Shown piece by piece: positions 1-64,000 of a stretch of 64,000 nucleotides of DNA (its first letter is position 1; every line of letters begins with the position of its first letter). The DNA comes from Plumapathes pennacea. Lineage: Eukaryota; Cnidaria; Anthozoa; Antipatharia; Myriopathidae. The position numbers were made by a program, and so were the translations under genes. The stretch lies in the NCBI GenBank assembly GCA_964036295.1, contig OZ038466.1:18719097-18783096 (forward strand), in the 5' to 3' direction. A model generated the notes under the pieces. That model was not told the origin of the DNA and did not search any database. It saw nothing but the letters and a program-made list of their open reading frames with translations.

Positions 1-797
1 TCGCATGGGATCCTGTCTCGTTTGTGTTACACCATTTCTTGGCCATCGCCTTGTCGTTCGTACCCTCCGTACTTTGTAATTACACTTGTGGTTTAGTCCA
101 AACTAAAGTTGTCAAACCTTTTGCCATGCTTTGTAATCAAGACTGCGGCATTTGCTTTTAAAAGTGCTAAGAGACACGCTCTCATCCTCGTAAGAGCATG
201 TAAACGAGGATGCCAAACTCTTCGGGACGCCATATTGACTGACGTCACGGACATGCGCACACAGCACGCCATACCTGGTACGTGATGTAAATGCGGCGTC
301 CGCTGACTCGGGCTCGGTACGTTCCGTTGTCTTCTCTCCAGTTTACTTGAACCATAGTGCCCTCCGGAATGTCCCCAACACTACTAGCATATTCCTAGCG
401 ATATACGATCAGACCACAGTCAAAAGATCTGCAGAATACACGTGGCAACAACAGGCAACGCGGAAATGGCCTATTTGATTCGATCTAAAGACGGACCAAT
501 TTTTGTCAAACTGTCAAGTGAAACCTAAAATTTTGACCACTCAATTGAAAGCTCCGAAGCAATACATTAATTGTTGAATACAGGCATGTTCGCATTGTTT
601 AGCAAAATAAACTAATACATTTCACTTTAATTCGGACAGAAACATGGCACTTTTAAGGGTGAAAAGTTTAGATGCAACTTGTAATCTTGGAGTTCAAGTA
701 ACAATGCGGTTAGCAACTACTTTACGTAGCAACAAAACCACAGCAGCAAACATTAATGGATAAAGGAAGACCTTACACGCATAATTCATCCGCTAAC
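1..797. other. presumed last visible intron of the KDM4 gene (minus strand)
   Basis: No coding exon could be recognised on either strand. The KDM4 exon ending at 798 has a GT donor and stops in the middle of the Tudor region, so the rest of the Tudor domain and the stop codon should lie further along the minus strand, beyond position 1. I see no clear repeat here. Confidence 0.5.
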
Positions 798-3700
798 CTG
801 GATATCTTCTGGAGGCAAGTTTTCACAGAAAGTTCCATCATCAAAGCACACCACGTAAAATTCTTCTGACGTCACATTTAGGACAGAACCACGATAGTAC
901 CTACAGGGGTGGGAACAAGCAATTTTAGAGTCAATCACGTGGGGCCCGATTTAACCAATCGATCAGAGAAAAACAAGGTTTAATTTGCTTCGCTCCTGAT
1001 TAGCCGAGAGGAAGGAGTCTCGTCTGATTGGTCACAGCGTGCTAGTTCCAATCAAAGAGCATCAAAACGAAAAACTGAACTAATCACAGTTATTTTACGT
1101 GACAATCTCAACATGATGGTTATGCGAACCTTGATGTCCTGACGAGTCGAGACGTTATGATGGAAATAGTGTCCTTGATACTAGCAAAAGGAAGGAACAA
1201 GTCTCACGCAACGCGTCCAAAACAAATAGTCCGTAACGTAAATTCTATTCAGTTGCTCTACCTACCTTCCATTCTTGTGTTTCGCGACTACACGCTCGTT
1301 GGGGCTCATTTCTGAAAAATCTCTTTGTTTCGCCTGGGGAGAGACAAGTAAAACAGTGTATTATTAGTTTCACTATTTAGCATCACGTCACTTTACAACA
1401 ATTACTAAAAGTAGTATGAAGCTATAAATTTGGGTATTCAAATCAAATCAATGCTAGTTTTAGGAAGAACAGGCTACCCTTGATGCCGTCCTGATGGCCT
1501 GGTGTAATCTTCAGCAGTGTAGTATTTGGGTCCTACTAAAGGTTCCGAGTGAATGACTCACCTTGAACCGGTCTCTTCGGTGTCGCTCGCAGAACGTCTC
1601 CACTGGCTGTGGCCAGTCATTCGGCTCCAAAGGGATCTCCGCCAAAACACAGCAGGTCACGTGAAACGACACGGCGCATTTTCCCGCGCAACACTGGATG
1701 CACGCGCTGGAGCCGGAGTTCCGACAAAAGACGCATTTCTGAAGGACACAACAGAGATGGATCACTGTTTGATAAAATAAGAGCGTCAGCCGCTCGCAAC
1801 GGTACAGGGTGGGCCGTTTTCACGAACATTTCGCAGGAAAGAAAGTGCTCCCAAGTTTAGCGCGGGCTCGCGCGTACTATCTTACGTCAGTCTACATAGC
1901 CACGAAAGGAAAAGTCGGTAAATTGTGTTTGCAACTTTGCGAACGTGTAACGGCTTCGCTTGGATGAAGAGTCAAAAAATAAAATTGTCGCTCTAGATGG
2001 AAGCCATGGCAGCAGCACTTGGTCGTACAGACTGTCGTTGCTAATTCCTTACAAACTTAGGGGATAATGCCACAGTGAATAGTACCCACCAGTCTTCGTC
2101 TAGCAGGAGTAATCTTATCCACTACAATTCCATCCCTTCGACTGACGTCTTCAAAGAAAACCTCTGGTATGGCTACAGCGCACCCCACATGGGCCCAGCT
2201 GAAAACACCAGCGGACAATGTCAATTAAGAGGCCACTACACGCCCTGAACAACGAAACTGGCTACATTGTTCAAATCAACGAGCAAACTCAACCAAACCT
2301 TACTTCGAGTTTACTTACCCGTTAGTTTTGGTCTTCTTCAGAGCACCACCTCGCATCCAGCACAAACAGCATTGCTGCAAAATCAGAACATATCCAGCTG
2401 TCAGTTTTGAACAGTACTGTAACTCTTGCTACCTACAGCATTTCGTCTCGAAGTTCTTCATTGAAGGAAAGATGGAGTTACCGTCGTTTGGATGAGTTTC
2501 TCGTCGCCTTGTGCACATCTCTGACACGTCCATTGCTCATCCGTGGGCAGGTCTATAACGCCATAGCAACCTAAGGACATTAAATCAAGCGCTTGATTTA
2601 AAAAGGGACATTCACTCAACTGGCTAGTATGTGAGAAAAGTTGTGAGGGCGTGTGGCAAAAACTGAGCAAGACGTGAAAGAGAAGCTAATGAAGTTTATT
2701 GGACATCGCATGTGTAAGAAACTAAGAGGGCTAGATACAAACTACTGGTGATAGAGAGAGACTGAGTGAATAAATGAATGTGTGACAAGAAAGAAACCTG
2801 AGTGAGTACGTGACGAACGTGAGTACGCGAGAGAAAGCGTGTGTGCGTGACAAGTGGCATGACATGCTCCACGTACTCGCATGAACCAGCAGTTTGCATG
2901 AGTGACAGGAGAGGAAAGCGCTCTTGGTGTCCGTCCTGAACCTGGTGTCCAGCCATGAACTCATATTCTCCGGACAACAGTCCTCGCACATGAGGCAAAT
3001 CTCGGGCATCAGTGGGACAGAAGGAGAGGGCTTCTTAGCCACAGTTATGTCAGACTGACGGCCCTCCAAAAAGCTGTTCAGGCGCTTCTCCTCCTTTACA
3101 ACAAAAGAAAGGGGGCCAGAATGTCAAGGTCAAGAGTCACGGTCAAAGTTCAAAGCCACGGTCCAATTTGAAAGTAGAGGTCAAAGTCACGGCCAACTGC
3201 AAGGTCAAAGTCTTGGGAGCGAGTACGCAAGGAAACAAATCTTTTCGTACCTTTGCAAGTTTTGAGAAGAAAATACAGACAGCACAGTGAGGCTCCATTT
3301 GTGACGTCAGGAGGTTGAACTTCTGTTCCAGCAGAAAGTTGGGATCCTGGTGCTTCCACAGACCGTCCAATACGTCCACAATCTCTGCTTGCTTCGCTTT
3401 AACAGGCAGGTTTGTGCGCCCTGCAGACACCAACAGACAACGACCGTTAACACTGTTTAAGTTTTATACTTTTTCACGCTTGTGTTGCCCATTTGTTGAA
3501 GCTTCACTTAACCAATCCCTCAATTTTTAAGAGACTCCCAGGCCATCAACGGCTCACACTGTTGCTACTGTAATAGCTATCTACTGCCACACATTTCCAG
3601 GATAGCGTATGGTTTAGGGCTGGGATATACAATCAATTTATACTTCTTGTACGTATTCGACAGGTCGCTACTCCTTTTTTTTTTTTTTTTTATTTTTATT

Positions 3701-6700
3701 TTTTTTTTATGGTATCAACTTCTTTCTTTTTGGTTCGTTGTTTCTTTGGACGGAGTCACGGTCCACAAAGACAGATAGAGCGTGACATTTAATACAGGGT
3801 CAGTGGTCACAAATGAAGGTACTCAGAGCAAAAGACAGTCCAGCGACCTTTTCCCTTCTTCGGTTGGTCGATCTTCCTACGCGCACCCGTTCCATTGGAT
3901 AGCGTGATGGATTTTGTCACCGTAGGTTGGCGCTTGGATGCTGGCTTGGTCGACCCCACCCGATGCCTGCAAAGGAAGAATGCAGCGCATTAACATCAAA
4001 ACCCACATCTGCCTCGTAATTCCTCATACGCACGAAAGTGACCAAATGAATATACGAGTTTAGCAGATGTTCCTTCCCCTAGCTGATAACAATAATTGTT
4101 TTGCAGTTCTAAAATGTTTTTCGGCGTGCAGAGTCCACTACAGACACCAAATATTAGAGAGCAGCGAGATAGTTTGTCACAATTAGTACCCTCGCATGGC
4201 AAAGGGAAATGCACGAAAATGAGTAGCGGAAGGTCATTTGAGAACCAAAACGTGCTAAAAGTCCGATAACAGACATGTATTCACGTCAAGAACGTAAATT
4301 GAGTCCAAAGTAATTACAGTGCCACGTGATTGTAGTTCGCTATAAATTGGTGTATTCCTTCAAACCAATCAGCAATGCAGAAAAATACAGTGAACACTTG
4401 GCTTGTTTGCGTGACAAGCCAAATAAACCAATTCCTTGTGATTGGCTTTGCTCCTGTAAAGAACCACTCTCCCAATAGTCTGTTTGGGAGGTGTTACCAT
4501 TTCCGAACGCGCAAAAGAGTCCATCTTTCATTTGCCACAAACAGGGCTACTCTACTCTTACTATACTTGTACCTTTTTGTTTGAACTTTGAGCTCGTCGT
4601 CTTTATCTTGACCTTCGTCCTCGCTGGAAGAATCCTCGTCGTCTTTCTTGTTAGCCAAATACTCTTCCCACTGATCTGGCTACAAACGATAAAATAAACT
4701 TTAATGATTGGCCGACTGCCAAAACTCTTTCAACCAACCAGAGGTCAAGTAAATTGCATTTAGTCCTACTTTTAAAAAGGAACCAATCAGCAGTGGGAGA
4801 AAACGTCATCGCCACTTGCTTGCTTTCATGAGAAGATCGCAATCGTGCTTTTGTTACTCGTTGTCCAAGAATACTGCTAATCTTATTTGGACCAATCCAA
4901 AGCGTAACAAACGCAAAAACAAAGCAATCACATGATTACTTTCGACAGTCATCTGAAACGGCTCTTAAGTGCAGTGTTGGCCTTTCTTCCTTATATAAAT
5001 GTCAGTACCTGATACTTCTTCACAAATGCATCCATACAGATCCTAACGGTATCGCTCCGGCACGTACACTGCGAAGTGAACAGATATGTATCATATTGAT
5101 GACCCAAGAACTTAACATATATTTAAACCTCCTGAATAACATCGTAATGATTGCTGAACGGAGCTCAATACTGTTCCAAGCAGAGTATTTCAATAATCCT
5201 GGATTAACTATGTCTGAATTTGGTCTATAAATATATCTTATTAGACACTTAGTTCCGCTGTATATTGTTCCAACGGCAAGCCAAAACACACACAACACGC
5301 CGTAGAATTATACAGGGCTCGAGTTATTTATTATCCAACTCCCTCAGAAATCTTCAAATAAAACATTTGGAACTGTCAAACATAATTTCCCTTTAGCAAC
5401 TTACAGTACGGCTGTATGTTTGTACGTTACCGTGGGGATATTTGTACGCAATATTTGTACGCTTCAAAGGGAGTTGGACAATGATGCTGGATACTGATCG
5501 ATCTCTCTCCAAGAAAGCTTTTAAACCTGTACTTAACCAAGAGTTTGAGAAACTAAATTTGGTTAATCCTGGATTAGCGAATCGAGCTTTGAATAAACTG
5601 GACCCAAGAAATAGCTAGGGTATAGTCTCACAAACTGTGCTTTTCTGCCAAAGTCGATCCATCGTTCTGATCCAAAGTTGGTTGATTCAGCACAGTTGAA
5701 TCCATGATTAAAGCCACAGTGGTAGCCATAGGGAAAAGTAACCATGAATTCACCAGCTTCTTGGGTAACCTACAGGATAACAAGGATGGAAATTGTAGAA
5801 CACTTTTTAATTATCGACAATGACGCTTCCCTGGAATAATGTAATTTTTGAAATGGACTAAATGAGATTTTGTGAAACGGAAGCAGAATTAATGGAATAA
5901 TGAGCACTTCACTATTTCTCTTCTCTGCCGATTATGTACGTGACAATTAAGTTACCGTATCCATGGTTCCTTTATTAATAACAGGAGTTGTGTGACTGTG
6001 TGCTTTTCTAGTTATGATGATGTACCTTGTCAAAGGGGATGGAGAACTTCTTGAGCACTTGGGGTGAGATAATGGTCATCTTGTGCCTCATGAAGTTGGA
6101 ACAACTTTGAAAACTTCCAGGGAAGAATCCTGCAAGTACAAATGGGGAACTCATGAGACAAAGGAAAAGACTGAGACAGTTGTATATATCAAAACAACAA
6201 ATAATCCAGTCAAGTATATACAATCATACCAGAGGCAAGTCTTTCAAGTCGCTGGCCATGTTCAGGTGGAATAGCATACCTGTATGAATGAACGAGATAA
6301 AACTCACTTTATATTTTAAACTATAGTGCCATTGAGGACACATTCTTTTGGGACTATTCTGGAATAGACAGTATAATCATGTTCTTTTGGGACCTGTTCT
6401 GATTCCTGAATAAACAGAATAGTACTCTGTCCATTCTGCTACCAGAATGGACAGAATAGCAGTTTATTCAGAATTGACAGAATAAGCCAGTAATCATGTT
6501 CTTTTGGTACTTTTTGTCACGTCAGGTATTCTGTTTTCGGAATAGCATGCAGTCTGTTCTTTAGGGAACTCATTCTGTGTGCTATTCTGTTATTCTTAAT
6601 CCAGGATAGGATTAGATGGAATAGTCCCAAAAGAAGGCACCCTAGTTTTTTTAGATGAAGGTAGTCGATATGTACAAGCTGTGCTGTACCATTCCCATGC

Positions 6701-9635
6701 AGTCATAAAATCAATCTAATGTCCAGTAACGTCTAGTTATATAGAAATACTGTGTAGTATGGAAAACCTTTTTTCCTGGTTCTCTGCATTGCCGTCTCTA
6801 CCTAGTTTGCTTAAGCTCCCTAATCACCAAAAGAACCCCTGATATATCAAGGGCAATAAAAGTATCTGGTCCTTACCATGTTTTGGGTGCTCCAAAATGC
6901 AAGTAGTTGATGCTGTATAAGTCCATGTCTTCTGTGTGCCAGGGAAAGGTGGCTTTCCACATGCCAAAGTACAAGTAAGGTGTATTGACACCCTGGATCT
7001 TTACGCCATACTCTTCATTGATAAGGTCCAGAATCGTTCCCAGTTTACCAATGTTCCAATCAGTCACATCTTTGTCATAGATTGTTCCCGGGATGTCAGC
7101 GGCGTAGATTGGGTTGTTAAAGGTGATGTTCTTCCAGTATTTCCTCTCCAACTCATCAAAATTTCCTTGAGGAGGTTTATACCTGCAGTGACACATGAGT
7201 GAATTAACTTTTTTTCTCTCTCTCTTTCAGTTAATCCATCATACAGTTTGGATAACTTGGCTTTTAGTAGTTTGCTTAGATAAAGGCTGATTTGAAACAC
7301 CATTTCTGAACTGCAACTCCATACATTTTCCACTTGAATGTTTGGGAAAATTTTTATATCATGATTGAGCTCTTACTTCACCAAACTTATGAGCAAGCTT
7401 CCTTCATACTGTACTCTCACCAGTAGTTGTGTGAGGAAAGAGCTGTGCATGAAAGGATGGAACACAGGACCCACATCAAGAGAGAGAAAAGGTTTGTGTA
7501 CACATAAGAGGAAACATATTTTGTGCCTTGAGTGCAGAAATTTTAACTATGGACAATAATTGAAAAGGGGGGAGGGGGAGGGGATGAGGCTGCAGTAGGG
7601 TGGGGAGGGGGTACTCTTTTGTGGAATTTTATATGGTATTCAATTTTAATAGCAGTGTTCATGAATTAGTTGTTAATTTTGCATCAGTCTGCAAATTTAA
7701 TTTTTACAGAGGAACAGTGACAGTGAACATTAAAAAGCATTAAAAAAACATGTCAATATAAATATAATTTTTAATTAGCATTGTATATTCAGATAACAAT
7801 AACAAGCAGGAATAATTCCACAAAACAAAGAAATTATTTTTTGTTATACACAAAAGAATATCATGTTTTGTGAGACTTCATACCTGTCACTGTTTGCAAG
7901 CTTCTTAAACTCACTGAAAGACATTGACTTCTTTTGAACATTAAATTGTTGACAAAGACCTGAAACAAGAAGTATATAAAACACAACAAAATGGCATACA
8001 GCAGTTGCAATTATGTCCTAAAGAATCTACCTGTGCAGGACGTGGTGGTACAGTTAGTACCATTTATAGTCATGTGTTTATTTTAACACCACAAAACATG
8101 AACTGTATTGGAGTCCACAACATGAACTAAGGCATTATGGAAAAGTGACTCATACGAAAGTAGCTGGCGGAAGCGACCTTACCAGCTTCTTGTTAGGCAT
8201 TTAATGATATTGTACTTCTAACAACTTGACACGTAGTAATGTAGGAATGATTTTGGTCAAATAAGTGGCACTTGAACTGAACAACATGTAAGACTATGGT
8301 TGGCTGCACTGAACAAAAGGTTTGATGAGAAAATTTTTAATACCATGACAATACTGCCATTTAGCATTTATTCATACCATATTATATTATATAAAATTAC
8401 ATGATGCCTCCACATATTGAGATAGGATCAATAATTGATATATTGATAAAATTATTTTATAAGACGTTTACTTGGTGATCAGTTTAATAAAGGTTTTAAA
8501 TACATTTATAAACAGTAAAGACAACTCAGCCATACATGCATAATATATAAATTTGACTGCAACCCAGTGAAGGCCACAGATGGTAATTTAAATTAGTCTT
8601 CCTTTAGTCTGATGAAATCTTTGTAAAACAATTCGACAATTGTTCCTGAATCATTTGGTGAATCAGGAAGGGTGGGAATAATATAGATCACAGTTGTCTG
8701 TGAGTGGGCACACAAACATGATTTGGCAATATTATTTTGACGAGCAATTTATTTTTGTTCCTAAGACACGCAACCTAGTCATTATAAGTGTGCTTGAATT
8801 GCTAAAGTGTGTAAAAAGAGGACGACATATATACCCCAGCATAACGTCTTGTGCACAAGTGAGATTTTAATACATGTGGCTATGATTATTTGGAGTTTCA
8901 AATTTCCTGTGTCAGGAAGAAATCTAACCAAGAGCTTCCGACTGCTCTGTTTACACTGCAGGGCTAACCGGAAATTCTCGTGCAATGACCAGTAACTTCT
9001 TGCATCTTTTCAAAGCACCTATTATAGTTGTAAACAGATGGTTTCTGTACTATAACGGCCAACAGAATAATAGTCCCAGGATGTTTTGTCCACATAGTAT
9101 ACATGTAAATAATCAAATAATGACCGATCACGCTAAAAACCTCGCGTAATACTTGTGCAAAGATCTCCGCACACCACATCACACGTTGCTTTATTGACGT
9201 CCCTCACGGCTTTTCTTGCACTTTAAATTCATTATTTTCGTCCTTCGTGACAACACAAAGGATAAACAAAGCTCTGTGGTTCAGTTTAAACTTGTTCGAT
9301 CGATCGCTGGTGGATTGTTTTACTAACCTTGGGTCCCCGTCACCATTTGAAGCACCGGTGTGGGAATAGTGATGTCCACATCATCGTAGTTTCGCCGTGC
9401 AAACCAACCTTCTGGAGGAATAATCTGAAAGAAGAAGTACGAATTGATAGCCGACCAAACCAAAGTGCATTCATGCAAACACGAACGAAAGCCATGGACT
9501 TAAACTGCTCGCCTTTGCCACGCCAGCCTTGTGAGCTCCTTGCTGCTCCATTTTCCGAATGTAAGCAGAGAAATTGGCGAATTCTGTCCGAGTCGGCCGA
9601 AAGACCATGATACGGCGGCCATCGGACGAAGCCAT
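798..9635 (-). CDS. KDM4: KDM4-family JmjC histone lysine demethylase (3' end outside window)
   Basis: Predicted Fe(II)/2-oxoglutarate demethylase of methylated histone H3 K9/K36, nuclear. Eighteen exons join in frame: 9513-9635, 9328-9424, 7884-7959, 6877-7182, 6230-6279, 6026-6129, 5632-5769, 5009-5068, 4573-4679, 3848-3966, 3251-3420, 2877-3093, 2482-2570, 2319-2374, 2090-2198, 1562-1738, 1266-1333, 798-900 (723 codons so far). Order: JmjN (from residue 9, [11 protein letters not shown]), JmjC, acidic/basic linker, PHD (from about 483), extended PHD ([15 protein letters not shown]), and the start of the Tudor domain ([19 protein letters not shown]). Iron ligands H181, E183 and H269 and zinc ligands C227, H233, C299 and C301 are all present, so it should be active. 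The catalytic-to-PHD linker is about 165 residues, much shorter than in vertebrate KDM4A-C. Intron 1 uses a GC donor (AAAG/GCGAGC). The start is the first ATG before JmjN. The KDM4 paralogue is not decided: a single pre-duplication KDM4 is likely. Confidence 0.95.
6325..6643. repeat. MITE-like inverted-repeat element in a KDM4 intron
   Basis: The ends are inverted copies sharing TTCTTTTGGGACTATTC preceded by GTGCC. Inside, TTCTTTTGG recurs, and a large palindrome built from ACAGAAT/ATTCTGT motifs sits near 6400-6480. No protein is encoded. Its class is not assigned because no clean target duplication is visible. Confidence 0.6.
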
Positions 9636-12600
9636 AACTTCAAGAAATTGTTTGGGTTCGCTGCCGCAGAAAACAGACCAGTGGCCGACTGAGCTAAACG
9701 GCTCTTCTCTACTCGATGCCGCCCTCGAATCCTCTTATGAGAAGAACACTTTCTCGGCTTCCCATATCAGAAATTAAACAAGGTACTCATTCAAAGGAAA
9801 CCGCGAATCCAATGCGGCCGTTTCCAGTGTGTTTTCCTTTGTTCCGGTGGATGAATCCCTGTGTTGTGATGTGACTGACATGACGTTGACTCCGCCTCAC
9901 CTGACCAAAACGTTCCAATCAGGGAGGGGAGGGGAAGCCATTCTCTTCACCAGTAAAAAACCTTCATGATTGCTCCAATTTCCTGAGTTTTCTCGTCGTT
10001 AGGAGGAAATGATTATTAAATAACTTATTGGCTGTAGAAGAAGTTGAAGAGTAAACTTTTTATCCAAGCTGGACTTGCGTCCGATGGGGGTGGGGGTAGG
10101 GGTGGAAAGACATATTTGGTTTGGCGGGAAAGTCCCTTCACTTCAGTTCACTTTCCTTCACTTTTACGTTTCTTATGCGTGTTTCCCTCTTCATTTTTTA
10201 CATTGCAGTGCAAGCCAGTACTCTCAAAACAGCAGCAGTCGATGCAACTTTTATACTCTCAGAAGCAGGCCTGGCCGATCGCGAAATACGCTGTATATAT
10301 ACCGAACAGTTGACCGAACCGCCGGTGATGACGGCACGACATGCGGCATGACAAGCGACGGAAGACTTGAAGGTCTGACAGATGTGGAGGAGATTTGATT
10401 GAGGTCGCGGAATGTAAAGCACCTTCGCTTTCGATGTGATCATTGCAACAGGAAACAATCAGTACTCTTGTGGTCAAGTCGTTGGCTACGTCTGCATGGT
10501 CTCGTGCAACATGCTGTCTCCAGCAGAAACTCGGTGACTGTAAAACCAGTTAACTCGAAGCAAGAGGGTGTTCAGTTGAAGTTGACATAAGCAACGAAAA
10601 GCAGCTGAAATGACGTGAAACTTGTGTATGATGACCCACGTCAAGTCGTCGCGCAAGCGCAAACAGGATCACAAGGTAAGGCACTTCCAAATACTTTTTG
10701 GTTTATTTTAGACACTCTAAACTCTAAGCCAACTCAATGCATATTCAGTTCAAATGGCTTTTCGCCAATAGACTTCGCTCATTTGCATTGAGCTCACGGC
10801 TGAGATAGTTTAATAGGCCCCGTCAATTGCTCGTATCCGTTCGATTGAAAACCGCGACTTTGGGTTCGACCTTCCCGCTCCGTCCACACGTAAACGGTTA
10901 AAACGGTCATCGGCGTTCTCCAATGTGGACATATCATGAAAAACGCCTTATTCATACACTCGTGTGGACATCCAGTAAATGGAGCTCTTCGGAAACGTTT
11001 ACGTCACGATCATTCCGTAATACGGTGGAAAACGTTTTCAACACGGCAAAAATAGTTTCGTTTTCAAACGCGAAAACGGATTAGAGTGTAGACAGGCAAA
11101 AACAAATACTACTTTTTGGATTCTCGGGAATTAACAAAAAAAAAAAAAAACAACTTGCCAATTACGATCTTGTCAATTAACGGTGACTGGCATTTTATCC
11201 GGGTCTCTTCTTCACCAATTACAAATTTATTTGGCTTCTTGTTAGGTGAAACTAGTGTTAGTACGAAAGTCATCCACACGCGGGAAAAGCGGCTCTTCTC
11301 ATGATGCCCACATTCAAACCGTTTCCAACAACTGTTATTTTTCCGCCGGTTGTCGGCAGTCTGCTCCGTACGTCATTCATAGTGGTCTCCACAATTTATT
11401 CTGATCTACAACTCCGGAAAAGAACATGTTGGGACAACACCAAAATATTGTATGTCAGTCTCAAGACTGTTACACATTCCCTTCGGCTCCCCCTTTTCAA
11501 TGGTGGGAAGTGGGTGCCCTGGGCCCGGTTTTTCGAAAGCCGATTAAGCTAATCCAGGATTAACGAAATTCTTTCTCTCGACCCCGCTGCCAATAAACTG
11601 CAGAGTTTTGTTCGAAGATGGATTTAAAAGCTTGTTCCAGCTTAAAAACGCATAAAGGAAGTTGTTGTGGACAAAACCTTCGCATTTTCAGGCATATAAA
11701 TGACATGAAACTTTGCACCTAATCCAGGATTAGCCTAATCATGCTTTGAAAAACTGGGCCCTGGATATGTGCAAGTCAAATCACTGGAATTGTGCGCGCG
11801 GAAGTGGTTGGGGCCCCGGGTGACTGGTATGGCCGCGAGTTCAAAATACGACTGTCCCATATATATATATTTGTCCAATTTCCTTCGGAAACTTGAAATT
11901 CTGCATGACATACGGATAGACGCCATCTTTATTGCTTCTAAGACAGTCGAAATTAACTCATAGAAGATGGAAACCTCTGTTTACAGAATATAAGTAATCA
12001 ACACTTCAAGTCTACATCAAAACAGGAGAAAAAGATAAAGCGCGTCCGTGAGTGTGTTTGCGAAGGACCCCTTGTTGTCAGATCTGTTCCGCTGATAATG
12101 TCAAAAAAAAGAAAGGAAATTCAATAACGCGCATTATAGAAGAAGCGAATTGACTTCGATATATAATGATTTTTACAGGAAGGCAATTAGGTCAGTCAGA
12201 CCGTCAAACTAATCTCGCGAAACTTCACATGCAGCTTACTATTTGTCGACTGTTTGTGTGCCGTAGTTTTCTTCGTTTTTGAGTGTATGACAGCTAATGT
12301 GCAAATAATGTAACCACCGAGAATAGAATCATAATTCACGTATCAAAGTGATACTATAATATAGTCTCAAGGTATTGAATAGACTAGAGTTAATTCTTCA
12401 GAGTTCAGGTAGTAAGGAAAGAATACCTTTCACTAATAAACAACAGTTTCACGAAAACTAAACTTGCATTAATGAAAACTTAGTTTGTCACTGATTCATT
12501 CACACATTCGAGTTTACCGAGAGCTAAAAAAATGTTTTTTTGTGAGAAAAGGTTAACTTCGCATGCGAACTAAAAATAGAAATTCCAGCTGCACTACTCA

Positions 12601-13021
12601 AAAAGCTTGACATTAGCTTGGCAGAATTGTTGTGAAAAATATCGCTGTTCAATTTCGCATTTGAGTGACGAGTTGTGCAGTGTGAACGGCTTTAACCAGC
12701 CAGCTGATCAAAGGTGATGAGGTACACTGTATCATTGTTCAATTCGGGGTTCTTTACCGAAAACTGAGCGGAAAAACCGCTGTTGTACTAATCGAAGAAA
12801 ATCGTTGTTTGTTTGAGAATCAATTCCATTTACCCTGTCAAATTAACAACGAATTTTTGGTTTTGGTTTCTGCACCCTCACGCATGCGCACTTGCTATTA
12901 GGATGTGGTTTACAAAGCCAATCGACTTGGTGAAAATTTCATTTTCGCCCGAAACGCACGTACTGAAGTTCAGAGTGATTGCGGGCTAAAATACTTTGCG
13001 CAGAACGGCTCCTTTCTTCCA
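9636..13021. other. intergenic: KDM4 upstream region and GPCR upstream region
   Basis: The first few hundred bases should hold the KDM4 promoter and 5' UTR (minus strand). A degenerate repeat lies around 10880-11096, with GTCCACACG-type sequence at one end and GTGTAGAC at the other. One inverted-repeat element is listed separately at 11521-11761. A short ATG-initiated open stretch ending at a good donor (10628-10675, CACAAG/GTAAGG) exists, but no following exon fits. Nothing else coding was recognised. Confidence 0.5.
11521..11761. repeat. MITE-like element with GGGCCC ends
   Basis: The left end GGGCCCGGTTTTTCGAAAGC is mirrored at the right end with few mismatches, and both termini contain AATCCAGGATTA-type inner motifs. 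It is about 241 bp with no open frame, and the target duplication is unclear. This is a typical non-autonomous DNA-element structure. Confidence 0.6.
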
Positions 13022-14131
13022 ATGGCCAACGCTTCGTCGTGTTTTCATCTGCCAGATGCCGAGTTTGAAAAGATCGTGTCCCGCTTTGACACGAACTTAG
13101 TAACAGCGGTTATTAACGCTGTTTGCTCTCCTCTTGCCGTGGCGGTCAATGCTCTCGTCGCTTTCGTCATTTTTCGACAAGCGGGACTGCGCCAACCTTC
13201 CAACTTGTTGCTAGGATATCTCGCAGTCTCCGATTTCCTGGTCGGTCTGATCGTACAGCCAAACTATGTGCTCTTCAGGCTGTTGGAAAACCACAGCGGC
13301 TACGTGCCTTGCTTTCTCATGGTGCTCTACTCCACGAGTTTCTACATATGCTACGGCGTATCGTTCACGACGTTAAGTGCCATAAGCTACGAGCGCTTCG
13401 CTGCGGTCAAGTCACAAGTTCGTTACAACGAAACGGTGAACTCGTCGCGCGTGCATAAGTTTTTTTTGGGGATCTGGCTTTTGAACATCGTCTTAAATGC
13501 GCTTCAGTGGACGGGCATTAATCAAATAGTCCGAGGAGTGCACTTGACCATTTGGCTTGTTTGTCTTCTGGCCGCCGGGTTCTTTTACTGCCGAATTCGC
13601 CGCATCGTTGGAAGGCACAACCGCTCGACCCGCCGAGACATGAACCGTACATCGTTCAATTCGTCCATGAGGAAGTACAAAATGGAGGTGAAGCTGACAC
13701 TGAACATCGCCGTTATCATCGTCATCTACTATATCTTCAACCTGCCCGTCTTGTGTATCACAATGTACCATCAGATCGCCAGAGTGGACATCCAAAATTA
13801 CAACTACTACAGCTGGTCTGAAACCGTCGCTCTCTTAAGCTCTTCCGTTAATCCTTTGGTGTGCTGCTGGAAAAACGCTTCCGTTCGACGTTCTATCCTG
13901 CAGCTCTTCAAAGATGGACCGGTTAATCAGCTGGCTCGTAGTGATGTGATTGCACTGAGAAGCCGTCGCCGTGTTGTACCGCAACCGTTGCCATCTACAC
14001 TTGGCGATCATGCAGGGGCAGTGGTGGAAATGGGGGAGGGATCACCACCAAAGCAAAACCTGGCTACTCTTTGTCCACCTGCCAGGCTTGAACGACACAC
14101 CGACTTCTTTGAAGCCTGCAATAGAGACTGA
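13022..14131 (+). CDS. class A (rhodopsin-like) G-protein-coupled receptor, single exon
   Basis: The 369-residue uninterrupted frame has seven hydrophobic segments: about 27-51, 60-85, 97-121, 146-165, 174-192, 222-246 and 264-283. Family landmarks are N43 (TM1), LAVSD71 (TM2), C97 (start of TM3), E124-R125-F126 in place of DRY, W152 (TM4), NLP242 (TM6) and NPLVC (277-281) in place of NPxxY. The loop between TM4 and TM5 is very short and has no cysteine, so the usual TM3-ECL2 disulphide cannot form; melanocortin-type receptors share that trait. The start at 13022 gives a short N-terminus with an N-glycosylation site (NAS); the frame stays open upstream to 12905 without another ATG. The ligand cannot be inferred. 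Cnidarians carry many intronless orphan receptors of this kind. Confidence 0.9.
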   Translation: MANASSCFHLPDAEFEKIVSRFDTNLVTAVINAVCSPLAVAVNALVAFVIFRQAGLRQPSNLLLGYLAVSDFLVGLIVQPNYVLFRLLENHSGYVPCFLMVLYSTSFYICYGVSFTTLSAISYERFAAVKSQVRYNETVNSSRVHKFFLGIWLLNIVLNALQWTGINQIVRGVHLTIWLVCLLAAGFFYCRIRRIVGRHNRSTRRDMNRTSFNSSMRKYKMEVKLTLNIAVIIVIYYIFNLPVLCITMYHQIARVDIQNYNYYSWSETVALLSSSVNPLVCCWKNASVRRSILQLFKDGPVNQLARSDVIALRSRRRVVPQPLPSTLGDHAGAVVEMGEGSPPKQNLATLCPPARLERHTDFFEACNRD

Positions 14132-15291
14132 TGGAGACTCAATTCGTTTCTCTCCCTTTTTTTTTTCGAACATCACTGCAACACGCGTTCCGCGTTTGTT
14201 ACTACGTCTCTTTGAGTTGGTCCATAGAAGACTACGTTCATTTGCAACAACTTGTGTGTCGTAAAAAGTTAACGGATCTGATTGACTAGTGCATGCATAT
14301 TCCAGCAGGTTAATAGTGTACAAAATATAAACAAAGGACCGCACTGCAAGGTTCATATTCCAAAGTCGCTCCTCAACACCACAAGATCATACAAACTGAT
14401 CACACGCTATATGGAAATTATCGTTCATCGTAAACTGCATATGGTTCACTTTGAAGTTTCTTCTCAACAACCAAAGACCATCACGGCATCATATATACGG
14501 CCATATACTGTTTAGTTAAAAGTGTATGCGGCTGAAACCGTTCGAAACGGTTGGAAAATACTACTGCATGGTTCACTCTATATAATGATCCACACCACCA
14601 TAAATACTATTAGCCAACATTGTATACACTCTATGGTATTTTTCAACTAAAAAGTGTACAAACATCAGAAACCGATGGAGGCATGTGAAAAAGACGACTA
14701 CATAGTTGTTCACTCACTACAAAAAGGCCCACACCACCATAAATATCGCAAGTTCATCGTTCAAATTGCATGTAAAAATTATATCAGAAAACAATCGGAG
14801 AAGGGTGAGAAAAACCACTGTATGGTTCACTCCAAAGTCATTTCTCAATCACTATCACAAGATCAAACAGACTTCATCTACAAACTATGGAATGATATTT
14901 TAATCTCTTTTTGACTCATCAACGCCCTGTCTAAATTAACTCAAACTTATAGGACGGAGATTTAAGTTCTTGACCACTGACCATTCACTCACTCATACTA
15001 CGTGTATATTTTTCTAATATTCCATTCGTAACAGCTGTCCTTTGACAGCGTGTGATCCTGACAGAGCTTTGTTAGAAAGCAAATAGACCCCTGAACATGA
15101 CAAGAGTGCTCACACTAACTTGACGTCGGCGTTAGTTGATGTTGAGAGTTTCAGAGTTATTTGTTGTGAACGTGCTTGATGCTTGTTTAAATATAAGTCA
15201 ACCAAGGCAGTTGAGCTAAAGCAGCTGATAAAATATATCAGAAAGCTGCTGCTCCGTCACTATGTTCCGAATATCAAGTAGCCTTTTTAGC

Positions 15292-15332
<41 letters not shown>

Positions 15333-15712
15333 CCAAATGGTCTCAACAAACAACGTTGTTGCACATATATTGTCAGGGATCACTTGAAATAATAAAATAT
15401 ATAATACAATCTATCCTGAAAAGGTTGTCATATCCAGATATGGTAAAGTTGTATAGTACATGTATATGCTTTAAAATATATGAATCATGTATGAATTATA
15501 TATTACTGACATTATATGCTTATGTGTGAGGAACACGTGACCAAATGCATCTTTCATGTGGAGTGGGCTGATAAATATACAAGCGTCAGGTTCAACGCGG
15601 CGAAAGTTTAAGGGCGTCGATAAAACGACATTGTTGAGGTCATACACAAAGTACATGTGATCACGTGTTAGAAATATTTTCTGTTTACCTTTTCGAGATT
15701 AACTGTATTGTG

Positions 15713-15743
<31 letters not shown>

Positions 15744-16164
15744 TATCTATATTCTTACATATATACACAATTACGTATTATACATACAGATCAATATCAA
15801 TGAAAAAACTTCAAATAGGATTCACATGAAACAATTCCTTGATAACAGTTCTTCAACAAAAATTGTTCCATAGAAAAATCCTTACATCAAAAGAGCTTCC
15901 ATATTTCGTATTTCAGGTTTAATATTCCAAAAATGCTCAAGTACTAAATCTGGAACATAATTTGACTGTAAAATATTATTCTTCATATTAACAATCATTA
16001 AATTCTCCTTATGTACACCAGATATACAGTAAGCTTTAAAAAAACTGCGATTCAGTCGAAATCCTAATATAAAATATAATACAAAGGAATTTTACGCATG
16101 CCACACAGTAGTCAGACCCGGACTCCGTTACATATCACTTCATATGAAATACCCTGCAGTATGA
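14132..16164. other. intergenic between GPCR and ATG4; diverged repeats and (TA)n tracts
   Basis: It begins with the GPCR 3' region. From about 14340 to 14890, diverged copies of a roughly 230 bp unit recur, with shared words such as GGTTCACT, TTTCTCAA and CACAAGATCA. Pure TA dinucleotide runs occur at about 15295-15332 and 15716-15741. No coding exon was recognised. The ATG4 3' UTR should occupy the right-hand end. Confidence 0.5.
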
Positions 16165-16649
16165 CTAGAGTATGACGTAATCCTCTGGAGGGGAGCAGCT
16201 GATTGGTGGAGGATTTGTGGGGACCTCGTGTGGGGACTCAGCCTTGTCAATCAAACTCTCCGACAGCCGTGCTGACTTAATAGAACTTTCCGGTGCACTG
16301 GGTAATCGACTTGTTGAGAATGTGAACATCGGATAATCTCCTCGCTGCTTTGGGGGCTTTAGCACCTGATACGTTAATCGCAAGATTCCGTTAGATCGTC
16401 CTGGTCCTGGTAGAGTGGTGTTATTAACGACAAGAACAACGATGACCAAAACGATAACAACGGAAACTACAACGACGATGACGAAGGCAATGAAAACAAC
16501 AACAACAACATCAACGACGACGACGGCAACAACAATAACGATGACGACAATGGCACAGCAACAACAACGATAACGACAACAACAATGGTACAACAACAAC
16601 GATAGCGACGACGACGGCAACGACGATAACAGCAATGACAGGGCATGGC

Positions 16650-16704
<55 letters not shown>

Positions 16705-17643
16705 ACAACATCATTAGGGGTGAAAAAATATCCCTACATGAAATTCAACCGTGCAAATATAATGCAACTGTTATAAAAGCATCGTCGTATCCTACCTCAG
16801 CACTTTGTTGACAGAAAGTTTCAAATTCTTCTCTAGATCCACAGTAGAAACCTATCGTACAAGAAGGGTCCATTTTCTTGAATGACACTTTGCGGGGATT
16901 CATGCTGTGAAATGACTGAGGCGAAAAGCAACCCATTAGATCTGCTAATTTAATGGATCATTGATTCTCCACCCCTACACCCTCCGGAAGGCAGCTAACA
17001 AACTATCCTTTGGCAATGGAAAACTGAACACGACATTAACTGGGAACTCTGCTGAATGTATCAGCCACAGCACCGGCTACCACCAACGAGTCACACTAGA
17101 AAGCTTGTCCACAAACTTAGAACGGAAACCTTTCAACAGATGCCAACAATTACCTGCACCGCACAAACGACTGATAGACGACATCAAACGCAACCGAAGG
17201 AGCAATTGCCGGATCGAAAGGACGAAAGAACAACAACTGACCAATCACGAAACACATCCAAGTCTTCTCGACCAACCGTATCATGACAAAACAGACCAAT
17301 CACATCAACAATTAGAGACATCTGACGGACTCTGAAGATGACTTCCGCTCAGGTAGCCAAAATGTCAGCCACAACAACCGACATAAACAGTGTAAAGTTT
17401 CTCCCTTTTTGGGCGGTGGGGTTACAAGGCTCTGATAAAGATATGGTGAAAATAAGCAAACGATAACAGAGAACTAACCTCCGTTGGGAAGTCGTCTTGA
17501 GAAACATCGACAACGGACTGACAGTAGTGAGGGTCTAAGTATATTAGCTTGTCATCTGAAAACAAAACAAGACAACAACAACAACAAAAACGCCCAGAGC
17601 CACAATTAGTGCGGGCAAATTATGACAACTGATCAATGATGTA

Positions 17644-17701
<58 letters not shown>

Positions 17702-20700
17702 TGACGATCATGATCATGATCATGATCATGATGATGACGGTAGTGACGACGACGATGATGATGATTATGGTGATAATGGTGGTGGTGGTGATGACGACGA
17801 TGATTATGATACCGATGATGATGATGGTGGTGGTAGACGTGGTGATGATGATGACGAAGACGGCGATTATGATGATGATGATAATGATGATGTTGGCCAC
17901 GACGATGATCACGATGATCACGATCGCGATGATATTGACAACGATGACGATACTGATTATCATGGTGATGCTGACGACGATAATGACGACGACGATGACC
18001 ATGACACCATTATGACGATGAAGATGAGAGTGATGACGAAAAACGATGATGACCAATTCAATTAGGAATTGAAAAAAATTCCTAAACAACTTCGCGTGTA
18101 GTTCTGAACAAGACTGAGAATGCACTCACCTTGAAAACCAACAAAATATAAGGAATGCCTTGGTCTTCCACCAATAATTCCGATACACTGATCTAAAGTA
18201 AAAAGGGACTGAAAATGCAAAGTACAGTAGTTACTACACCGAGTACCAACACACAAGTCAGTCATGAAATGCTCATTCAGTCACTTGTCCCCTCAAGCAT
18301 TATTTTACTGTTCTTATTTATTTATTCGTCCACTACTTATGCATTTTATCGTCGACATAACCATTCGTCCACTCATCCCACCACCCAATTACTCTTTATG
18401 CACCTTATTATCCATTCATGTACTTTATTGGTAAGTGTGAACAAGTTAAACTGTCGGTAAATGGTTTGTAGACGATTTACCGACCATATGATCGACTTTA
18501 CTGACCACATACCGACCACACAGAAATTCTTATCGACCACCCTCTTTATTTAAGGCACGATACTCTTTCAGCACAAAAAACCCGAAGCGATTTGATTTGG
18601 ATGCGTATGTTATCGATGTGCATACGGGTGACTAAGTAACGGGCGAAAAGCAGCCGACATACAAGGGGCTTGTGACTAACGGCCGACAGTCGGCCGATTT
18701 ACGGGTGACTAATGGCCGGCAGTCGGCCGACTTTTGGCTTCTAGTCGGCCGTGTTATGGGTCAATTTACTCATCCATCCTCTTACCTAATCGTTCAGATA
18801 CTCATCCCTTCATCCCTTTATTCATCCTATCACCCCACTTGATCATCCACTTTTTACTTGTTACTCATCCTATTCAACTAATACTTATCACTTTCCTATC
18901 CACTTATTCATCCATTTTCCCATCCATCCACCCACCCACTCACTAGTTAGTAAAAATCCCTGATTCTTGTCCCCTCACCTTCAAACAGGGAATGTAGATT
19001 GGGTTCATGGCTTCCCCTCCAAGCCTAACAGGGACCAAGATAATCACTGACTGCCAATGGTTTTGGGAACATTTTCCTTTGTGAGTTTCACAACTCGTAC
19101 AAAGCTGTTCCACCTCATCTTTGTACACTAAAAATGACACAACAGAATCTTGCTAAGCAAAACTTTTTGATAAGAGACTATAGTACTGTTGATTGATGTG
19201 ACACCACCATTCTTCAAATTTCTCATTTCAGGTCTGAATGGCTAATCATTGTATAAAAGGTAATTTTTATTCCTACCTGTACAATCTTGTGATACATAAA
19301 CATTTACATCATGGAGAAGTGGATGCGATCCATAATCCATAGCAGTTCTGAAAAAGAAATGAAAAAATTGTTGCCAGATAAACCGTGATCTTTGTTGAGA
19401 GTAAAGAAGTCATGATATCTTGTCCCTGGATTGACTTGGATTGAACAGTGCTAGTGACTAAGTTAACTACACTGTAGATAAATATATAAGCAGATACCGG
19501 TTTTCAGATGGCTGTCTATAAGTAATTGTGTAATTTCATGCTTTGGCTTTGCTATGCTTTCTGATTGGTCTACATAAGTTTGGAAGTATTTTTAGTCAAT
19601 CAGCACTGCTGATTGTTCCTCCTTCAAAGTAAACCCAAGTGCAAATTACTTTTGGCTTCTGATTGGTTCAAATGTTTCTTACAGCCTCTGTGATTGATGA
19701 TGTAATTAATTTGCTTTCGCTTTTCAACAATTTTTAGAAAACAACTCTAAAGTCCAGGACTAAAACTCACTTCAGGATGTGTGCTACCGAGGCAGGCCCA
19801 TACCAGTCGCCAGCCTGTTTCCCTCCTTGCTGGCCAAACCAGACAAGTCGATGAACAGAGAACGGACAACGCTCTTGGTCTTCAAGATCCCCAAAGAACC
19901 TCAGTATCTTCAGACAAAAGAAAAAACAGGTTTTAGGTGAGTTGACAGAAAAAATGCATAATTCAGGGCAGTGCATTCTAAAGCTCACCGTCCGATAATA
20001 ATGGTCCTGTTCCCAGTTGTGGCATCTCCCAGTTGTTCTCCAACCTGAAAAATGCAGTCGTTCTAAGACCTTTGTGCAACAACCTTTCCTATACTTGAAC
20101 TTCTACACTCTATCTATTAGGTACTCAAATGTACTAGGTTAATGAACTTTTATTATCCCCACACTACTATTAAACCCATTCACTCCCAAGCCCATAACAA
20201 ATTTTCACAATTAACCCCTCAAGAAGAAAACATGAGTGATGTGAGAGAACTAATAGTCCAATCAGCTTTTAGTAGCAAGCTATCAAAACCCAAGTTCTCT
20301 GTACAGCATGATATATCTCTGGTGAGAAACTGAAGGAGAATATTGAAGTTGATCATTCTTGGGAGTGAAAGGGTTAAACCATCTAGAGACTTAAAAAAAA
20401 AACACAAGTTATATTTAAATGGAGGGGTTGGGGGTGTAGAGATAAGGGTGTGTGGTGTGGTTGGTAAACTGATTGGTGTGGTTGGTAAACAGTTTCTAAG
20501 TGATGTTCCAAACCAACTTTTAATACCAAGTCAAGTGTTAGAAGATGAAACTTTGAGAAAGTGACAGGCTCATAGTCGTCATTTACAAAGGGCTTGAATC
20601 CAGGAACTGTATCAGTTGTTCATTTGGTGTGTTCATCCAGTCTCCAGAAAGACTGTTGTTGGTAGCTGATGTTTGGAACAACTGAGCGGTTAGTCATCTT

Positions 20701-23700
20701 CAGAGTCAGGTACCGTACATGCTCTATTAGTACCCGGGGGACTTACTTAAAATTTGACCTTGTAGAACTGGGGGGCTTATTTTTTAAAAGACGAGATAAC
20801 AACAAGAGATACTTGGCCAACAAATACTATGTGAAGTCAGACATCATTTGTTTTGTTTCTCTACTAATTTTGGTCAAAGTTGACACCATGAAAATGGGGA
20901 GGGGGGGGGGGGGGGGGGGGGGGAGTGGAAAGGGGACTTATTTCAAAAATTGACCTTGCAGAGGGGGGCTTATTAGTCAGAGCTTTTATGGTATGTCAGA
21001 TGATGATAAATAAATCTGGAGAACAGTAATTTCAAGGTGCCTGTGTCATGTTCCTAATATTGGTCCACATAAAAAGAGGCCAGAAATGAAATTGCCCGAC
21101 CTCTTCCAAGGAAGTGGTACATGAGGCCAGCAGCCAGCATCATCTGTCCACTTCTCAACATGCAGCCCCAGCCACAGTCCGAGGTCAGGGTAGAACCATC
21201 CAACTGCGTAAATTCACGCCTGTACGTCAACCAGATTAACGAGTTGAAGTCTCTTTGAAACTCGTCCATGCTCAATGTCTTGCATCTTTCATTTGAGTGA
21301 ACTCCACTGAAATCTGTCAAAAGAAAATAATTTCCACTGACATACTATATGAACTCTACTGAGATTAATCTAGACATACAAACTACAGTATATTAGTTGC
21401 AATGTTGCATCCTGTGAATATTTTCCTTAAACCAACCTCTTAACAATCCCTTTTGCTATAATTTGCTTAAGCTATTTTCTTAATAGACTGCATATTAGCC
21501 TTGTATATATAAATTATAATTATACTGTATTATAGACTGTTTATTCCAGTGCCATTCCAGTTTAGTGTTCGAATCTATGCTAAATGCAGATTATCACACA
21601 GATTATTACGGCAAAACGTCCTTTTATTTCTGCTATGTCCTTGATGAACAATGTATTGTATTTTATATTTTGGAAAGATAGTATAATAATGCCAAGTCCA
21701 TTAGATGACTGGGATAATATTGGTGTGTAGCAGAAATTGTATTAGACAAAAGTTCTTCAGATACTGTACAATAATTCAAGTGATTTATATTTTCTTCCTG
21801 TAGTTTTTACTTACCATGACTCTTGGCATGATACAAACGTCCTAGCAACCAAATGGGAGAGTCTTCATGAAAATGAGTCTTGATAGGCACCACAAAGCCT
21901 GAGGGAAATGAAACAGAGTTTGATGGTCAACACCACAGAAATTTGTTCTTGGCGTCATTTCCATTGGTCAGGGTTCCTCACCATGCCTTAATATCTATAA
22001 GCTTCTTCTAATTCAAGGTAAAATTTGCATCATGTGCAAACCTTGTTTTACTTTTGGACAACTTATGCAGTGTTATAAAAAATGCATTGAACTAACTTAT
22101 ACTAACAGTAGTTGAGTAGTGAGTGATTAAATTTTTTGGCTAATACCTCATTCACACCAATGCTTAAACCTGTTTAAAAGTTGTTTAATAAAACTTGTTT
22201 AGTTAGGTCGGCCGTTGACAATGTGTGCACGGCAAAACTTAACTGGTTTACAACCTGTGTAAGGTGGTATAAAATGTTTTATAATTAACACAAAATCAAA
22301 ACAGGTTTTAAAAAATGCAGTCTGGTAAACTTGGTTTAATTAAACAGGTTTAGTTGGTGTGAATAGGGTATAAGTCTTGAGGTTTTATGAGAGTTACACT
22401 GAACTACACTGTACTTGAATCCACAGTTTTGTGCAATGGCCATTGACTCCTAAATTGAGGTGACTGCACGCCTGAAAAACTTACTTCTCCCATTTCAGCA
22501 AGAAGCCAGGTGCTACATGTAAGTATATACTGTTAACAAATCTATTGATACAGTATACAAATTAGATTATCTAGGTACATGTAGCTTGACAGACTGTATA
22601 TGCAGGAAAATACAAAATAATTAGGATATAAACAAGTGCATACTCATGTGACGGGTATAAATCGAATCACACACTTGACCTGCTCCCATGTGGCTTCATA
22701 GCTCAGTGGAGGTCATGGATTTGATGCCCTTTGAAGGCCGGATTTTTTTTCTGGGCTATCTTAGTTTACAACTGCTTAATTGCTTCATAACTGTGAAGGT
22801 CACTTTCACTGTTACTGTAGGTATGTCAAACAGGCCATTTCCAAGATGCCTGTTACCTCTGGTTTCAAAATAAGGGGTTGTGCAAAACCTTTTTTGTGTG
22901 GAAATGAACATGCAAGCAATTAAAGTAATTTGTGCAAGAAAGGTTTTAAACTAGGACTCCATTTTGGAATAGAGGAAATTTGTACAGCCTGTAAAAATTT
23001 AAAAGGAGAAGAGTGGAGAAAAGGGTGAAATTGCTAGACTTCCCTTTTCCAAGGGGTAGGGAATCTGCAGCCCTGCTGGCACGAAAAGTCGCAGGGGTGG
23101 CAGCTGATGATACTGTATTCCAGCTGGAATCAATCGATGCATTGTAAAGGGCAGATATATATCAGGACGTGAATACTGAAGAAGTGGGGATGAGTGATCT
23201 AAAGTCAGTATTCCGAGATATTAAGACCTCGTGCATTGTACATTAAATGCGCGACTAGAACTGCAGATCATTTCTTCGAAATCCAGGTGAATTCATGTCC
23301 AGTACACCGCTTCCTCCTGATCGAGGTTAATATTGTCTTTGTTTCTCCAAACTATGGGTCATGCCACGTAAGTGATAATCCAACTCAGTACTTAAATATG
23401 TGAAAGCGAAGTTGAGTGCAGGAATCTGCAAGCTTTAGATGGTTTCAAACAACACAGGTCGAACAAAAGACGCGATAACCACTTTGACGTCTGATTTGAT
23501 TGTTTGTCAGCGTAAGTCAAGTAGACATCGCCTATTGCGCCCTAATATTGCTAAATATCAAGTTGAGATATCTGACGAAAAAATTACTCGATCCTTTGTA
23601 AGATCAAAAACACATCTGGGCATCTCTTTACGTCTCTTCAGTTTGATCCGTTGCGTTTATGAAATACTCACCATGTCGCATATTATTCCACATCGACATC

Positions 23701-23855
23701 AACCTGGTTTTGATTTTATCGCTGTCAAACAAGTCTTCGTCGTCACTGTCACTAGATTCTTTACTCTCTCTCGACTTCTGCCGCCTAAATCGAAAGTTCT
23801 TCCTGAATAACGAGGACCGATTTGGGGACGGCTCTCCCCGCGAGCTGCTCGCCAT
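16165..23855 (-). CDS. ATG4D: ATG4-family cysteine protease (ATG4C/D type), complete
   Basis: Peptidase family C54: processes and delipidates ATG8/LC3-GABARAP proteins in autophagy, cytosolic. Eleven coding exons join in frame: 23672-23855, 21815-21898, 21101-21313, 19989-20044, 19771-19907, 19277-19347, 18979-19127, 18130-18208, 17479-17555, 16796-16915, 16165-16365 (456 residues, close to vertebrate ATG4C and ATG4D). The catalytic Cys is C140 in [16 protein letters not shown]332 and H334 (IYLDPHYC) complete the triad. Other family blocks are [30 protein letters not shown] and [11 protein letters not shown]. The N-terminus is Ser/Arg/Asp-rich and disordered-looking. The C-terminus ends EDYVIL, which fits an ATG8-interacting LIR core (Y-x-x-L after acidic residues). 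The acceptor of the last exon (before VLKPPKQRG) has a weak pyrimidine tract and is the least certain boundary. ATG4C versus ATG4D is undecided; an unduplicated ancestor is likely. Confidence 0.93.
16435..16711. repeat. CAA/ACGA-type simple repeat in ATG4 intron
   Basis: The sequence degenerates from ACAACGATGACG-like units into a pure (CAA)n run at about 16645-16711. Apparent leucine/valine-rich minus-strand frames across it are translations of this repeat. Confidence 0.85.
17643..18010. repeat. (GACGAT)n / (GATGAT)n microsatellite in ATG4 intron
   Basis: A near-perfect six-base repeat at 17643-17705 continues as a degenerate GAT/GAC-rich tract. It lies between ATG4 exons 8 and 9. It creates long spurious frames rich in Met/Thr on one strand and Ile/Val on the other. 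Confidence 0.9.
18560..18770. repeat. short repeat rich in GTCGGCCGA palindromes
   Basis: The words GGTGACTAA and AGTCGGCCGA recur several times in about 150 bp, giving overlapping self-complementary sites (CGGCCG). No open frame. It lies in an ATG4 intron (between exons 7 and 8). Confidence 0.5.
20175..20373. repeat. MITE with TTAA target duplication
   Basis: The ends are CCCATTCACTCCCAAG and its near-inverse CTTGGGAGTGAAAGGG, each flanked by TTAAA (20170-20174 and 20374-20378). A TTAA duplication fits piggyBac- or Kolobok-type transposition. A diverged partial copy lies at about 46880-47045. It sits in an ATG4 intron. Confidence 0.7.
20720..20990. repeat. interspersed repeat with internal poly-G run
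   Basis: The phrase GGGGACTTA...TTGACCTTG...GGGGGGCTTATT occurs twice in the same orientation (about 20735-20780 and 20930-20975), separated by unrelated sequence and an interrupted G run around 20896-20922. No coding capacity. Confidence 0.5.
22690..22815 (+). repeat. tRNA-derived SINE-like fragment lacking the anticodon arm
   Basis: GGCTTCATAGCTCAGTGG looks like the 5' half of a tRNA with an RNA polymerase III A box. It is followed almost directly by GGTCATGGATTTGATGCC, resembling the T arm and B box, and then by a GGATTTTTTTTCTGGGCT hairpin tail. The anticodon arm region is missing. It lies in an ATG4 intron on the opposite strand. I infer a SINE rather than a functional tRNA. Confidence 0.55.
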
Positions 23856-24047
23856 GTTGATTTTGGAGGAGAGGTCTGGGAAGGAAGCGGATGTCCATGC
23901 GACCGAGCCTCTTCCGTTGTCAATGGCAATGAAAGTTGTGCTGCAAAAAGAGCACAAGAATAGCCTCGCGTTCACGCCTGATCTAAGGAAGAAATGTTAG
24001 AAAAGTGAGTTGTTATCGCCAAGAAAACTGATAACAGACATCTCAAG
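23856..24047. promoter_or_regulatory. shared 192-bp bidirectional promoter region, ATG4 / CIMAP2
   Basis: The start codons of two divergent genes are separated by only this stretch, so both transcription starts must lie in or very near it unless non-coding first exons exist further off. No TATA box is evident. GTTGTCAATGGCAAT at 23916-23930 is a near-match to the RFX X-box (GTTGYC, short spacer, RGCAAC), which controls many ciliary genes; this fits CIMAP2 but is only inferred. Confidence 0.6.
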
Positions 24048-27000
24048 ATGTCAGAGAAGAAGTTTTCGGGTGCTCCGTTTGGCGTACAGACGGCCAGGTG
24101 AGTTCATGAACGTCAGCGTTGGAGCGTCCATAGAAACAGTGGGACATTGTTTTGATTCATCCTTCCACCACGATGTCTACAGCCTGTTATCAAATACTTA
24201 GTTTTTCTCGAACCAACGTTTGTTTAATAGTTTTCCAGAGAACATCGGCCAAATACCTGAAGTCTTCTGCATTCCTTTGGACAATTGTTTGATTTGATAG
24301 TGCCGGCACGAACAATTCGATCAATTGTTTACGCGTCTTTCCGCCAAATTTCTCAGCTGGCTTTTTTGCGCTGTGATCGTAGCACACACTGTCCACGCGA
24401 TTAACATGATGTGTTTCTTCCCCCAAACTGTTTTTTTTAAATCTGGTCATGCATTGTAAATTTTTGCGGTCGTATTTAATATATCACTATTAAAGTACCT
24501 CAAGGAAGCACATGTTAATTATAATTATATACGGTACTTTTTCTTCTCGTCTCAGAGCTTCATGGGAAAAAAAAAATTTCTTTTTCTTAGATTCCATGTC
24601 GCTGGAATACATCCGAAGAGCAAGACTCCAGGGACCTTCACTCAAGTCGCATATTGCAAAAAGAGTATGTCGGAAGTGGTGAGCGATCGATCGTCAGTCT
24701 TATCGTTTATCACAGTTTATCGTGGTCACAAATAGTATTTAATATACATATTTTTTTTCTTCAGAACCGTCGGATGGGTCCTGGTTCATACAACATTGAC
24801 GTGGGTGGATTTAATGCCAAGTCAGTGGGAGAAAGGTCCTCAGGACCAGGTGAGACTGCTGACTGCATTGACTGCAGGCCATGTAATTCTCAAATTCTGA
24901 GAGCACTGTACCCTGCAGAAGTCAGATCAGTTGAGATGTAAAGTCTTCATGCGTGCAAACGGTAATGTTATTAATTAATGAATTATGAATTTTTAACAAG
25001 CTTGAATAAATTTACCCAAGGTGATTTACCTGGCTGGATGCATGACTCAACCTATATCTGGGTACTTTGATCTACTGCAGAGTGCATTGTAATTTTTCTG
25101 CAGCAATAATATCATATAAATCAATTTTTTTATCGTAGGTTGGGAGAGAGCCTATGAGATGTCCAGAATGGCAAAGATTCCTCACTTACTTTACAAAGAG
25201 CAATGGGCGAAGAAACAGTTCCAGGTCAGAATTGTATAGGTTACATATAGTTGGCCCAGCATATAGAAGAATAAATTATGTTTATTACTGTTATTTAGCA
25301 AACAGAAACCTAAAGGAGGGATAGATTCCTGGGTGTATTGTGAGGGGATGAGGGCCATATGTAAAGCCATAAGAAACTACAGGTTTGAATAATTTTAGTC
25401 TATAAGTATACCAGCCATAGTTTCCCTGGTCAGCTGCATGGTTTTGCTATGTAGAGCCCAAAATATGTACAGTGGCTGTGAGCTCCAAATTTTGAGCTGG
25501 GGGACTGTCTGCAAGAGGAAATGGAGAAAAATTGCATATTTGTTAGGAAATATTAGGGTCAGGGTTTTGAGAACCTTGCACTGCACCCATGCCTGTGGCC
25601 CCACCCAACATCCTGAGAAATTTTAGTTACACAGCTTTCAGGGAGGGATGACAAAAATTGATATCATTGAGTCCCATTTGAATGAACTGTAAAAGTTTAT
25701 AAATTACAACAACACAATTTGCTCTGAATTTAACCCGGGGGGGGGGGGGGGGGTACTCAATAGGAATTTGGGTAGGGGGGGTCCGCTGACTCTATAAAAC
25801 CCTGACCCTATTCAAAACACAAGAATGGAAATTAATTTGCTACCCTGTCTATAAGACAAAGTGCTCTAATTTGATACCCTGTTCAAGACTAAGTTTAGAT
25901 AAGTTAAATAGCCTGCATTGCACGCATTTCCACTGGAGCACATGAAGAAATCGCGCAAAAATGACGAGAGCAAAAATGTGGTTGAGGGGGAGGGGAAGAG
26001 GAGAAAATCTTCGGAAAATAACCCTGTTTAAGACATGAAAATGTAAAATTTGATACCCTGTTTAAGACAGAAGACCCTGAAAATGATACCCTATCGGGCG
26101 GAATGTCCCTATATAGGAAATATATGGGAGTACCCCCTCCCCCCCCCCCCCCCCCCTGGAATTTACTCTTGGGGTCAAGTGGGGGTTATACTGTAGGCAA
26201 GGTGGAGCTGTGTTGGGGACTTCTGCATATGGTTTTGATATCTGTTTTATTACAATGTTATTGCAAAATCTTCCTCTAACAGAAGAGAATGTTGGGACCA
26301 GGGACCTACAACATCAAGGATTTTATCCAGTCCATGGCAGACAAACCTGGTTCAACACTGGGAGTTTGTGAGACAAGAGCTCAACGATTTGATTCTTCTC
26401 CATCAGTGAGTTTTATGATCTTTATTGCACTATATATGTACACCCAATCTGGAATCCATGTGATCAAAATCTAGAATCCATTAGATTCCAAAGTACTAGC
26501 TACAAACATGGAATATGCAGTCATGCTCTCATACTGACAACCACCTTTTGGAAATTTGGAAAAGTGGCTGTATCTAGAATTGGTTGCTTATGAGAATATA
26601 GCTCTCAAAAGCAACCATGCCCTGAAACAATACAGGCTGACTCACTTATGAGAACTTTTAGCATTAAGCTGTGGAGATGCTCCAGCTGAAAATTATCTTG
26701 AACTTTTAATTCTGGAGCTTAATAAACGATCGATTAACCTAGTGCAATATGTAATGTTACTGTATATTTTCATAACATTTACCCTCTCCCTCAGCTGGAA
26801 CAAACACAAAATAACAGGCCTGAGAGCAGGAAAAATCTCACTTACAATGTACAGAAATACCTGGATTTAGTTTTAAGGGTTCTTATTTGGCCTTGCAGTT
26901 TTTGACCGAGAGATAGAGTGAGAGTCAGGACTAATCCAGGGGCTTTGAATGTTGTCATTAATATTTAGACTCAAGTTCCTGGCCCTGGAACGTACGGCAA

Positions 27001-30000
27001 AGGCGGAGTCCCCAGTGCACTGGTGGAAGAAAAGAACAAGCAATCCACCAGCAACGTGGGCATGTTGGATTCTGGGAAGTCCTACAGGAGGCAGCTACCT
27101 GAAGTGGTCAGTATTTACTCGTTTGCGGCATCACTTTTGAAATGGGGTCTGTAGTTGTTTGTGTTTGATTACTGTGTTGGTGTGGCGTATAAAGCTTTTA
27201 TCATATTTGCGTACCATATGTAAAATATTTGCTGCATTTACTCGGCCCGCGCGTTTGCGGCGTCACTTCTGAAATGGGATCTGTAGTTGCTTGTGTCTTT
27301 TTAATTTGTTCGTCTATGCGCATGGATCTGTTATCACACTGTATTTGCGTCATATTAACATCTGTAAATTATTGCGGCGTTTACTCGGATTGCGCATTTG
27401 CGGCCTCACTTGTGATGTAGGCCCTGTAGTTGAGGTGGCTCTTAAGTGTGCGTATAACTCTGTTATCATATTTGCGTAACACTCTATTATCGGCGGTGTT
27501 TCACTCAGGTCGCTTAAATATAACGTGTTTGCGTTATGCAGCCTCGGTACTAATAGCAGAAAACAAAAAGCCCGCTTCCAACTGATCTTGATCTTCCTGT
27601 GGGTCATTAAAATTTCAAATCGTTTACTCTAACGTTACGCCACTTCACTCTCTGACGTCACTTCGATGAAGCGCACCGACCGTTTCCCGTCATTAAATTT
27701 GAACGCCTTTTCTTTCGTGACTGACCTATCAACGGGTCTGTCAGTGTCAGGCCGCGATAAAAAGGAAACGGTGGCAGTTTGCCAGTCGCCATGACTCACT
27801 AGCTCACATAGCTCAAGCATCTTTCGTCTGAGAAAGTTATAAGAAAATTTACTAACGGGAAAGTTAAGTAGCCTTTCATCTGAAATCACATTTTCGTTTA
27901 CCTGCAAATCAAACTCGCGTTGTTAAGTTTGGCACTGCGCCTCGTTTTGAATCGCAGAGGCAGCAGACACCTCGGCTGCGGATTACAATGATCTCTAGTT
28001 CTGTGCACCTCTTATAACGATCTAATCGAGTGCACTACCTGCCCATATGTGTGTTACATTTCATGCATCTAGGGTCAAGTGGTTGAACGTTTGCTGTTTT
28101 CTTAATTTGCAGGGAAGTCATTTATGTCCGGGTCAGTATGAAAGCAAGAGCTTTACGGACGAGATGGCCAACAGAGTCGTCAGCAAGAGAGGGCCGTACG
28201 ACCTGTTCACCGGAGAGAGAAGCAAACCAGTGTCTGTGGGATACTTTGCTGTTCCGGTAAAATATCGACTTTTATTGTATACAGTTAGATAGCACAGCAT
28301 TCTGTGCATGCGCTTCTTCGTACCTGTAGCATTTTGATGCACACTAATGAAAACGCATCTTTTTCAAAAGCCTCCGTTTTCGAAGTCACCCGTTCACATT
28401 CATTCGTTTAAATTTGAATACGCATCGTTTTGGAATATACTGTACCTCCACATAAAACCTCCGTTTTCAAGTCTTCATTTAAGTGAAGACGGAAGGCGAA
28501 AACGCAGGGAAAGGATGCGTTTTCAAATAAGAATGTATTTACTGTACTGTAATGTCGTTTAACCTAAAGCCGCAACCAATTCGACACAAGTTATTGGTCA
28601 CCCTGGCTTGCGTTGCATTGTTGCCTTAACTCACAGAATACCCTGCACTTGGAACATACGCAGTGAGCCTTAATAGACCACCCTGGCCCCTAAATTTTTT
28701 TGGCCATTCATTGCGACTGGGAAACACGGATACAGACCACCCATCTACACTTTCTCGTTATGCCCCTCGCGACAACGCTTCAAAAACTTAGGAGAAGGGT
28801 GGTCTTATTCCACTGTGTATACGCGTTTCTACCCAATCTATAAATTATTCTGTATTCTGTGTAACTTGGATCGATTAAGGGTCGATGTGTGAAAGCTGGA
28901 CGCCGTGAAAGAATTTGAAGCTGACGTTTCGAGCTCTAGCGCTTCGTCTGAGAAAATAGGCTTTCGCAGTGTCCAGCTTTCACACATCGACCCTCAGTCA
29001 ATCTACTTCTCTTTAGAGCTGGCTTTACATTGTATTCTGTGTTTCGTTCGCTTTGATTGATCACACTGACTTCCATCAACTTGCGCTTTGATTGGTCACC
29101 CTGACTTGCGTGAACTTGCGTTTTGATTGGTCACCCTGACTTCCATCAACTTGCGTTTTGATTGGGCACCCTGATTTGCGGCAATTTTGCGTTCACCTGA
29201 CAACAGTTGATCAAGTTCGTCTCAGTGCAAACAAGCCGATTGAAGCGAGGTTTTCACTGTTTGGATACCCACGGCAAGCCTGTTCTTAATTTTTCAGTGG
29301 TTTAGCAAACGCGCCAGTCTGTTGTCGCAAGAAGGACTGTTCTTTTCTAAGCTACCTCCGCCCTTGAGTGGGGACCTTAAGCTGTTGGTCTAGTCTTTCA
29401 ACCTTCACAAGCCCTATGTTAGAGACTATAAAAGTACTCGCACACTTCTCCAAAAAAGCAGGGGAATCTCCCTGGTGTTGTGCTTTTCCTCTGCTAATCA
29501 GACATGAACCTATAGCGGCAGCCAGAGGAGCCTTTGATGCTTTAAGTTTGATCTCATGCATACTAACTGAAAAGCGCATTTTTTATTAATATCGGCATGA
29601 ATTTGCGCTATACACATTTCAAATAATTCATTCAGTCCGTTTAATAAGGTGTATTTTCAAGTGTGCGGCATTGCTTCTGTAGTCCTTGTTTACGTAGTTT
29701 TCGTAAATCTTGGATACATTGGTTTTCAGGCCAAACAAACTCTTGGTCCAGGGGAATACAATCTCAAGTCCTTCCTGGACGAAACACAAGGTGAGAGTAT
29801 GTTAGAGCGGTGATGACTGTCATGCGATCTTGTCATATAAGTTAGTAAGTGGCGATGACGTTTCCTCGCAGCGCTGATTGGTTTGTTTTCATAATAGAAC
29901 CAAACGCAAATTACTGCGATCAAAGTTATATTGTGGTGGAAATAAAAACTGGCTCTAGATTTGCTAAACTTCCAACTTAAAGCAATACTATAGATGGAAC

Positions 30001-33000
30001 GGAGAACACTTACTCGGGCCCGTTTGAAACGTCGCTCCTCCCATGTGCCGAACCTAATTCAAATAAGCAAAACCCACTGTTTGAGCTAATTTACATTGAG
30101 TTCAGCGCATGAGAAGAGCGACGTTTGAAACAAGTCTCAAATGTTCAATGCCCGCCCCCGGGGTTCAGTGAGCCAATAAATAAAATTCTCCGGTGTGCCG
30201 CCTGGTCCTGAAAACCCTTACCCTATTTCAGACCAAAATACCTGATTTTTTATACCCTATTTCAGACCTGACTCCAAAAATGTATACCCTACTTCAGACC
30301 TTTTTTAGAGATTTTTTTTTCTTTTGCAAAGATTTCCGCCCTGTGTTTTCTTCCATTTTCCGTGCAATGTCCGCGGCGAAACATTTCTGTTAAAATCATC
30401 CCTATTTCAGACCAAAAAGGCAAAATCGATACCCTATTTCAGACTAAGATGCTTGAAAACGATACCCTTTGGGGCGGTACATACCTATATGGCTTATATA
30501 TGGGAGTACCCCCCCCCCCCGGGGGGGGGGGGGAATTCTATAAGCGAGTCAGAAGATGGTGTGACACGTAACTACGACAGATCAGTTAAAGTCGACACGA
30601 GAAAGCTAAACCTTTCGTCGTCCAGCTTTACTGGATTTATCATACATCTCCTGCACTCCAACGCAGACTAACACAAGTTACAACTACGATTATTCTAAAG
30701 ATGGTGTAGTTTGATTGACGTATAGTTTAGTATTGGGTGATCGTGTGTATATTCTACATGCCAAGCAAGAACGAGTCCGCCCATCGTCAGAGCTCTTGAA
30801 AGGCCTATAATCTTATTTGTTTTTATTTACAGACGAGCACACAAAGAGTCACGGACGATTTCTGAAAGTGCAGCGGTTCCCTCCCTATCCAACGAACCGG
30901 ATTTATTGCTGTTCCCTGAGTCAGTGCCCCAGACCAGAAGTGAGTGCTGGAATGCGTTTTTTTGTTTTGCTTTGTTTTGTTTTGTTTTGTTTTGTTTTGT
31001 TTTGTTTTGTTTTGTTTTGTTTTGTTTTGTTTTGTTTTGTTTTGTTTTGTTTTGTTTTGTTTGTTTTTTGTTTTTTGTTTGTTTGTTTGTTTTTTAAGCT
31101 TGGTTCTTACGAGCGATGCAAGCACAATTAGCCCATTTGCACAGTGAAACCAGGCTTTATGCAAGCGCAAGTACAATGATTACTTTTTGTATTCATTGCG
31201 CTTGTGCTTGCGTCTCCCGCTTTCACTGACACTTGAATCTTGTCCTTGCGCTTAACACTGGGTCTCACCAGCGACACAAGCTTAAGAGTTCTAATTGCAC
31301 AGTGAAACCAGCAGGCTCTATGCAAGTGCAAGTACAATGATCAAAAGTTTCCATTCCCTTGTGCTTGAGCTTGTGCTTGCGTCGCCCATTTTCACTGACG
31401 CATGCATCTTGTCCTTCCGCTTACCTTGGTTTTCACGAGGGACACAAGCACAGGAGTTCTTATTGCACAGTGAAACCAAGCTCTATGCAAGCACAAGTAC
31501 AATGATCAAAATTTCTATTCCCTTGCTCTTGCGCTTGCGCTTGCGTTGCCCGTTTTCACTGATGCATACATCGTGTCCTTGCCCCTAAGCTTGGTTTTCA
31601 TGAGTGACGCAAGAACAAGAGTGCAAACTGTACAGTGAAAACAGGTTCTATGCAAGCACAAGTACAAGGATCAAAACTTTCCATTCCCATACTCCTGCGC
31701 TTCTGCTTGCGTCGGCCATTTTCACTGGCACATGCATCTTGTCCTTGCGCTTAGCTTGGTGTTCTCACCAGCGACACAAGCACAAGAATGCTAATTGTAC
31801 AGTGAAACCGGGCTCGACGCAACCGCAAGTAAAAGGATCAATTTTTTCCATTCCATTCCATTGCGCTTGTGTTTGCGTTTTCTGTTTTCACTGACGCATA
31901 TATATCTTGTCCTTGTGCTTGAACTTAGGCGCCGTTGCCGTCACTGACTGCTTATCTTTCCCTGTTTTCTTTTCTCTTCTCTGTCTTTATGTTCGTCTCT
32001 TTCTCTCGGTCTGTCCCTTTTCCCTATGACTTATTTCTTGATTGATCGTTTCCTCTTTGTTGTTGTTGTTGTTTTTTTATTTCTGCCTTTATTTCGTCAA
32101 CTCAGAGTGACCCGGGGCCTGGTAGCTATTCTCCGCAAGACCTCACCAAACCGGAACCTGCGCACAGGCCGCCGTTTGGCTCGTCCGCTGAACGAATGGA
32201 CAGACATGCTCGCAGATTTTTCCTCGGAAGCTACGTAAGTCTAGTGAAAGATGCTTTTAGTTAAAATTCCCCGCTTGTAGTCCAGGAAAAGAAAGAGGCT
32301 GGGTCGAGAGGAGGAGCGGAGGTTATTGTTGTTGTTTGTTTGTTTGTTTGTTTGTTTGTTTGTTTGTTTATTTTTTGTTGTTGTTGTTTCGGTATAGCTT
32401 GATAGCATAAAACCGCCTTTCTCATAGAATCCTGTTGGTCCCGGGCGCTACGATATAGACCGTTATGAAAAGGCCAAACATGTGAATGGGAATGGAAGTT
32501 CGTTCAACTCCAAAACCAAGCGATACGATCTTATACGAGACAAGTACCTAACGTAAGTATTCAGATGTTAATCCCGTATCGTGAGCATTAGTTACTGGTG
32601 TTGCTGCTGCTCCAGTGCTGCTGCTGTTGTTTTGTTGCGACCTTGTGATCATAAGACGAGAGATCTGTGGCACGACGCAGCGGAGTGCTTCTCCACACTT
32701 CTCGAGAAAACGGTAACTTTGCAAAAGATAACAAGAAATAAAATCGAGTTTTACACGAGCTGACGTCAAATTAAAACGTGCGTGCTATGTAGAGTTAGGG
32801 TGCACGTGGATTTGTCAGCCGCACGTGCTATCTACCTTATCAACCTTATATAACGATCTTATGCGAGAGAAATACCGCACTTAGGCCCTGTTTACATGAG
32901 GGGAGGTTGACCCTCCTAGGGACAGCCTTCTAGAAAGTCAAAAGATAGCCCCCCTTTACGTGTCAAGCGTTATCCCTGGGAGAGTAACCCTACCTCAAGC

Positions 33001-33409
33001 GTTTACATGGCCAAAGGTGTTCCTGCTGGGAGAGTTAACCCTCCTTCTGGGGTGACCCTACCTATCATGTAAACGGAACAAGGACTTTCAATAGAGAAGG
33101 GTGTCCCTCTTCCATGTAAACAGGGCCTTTGTTTTGCATCTTGAACATAGTCAGCTATCTCTAAAGTGGACACCTCTCTAAAGGTGGACAGCATGCATAT
33201 TTGATCCTTGCCGATTTTCATTATTATTATTATTTTTTTTTTCTGTAACTGAACTGTCTCAAAGGTGGACACTAAATGCTAGTCACTAAATGCTAGAGTT
33301 CACTGTATTCACAAACGTCAAATGTGCCGCCTTTTTGTACTGTGATTTCAGGGAACGGGTGCGACCAATGGAAAAGGACAAAATTTTCATGGTTCCCCTG
33401 GAGACATGA
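24048..33409 (+). CDS. CIMAP2: CIMAP2 (LEXM), ciliary microtubule-associated PG-repeat protein
   Basis: Orthologue of vertebrate LEXM/C1orf177, a sperm-tail-PG-repeat protein linked to ciliary microtubules. Twelve coding exons: 24048-24097, 24591-24678, 24765-24849, 25139-25224, 26283-26405, 26969-27106, 28113-28256, 29730-29790, 30833-30939, 32106-32234, 32428-32552, 33352-33409; 397 residues against about 420 in mammals. Seven PG motifs can be seen: MGPGSY (about 50), LGPGTY (107), PGPGTY (148), CPGQY (195), LGPGEY (243), PGPGSY (297), VGPGRY (340). Family signatures are SGAPFGVQTARF at the N-terminus, GWERAYEMSRMAKIPHL, and RGPYDLFTGERSKPVSVGY. Phases match at every junction. The introns hold tandem arrays and repeats listed separately. 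The function in non-vertebrates is inferred from the family. Confidence 0.94.
25734..26156. repeat. G/C-homopolymer-bounded repeat, copy A
   Basis: It starts with CCC followed by a long G run and GTACTC, and ends with GGGAGTACCCC followed by a long C run, so the ends are inverted. The interior repeats phrases like ATACCCTGTT(T/C)AAGAC. Same family as 30151-30533 and 36166-36593. It lies in CIMAP2 intron 4. Confidence 0.7.
27107..27500. repeat. about three tandem units of ~135 bp, CIMAP2 intron 6
   Basis: Each unit carries TTTACTCG, then GCG(T/C)TTGCGGC, TCACTT, TGTAGTTG and ATATTTGCGT in the same order, with increasing divergence to the right. Confidence 0.6.
28879..28993. repeat. 115-bp hairpin element
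   Basis: GGGTCGATGTGTGAAAGCTG at 28879 (the arm runs to 28901) is exactly inverted at 28971-28993. The loop contains CTGACGTTTCGAGC and CGCTTCGTCTGAG, a motif pair common in invertebrate interspersed repeats. It lies in CIMAP2 intron 7. No coding capacity. Confidence 0.65.
29045..29190. repeat. four ~43-bp tandem units with CCAAT-like words
   Basis: The unit contains TTTGATTGGTCACCCTGACTT and AACTTGCG and is repeated four times with few changes, in CIMAP2 intron 7. GATTGG is the reverse of CCAATC. Confidence 0.7.
30151..30533. repeat. G/C-homopolymer-bounded repeat, copy B
   Basis: The interior repeats TACCCTATTTCAGACC several times. It ends GGGAGTA plus a run of C and then a run of G. Very close in sequence to copy C at 36166-36593. 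It lies in CIMAP2 intron 8. Confidence 0.75.
30958..31096. repeat. (TTTTG)n microsatellite
   Basis: About twenty perfect TTTTG units decay at the right into TTTG. It lies just after the CIMAP2 exon 9 donor (exon end 30939). Long Phe/Val/Leu/Cys or Lys/Gln/Asn frames over it are artefacts. Confidence 0.95.
31135..31930. repeat. minisatellite, about five ~165-bp units, CIMAP2 intron 9
   Basis: Each unit runs CACAGTGAAACC, CTATGCAAGC, AAGTACAATGATCAAA, CTTGCG(T/C), TTTTCACTGACGCAT, CTTGTCCTTGCGCTTA, GGTTTTCAC, GACACAAGC. The CAGTGAAAC word starts near 31142, 31300, 31467, 31634 and 31801, giving a 158-168 bp spacing. Confidence 0.8.
32884..33128. repeat. MITE with GGCCCTGTTTACATG ends
   Basis: The left end GGCCCTGTTTACATGAGG is mirrored by CCATGTAAACAGGGCC at the right. 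About 245 bp, non-coding, with internal GGGAGAGT(T)AACCCT repeats. Flanks are TTA on the left and TTT on the right, a possible degraded 3-bp duplication as in PIF/Harbinger. It lies in CIMAP2 intron 11. Confidence 0.65.
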
Positions 33410-33712
33410 TAAGAAGACAGAGAATGAAAATTGAATTGTAATAGCTCACGACGACTGGTGTTTTTACTTTTGTATTTCTTATTATAAAATTCGCGCACTT
33501 GTAAATACCTAGTGTTAAAAGTTGGCTAAAAAAATCACCACTAGGTATTTTTTCAGTTATCATAGTTTTTTCTTTTTCTTCACTAAATGGAAACTGTATG
33601 TCGGGAAATCACTAATTCTTTCGATTTTGGTATTTTTCACACAGCTTTGAGTGTATTAATTTGTTTCTCGTTGTTTGTATTCTTTTTGTGAAACGTCATG
33701 AGCAATCTACCA

Positions 33713-33718
33713 AATAAA
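33713..33718 (+). terminator. AATAAA polyadenylation signal of CIMAP2
   Basis: The first canonical AATAAA on the plus strand after the CIMAP2 stop, about 300 bp downstream. It sets a plausible end for the transcript. Confidence 0.6.
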
Positions 33719-36165
33719 GTCAAACGTCTGATGCTACCCTCTTACGCCGTCTTATTGAGTTAAAAGGACTTAACCTTTTCACTCCCCACGGCAGGACCTC
33801 ACATAAACGAGGAGGTGGTCGCTCACGAGAATTTCACAGCATGGGGACGCAAGTGAGACTCAGCTTTGAGCCACATTCAGTGTCAAATAATGCAATCTTA
33901 GAAAAATCAACCTTGTGTCCTGTTGCACGTTACATTACATATGTTAGTGTTTTGCCCGGTCTTGTTTCTGCAAGAAAGTTAGTCCTTGCTCAGAAATTGC
34001 TCTTTGGGAGCATAGAGTGGTAGCTTACAATAGAAAAACTCAAACGGTGAGCCTCAAAAAGGTCGTCACGGTCAAGGTTTCACTAATAGAAATTTGACTG
34101 AGGGACCAGTCGGTCATTTGGTAAATGGTCGCTTTAGAGAAGTGGTCGCTTACGAGAGGTGGCTACTAAGGGAGGTTCCACTGTATCAGAGGCTATCAAA
34201 AGCCCAAATATAAAATTGTTTTGCACCGGCCACAGTCAACGGCCTATACCTGGTAAAAGGAGACTGGAGACTAGTTCTCGTTCCTCCACAAAATATCGCT
34301 CTTTCCTAGTCTCCCTCGACAAAATGGCGGCCTGGATTAAAGGCCAAGAGGTCGCTGAAAGTTAAATCTGTATTATTAGCGAAAATTATGAGCTTGAAGT
34401 TGAATTAACCACGAGTATATTTGGGTGAAAGTGTCACGCCGTCGGCAATGGCCAAAGCGAAGGAAGAAGTCGCTCATAGATTCACTGAGCGCGCATGAGG
34501 ACAGCGAAAAAGGATCCTCGCAAATTTGAAGGTGAGCTGTTGCTTGACATCTTCTCGGAGGAACTTTAGATTACCCGTCGACTTAATAATTTTAAATATA
34601 TCCTGTTATGTAACGCTTGTATAACAAAATCAAAGGCAAACAAAGACTGTATCGTTTATAGAAAGAGCGGCCGGATGTTCTAAAGTTTAGCCAACCTGCA
34701 TGTTGTAGAACATATACCTGGGTTACAATCAATCTCTGAAGATTCAGGAAGCAACATTGTGGCCATGTTGGATCCACTTACGATAAACATTAGGTAGTGA
34801 TCTGCGTAAGAGGCATTTAGTAAAGAACAGCCGAGGCTGCAGCACTGAGAGGGTCCCACAAACAATTTTCGCTGAAGGTGTCATATCGTACTTTCACGCA
34901 CTAGGAAAGATTTCAAGTGCAGTACTGTACTAAATACTTTTAATTATAGTCAATAACGACTTTTTAATCTTTTCTTTTAATAAATGCCAGGGCTCATAAA
35001 TTTAGTGTGAGGTTTCACACCAGGCTCATTCTCAGCTAAAGTGGCCAATCACTGTCTCACAACTTTGGTACCGAAAGAAATTTTTTCTGATGTTTTTTAG
35101 TAAATTAGTAAAAGTTGCCGGAGGCAAAGCACCAATAATCTTGAACTATGGACCATCACCAAGAGTAGGTGAAAAACCCCTGTCTTACCGACAAATTTTC
35201 ATGGAAACATCATCAATTCCTTTTTTCATTCTGTGGATAGGAGGTAGTTTGTATTTTCCCTGCCGGGCTTGTAATGGCAATAGTTTGTTTCAAGCTTGAA
35301 AATCACTGCTTAACATTCTATTTGCTGAAGCATTAAGGACTGATATATACGTGTCTCATAATTTTGTAACATAGTCGTTACCATCGAATAGAGATGTCAA
35401 TATTTTCGCTGTTTGTACTGTCTCATTTATCCTTCAAGTATTTAATGGTTTATAGTTTATAGAGTTATAAAATACCACAACTGGTTCTACTCATTTTTAT
35501 AGATTTTTTAATATTAGCGATTTTATAAGAGGTACTCAAAAGTGACATTTTTTTTGTGTAACATAACATACCATGTTTCTCTCAGATGCTTATTGGTATG
35601 TGCATTTTCTTGTACAATAGTATTAAGTGCAAAACTTCTGTCATTCATTGAGTATCTCAGTGCTGGTTTTCCCTTCTTGTGATTTTCTGTGACAGTGCTA
35701 CACACTGGTGAACTCGCAGACTTTGACATTTCAAGGCATAATCTGAGTTATAAGGATGTTTTTTTGTGGCAGATAAAACTTGGAGCTATATCTTGGCTAA
35801 AATTTCCTGTTATTGACTATAGTTGTGGGAGGCTTGGCCTGAAAGAGGTCCCTTTTCAAGCCTCAGTTATAAGAAAGAGTATAGCAAACAAATTGCTTTT
35901 TGGTATTTTTATTGGTCGAAAGAGTGGCTGGTGAAGGGAAAATTGTATGATAGGGGTAAGCTGTAAATTCAATTGAGGGATTCGCAAAAATGGTGTTGCG
36001 GAATTACTGCATGTGGTTTTTCTGGGCATAATTCTGAAGCAGTACATCAATATAGTGGATGCATACAAGTCTTAATTTTCTGAATATTCTTTCCCTAATA
36101 ACTTCATAATGAAGAGCAATCAGCAAAGCTGTCTGACCCCTCCCCTTCCCCCTCCCACCACTCCA

Positions 36166-36593
36166 CCCCCGGGGGGGGGGGGGGGGGCACTTTGGGTGGG
36201 GGTGTGCCGCCCGGTCCTGAAAACCCTTACCCTAATTTCAGACCAAAATACCTGATTTTCTATACCCTATTTCAGACCTGACTCCAAAAATGTATACCCT
36301 ATTTCAGACCTGACTCCAAAATGTATACCCTATTTCAGACCTTTGTTTAGAGATTTTTTGTTCTTTTGCAATGATTTCCACCCTGTGTTTTCTTCCATTT
36401 GCTGTGCAATGTCTGCGGCGACATATTTCTGTTAAAATCAGACCAAAAAGACAAAATTGATACCCTATTTCAGACCAAAAAGGCAAAATCGATGCCCTAT
36501 TTCAGACTAAAAATGCTTGAAAACGATACCCTTTGGGGCGGCACATACCTATATGGCTTATATATGGGAGTACCCCCCCCCCCCCCCCGGGGA
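36166..36593. repeat. G/C-homopolymer-bounded repeat, copy C
   Basis: It is bounded by CCCCC plus a G run on the left and a C run plus GGGG on the right. The interior carries tandem TATACCCTATTTCAGACC phrases, ending GATACCCTTTGGGGCGGCAC and TATGGCTTATATATGGGAG. Nearly identical in layout to copy B. Confidence 0.8.
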
Positions 36594-36829
36594 CTCCACC
36601 CTTGATTAATGACATTTTCTCATATTTCAGATGCCTCATTAAATTTGTGAGCCTTAGCATTTATGAAGAGAATAGATTGAAAAGTTATTAGTGACTATTG
36701 AGGCGTTTACAGACTTACTGCTCATACCAATGGTGAAGAAGAGATTGAGAAGTTATTATGTCTAGGTGCATTTATGGCTTCCGTGCAAATTAAAAAAAAG
36801 TCTATACATATTGTACGCATATTCATATA

Positions 36830-37580
36830 CAGGCAGATCATAACATATTAGGTTTTAATCTGGGTTATCAGGACTTGTCTGGGGTGGATAAAATCTGGTT
36901 ATATCTTGGCTGAAATTTAACATTTTAAATGCGAAATCTTTCCTAGTGTGTATCAGCAACAGACACATCTTCACTGTATGAGACAATGCCGAAAAGGTGG
37001 TGAGAGAACTGCAAAAATCAGGTGAGTTTGTTGAATAATGCCAGTTTTAAATGACTTCAAAACGGCTCTAAAATCACCCGTTACTTTAGCAAAAAATCAT
37101 CCCTCAGCAGGAATTCTGTACTGTTCTAGAGTTAGGAGGGCCCTTGACCCGGATATTTTTAGGGATTTTGGCAAGCCTAAGTAGGGACACCAGGAACTAG
37201 TCGGGGTATAAAATGGTTGAGTGTTAGCCAAGATATTGTAGCAATAAGTAGCCCCATACATATTCCTAACAGTCCCGATACTGCGTACTAATGATATATT
37301 GGTATATGCGTTTTTCCTTTAATTTGTACGATAGTATCAAGGGCAAAACGTTTTTCATTTATTGCGCATCTCAGTGTTGGTATTCCCTGAAAGTCTGCGT
37401 TCTTGATGTTTCTTGTAGACCTTGTAGATATTAAATTTATTCAACTTGAAACACATCCAAAAGAAGAACGGCACAGTTCTCTTTACGCACGTATTTAGTT
37501 TGGATGCAGCCCAGGCTGGAGTATCATGGCCTCTGATAAATATGTAGGTGTCAAAGTTAAGCTGTGCATGATATGCAAAC
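36830..37580. repeat. segmental repeat family R1, copy 1
   Basis: It shares long colinear similarity with 54420-54700 and 54990-55530 (markers: ATCTTCACTG, AACTGCAAAA, CAGGTGAGTTTGTTGA, TCTAAAATCAC, CTCAGCA, GGAGGGC) and weaker similarity with 38110-38480 and 35690-35830. The right part (37430-37580) matches 53110-53275, including CAGCCCAGGCTGGAGTATCA. No intact open frame spans it. Confidence 0.6.
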
Positions 37581-38767
37581 AATGCAGAGTAAAAGAAGAC
37601 AAAGTACTTCCAAGTTAAACGGTTGGACAAAATCTGTGAAGTCTATCCGGCCGAGCGGCAAAGTTGCTTCCCGCGTGTCGTCACTCACTGGGATTCTCCA
37701 ACTCCTTCGTTCAGATTGTGTCTTCACGTTCTCAAAGTTCTGAGCATTTGTTTCATCGTACATTTCTCTACATTGCGAAGTTGTGCAATTCTATTTCATA
37801 TTGTTTCACTGATTTCAATACATCATTAATATTTCTAACTCATGACAGTATTCATGGAAAAAAATGACAGCACTGACCAGCGCCCCAACCAATCAGCGTT
37901 AGCCAATTCTCGATCCCAATAAAACAAATCTTCCCATTTTAATACTTGGTCCGCCTTCGGCAAGTAAAGACTAAGACCAGGATTACTCAACCTGATGTGA
38001 CCGTCTGTCACCTTGCTGTGACCGTCTGTCACCCTGATGTGCCGCCTTACCACTTTTTCGGGGGGGGGGGGGGGGGGGGGAATTTTTTGCCAGCCTACAC
38101 ATATGAAGGAATCTGCGTACAAATTGGATGAATTTTGGCCAAGGTATCACAACAATAAGTAGTCCACATACATTTATCTGACAGTCCCGAACTATTGTTA
38201 TATTGGTACATGCAGTTCTTTTCATTCATTGAGCATCTTAGTGTTGCTCTTCCGTGAAAGTCTGTGTTCGACAGCGATCCATAGAGATGAATTCTCGGAC
38301 TTCAATATTTTTGTACATAATCTGAGTTACAAGGACTTCGTATGAAGCTGCGAAAATCTGGCCATATCCTGGCCAAAATGTGACCATTTTAAACGCGAAG
38401 TCTTTCCTAGTTTGTATCAGAAACAGGTGCAACCTTCCTGTAAGGCACTGCAAAAAGATAGTCAGAGAATCGTAAAACTCAGGGCGTGGCACTATTTGAG
38501 TAGGAGCAGGGTATGGGTGCGACTGGCACGTGTAGTACGGCTGAGAAAGAGAAGCGGCGAACCCTTCCGAGGCGGATATGCTCTGCTTTTGGTCTGTCGC
38601 GTGCAGTGTCGTTGTGTAATGCAAAATAATGTTATGCCAAAGAACTGCCTGGCAGTGCTATGCTAATCTATGCTACTCGAATGTAAGGATTTTACATTCC
38701 ATGTGCACGCGCGCCAACTCACGAATTTGCATTTGTATTCATCAATTTGAATCTGAGCTGAGCGGAC

Positions 38768-40436
38768 ATGTCGAACGAAAGTTTAGGTTTTTCGGTGAGT
38801 ATTGCTTGGTTTATGGATAAATGTTGCTGTTCCTAAGCTAAAGTCAAACTGCTCTATGCCTCGTGAAAGTATTTCTTGCCAAACAGCCTCCTGGGTCTTG
38901 TATTTATCCTCGCCTGAAGACCGTTAGTAATAACACGTGTTCTTCGTTTCCGCAGAGCTTTATTGACGAACAGTTCAAACCAGAGGAGTTCATGGAAGGT
39001 CTGCCTTTTTGGTGAGTGGTAATTGCTTCAACTTGTGCAGTACACAAACGAAATACGTGTCAATGAACAATTTGCGAGAAATTCGCGTTTGAATGTAGTC
39101 TTCTTCGATCGAACTAAATTCAGAAGAGCTCGGTCCTGTTTTCGTTCGTGTGTTATTTTTATTACCAATGAAATAGTGTAACTTTAGGTTAAAGTTAAGT
39201 GTAACTTTAGCTTCTGTTGGTTCGACAAGAATAGAGTTCGACGTCTACAAACAACAGTGAGATTCGTGGTTGGACTCGGGTGGTTTTTTATGAAAAGCGT
39301 TGGTGTCCCTTGCATATTTTCTTCGTCTGTTTGTTTCAACTGGATTGCATTTTAGTGACGATATTTTTTGTGGACTCGGTTGGCAATTTCACAAGGACTT
39401 TTGTTGCTAGAAAGTCGTCTTTCTGTGACCTCGGACATGAACGTTGAAGAATAATTCAAGTCGTTGTATTCTTGGTCATTGGAACTGTATGGAGACAGGT
39501 TAGCTAATTTTGTTTTTGTTTTTATTAGAATGAGCTTTCCAGAAATAGTGAGATGTTCGATATTTTTGCGCGCATATTTTCAACCTGGTAAAACCCGACT
39601 TTTTCATTGATAAAATTTGTGCGTGAATTAAAACGGATAGGTTCTCTTCAAACCCGTCTTTTTGAATTCCTTTGGAGTTTTGGTTTGTACCAGTGAAAGC
39701 TTTATGTTCGTGTGCATTGTAAGACTTTACGAAGACTTGTATCTTGTACGCAGAAGACTTGTATCTTAATCGCAAAATATTTATACATCGCTACTTGTGT
39801 ACAGTGCAGGTTTTTACGATTATTTGTATCTTGAGTGCTGCAGACTCGTACGTCGCTAGTCATGTAGGAATTTACGATTTAAACGCAGAATACTCGTACG
39901 TCGCTTGTCGCGTGTATTGTGGGATTTTACGAAGACTTGCATTTTGAACGCAGAATACTCGTACGTCGCTAGCCGTGTAGGACTTCTATCTCGAGCGAAG
40001 TCTATTTATACATTGCTTATCGTGTGCATTGTAGGACTTTACAGACTTGCATTTTCAACGCAGAATACTCGTACGTCGCTAGTCGCGTGCATTGTAGGAT
40101 TTTACGTATCGTATTTTGAGCGCAGAATATTTTTTCGTCGCTAATCGGGTACGTTGTAGGATTTTCCGAAGACTTGCATTTTGAACGCTACGTGTCGTAT
40201 TTCACGAAGATTTGTATCTCGATCGCAAAACATTTATACGTCGCAACTCATGTGCATTGTATTTTTAAGAAGACTTGTATCTTGAGTGCAGAATATTTAT
40301 AAATTGCTACTTGTGTACATTGCAAGATTTTACGAAAACTTGTGTTTTAAACGCAGAATACTCTAACGTTTAGCAATCTATTCGCTCTTCTAAGCTATTT
40401 CTAAGCAGTTGCGCTCTTCTCTGTAGGAATATTTGA
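38768..40436 (+). CDS. tentative three-exon microprotein gene (30 residues)
   Basis: Exon 1 (38768-38794) begins with ATG after an in-frame TGA and ends at TTTTTCG/GTGAGT. Exon 2 (38956-39011) follows TTTCCGCAG and ends at TTTTTG/GTGAGT. Exon 3 starts at 40427 after TCTTCTCTGTAG and reads four bases into a stop within ten bases. AATAAA follows at 40473. Phases agree, giving a 30-residue product that starts MSNESLGFSS and ends GLPFWNI. It matches no family I know. The second intron contains the tandem array at 39690-40410. It could equally be the stranded 5' end of a longer gene or a transposon-borne exon set. Confidence 0.3.
39690..40410 (+). repeat. left tandem array, CGCAGAATA...TCGTACGTCGCTA units
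   Basis: Roughly ten diverged, irregular units (about 45-105 bp apart) are built from CGCAGAATACTCGTACGTCG, CTAGTCGTGTGCATTGTAGG and TTTTACGAAGACTTG(C/T)AT. The same units occur inverted at 43015-44000. No coding function is likely, although frames stay open for short stretches. Confidence 0.75.
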
Positions 40437-40515
40437 CGGTACTTGTAAAATTAATTGTAATATGCGAGTGCGAATAAAGATTGTCTCGTCTTGTCTTTAA
40501 TTTATTGTCCATGTA

Positions 40516-40734
40516 ACCATGGGCTGACATCATATTAAATTTTCCATGTAAGGCAACTGTGACTATCAAAGCGTATCATTACATCATGTTTATTCTTGCA
40601 CGCGTAAAAGTCATTACAAGAGCCAATCCCTGCTTGATATTTGCACTGCATGAATAAATATGATATTTAATGAATACTTTTGTATGGTCATGGTCACCTT
40701 ACATGGTAAATTTAATATGATGTCAGCCCATGGT
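40516..40734. repeat. 219-bp MITE with ACCATGGGCTGACATCATAT ends
   Basis: The terminal 40 or so bases are near-perfect inverted repeats (left ACCATGGGCTGACATCATAT, right ATATGATGTCAGCCCATGGT), non-coding between. A target duplication is not clear. Confidence 0.75.
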
Positions 40735-41189
40735 ACACTGCAAACTTTGCTGACGTCACAATTCCGACTCTTTAAATTTGAGGTCGCTACAGGGTGGTTG
40801 GATGGGCGGTAGTCGATGGGTGAGCGACATTGAACTAGCTGAGCGAATAGGGGGGTTAGGGGGCTTGGGGAGGATTTGTATATAAAGATTTTAAAAACTT
40901 TTCTTTCAAGATTTTTTTTTCAAGAAGATTATTTTGAACTCTTTATTAGTTTGTTCAAGAAACTTTTACAAGATTCTTTCAAGATTTTTTTTTTTTCAAG
41001 AAGATTATTTTGAACTCTTTATTAGTTTGTTCAAGAATCTTTACAAGATTGTACACTACCTGTGCTATACAAAGTATTACTGCTACTAAACTGCTAAACT
41101 CTAAGAAGAACTGTTGTGGTCAGTTCTTTACTAATGTACACGTTTACAACTACTCTGGAGGACTAACTTTTAACTACCTTCTTTACAGC

Positions 41190-41605
41190 TTTGGTCGCCG
41201 CGGACTTCCTTCTTCGCTTCACGAATGTGCACTTCACAGCAGCCAGAAAGAGAAGATGTCTTCGCGCGGACTTTGTTCTTCGCTTGACTAATGTGTAATT
41301 CACAGTAGCTGGAACAGAAGATGCCTTCGCCGCGGATTGCCGTCTTCGCTTGACGAATGTACACTTCACAGCAGTCAGGAACAGAAGATACCTTCGCCGC
41401 GGACTTCGTTCTTCGCTTGACGAATGTGTACTTCACAGTAGCAGAAACAGAAGATGCCTTCGCCGCGGATTGCCTTCTTCGCTTGACGAACGTGTACTTC
41501 ACAATAGCAGGAACAGAAGATGCCTTCGCAGCGGATTGCCTTCTTCGCTTGACGAATGTGCACTTCGCAGCAGTCAGGAACACAAGATGTCTTCACTGAA
41601 AAGGA
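41190..41605. repeat. six 65-66-bp tandem units (22-codon periodicity)
   Basis: CTTCGCTTGACGAATGTGCA recurs at about 41214, 41279, 41345, 41411, 41477 and 41543; one more unit is at about 42540. The period is a multiple of three, so several frames are open on both strands. On the minus strand one frame repeats a basic VKRRRQSAAKASSV motif. I cannot tell whether it is translated. Confidence 0.75.
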
Positions 41606-42990
41606 ATACAGGTATGGAACACTGTTTAATCGATAAAGTTTACATGTACATGCCAAAATACTGAAGTATGAAACCGGCTGTGTCTGTGAGCGAAGAGAAA
41701 CAAGGCGAATTTGAATATTTTCACGAACAGCCAAAAAATAAAACAATGAGACTAATTACACAAGGAAAAGCGCACGTGCACTGTTGGGACTGATAAATTT
41801 ATGCCGTTGGACGACTGCTTCGCTTCTCTTTCAAGTTTCAAACGAAGTGCTGATAATTTGAAGACACAATGTATAATACCGGGATGGAATTAGCAATCGA
41901 ACTTTCGAAAGAAGAGAAACAACAACACGCACAAAAATAAAATTAAGTATGTACTCACAGAAGCACAAAAGGAACAAATGTTCAAACATTTGTAAATTGC
42001 TTGCCGACGATGTTGTCACTCGCTTTATATATGGAGTTCTAAATGTGGAAAATATTTTACTTGCAGCGCTCGTGATCCTGTCGTGTGCCAATTCAAAGTC
42101 AAAGAGAAGATCTTGCATGGCACAATTGGTAAGTAGGAAGCTTAGTACATGTACCTCAGCTGGTAATTGACCATTAAACTTTTCAGCCAGTTGTTCAATC
42201 ATGCAACACAGGATTTCTTGTAGCTTATATTCACTGCAAAGATATGGATCCTGTTGTAAAAAAGTAGCAACATTGAGAGGGACATACTAAACTCGATCTT
42301 AAGGTCGCTGTAGAACCCTTTCACTTCCAAACAACGGAATTAAAATTCTCCCAAAGATCCAAAAAGAAAATGTACACATGATGTAGTGAGAATAGATATA
42401 TCAATCAGCTAACTTGCAAGTAGTTAGTGCTGGTGTTGTACCCTGTACATAAGTAACCTTGCAGAATCTAGAAGGCGTCTACACATGAAGGGCTAACTTC
42501 CAACTATCTACTTACAGCTTAGGTCGCCGCGGACAGTCTTCTTCGCTTGACGATTGAACACTTCGCAGCAGTCAGGAACAGAAGATGCCTTCACTGAAAA
42601 CGAATTGAAAAATATAGAACACTAGTTAATCGACAAAGTTTAGATGTCAAAGTACTGAAATAAACACCTGTCTGTCTGTGCAGCGAAGGGAAGGCAGCGA
42701 TGAAAGCGGCAGAATAAACAATGCGACTAATTTCACAAGAAAAAGCGAATGCTTCTCTTTCAATTTTGAACAACGTGCTTATTACTTGTTGACACAATAA
42801 TGTGAGTGTTTTTGATATTAGATAAGCAATCAAACTCCAGAAGTAATGGGGGCAAGACATACACAAAGAAACTAAGTATGCACTCACAGAAGCACAAATA
42901 TTAGGAACAAGCATTTTTAAATTGCTTGCCGACGCTGTTGTCAATTGCTTCACAAACGGCATGTTATCTCAGTACCCTACTCCTGCTCCC
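41588..42990 (-). repeat. two diverged direct copies of a ~400-bp exon-like module
   Basis: 41588-42010 and 42588-42990 align along their length. On the minus strand both read (V/L)TT(A/S)SASNL(K/Q)M, then a GTGAGT donor, then after about 330 bases a TTTTCAG acceptor followed by SVPDCCEV...RQAKK. The two copies differ by small indels that shift the frame, so at least one is broken. No family was recognised. Confidence 0.5.
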
Positions 42991-43014
42991 ATAACGTTCA
43001 CGAGACGCGACGCA

Positions 43015-44000
43015 CAAATGTACTGCGCTGCCAACATTTTTAGTAAGTCTTCAAAGAAAAACTATAAAGATGAGTATTCTGCGCTCGCGAACAAGTCTTC
43101 ATAGGACCTACAATGTTCACGAGCAGCGACACACGATTTTCCGCGTTCACATGCGACGTAGTCTTCGTCAAAACTAAAAAGATCGTGATTAGTGACGTTA
43201 TAAAAATTCCGCGCTCACGATACAAGTCTTCATAAGAACTAAAAAATCACAAGTAGCGATGTCTAAATATATTGCACTTTCGATGCAAGCCTTCATAAGC
43301 ACCAGTAAATCACGAGACCGACGTATACATATTTGCGCTTTCGATACAAGTCATCATAAGAACCAGAGATTTACGAGTAGCGACGTATAAATACTCTGCA
43401 CTCAGGATACAAGTCTTCGTAGGAACCTACAATGTGCACGAGTAGCGATGTATATTGTGCACTCAAGATGAAAGTCTTCGTAAAAGCCTACAGTGTAGAA
43501 CACAAGTAGCGACGTATAAATAATCCGAGCTATGGATACAAGTCTTCGAAAAAGTACAAATATTCTGCGCTCAAGATGCAAGTCCTCGTAAAAGCCTACA
43601 ATGTACACGAGTAGCGATGTATAAATATTCTGCGCACAACATACAAGTCTTGCAGTAAATCGGCGCTTCGGATATAAGTCTTCATAAGAAGTACAAAGTT
43701 CACGAGTAGCGATCATTATTCTGCGCTCAACATACAAGTCTAACAGTAAAATCCGCGCTATGGATACAAGTCTTCATAAAAAGTACAAGGTTCACGAGCA
43801 GCGACGTATAAATAGTCTGCGCTCAAGATACAAGTCCTCGTAAAAGCCTTCAATGTATACAGGTCGCGACCTATAAATAATCCGAGCGCATGGTACAAGT
43901 CATCATAACAACTAGAGATTCACAAGTAGCGATGTATGAATACTTCGCGCTTTCACGATACAAGTCTTAATGAAAACTAGATATTCACGAGTAGCGGTAG
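43015..44000 (-). repeat. right tandem array, inverted relative to 39690-40410
   Basis: About fourteen units of TACAAGTCTTCGTA(A/G)AA, CCTACAATGTGCACGAGTAG and CGA(C/T)GTATAAATA(T/C)TCTGCG, the reverse complement of the left array's unit. The two arrays face each other across about 2.6 kb. Confidence 0.75.
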
Positions 44001-44274
44001 ATAATGATGCATTAGATTGCACAGATGCCTTGACCTCCTTCGTCTGAGGCCCAAACAAGGGCTGAAAAAATGCACTGGTCAAGAAAACTTTTTGTATATG
44101 AGCCAATCTTTATAAGAATCATCTGCAAATCCTGATTTCTGTATCAATATTCCTCAGACACAATGTTGTCTATATTCCCAAATCTAAGCTCTCAAAATTG
44201 ATGATTTTTGGAGAAAACAATATAGTGTTCTCAACAAATGCTTTCAAATCAGCCCCTGCAATTCGTGAAATATT

Positions 44275-44455
44275 CTTATATTAGGACATCAAACAACACC
44301 AACCTTTCTACAGACTTGCTTGGTCCTTGCTGCTATTCGTGTCCACATGAAACTGTCCAGCCTTTTTACGTTGTCCCCATGGTCCACAGCAACCTCATAC
44401 TGTGTTGTCGTGTTGTGTTTGTCCCCATTTTTTTCCATGTTGCTCTACAAAATTA
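44275..44455. repeat. diverged duplicate of 48414-48610
   Basis: Both read TTAGGACATCAAACAA, ACCAACCTT, GACTTGCTTG, TGAAACTGTCCA, CCATGGTCCACA and CCTCATACTGT in order. The second copy is interrupted at its left edge by the foldback element at 47080-48413. The origin is unknown. Confidence 0.6.
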
Positions 44456-44675
44456 ATGAAGATACAGAATATGTATAGATGCATTGCCAGAAATCGTGGA
44501 CAAGATGGCGAACGCGCGTGCGCAATGCAAGCGTAATGGCGTCGATACAGCATAAGAAAATGTATGAGAATGTTCAAATTTCGCAAATATATCATTATAC
44601 ATATTAGATTTCCACGGTGCCAGCATCTAAACTTGATGAGGGTCGTTCTAACAACATAAATAACACAAAAGCAGG

Positions 44676-46112
44676 GGGTGTATCGAAAACGAAGACCCCG
44701 AAAACGAAGACCTAAGACCCAGAAAACGAAGACCCCAAAATAAGTTAACATAAATTTGCGGGGTCTTCGTTTTATGGGTCTTCGTTTTCGATACACGGTG
44801 GTGGGTGTATCGAAAACGAAGACCCCGAAAACGAAGACCCCAACAGTAATAGCCAACAGCTTCACTAAGTGGCACTCTATTTCATACTGCTTGTTCAAGC
44901 TTTACGACGAGTGGCAAAAATTGCGGGGTCTTCGTTTTATGGGTCTTCGTTTTCGATACACCGGTGGTGGGTGTATCGAAAACGAAGACCCCAAAAACGA
45001 AGACCCCAAAGGGAATCGTCCACTTTCCTGTATTTTGCGCGTGGTTTCTCTTGAAGTGATCTGTCTACGGTGTTTTGTAGAGCTTATCGTGCTGTCAGCT
45101 TTTCTGCCATGTTGTTTACTTGTGGCGTAGCACCGCTGACCGGCTCAAGTGCACGTGGTCGTGACACACATGGCATCTGCTTTGCCGTTCTTCGCGGAAG
45201 GCCGCGCAAGAACAAAACACGCGCCAGACATTGTAGATTTACCCAAGTTCACATGGAAAGAGATTTCGGAAGTGGCGGAGATTGGAAGAGGAAAGTAACT
45301 TTCCTGTCATTTTAGTCTTCTTGTTACTGTTGTTCGATATGTGCATCATTCGTTCCTATTAAGATTCTAAGCAATCAGTACATTTTCACTGTGTCCCTAA
45401 AAAGAGCTCTATTGTTACAACATTTCATAGAAGTAACTTTCCTGGCATCTGTATTCTTGTTACTGTTGTTCGATATATCCATCGTTCCTTCCTGCTGAGG
45501 ATCTCCTGAAGAGATTATTTGCAGTCTGTTTAATATCAAACTTGAAATAAACCGACTCAACGTTTTTAATTTACGTTGACTTTCATGTGAACTTGGTTAA
45601 ATTTGCATTGTCTGGCGCGTGTTGCTTGTGCGCGCGAAAGGTGAGCCGGTCAGCGGTGCTACGCCACAAGTAAACAACATGGCAGAAAAGCTGACAGCAC
45701 GATAAGCTCTACAAAACACCGTAGACAGATCACTTCAAGAGAAACCACGCGCAAAATACAGGAAAGTGGACGATTCCCTTTGGGGTCTTCGTTTTTGGGG
45801 TCTTCGTTTTCGATACACCACCACCGGTGTATCGAAAACGAAGACCCATAAAACGAAGACCCCGCAATTTTTGCCACTCGTCGTAAAGCTTGAACAAGCA
45901 GTATGAAATAGAGTGCCACTTAGTGAAGCTGTTGGCTATTACTGTTGGGGTCTTCGTTTTCGGGGTCTTCGTTTTCGATACACCCACCACCGTGTATCGA
46001 AAACGAAGACCCATAAAACGAAGACCCCGCAAATTTATGTTAATTTATTTTGGGGTCTTCGTTTTCTGGGTCTTAGGTCTTCGTTTTCGGGGTCTTCGTT
46101 TTCGATACACCC
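44676..46112. mobile_element. 1.4-kb foldback (Mutator-like) element with nested palindromes
   Basis: The two arms, 44676-45147 and 45642-46112, are near-identical inverted repeats of about 470 bp. The outer end is GGGTGTATCGAAAACGAAGA. A perfect 10-bp direct repeat, CAAAAGCAGG, flanks it (44666-44675 and 46113-46122; 8 bp if the fourth G is counted as element). Long inverted repeats with 8-11 bp target duplications are typical of Mutator-like elements. Each arm also contains two internal ~85-bp palindromes made of the same terminal motif (left arm about 44758-44842 and 44924-45009). The core has no transposase and carries a diverged ~90-bp direct repeat (about 45290 and 45425), so it is non-autonomous. 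Near-identity of the arms suggests recent activity or gene conversion. Confidence 0.85.
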
Positions 46113-46137
46113 CAAAAGCAGGTACTGAAACGGAGGC

Positions 46138-46372
46138 CTACCCACTTCCCGAGACGAGTGCATTCTCTGCCTGTTTCTCTCCACTTTTCCCATACATTTC
46201 CTTATAATCTGCCTCAAATGGCTTCCGGTATTCGTCAACTAACGGGAGAGCACGACTATGTAGTTCAAGTGCCAGCATCTGAATATGTTCAAGAGTGTTC
46301 GATGTCTTCAAATCGTTCGTAAAAGGCCTGATAATTCCACGCCAAAGCTCTTCCACAGACGTACTTTTATCC
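46138..46372 (-). pseudogene. exon-like open stretch of unknown identity
   Basis: A minus-strand frame with ordinary protein composition (VEELWRGIIRPF, LEHIQMLALELHSRALP, DEYRKPFEADYKEMYGK) runs to a possible donor GGAAGTGG/GTAGGC at the lower-coordinate end, only about 25 bp from the foldback element. It has no ATG: a TAA lies in frame just upstream, and no good acceptor was found. It may be a remnant or an internal exon of an unrecognised gene. Confidence 0.25.
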
Positions 46373-46879
46373 GAAATTTATCGTGAAATCGGCCGCCATG
46401 TTTACATGTTCGACTACGGAGGAAGGCGAGAAACAGAAGCCCAATGGCTGCACAATCTCACAGCAGCCGCCATGTTTACTTTTCTTCATCTAGCAATGAT
46501 TTCTGGGATTTAATTTAGCTCCCAGGCTGCCACGATTTAAATAATTTGCCAGGAGATTTGGACGAGGCGATGTCATGGCTGTTTATACAAGAGGAGACAT
46601 AGAATGGAGCTTGGAATTCCAGGAAAATATTCACATTTATTGTGCTCACCACTAAAGTGCTTTTTCAGTAGAAGTAAGTTCTCTGCATTAACATAGTGCA
46701 GCTTTAGTGAAGTTTTGGAGTGACCTTAGTGACAATTCTTGGTGTAATACGATACACCGCTGACAAGTTAGCGCAGGCTCAAAATGTCCACGATTTCTGA
46801 CAATGTGTCTGTTTTAGCCAGCATATATGGTGGGAGAAATTGTGCCAGTAATTGGTAATGGTATTCAACACTTCCCTAC

Positions 46880-47045
46880 TTAACCCTTTCACTCCCCAGC
46901 TCAAATTGCAGATTCTCTCAACCTTTTGAGAAGAAATGTATGAGTGATGGAGTGAGAATATTGATAGTTAAACCAGCTTACAGTAGCAAGCTATCAAAAG
47001 CCAAGTTCTTCTTACTGTATGATATGTATCTCTGATCAACAAATG
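46880..47045. repeat. partial copy of the CCCTTTCACTCCC MITE
   Basis: It begins TTAACCCTTTCACTCCCCAG and matches the element at 20175-20373 along its inside (AGTAGCAAGCTATCAAAA, AGCCAAGTTC). The other end is missing or has degraded. Confidence 0.55.
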
Positions 47046-47079
47046 GGTCCAGTAAGACCCTGAACATTGTTATTTTAGG

Positions 47080-48413
47080 CGGTGTCAGACAAATGCAGAC
47101 TGCAGACCACAGGCTAGAAATAAAATAAAACAAAACAAAATACAAAAACTTACATAAAATAAAATAAAACAAAACACCGCATCATGGTGCAAATACAAAA
47201 ACAAAACCTTACGTAAAATGCCATGAAATAAGTTTGAACGATATCATCCAAACCATTGCGGAAATTCATCATCCAAACCGACTTATTGGATCAGAAAATT
47301 CCTTCCTTCCCTCAAGAGTCTCTGATCTGTTCAATAAGCATGTACTTTTCGACTGCACCCTTCCCCCCTCAACCACATTTTTGTGCTCGCCCCATTTCTC
47401 ATGTGGTCTTGCTACGTAATATGACTGCACAGCAACCAAAATATTTCGTATTTGATAACTTCAAAACTTTCAGCTCTGGTTTTTTAGTTTCCTGCCAAAT
47501 AGTTCTGCGCTGCCAATCACAGGAACTGCCATGCAAACCAGTAATGAATACGAGACATTTGTATGATTACTACATCTCAGTCTAAAAATTTTGACCACCA
47601 TTATCTGGATAATTTGTCCAAGTAAAGAATTCTGCAACAGGTATTTTTCTGATGTCATCACTTTGGTACTCTTCGTTTTTTTCGTCAAATTCATGTTTAT
47701 CATATACTCAGTTAATGACACCAGCCCCTGGTCATGTAAACAAATCAGCAAGTGTTTTAACCCATTGCGCCCCAAAGATGAAGCCACATATAACAATATA
47801 GTTGACCCGCATACACTGCTTAAATACATACATACATTTTTTATTGAAGCTCCCCAAATGCTTTGAATAATGATCATTCAAGATAGAAACTGATTGGCTC
47901 AAAAGCCCCAAGTTGCACAATTAAGTTCATGTTCACAAAACAAACCGGTGAAATGAACACCTTGAATTTCTTGTCATATACAGCCAAGTCAATTTACCTG
48001 AAATTTGCCTGTCCCCACTTTAAGTGCGCATTATTCAGTTAGTTTGGAGATCATGACCGCACGAGAAATGGGGCGAGTAAAAGAATGTGGTTGAGGGGGG
48101 AGGGGTGCGGTCAAAAAGTACATACATATCGAGTGGATCAGAAACGCTTGAGAGAAGGAAGAAATTTTCTGATCCAATAAGTCAGTTTGGATGATGAATT
48201 TCCGCAATGGTTTGGATGATATCGTTTGTCAAGCTCACGGGAACCAATCAAACTTATTTCACAGCATTTTACGTAAGTTTTTGTTTTGTATTTGCACCGT
48301 GATGCGGTGTTTTGTTTTATTTCATTTTATGTAAAGTTTTTGTATTTTGTTTTTATTTTATTTTATTTCTAGTCTGCAGTCTGCAGTCTGCAGTCTGCAT
48401 TTGTCCGACACCG
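47080..48413. mobile_element. second foldback (Mutator-like) element, 1.3 kb
   Basis: The ends are CGGTGTCAGACAAATGCAGA on the left and its inverse with one change on the right; the arms extend to about 47415 and from about 48045. The right arm has extra CTGCAGT units (AGTCTGCAGT repeated). Flanking TATTTTAGG (47071-47079) and TATTTAGG (48414-48421) look like an 8-9-bp target duplication that has drifted by one T. The core (47416-48044) has no recognisable protein. The arms are more diverged than in the first element, so this one is older. Confidence 0.75.
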
Positions 48414-48610
48414 TATTTAGGACATCAAACAAGATAACAAGACCAACCTTGCTGAAGACTTGCTTGTTCCTTGCTACTTTTCATGTCCATGTGAAACTGT
48501 CCACAGTATATAGTCAACAGTCTTTTCATGTTCTTCCCATGGTCCACACCAGCCTCATACTGTACTGTACATTGTCATGGTTGCCCCCATTTTTTGTTGT
48601 TGCTCTGCAA

Positions 48611-49959
48611 ATGAAGCGACAGACGCTTTGTTTAGCTCGCCATTATTTTGAAAAAGGCCAGCACAGTAAGTCTAGTAAGGGGCTGTCAACATATGTTTTC
48701 AGTTCTTTCAAAATTTATTAAAATATTCTAAAAGCCTGAAATAAGACCACTGTTTCCACAGATCTTAGTGCCACATGAGGATTAAACAAAGGTTGTAAAG
48801 TCTTTTGTGATCAAAGTCAGTACACGGCTTACTTGATGACCAGTCCTCATATTTATCATGTTACCATAGAACATAAAGCAACTCTACAGTACTAACACAG
48901 TTTGAAAGTGTGGTTCCTGTATACCCTGCCAGGTAAAGCAACAAAGTTCTAAAATATTGTCTTAACTTCAAAATAAACAGCTTTGACAAAAAGCCACTCA
49001 GAATTATGTCTCGGCAATCATGAAAATGGCACACTTATTTTGGTTCAGTACATTCAACTTACAGGAAGTCTCAACATTGACATCAATGCTTGGAGGATAA
49101 ACAAATTAAACCCTACCTAACCCTACCTTTGTTCAACATGCATTTTGAACGTGTTTTTTGGTTCGCTTAGTTTTAGCTGTACTGTATACACGTAAATTAT
49201 TATAAATGTTACAAAGCTTCAGAAATCAAGTTGTTGGCTCATGGCACAACTCTCTAGTTCCCTAGTATATTGTATGCACCAAAAATACCAATGATTCTGG
49301 CTGCTCTTGCAAAACATTCCAAAAAAAAGAAAATCCCATTTTAGCCCTTACTACACACCAAGACCACATGTCACATTGACACCTGGTGACAGCTTGCTGT
49401 TACACAGCCAACATATACAGTAGGTGAATGCATCTGCACTTGTTGATTTTGTAGGGTCTATATTTTGATGGTGCAATAGAGAAAATATTAAGTTTCTAGT
49501 CCCTGTTATTTCAGATGTGGTTTACTTAAGTTGAATATGTTATAATTTTTTTCAGACAAAGATTAAAGCTAATTTTTGATGGAAAGTTGCCCCTGAGCCT
49601 TGAGAGGGTACTAATCCAGACCTCTATTTCATTTTAGAATGTTTGTCAATCAGTCAGTCATGACATTAGCTTGCTTCACATAATGACTGATGGAAGACTT
49701 CCATTCCTAATGAGGTCTTTTGCTCCTAATAAGGAAAGTGAATGTGTTCATCACACATTCTATCACAGAACCACAACTGAAACAAACTACACTGCTGTAT
49801 TCATAACTAAAAATATAAATTGGAAATTGGAAAACTGGAAACCCACATAAAAGGAAAGCTTGCCAGCTGGAAAATGAGTGAAATGATTTCTTTGAGGCAT
49901 CATGGAGCCATTCCCGAGCACAACAAAATACAACATCTGTAAGAGTTGTTTCATACAAG
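48611..49959. other. non-coding, no structure recognised
   Basis: AT-rich sequence without convincing exons, long repeats or inverted ends. Confidence 0.5.
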
Positions 49960-49961
49960 TA

Positions 49962-50114
49962 GGCCTTATTCGTATTCTCACCGACAGCCTGGGGCGAGGA
50001 TGTCATGACTGTGTGGGGGAAAGGGACAGAAAATACTTACTTTCCCCTGCATGAGTTTCTATTCACTGTGGTCATGACATCCTCGCCCCAGGCTGTTCAT
50101 GAGAGAATAAGGCC
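49962..50114. repeat. 153-bp MITE with TA target duplication
   Basis: Inverted ends of about 50 bp, GGCCTTATTC...CAGCCTGGGGCGAGGATGTC on the left and the mirror on the right. A TA dinucleotide flanks each side (49960-49961 and 50115-50116), as in Tc1/mariner-type elements. Confidence 0.75.
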
Positions 50115-50116
50115 TA

Positions 50117-51099
50117 TTACTGTGACAAATTTCATTGCATTTAACAGAAGTTTTTGCTGACATGTTTGCTCACCTAAATAAATTATTTGTAGCTCAGATA
50201 TGTTGATCTGAAAAAGAGTGTTTTTGATATTTTGTTTGGTACGGAAAATATTTAAAGTCAAAGTTGGGCAACATGTTTGTTAGGGAATTTGTTTATGAAA
50301 TAACTCGGGTTCTAAAATGAAAACAAAAAGTCAGAGACACAATTTTGTAAGTTAACATATCGGTCGATACTTGTGCAAAATTCCAACCCAATCCATTGAA
50401 ACTCACTTGAGCTGGAACTTCAAGAAAATGCAACAAAACGTGTTTTTCAGATGCAGAGAAAATCATGCCTGAAGATTTTTGGCACCCCAATGGTGCTTGT
50501 TGAAATAAGTAGCTAATCTGTCAGCCAGATGTCACTTTGATATGCTTTGATGTAAAGCAGTATTGTGTAATCTAGCCCAAGACCTCATCCTTCAGCAGTT
50601 TTTTGCTCAACAAACAGTAGATTTCTTCATGGTTTCGCTTTGACAAATCACACACGCAATACTTGTGTTTTGCCAGATTTCATGTAATATGTCAGTGTTA
50701 TAAAACACATGAGTTGACAAGTGATGACAGGTTGCAACAGTGGCTATTTTGATCAAAATTTTCGTTTGAGCCAATTTCTCAAGGGGTAAAACAGAAAATC
50801 AAAAAAGGACAACAAATTCGGGCAGATATGTTGAAAATAGATCACAACACAGAAAAAATTTCTTTTGAAAAATTTTCGCTGAATGTCTCCTGATATCTTA
50901 AGAGTTGGCATCTCTGTGTGCAGAGTAGCAGGAAAACCTGTCTTAAAAAGTGCTTGGCCAAGCTTACCCTGAATGAAAGCATGACCAAATAGGATTGAAC
51001 ACTACACTTATTGGTACTCTGATTGAAGGTTATGTCAGCATAATTGGTTCGGGATATCTGAAGGGAAACAGGGCTTCCCCCATGATGCTTAAACTACTG
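50117..51099. other. non-coding, no structure recognised
   Basis: No exon, inverted repeat or tandem repeat could be supported here. Confidence 0.5.
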
Positions 51100-51399
51100 T
51101 ACTGGGTGGATAAGGGGATAACTGGGACAACTAATAAACAGGATTTATGAATAAAAACCAGGGAAAACAGAATATGTTTGATTTCTATGTCAATTGTGAA
51201 GAAACAATTATTGGTCCTCTGCCAATGTGAGCTAATATTATTTCTATCTTGAACAACAGGAAAAAAATCACTTTGAGAGATATTGAGTTCCTAACAATTG
51301 GTCGTATTTCTCGAGTTGCATTCTGCCCCTATTTCAAGGGGAAGCACAAATCCTTTCTGACGAAAACGTACCCGTCAAATAATATGGGTGCTATTTTAA

Positions 51400-51658
51400 A
51401 GAGACCCTCTCACCGTAGATGCTTAGCGCGCCCAGTGACTGACGGCAGCCATTTTCGTATCATACGAAAATGACGGATTCCTATGTTTTTCTACGTTTCA
51501 TCGCGAAATAAATCAACACAAACTCAGAGAGTGTATTAAATTCGGCAATCAGCGACAGCCAGATCAATTCAGTAATAACGTGGGTGCCTCAGGAAATTCG
51601 AGCTCCGGATGGAAATATAAACATGGGCGCGTAAAGCATCTACGGTGAGAGGTTCTCT
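51400..51658. repeat. 259-bp MITE with TTAA target duplication
   Basis: The left end AGAGACCCTCTCACCGTAGA is mirrored at the right end, and the inverted match continues through ATGCTTNRCGCGCCC. TTAA flanks both sides (51396-51399 and 51659-51662). piggyBac- or Kolobok-type by target site. Confidence 0.8.
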
Positions 51659-51662
51659 TTAA

Positions 51663-51935
51663 CCCTTTAATTACCAGGAGTGGTCAAACACAGGGCACAG
51701 AGAATATAAGGAATAAAGAAGATGTCACTGAAGCAACAACTCACCTTCATTCCTGCAAACTATATTGGTATGATGTATTTGCGAGGATCCTTTGTCGCTG
51801 TTTGTAGCAGAGTCTGTCCTTATGAGCGGCTCGTGTTTTCGCTTCACCCAAAGGCGGTGGTGTCACACTTTCACCCATAGTACATTTGAGGTTATTTTCC
51901 CTGGTAGTAATTGTCGCTACCATGCAGATTGGCCG
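51663..51935. repeat. diverged duplicate of 56620-56860
   Basis: Both start AACCCTTT and share AACTCACCTTCATTCCTG, GTCCTTATGAGC/GTCCTCATGCGAGC, GTGACACTTT/GTCACACTTT, CATTGTCGCTA/AATTGTCGCTA and CATGCAGAT/AATGCAGAT in order. Confidence 0.55.
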
Positions 51936-53109
51936 TCGATTCAGTTGTGCCCGATTTCCCAGGGAGAGCCTGGGAAAAAGCGATGTTTAGTCTCCAGTCC
52001 CTCTTTCCCTCCTCACCAGAATATGGGTGATAAATGAATAAGGGGATAACTAGCACAACTAACAGGACCAATCCATAAAATCATTGAAAACAGAATTTTG
52101 TTTGACATGGCTTTGACAAACATAAAGTTCTCAATTGTGCTATGAAAAGAAGAAATAACAAATCACTTTTGAAAAGTCATTCGTTTTCTTTTTCTTTTTA
52201 TAAGAAAGAGGTCCATCCTTTATAGAAGGTATGTTAAAGGGGTACCTTTTCTTCTAAATATGGTACATGAAAAGGTAAGGGTTTAGACCTCAGGGCACTA
52301 GCATCCCCACAAAGAACTTCTAATCCATAAGATCATTGAAAACAGAAATTTGTTTGATATTTCTTTGCAAAAAGATGAAGTTGTCAATTGTACTATATTA
52401 TATCTTGAATAACAAGAAAAATTAACAAATCACTTTTCGGGTTGAGATACATGTGTATTGCAACCTCTTATTATACACATGCATGCATTCACAAGCCAAA
52501 CCTAAAAAATGTATTATTTTTGTTTATACAGGCTGGAGTTCCTAACAATAGGTCATATTTCTTGAGTTGTATCATGTCTGCACACTCTCTAATCTATTTC
52601 AAAGTGAAGTCGTACAAATCCTTTCTAATAAAAATTGGTTTGTATTTTTGGTCCTGGGGGGGGGGGGGGGGGGGGGGTGCCCCTTTCATATATCTTTAAA
52701 TGGGACTAATGCAATTTTTAAGGCTGGCGTCCCACTTTAGGGGAAGCACAACTTTATTGCAGTCAACACTGCGTCAGTCAGTCTGTTACTCCGTCAGCTG
52801 TGTCAACAGCATATAGTGACTTCTAAATTTGGGCATCAGTGACTACGCATGAAGAAATTTCAAGAGATAGGAAGACGTTTTCTGGAGTTATTTAGATTAT
52901 CATAGTACTCATAAATTGCAAGGCAACCTGTTGCAGCCCAGAGCGACTTCAGCTTGTCGGAATATTTCTATTATTTGATTATATTTGCTTTACTTTGCTT
53001 CATTTTTTGCCAGCAATAAAAAAAAACTGTACACAACTGGAAGAAGAAGAATTCGAAAGTGAATACAGACCAAAACCACAAGTACATGTCAACAAGTGTA
53101 TCACATTTC

Positions 53110-53275
53110 ACTTAAATTTATTCAACTTGAAACTCAGCCAAAAGAAGAAAGGCATAGTTTTCTTTACACAGTCACATATTTAGTTTGGATGCAGCCCAGG
53201 CTGGAGTATCATGACCTCTGATAAATAATTATGTAGGTGTTGAAGATAAGCTGTGCATGATATATACTGAGTAAT
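53110..53275. repeat. R1 family, part matching 37430-37580
   Basis: Shares AAATTTATTCAACTTGAAAC, AAAAGAAGAA, GGATGCAGCCCAGGCTGGAG and TAAGCTGTGCATGATAT with 37430-37580 in the same order and orientation. Confidence 0.65.
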
Positions 53276-53299
53276 GAAGTCACGGATAGAATTTATTCT

Positions 53300-53880
53300 T
53301 TGCGGCCCAGGCGGTCCCATTCCGGTTCAGAATATGGCAGTAAAGAATTTAAAATTTTCACCCTCTGCTGCCTTGTAAATGAGGGTTTTCAACTGAGACT
53401 AATCGAATAGAAATTGGTTCAGCGAAAGTGGAGGCCCGCAGAAATGGATGCAAACTTCCACGTACCTAAAATTGAGCAAGTTTTTCAACATGGCCTTGAG
53501 CCACTTTTAATTTAAATACCTAATCCCGCAAACGTACATTTTACAATTTCGCGAGCTTACAGCTGCCTTGCTGCTTTGATTTCTTTGCCAGCTTGGGACG
53601 GTCTCGTTTCAGTTCAGAGATTCCACAGTGAAGCATTCTAAATGATTTGCTGCAGTGTTTTGGCAATACAAATTTCAAAGGCTCCTGCAGTTCAAGTGCC
53701 ACACTAAACTTTTATAATATTCACCCTCTTCCAACTTGGAATGGAGGGTTTTGAAAAGTAAGACTTCCGAATACACTGCTTGGCCAAGGTGGATGCCTAC
53801 GGAAACGGATGCGCATTGATCTGTAAGTTGAAAAGTTCTGTTCTGCTTTTAAAAAGGTGAAAATTGACAACGGTCAATAA
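53300..53880. repeat. two diverged tandem copies of a ~280-bp module
   Basis: Both copies carry TTTCAGTTCAGA/TTCCGGTTCAGA, TTTTCACCCTCT/ATTCACCCTCT, GAGGGTTTT, GACT..CGAAT and GGATGC, then CGGAAACGGATGC/GCAGAAATGGATGC in order. Confidence 0.5.
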
Positions 53881-54419
53881 AAAAGATAGCTGACCTTACA
53901 GCGGCAACACTGCTTTGATTTGGAATAAGATGGTAGTTTAACAACCCTATGAAAAGACCTGCTGAAAATTTCTGCATACCAAAAGGACTAAAATTCCTAC
54001 TATTCTTCCATCCTAAAAAGGTATGGCCCCTTTTGCATACTTCCAGGGAGCCTCCCCATATAGTCCACTATAGGAAATATCTAGCCCCCCCCCCAAATGA
54101 TGACATGGCAGCCATGTTGGAGGATGTTTCATAAACTGGTTGCTCATTAAATATTACAGTCTGGCTATGACCAACTAAAATCCAGGAGGGAAGATATCAT
54201 CAGTGGATTACTCTTGCTGATTTAGTTTTATTTTGAATCAACAAACTCTTCACGTCAAGTTTAAACCAAAATGCATGCGAGGAATGTCGACTTCGTGTTC
54301 ATGATTTTAACTTCTGTTGTTATCTCTCTTTCCTATTGGCTAATTGGACAAGACGTTTTGTTTTCCTTGTTTTTCATTGGAAATTTTGACTGTGAACATC
54401 TCTTCAATAATATAATTTT

Positions 54420-55530
54420 ATAACAGATGCATCTTCACTAAGAGACACCGTGAATAGTTGGTCAGACAACTGCAAAAATCAGGTGAGTTTGTTGAAACAA
54501 TGTCATTTAGAGTGGACCTTCGGACAGCTCTACAGTAAAATCACCCCTCAGCACAAATTTACTATTTTCTAGAGGTTTGGAGGGCAATTGACCCATACAG
54601 TATATTTTGGGGGATTTTGGCTATCCTAAACACGGTCAACAGGAACTAATCAGCATAAAAACTGAGCCACATCACACAAGCCTTACAATTTTACAGCTTG
54701 TTACCTCAATGTGGGAACCCGAGCCCATGTATAGCTATACCATGCTGACAAGGCCTAATAAGGCCGAAACAGCTGTCCATGGCTGCTATTACTTGGGCTC
54801 AGAAAAAATTTTTTTTTGGTAGATCAAGGGGTAATGCTTGCTACCAATGTGGCCTTTGTGCCCTATTCTGTGGCTTCAGCTTACCAGCACATTGTACAGT
54901 TCTGATTACTGGTTGAATTTCAGTAATGATATTGACAACAAATACTGTACGATAGTGTATCAAGCACAAAACTCCTGTCATTTCATTGAGCATTTCATTG
55001 TTGGTTTCCCTGAAAGTCTGCATTCTTGAAGTTTTATTTAGACAGTGCTGCACACTGGTGAACACACAGACTTTACCATTCTGAGTTATAAAGACTTTGC
55101 TTGGGGCTGATAAAATCTGGCTATAATATATTGGCTGAAATGGAACATTTTAAATTGCAAAATCTTTTCTAGTATGTGTCAGCAACAGACGCATCTTCAC
55201 TGTGCGACACTGTGTAATAGAGGGTGGGAGAACTGCAAAATACAGATGAGTTTGTTGATGAAATAGTGTCATTTTCAAGGGCCCTGAAAATGGTTCTAAA
55301 ATCACTGATTTTCTAAACAAAAAATCACTCCTCAGCACGAATGTGTCAATTTCTAGAATTTAGGAGGGCAGTTGACCTATATATGTTTAGGGATTTGGCC
55401 AGTCTAAACAGGGCCACCAGGAAGTAATTGGCATAAAAATTTCAGCCATGATATCACAACTAATTGATTCCCCATAAATGTACATGCACATTTACCTTAC
55501 AACTCAGATACTGCATACTGATGATATCTA
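54420..55530. repeat. R1 family, two further copies
   Basis: 54420-54700 and 54990-55530 align with 36830-37420 (see that entry). They are in the same orientation, about 17 kb away. A plain non-coding stretch separates them. Confidence 0.6.
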
Positions 55531-55789
55531 ATTACAAATCAAAACAAATCATTACAAATTTCGAAAAATGGAAGTGATTTTGAGAACATAGAACCGCTTT
55601 CAATTAATGGTCAAAAATCAAAACCAGAATAAGTACACCAAGTCTATTCTGTCCAAATCAGTTTAAAACAATCAAATACCAAAGGAAATCATGTTTGATT
55701 TTCCTTTGAAAGAGAAACCATTACAAGACTTTTGAAATACGTACATTAGTCTTAATTTTCTTCAGCCATTTACAAGAAAATATAGCAAG

Positions 55790-55965
55790 GATCTTGCAGG
55801 ATAGAAAACATAACATTATCCTAGATACTGGTAGGATCTGGTTACGATCCTCTTAGATCTTCATAGGATAAACACAACAAGATCCTGGCAGGATCATCCT
55901 TGGATAAACATACTGTAGCTAGATCCTGTTAAGATCCTTATGGGATCTTGTTAAATGCGAGTGCT
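55790..55965. repeat. cluster of AGGATC/GATCCT words
   Basis: GATCCT, AGGATC, AGATCC or close variants occur about a dozen times in 175 bp in both orientations (GGTAGGATCTGGTTACGATC, CAAGATCCTGGCAGGATCAT and others). No regular period could be fixed by eye. Confidence 0.45.
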
Positions 55966-57136
55966 CACTATAACAGGACTGCTTTCTGCAGAAGATGTGA
56001 CTCATTAGGCTTGGCATGATATCAGCCTATATGAAAAAAGTAAGCCTTACTTTTACCCAGCATTAACGCTAAATTCTGGTCGGGCAAGTAAATTCAGTGC
56101 AATGGTTGCTTGACCGGGCAACAAAGAAAGGATGAAACAATTACTGGACATTGCTTGAAATCAATCTGCAGTCCGTGAATGTCACATTCTGTATCTGAAA
56201 GACTCTCTCTCTCTCAGTTATTCCAGTAAATGTCAACGGTAGCAAAAATTAGTATAACTAAAACATGGTTTTATCCTTCCGCACACCAATCGCACCAGTT
56301 GTCGAAATCACGTTAACGAAGCCCAACACTCTGTTAATGTTTTGACCAGTTCGTAAATCAGTACGAAGATGGTCGTCAAAATATCAGAAAAATGCCCGGG
56401 ATTACCAGCAATTTTTCAGGCTACTTTAAAGCACACAACATATTTTCTCTGGGATTTGAAAATCTAAGCGGCAAGAATTGTAATACATGCTTCCCTTCCT
56501 GTGGACTTCAGAAGCAATATAAGGATTGTTCAGACACAAAACTTCGAGGGAAATCAAATGTAGTTGTAAATTATATGTGCCGGCCGTTTGATCAATTCTG
56601 ACAGACATTCACTCTTAACCCTTTCACCTTTCACTTCCAAGAGTGATTAATTCTCCCAGGCATATAGGAAGGAAAATATGTCAAGCAAAAACTCACCTTC
56701 ATTCCTGACCCCTGGGTCCGTCCTCATGCGAGCCCAGTGAGTTCATGAGCAACTATTTTCTTTGCTGGACATACTGCCGACAGCGTGACACTTTTACCTA
56801 TGTGTATTCGAGTCCCTGGTGATGACATTGTCGCTAACAATGCAGATATTAGGGGAAATCTTGACCTTCAGTTTAAACCTGATTATGTCCGCCATTTTGT
56901 CAAGTATTGCGCGCCCGCGATGTAATCATTCTGCGGTATCCTTCATGTAAGTCAATATATAGGGCTTTACATAATGGAAAGCACGGGAAGGACAGCCGCG
57001 CAAGACTGAAAACGAGTTTAGACCCGATCGCCTCACGACCGAGAATCGGACGATGTCGGTAAATCCAAGATGACTGTCTTCTGTGTATTTCATCGAACGA
57101 TGAAATGAACAAGCCTTATTGAGTTAAGTGAAATAA

Positions 57137-57430
57137 CATCGCTTCCTTTCATCATAGTTTAGACGATTATAATACATATTGAACCTCGTGGCGAACTAAA
57201 CTGTAGAAAATGTGACGTGTCCTTCCCGCGGGTACGGTGTAATCGTGTCGTACCAACGGGAAGGACAGAGTGAAATAACTCGACTATTTTAGTCGAGGAT
57301 CATTTTAAGTGAAGAGTAAGTGTATCTTCAATAAAATCAAGTGGCATCTCTTCCTTTTATGGTGATTTTAGACAACTGAGGCGAATTAAACCGTGGAAAT
57401 GTGATGTGTCCTTCCCGCTGGTACGATGGA
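57137..57430. repeat. two diverged copies with GTGTCCTTCCCG hairpin
   Basis: ATCGCTTCCTTTCATCATAG...GTGACGTGTCCTTCCCG and ATCTCTTCCTTTTATGGTGA...GTGATGTGTCCTTCCCG are direct repeats. In the first copy the end forms an inverted repeat with CGGGAAGGACA (57218-57267). Confidence 0.5.
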
Positions 57431-57604
57431 GTTCGATTTATACACCTAAATGATCTGAACTGAACATTTCAGCCACTAAAGAAACCATGGAAAGGAAACT
57501 ACTGCTTTACAAATATCATAGTACTTGGTGTGAGGTCGAGCGCAAGAGAAGGGACAGCACATTTCTTGTATAAGTACAGTACACAGAAACGGTGCATGGT
57601 CAAA

Positions 57605-57857
57605 AGAGGGCCTAGATGGGGGGGGGGGGGGGGGGGGCGGTCTGCATAAAACTTAACAGGAAAAAATTTAGGCCCATAACACTTAACAGTAAACCCCATC
57701 TAGGCCCTCTTGTCTTGTTTTATTAAATATCTAGTCTTGTGACACTTAACTGTAATTTTTTACAACACTATTAACATTAATTTTGTTGGCATCATAACAC
57801 TTAACAGTAAAAAATTCGGGCCCATAACACTTAACAGTAAACCCCATCTAGGCCCCC
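57605..57857. repeat. repeat with CCTAGATGGGG ends and ACTTAACAGTAAA words
   Basis: GAGGGCCTAGATGGGG plus a G run at the left is inverted as CCCCATCTAGGCCCTC at 57694-57709 and again at about 57841-57857. ACACTTAACAGTAAA recurs four to five times between them. Confidence 0.6.
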
Positions 57858-57960
57858 TCAAAACACAATCCCAACAAATCACAACAATGCAATTATCAAC
57901 TTAATATAACACATCGAATTTGAACAAAACCCATGGCTTCCCTCCTCACAAGGCGACAAT

Positions 57961-58110
57961 GGCCGCGGTCACACTTGCGCTAGAAACTGGCTTACCTTTG
58001 CTTGCATGACCTTACCATATTTGGAGTTGTCTAGCAGACAGCGAGGCTAAACCTACAGATGCGCATTTGCGCGTTTTAAGTTTGGTTCTAGCACAAGTGT
58101 GACCACGGCT
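57961..58110. repeat. 150-bp MITE with GGCCGCGGTCACACTTG ends
   Basis: The left end GGCCGCGGTCACACTTGCGC is mirrored by CACAAGTGTGACCACGGC on the right. Non-coding; target duplication unclear. Confidence 0.65.
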
Positions 58111-58237
58111 TATGCAGTGCAGTTACATGCTGAAGGCACAGGAGGTACTCCGATAGTATAACGAGGGGAAACTCGCTGGCTGCTTTTAGAGAGTGGCATT
58201 CGGGAAGCTGTAGAAAGGAGGGCTTTGCCCAAAACCG

Positions 58238-58243
58238 TTTATT
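58238..58243 (-). terminator. possible AATAAA polyadenylation signal of the Ig/FN3 gene
   Basis: A canonical AATAAA on the minus strand, about 700 bp past the stop codon at 58945. No transcript evidence. Confidence 0.35.
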
Positions 58244-58944
58244 AGCGACTCGTGTAAGAGTTACACAGACTACAATAGGTCATCAATCAATCTAAATCAA
58301 CTCCAATCTCCATCTTACAAAAAGGATGTGCATCGCCCTTAGTGACGCTTACATACTTCGGCCAATAAGAGAGATACGTCACAACTTGACAACTACAAAA
58401 GTACAGGTGTTTGATAACATAAGAAATAACGTAAACTTAAGATAGCGGTAGAGTAAATTATGGGCTACCATTGGTGTAAATATTAATAATTTTTAAACAA
58501 TAAAAGATAGTAAAAGTTCTTAGCGACAATTCAGTCGCAGAATAGCATTACGTAAGTAAATCAATTTCCAGGAAGACTCCGCCTTAAGGGTGAGCCAAAA
58601 CTTCGTTAAAGCAACTTAATCATTTTTCACACTTCCCAGAGCAGTAAGATCATCAAGAAACACAACAATACAGTAATGAAACTAATGTATAATCGTTTCC
58701 TAACAATTAACACGTTAATTGTCATTACAAACCTCAAGCGATAAGTCAACAGCGGCTAGGTTGGTCAGAACGCCGTGCGAAGCCAGCAAATTGTAGATAA
58801 TGAGATTAAGAAGCACCTGCGTGCTAAACAGACTCACCTTACAATTTCACTAGGCACCCCTTTCAAAAATAAGCATCCGCCCTTGAGCACACGCAAAACA
58901 GTTTTTTTTGCAAACCTGTTTAGATTTACAATATTGACCCGAAT

Positions 58945-60997
58945 CTAAAGCTTTGTGCAGCGCTCTTCCTCACACTCCTTGTAGCCGATGTTCATGTACG
59001 CCAACGAAATTTCCTCATACTCGTTGGGAATGCTTTTAGTGGAGGAACCGGATGACGAGAAAGATTGATCTTCCGGCTCTAAATAATGCGTGTCTTTATC
59101 ACCTGGGTTTTGCATCAGGTCATTGATTGTCGGGTTCTGTTCTGCTTCTGTGTTGGCTGGGGCGGGATTTCTCCGCAGCCTCACTATAAAACAGAGGGCA
59201 AGGAACAATATGAGCAGGACTAAAATGGTTCCAAGAACAGGCAAGGTAGCGGGACTACTGACAATACCTATGGTTAGAGAGGGAAAAGGTTGATCTGCTG
59301 GCTCTAAATAATACGTGTCTTTATCACCTGGGTTTTGCATCAGGTCATTGATCGCCGGGTTCTGTTCTGCTTCTGTGTTGGGTGGGGCGGGATTTCTCCG
59401 AAGCTTCACTATAAAACAGAGGGCAATGAACAATATGACCAGCAGGACTAAAATGGTTCCAAGAATAGGCAAGGTAGTGGGGCTGCTGACGATACCTACC
59501 GGTTAGAGAGGAAAAAGAAAAGATAAGAAACGATAAGTAGTAAGGCAGGACTATCGTACAACAGTTTGAACAGTCAGCCATGGACAGTGTATAACTAATT
59601 TGAGTAAATTAATACCATTTGCAAATAAACATAGATTCAATATTCCACACATGTCTGCAAAGCAAACCAATTCGATGGCAATAATTAATAGTCACTTTTC
59701 ACGACTTTTCCGTGCATGTAACTTAAGCCATGACACTTACGTCTGTACCTGAGCAGGCTTTGTACAATTATATTGTGGTACAACAATTCCAGCAGAAGAC
59801 GTTGGTGTTTACATAACCGAATACCTAGTATCTCATATTTTCTTTTGACGTATATATTTTCTTTCGCACTCTCTGTTTCTGGCATAATAATCCCGAATAA
59901 TCAACCAGAAAATGTCTTTCGGTGGAAACTCACAAAAAAATTAATTCCAACACTTCGACTATCGTAGCCATCAATCCAGTTTCCAAACAATGGTTTTGTA
60001 GGATTTCCAACGTAAGAAAGAGTTAATTACTTATTTGTCCTGATGAAAGATCTTTATTTCTTCAAAGCGAACCCCGTTACGGCTACTGTGACCAAACATG
60101 GTAAATTTAGAATTTGCCATTTGGCCATTGTAACGGTAACCGGGTGCACTTCAAATATTACGTAAATAGATAGATAATTTGGAAAGAAGATAATAGTCAT
60201 AAGATATTGGGCATTCAATTACAGTATTAACTACCAAGTTCCTCTGCTGGGACATTTTGCCACAAACAGCTTGTCGCCACACCCATTGTTGTGATTACCT
60301 TTCTTTTTTTCCTCATTTTCGGCATAAGGTTCCACAAGTTTGATAATCAAATTCTGAACGCAGAATCAGTTTGGCGAATGTCATTAATCTATATTTCTAA
60401 TAGCTTTTCCCTCTACTTCTGTTACCTTCCTCTTGGAAATTAAGTACGCATAAAATAGGGGCGGTTACAGTGACAAGCATGTTCACGACTAATAAGTCAC
60501 CTGGATCATCTTTTCTAAGTTTCTCAGATTCCTTGGTGAGCTCCTCAAGTTGAATTTGATGCACTGTGCTGCCAGCTCTGTTGGTCATGTTGCAAGCGTA
60601 CATCCCAAAGTCCTGTTCAGACTGAGGTCTGACGATTAGAAGATTGTTGTCAACTTTTATGTTGTCTGTGGTCAAAGGTTTTCCTTCTTTGCTCCAGCTG
60701 TAAGACACTTTGCGGGCGCTTGTTGCATAGCAACGTAGTACTACCGTGGTATTTAGAGCAGAGACAACGTGTGTTGAAGATTGCTCTTTTCGTAACCTCG
60801 GCGGTGCTGAAGAAATGAAAAACAAGTTGTTTGCTGATTTGTATAAACTGGACACAGATGAACAACACGTAGAGCGCGCGCGATGCAAGAAACTCTTATA
60901 AGTCCACCTGGTACGTTACATTTGTGATAGCTCGCTATGGCCAACTAATGAAAGAAAGTTGAAAATAATGATATTGATAATATTGATAATAATGATG

Positions 60998-61050
<53 letters not shown>

Positions 61051-63932
61051 TATATTTCTGTGTCAAGATTTTGTAGCAGACGAACATCCCTCTACTAATG
61101 GAGGACATTATACTAAATAAAAATAAATATAAAATATAAAATATAAGTTGTTTCTAATGTAAATATAATTTTAAAGGTTAAAAATTATTTTAAGTTTCTT
61201 AGAATTTATAAGAAAGATATAAGTTTAAGAGGAGTAAAGAAAGCAGCCGTTGTTACAACCATAATCTAAACACTTAGTAAGATCACGCTTACGAATGTAA
61301 GCTTTCAATCCCTTTAACGAAGAGTGTTGGTCTGAGATATCTAATGCCATGTTTACACGAGAGACATTTTTCGCAGTAAAAATATTACCGCGGTAAATTT
61401 GCATTTACCATGCCCTACAAGGAGGTAAATTGGCATTTATTACGGTAAATGTTCTATTGTTCTGAACTACATTTACCAATGTTTTGTAAATTGTCTGCAC
61501 GCGTGGTACGTTTACTACAGTAAAGTAAATGCTTTCACCGAGGTAATTGTGTCTCGTGTAAACACGGCATAAGAGACGGCCGAGTGTTTCCCAATATGTA
61601 ACTGTGTTACAACTGGGTATTGAAAAATCAGATTGTCTTAGACTGTATTTGGAACTTTGAGGCTTGAATACAAACAGTTAACTTTATACATAAAAATACA
61701 CATGTCTTGGAGGCTTCTATTTGGTATGTACGCTCTATCTAGTATATTGCTGGTAACTTGGTGAAGGTATTACAGGGCGCATCTATGACAGAGGGTTATC
61801 TCACCTATCACAGTGACGTTAGTAGACATGCTGGTAGAACCGTACTTGTTAGTAGCAGTGCACTTGTATACTCCACTGTGTTTGGTTTGAATTGATGCAA
61901 AGATAAGTAAAGCTCCTCCTTCATGATGATCCACTTCAGGAATGTTATTGTCTCCATCCTTACTCCACGATACTTTAGGTTCTGGAGTTCCACTGACCTT
62001 ACAGGAAAGTGGGCTAGAGCTTCCTTTTATAAAATCTATTGTGGGTCGCAGCCTCTGTATGGAAGGACGGTCTGCAAAACAGGGTTTACCGTTTGACATG
62101 AATCATTGACGTCAGATACATTAAGACCACTTTACAATATGCGCTTCAGAAATGTTATCGTCCCCACCCTTGTTCCACGATATTGTAGAATTGTAGACTT
62201 ACTTAGAACAAACGAGATCACCAGAAACAGCGACATCAGAAATCACATTTAATAACTAATTAACCATCCTATACTATAGCTACTAATAATTTTACTTCAA
62301 AGTTGTCGCACCGCTTAGTTCCCTCTGGCCGTTGTGAGCCAAGAATTTTACGGCATATGCTGTACGTTATGAAGTATCTACGTGATGATTAGCATCTGCA
62401 ATATCTCGGAACATAAAGAGCTGACTGCATATCATTCTTAAGTCGTCATGCGTACTCACTAACGTCCGGAATGCGGCCACTCTTCACGTCACTTGCTGGA
62501 CTGTCTCCTTTACTGTTGTACACCAGCACTTTCACTTCATACTCTGCCCATTCTTCTAAATCTCTCAACGTGTGTGACGTAGCTATTCCAGTAAGCGTCT
62601 TGGTGATGAAACTGCTCTTTCCTTTCCTTCTGTACAGCACCTTGTATCCAACAAGTGCTCCGTTTATTTTATCCGGCTTCTGTTGAAGCGATAGCAATCG
62701 AAAATAATTAAATACACGCATGTTTAAAAAACGGGGGGGTGGGTGGGATTTTGATGTCAAATTGTCGCCAATTTGCTTAGTCGGTACACTTTCCTCACTC
62801 GATCACTAAACCGAGGGATGACGTTTTGCCATTTTGACAACGTTGCAAACAAAGTTTGGACTTTGCACACTGTAAACTGTGTCCAAGATCTCGAAGAAAA
62901 AATAGCCGATGTGACTCGTATTTTACACGGTGTCCAACTACTTCACAATACTGATTCCACATTCTAGCACAGTATAACTGAGCTAGTAGAATTCAGACAT
63001 TTCATACCACAGTAGGAACCTTATGTGAATCCGGAGTACGTCGGCAACGTCAAGAGGCAAATGTGTCGATTTCCCTTAAATTATTTTTAATATTTATGTT
63101 CATTGTTTTTACTCAAATTGTTCCTTGGTACGTCACCGACTGGAGGTTTGTCTGTTCGCCTTCTGACACAACAAATACTAGGTGACATTTGACCCTAGAC
63201 CATGCTCGTTTGCGTGCGTTGTAAATATTTATGCGCAACCGACAAAAGCTGCAGGAACTAGCAGGTTTGTACGTACAGAAAACAAGTAAAGCTTTATATA
63301 TAGCACAGTCCAGGACCATTTATACCAACACTGATCGATTGGAATTTTATACTTCTGACACATACTTTTATAATTCTGAATTATCCGTATAGACGAGTTA
63401 ACTATCCGACCAAGGTTAATCAACAACCACTTTTTGAAAACTACAAAATCGGACCCTATCCCATTATTACGACCAGATTTGTATTGCCTGTATGAACAGG
63501 ATTCCACTGTAGTTACAAAATTAATTTCTAGCTTCATTATCTTGAACTTGCCTGCCACGTGACCTGGATAGTCGTTGACGTCACCGCTGTTACAGCCGTC
63601 AAGTTTGGTGCCATGTCTGGAACTTTTGACGAGAAAACATAAAGATTTATCTGTTCATTGTGGAATAAAATATAAAACGGTTAAAGTAGACGGCGTGACC
63701 ATGTGTACTCACCATCCTCCAGGGTGCGAACAGTCTTCACGTCACTTTCTGGACTGTCTCCTTTACTGTTGTACACCTTCACTTTCACTTCATACTCTGT
63801 CCATTTTTCTAAATCTCTCAACGTATGTGACGTGGCTTCTCCAGTAAGCGTCTTGTTAGTAAAACTACTCTGTCCTTTCTTCTTATGCAGCACCTTGTAT
63901 CCAACAAGTACTCCGTTTATTTTACCCGGTTT
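58945..63932 (-). CDS. Ig/FN3 cell-surface receptor, 3' portion (5' end outside window)
   Basis: Six exons join in frame: 63713-63932, 63552-63616, 62460-62679, 61805-62071, 60501-60806, 58945-59495. Order: C-terminal part of a fibronectin III domain (GVLVGYKVLHKKKG...WTEYEVKVKVYNSKGDSPES); a second FN3 from the 65-base plus 220-base exon pair (NLTAVTAVTSTTIQVTWQ, then GALVGYKVLYRRKG); Ig domain 1 (LSCKVSG, VSWSKDG, SGVYKCTATN); Ig domain 2 (VLRCYATS, YSWSKEG, FGMYACNMTN); then two transmembrane-plus-tail units in one exon (LPILGTILVLLVILFIALCF and LPVLGTILVLLILFLALCF), each followed by a basic stop-transfer RLRRNPAP/KLRRNPAP. The tail ends with NEYEEISLAYMNI. The two 220-base FN3 exons are the same length and phase, showing domain duplication. 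The exon at 63552 ends with a GC donor (CAG/GCAAGT). Likely an adhesion or signalling receptor; the ligand is unknown. Confidence 0.88.
60996..61049. repeat. (AAT)n microsatellite
   Basis: Eighteen near-perfect AAT units in the intron between the two Ig exons, preceded by degenerate GATAAT repeats. Confidence 0.95.
61345..61569. repeat. 225-bp MITE with TAA target duplication
   Basis: The ends TGCCATGTTTACACGAGA and TCTCGTGTAAACACGGCA are inverted with one mismatch. TAA flanks both sides (61342-61344 and 61570-61572), the 3-bp duplication of PIF/Harbinger-type elements. The interior repeats GGTAAAT/ATTTACC words. It lies in the Ig/FN3 gene. Confidence 0.75.
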
Positions 63933-64000
63933 CTGGGAATCGAAAAATGAAAAGCACCGTCGAGTGAACAGTCTATCACTTGAGGAGTTCAAACTGACTG

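Follow-up and report, generated by a model that had tools for sequence, protein, structure and literature searches.

A tandem duplication places a second in-phase candidate 3' splice site and a second hydrophobic segment in the terminal exon of a Plumapathes pennacea F5/8C-FN3-Ig receptor gene

A splice acceptor that is duplicated together with the membrane anchor behind it raises the question of which acceptor is used and how the resulting protein sits in the membrane. This question arises at the terminal exon of gene A, an F5/8C-FN3-Ig receptor gene on the minus strand of a 64,000-nt stretch of Plumapathes pennacea DNA (hereafter the window, C5:18719097-18783096, within a genome of 290 Mb in 24 contigs). 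The reading preferred here, with a probability of roughly 0.42, is that the duplication made a second acceptor, that the original one (AG1) serves as the default and the duplicated one (AG2) as the alternative, and that the products would be a two-span decoy and a single-span signalling form. One duplication hit splice site, anchor, and tail together, with a possible signalling/non-signalling choice within one receptor as the outcome; if both junctions are used, alternative splicing and a change of membrane topology would have originated jointly here, and recently.

The in-frame duplication of acceptor, anchor, and proximal tail is confirmed as real DNA. Specifically, a 228-nt unit at 59495-59268 of the minus strand recurs at 59267-~59060 inside the terminal exon, and the repeat search aligns the two copies in a 158-nt block of 93% identity at a spacing of 225 and in a 58-nt block of 91% identity at a spacing of 228 (59060-59217 and 59213-59270, respectively, in copy 2). 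The 3-nt difference between the spacings corresponds to one codon within the first hydrophobic segment, and 16 nt plus this extra codon distinguish the copies within the initial 70 codon columns, or 15 nt when the codon gap is set as a GGT deletion. On the minus strand, 185 codons can be read without interruption from 59502 to the stop at 58945. The string CTCTCTAACC..AG stands ahead of both copies, the first of which begins with GTATCGTCAG (exon start 59495) and the second with GTATTGTCAG (exon start 59267), and in the long form the copies are joined by the intron-derived linker PFPSLTIG. The features of this exon and of the intron before it are the following (a slash marks an exon-intron boundary).

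59268..59495, minus strand: copy 1, with anchor 1, membrane-proximal tail, and intron-derived linker, 76 codons (repeat search, frame)
59060..59267, minus strand: copy 2, with anchor 2 and membrane-proximal tail (repeat search, codon comparison)
59496..59497, minus strand: AG1, the original 3' splice site, phase 1
59268..59269, minus strand: AG2, the duplicated 3' splice site, phase 1
59505..59523, minus strand: pyrimidine tract of AG1
59276..59289, minus strand: pyrimidine tract of AG2, which supplies linker codons when the long form is translated
59407..59466, minus strand: hydrophobic segment 1, followed by KLRR (Kyte-Doolittle)
59182..59238, minus strand: hydrophobic segment 2, followed by RLRR (Kyte-Doolittle)
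58987..59019, minus strand: distal tyrosine motifs YEEISLAYMNI, single copy, common to several paralogues
59326..59327, minus strand: donor-like CAG/GTGATA within copy 1, in phase with AG2, which would excise 60 nt
59541..59564, minus strand: intron element predicted from folding energies to pair with the AG1 boundary

These results bear out a sequence-only reading of the locus, which had proposed an in-frame tandem duplication of about 225-228 bp, acceptors at 59495 and 59267 in the same phase, and a linker translated from the tract and AG of copy 2. It had also placed the tail within the duplication, and of the tail only the membrane-proximal part proved to be duplicated, the distal part with YEEI/YMNI being single. 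Both acceptors continue the phase 1 of the donor that closes the second Ig exon (CAG/GTGACT, 60501). They differ in length by one base, CCGGTAG at AG1 versus CCATAG at AG2 in gene A and CCGTAG in its paralogue A', so an exact duplication does not by itself account for the common phase; had the unit been copied exactly, a one-base indel after the event would have given that phase. As judged by eye, only ~18 nt of the intron were copied, the branch-point region lying outside the duplicated unit, and both unit ends sit in pyrimidine-rich sequence of the CTTT type, which suggests a microhomology-assisted tandem duplication.

The assignment of gene A to the Ig/FN3 receptors, already made in the sequence-only reading, is upheld by Pfam matches in the region to I-set (1.1e-16) and Ig_3 (2.7e-09), with fn3 and F5/8C domains as well. 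The exons placed upstream of the terminal one are the following.

60501..60806, minus strand: Ig2 exon (second Ig), donor at 60501/60500, phase 1
61805..62071, minus strand: Ig1 exon (first Ig)
62460-62679, minus strand: FN3b half 2 exon
63552-63622, minus strand: FN3b half 1 exon
63713-63932, minus strand: FN3a half 2 exon

The exons from FN3a to Ig2 are bordered by AG and GT, except for one GC donor, CAG/GCAAGT, which closes the FN3b half 1 exon (63552/63551) and has GTAAG in its upstream duplicate. The second-half FN3 exons are tandemly duplicated at 86% identity (62447-62682 and 63700-63935), and the first-half exons are duplicated alongside them (75% over 84 nt). The 185-codon frame has no relatives of solved structure at E up to 0.1, and its Pfam matches were left unused, all of them falling under the curated cut-offs (the best, PF15330 SIT, at 21.4 vs 27.6 bits). 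The ITAM consensus is YxxL/I-x6-8-YxxL/I; gene A has the Ig ectodomain of an ITAM-bearing Ig-superfamily receptor and lacks this tail motif, only YEEI/YMNI being present.

The intron before the transmembrane (TM) exon holds, at window position 60058, the sole AATAAA/ATTAAA on the minus strand within 61004-58404, and none was found in the 541 nt past the stop codon. Read-through of the 60501 donor would add a short hydrophobic tail (DLLVVNMLVTVTAPILCVLNF...), the hydrophobic part of which is open in A' too, and an intronic polyadenylation form of gene A is possible on this layout. The Ig1-Ig2 intron carries a 47-nt inverted repeat (61340-61386 and 61528-61574, 77% complementary, 141 nt apart) that may be a small mobile element. 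Elsewhere, the window contains a large inverted repeat with 473-nt arms of 99.6% identity (44675-45147 vs 45642-46113) and minisatellite arrays at 31137-31915 and 41195-41594, whose units measure 165/330 bp and 66/199 bp. On the mitochondrial contig of 17.7 kb, ARAGORN finds tRNA-Met and tRNA-Trp only, and cox1 matches in pieces with a 250-codon open frame in between, a pattern in keeping with a hexacorallian (stony coral, anemone or ally).

The duplication is also present in paralogue A' (G000:C5:18807491-18808041, 29.45 kb away), where the exon is 98% identical over all 551 nt and likewise open for 185 codons. Copy 1 is separated from copy 2 in both A and A' at 11 sites (10 with the other gap placement), every other site pattern among the four copies being represented by 1-3 sites each, and these shared copy-distinguishing sites indicate that the duplication is older than the A/A' split. 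Moreover, its recurrence in A' and the ~7% divergence of the copies make unlikely the assembly error for which the earlier reading had allowed. A second receptor gene, B, lies with gene A in one of two tandem blocks of 28-29 kb (G000:C5:18771771-18799652 and 18801039-18830130, offset by 29.2-30.5 kb), and the other block carries the counterparts A' and B'. The aligned pieces of the blocks are 96.8-98.2% identical, and the pair is either a tandem duplication or a join of two haplotypes. Considered with the duplicated FN3 exons, the blocks suggest that the region duplicates readily. In B', the TM exon begins with a one-base difference, and A' has a stop codon in the FN3a half 1 exon, so the open TM exon of A' proves little and A' was dropped as evidence of constraint.

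A genome search with copy 2 and the tail returned 16 matches at E up to 1, which is a lower bound: 4 correspond to the duplicated units of A and A' and 12 lie in other places, half of these (6/12) being weak on their own (E 0.001 to 0.7). A search with the tail of B added two more family places, 19574089 and 18439027. No second copy adjoining the first was reported at these 14 other places, 13 of which were also read, 12 of them over a stretch that starts 120 nt upstream and ends with the stop codon, and 19574089 in translation. Since no second copy was reported there, the duplication, found in A and A' only, looks derived, and the 14 places offer the presumed ancestral state for comparison. 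The TM exons of the family beyond those of A and A', at least 14, lie on one contig (G000:C5:18.4-22.2 Mb), some with ITAM-like tails, and form a receptor cluster. The tails of paralogues L008 and L009 read, by eye, YMDL-x6-YQSL, and several paralogue tails carry PN.YEE(I/V)...Y.N(I/V), the only one of the two kept in A. A retrocopy that might have revealed the junction was also sought, and the search with the exon DNA returned the window, A', and one paralogue exon, none of them retrocopy-like.

Two AGs with pyrimidine tracts, in compatible phase and downstream of one donor, constitute the arrangement of an alternative 3' splice site, and their relative strength bears on which is chosen. An acceptor matrix trained on 14 sites (8 family TM exons and 6 internal exons of A) scores AG2 at 10.9 and AG1 at 5.1, both within the range of the 14 true sites scored leave-one-out (-2.2 to 17.2); among the 94 AGs from donor to stop, AG2 ranks first and AG1 sixth. 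Conversely, yUnAy branch motifs precede AG1 at three positions (-29, -39, and -46), whereas AG2 lacks them from -8 to -60; in animals, branch points can be degenerate. The AG-exclusion zone extends over 53 nt for AG1 and 25 nt for AG2. At the RNA level, the predicted 75-nt local fold around AG1 reaches -12.6 kcal/mol (z -2.2, 8/200 shuffles as good) and that around AG2 is unremarkable (z 0.9, 166/200 shuffles as good), and folding of 656 nt leaves the two AGs largely paired (0.99-1.0 for AG1 and 0.90-0.94 for AG2). The branch motifs and the 53-nt exclusion zone of AG1, together with the full pyrimidine tract and the top matrix rank of AG2, count for the use of two acceptors; the lack of a consensus branch point at AG2, and the sixth rank and predicted hairpin of AG1, count against it. 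Tract, AG, and phase fit the earlier claim that both AGs are usable, while the splice signals, as far as sequence can tell, are split and equivocal.

The foremost rival is that AG1 alone is used and AG2 never, which would give a constitutive protein with two hydrophobic segments; this is rather unlikely. The usual splice choice is the 5'-most AG past canonical branch motifs, which counts for this rival, as do the missing yUnAy of AG2 and the first exon base after AG2, which is A in A' versus G. Nevertheless, the tract and AG of AG2 are intact in A and A' and its matrix score exceeds that of AG1, and the use of AG1 only would leave extracellular the distal YEE(I/V)...Y.N(I/V) motifs, which are intact in both genes.

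Segments 1 and 2 both have the length and hydrophobicity needed to span the membrane (19-residue Kyte-Doolittle maxima of 3.29 and 3.24), as the topology toggle proposed from the sequence would require; the charges after the segments, in contrast, tell against it. (K/R)LRR follows both segments and K/R is absent from the last 15 loop residues before segment 2, so that the flanking charges of a two-pass hairpin are not found; the same N-out/C-in orientation is favoured for each segment, which strains the two-span form and argues against a two-span topology. The two-span form would either expose the distal tyrosine motifs outside the cell or adopt a strained hairpin, and the single-span form would be an ordinary type I receptor. 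A tandem duplication of ~228 bp took in the closing ~18 nt of the final intron together with the anchor and the membrane-proximal half of the tail, and thereby made the second in-phase acceptor in the terminal exon. In the preferred two-acceptor reading, AG1, which kept the original branch motifs, would be the likely default and yield the protein with two hydrophobic segments, signal-poor or a decoy; AG2, chosen in at least some transcripts, would yield the ancestral single-pass receptor that carries the signal. A topology switch is a possible and fair hypothesis on these features.

The opposite restriction, in which AG2 alone is used, the intron is in effect longer, copy 1 survives as a relic within it, and the product is an ordinary single-pass receptor, is distinctly unlikely. 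It draws on the matrix scores and on the burial of AG1 by the strong predicted local hairpin, and also on the divergence between A and A', since copy 1 has changed at about the intron rate (4 changes in 228, or 1.75%, none silent, vs 2.22%). Copy 2 with the tail has 9 changes in 323, 4 of them silent. Overall, A and A' diverge by 2.36% in the TM exon, by 2.22% in five introns (212/998 bases of the Ig1-Ig2 intron being unaligned), and by 1.13% in six other exons; the TM exon is indistinguishable from the introns (P 0.88), the other exons differ from the introns (P 0.019), and the TM exon compares with the other exons at P 0.059. The six other exons hold 12 nonsynonymous changes and 1 synonymous, with no silent excess. 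Standing against this rival are the absence of a consensus branch point at AG2 and the pairing of AG2, too, in the 656-nt fold, and, more mildly, a copy 1 frame that is open and in phase at both ends, conservative changes in the TM segment of copy 1, and a sole coding length difference from copy 2 that is a whole codon. The open frame is expected by chance, since the probability of remaining stop-free after 4-16 random changes is 0.90-0.67. Within A, copy 1 and copy 2 differ by 9 nonsynonymous and 7 synonymous changes (pN 0.057, pS 0.141; P 0.11), or by 9 and 6 with the gap as a GGT deletion (P 0.20), and the changes that precede the A/A' split are nonsynonymous in 7/11 cases (P 0.34), or 7/10 with the other gap placement (P 0.53); these P values are against random single changes. 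The comparisons thus give no clear sign of selection on either copy.

An intron gain, in which splicing to AG1 is accompanied by removal of a 60-nt mini-intron from the donor at 59327 to AG2, or proceeds in two steps via AG1/GTATCG, is improbable. The 59327 site, internal to copy 1, is the only GT of that copy that reaches 7/9 of the donor consensus, vs 8/9 for the Ig2 donor, and it is in phase. However, animal introns are rarely as short as 60 nt, a branch point would be needed within that length, and the own donor of the AG1 junction, genomic TAG/GTATCG, is weak at 5/9, which tells against the two-step route. The geometry equals that of the potato RdRp case (PMC4974935), which speaks for such a gain.

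A more elaborate proposal, and a long shot, is that the duplication copied the acceptor arm of a predicted hairpin without its partner and so produced an RNA-controlled topology switch in which AG1 is hidden or open. For the intron element 59541-59562, the predicted pairing energy is -21.1 kcal/mol with the AG1 boundary, a value that 0.15% of 2000 shuffled sites equal; with the AG2 boundary it is -10.2 kcal/mol, which 11% equal. When the intron was scanned as 488 overlapping 22-mers for partners of the two boundaries, the six top AG1 partners were all this one element in shifted windows (best -24.0 kcal/mol, at 59543-59564), and the next other place pairing with AG1 reached -15.5 kcal/mol; with AG2, the element 59541-59564 gave -11.5 vs -12.2 kcal/mol for the best intron place. 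If such a hairpin formed, AG1 would be masked and splicing would move to AG2, giving the signalling single-pass receptor; if it opened, AG1 would be used and the two-span decoy would result, with the signalling motifs outside; the one-base acceptor change would have put both forms in frame. The pairing of both AGs in the 656-nt fold counts against a simple hairpin switch, and A' is identical to A across the intron element and the AG1 site, which leaves no covariation between them. Lastly, an assembly or haplotype artefact is hardly credible: A and A', which lie in tandem and are ~97% identical across ~28 kb, might represent two joined haplotypes, but the internal duplication would still be in both, and its copies, ~7% apart, are too divergent for a collapse error.

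In our view, the duplication is a young by-product of a region prone to exon duplication rather than a proven selected switch. A literature search returned no recognised description of this gene or of a tandem duplication of 3' splice site and TM segment in a terminal exon. Among known systems, the hairpin proposal comes nearest to the one-arm duplication model of Ivanov and Pervouchine (PMC6071210): competing RNA structures in tandem duplicated exons are proposed to arise by duplication of one arm (PMC9013439, PMC6071210), and in gene A, likewise, the arm of a predicted intron stem on the acceptor side was duplicated, the partner being single. In gene A, however, strong pairing is predicted at AG1 only, AG2 pairing no better with the element than elsewhere in the intron. 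Recursive splice sites (PMC8605326) resemble AG1/GTATCG in that an acceptor adjoins GT and a first step would give CAG/GTATCG; they differ in that the donor of gene A is weak and AG/GT occurs at the same junction in several single-copy paralogues.

In Drosophila Dscam, two alternatives of exon 17 are used mutually exclusively (PMC3364881), and gene A is similarly an Ig/FN3 receptor with two alternative transmembrane-coding segments. In contrast to mutually exclusive TM exons, which are separate and have their own acceptor and donor, copy 1 of gene A adjoins AG2 and runs into copy 2 in one frame, so that the protein would have one anchor or both, and the choice never gives copy 1 alone with the full tail. 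In potato RdRp, a tandem duplication that straddled an intron-exon boundary led to intron gain; the second copy inherited the branch site as well as the pyrimidine tract and AG, a cryptic donor was recruited, and RNA-seq shows the new intron (PMC4974935). The unit in gene A likewise crosses the boundary, reaching from the 3' end of the intron into the exon that follows, and carries the tract and AG downstream; unlike the potato unit, it lies in a terminal exon, leaves the frame open throughout, and copied no branch motif at a usable distance. Of these cases, potato RdRp is the closest by origin and Dscam exon 17 the closest by content.
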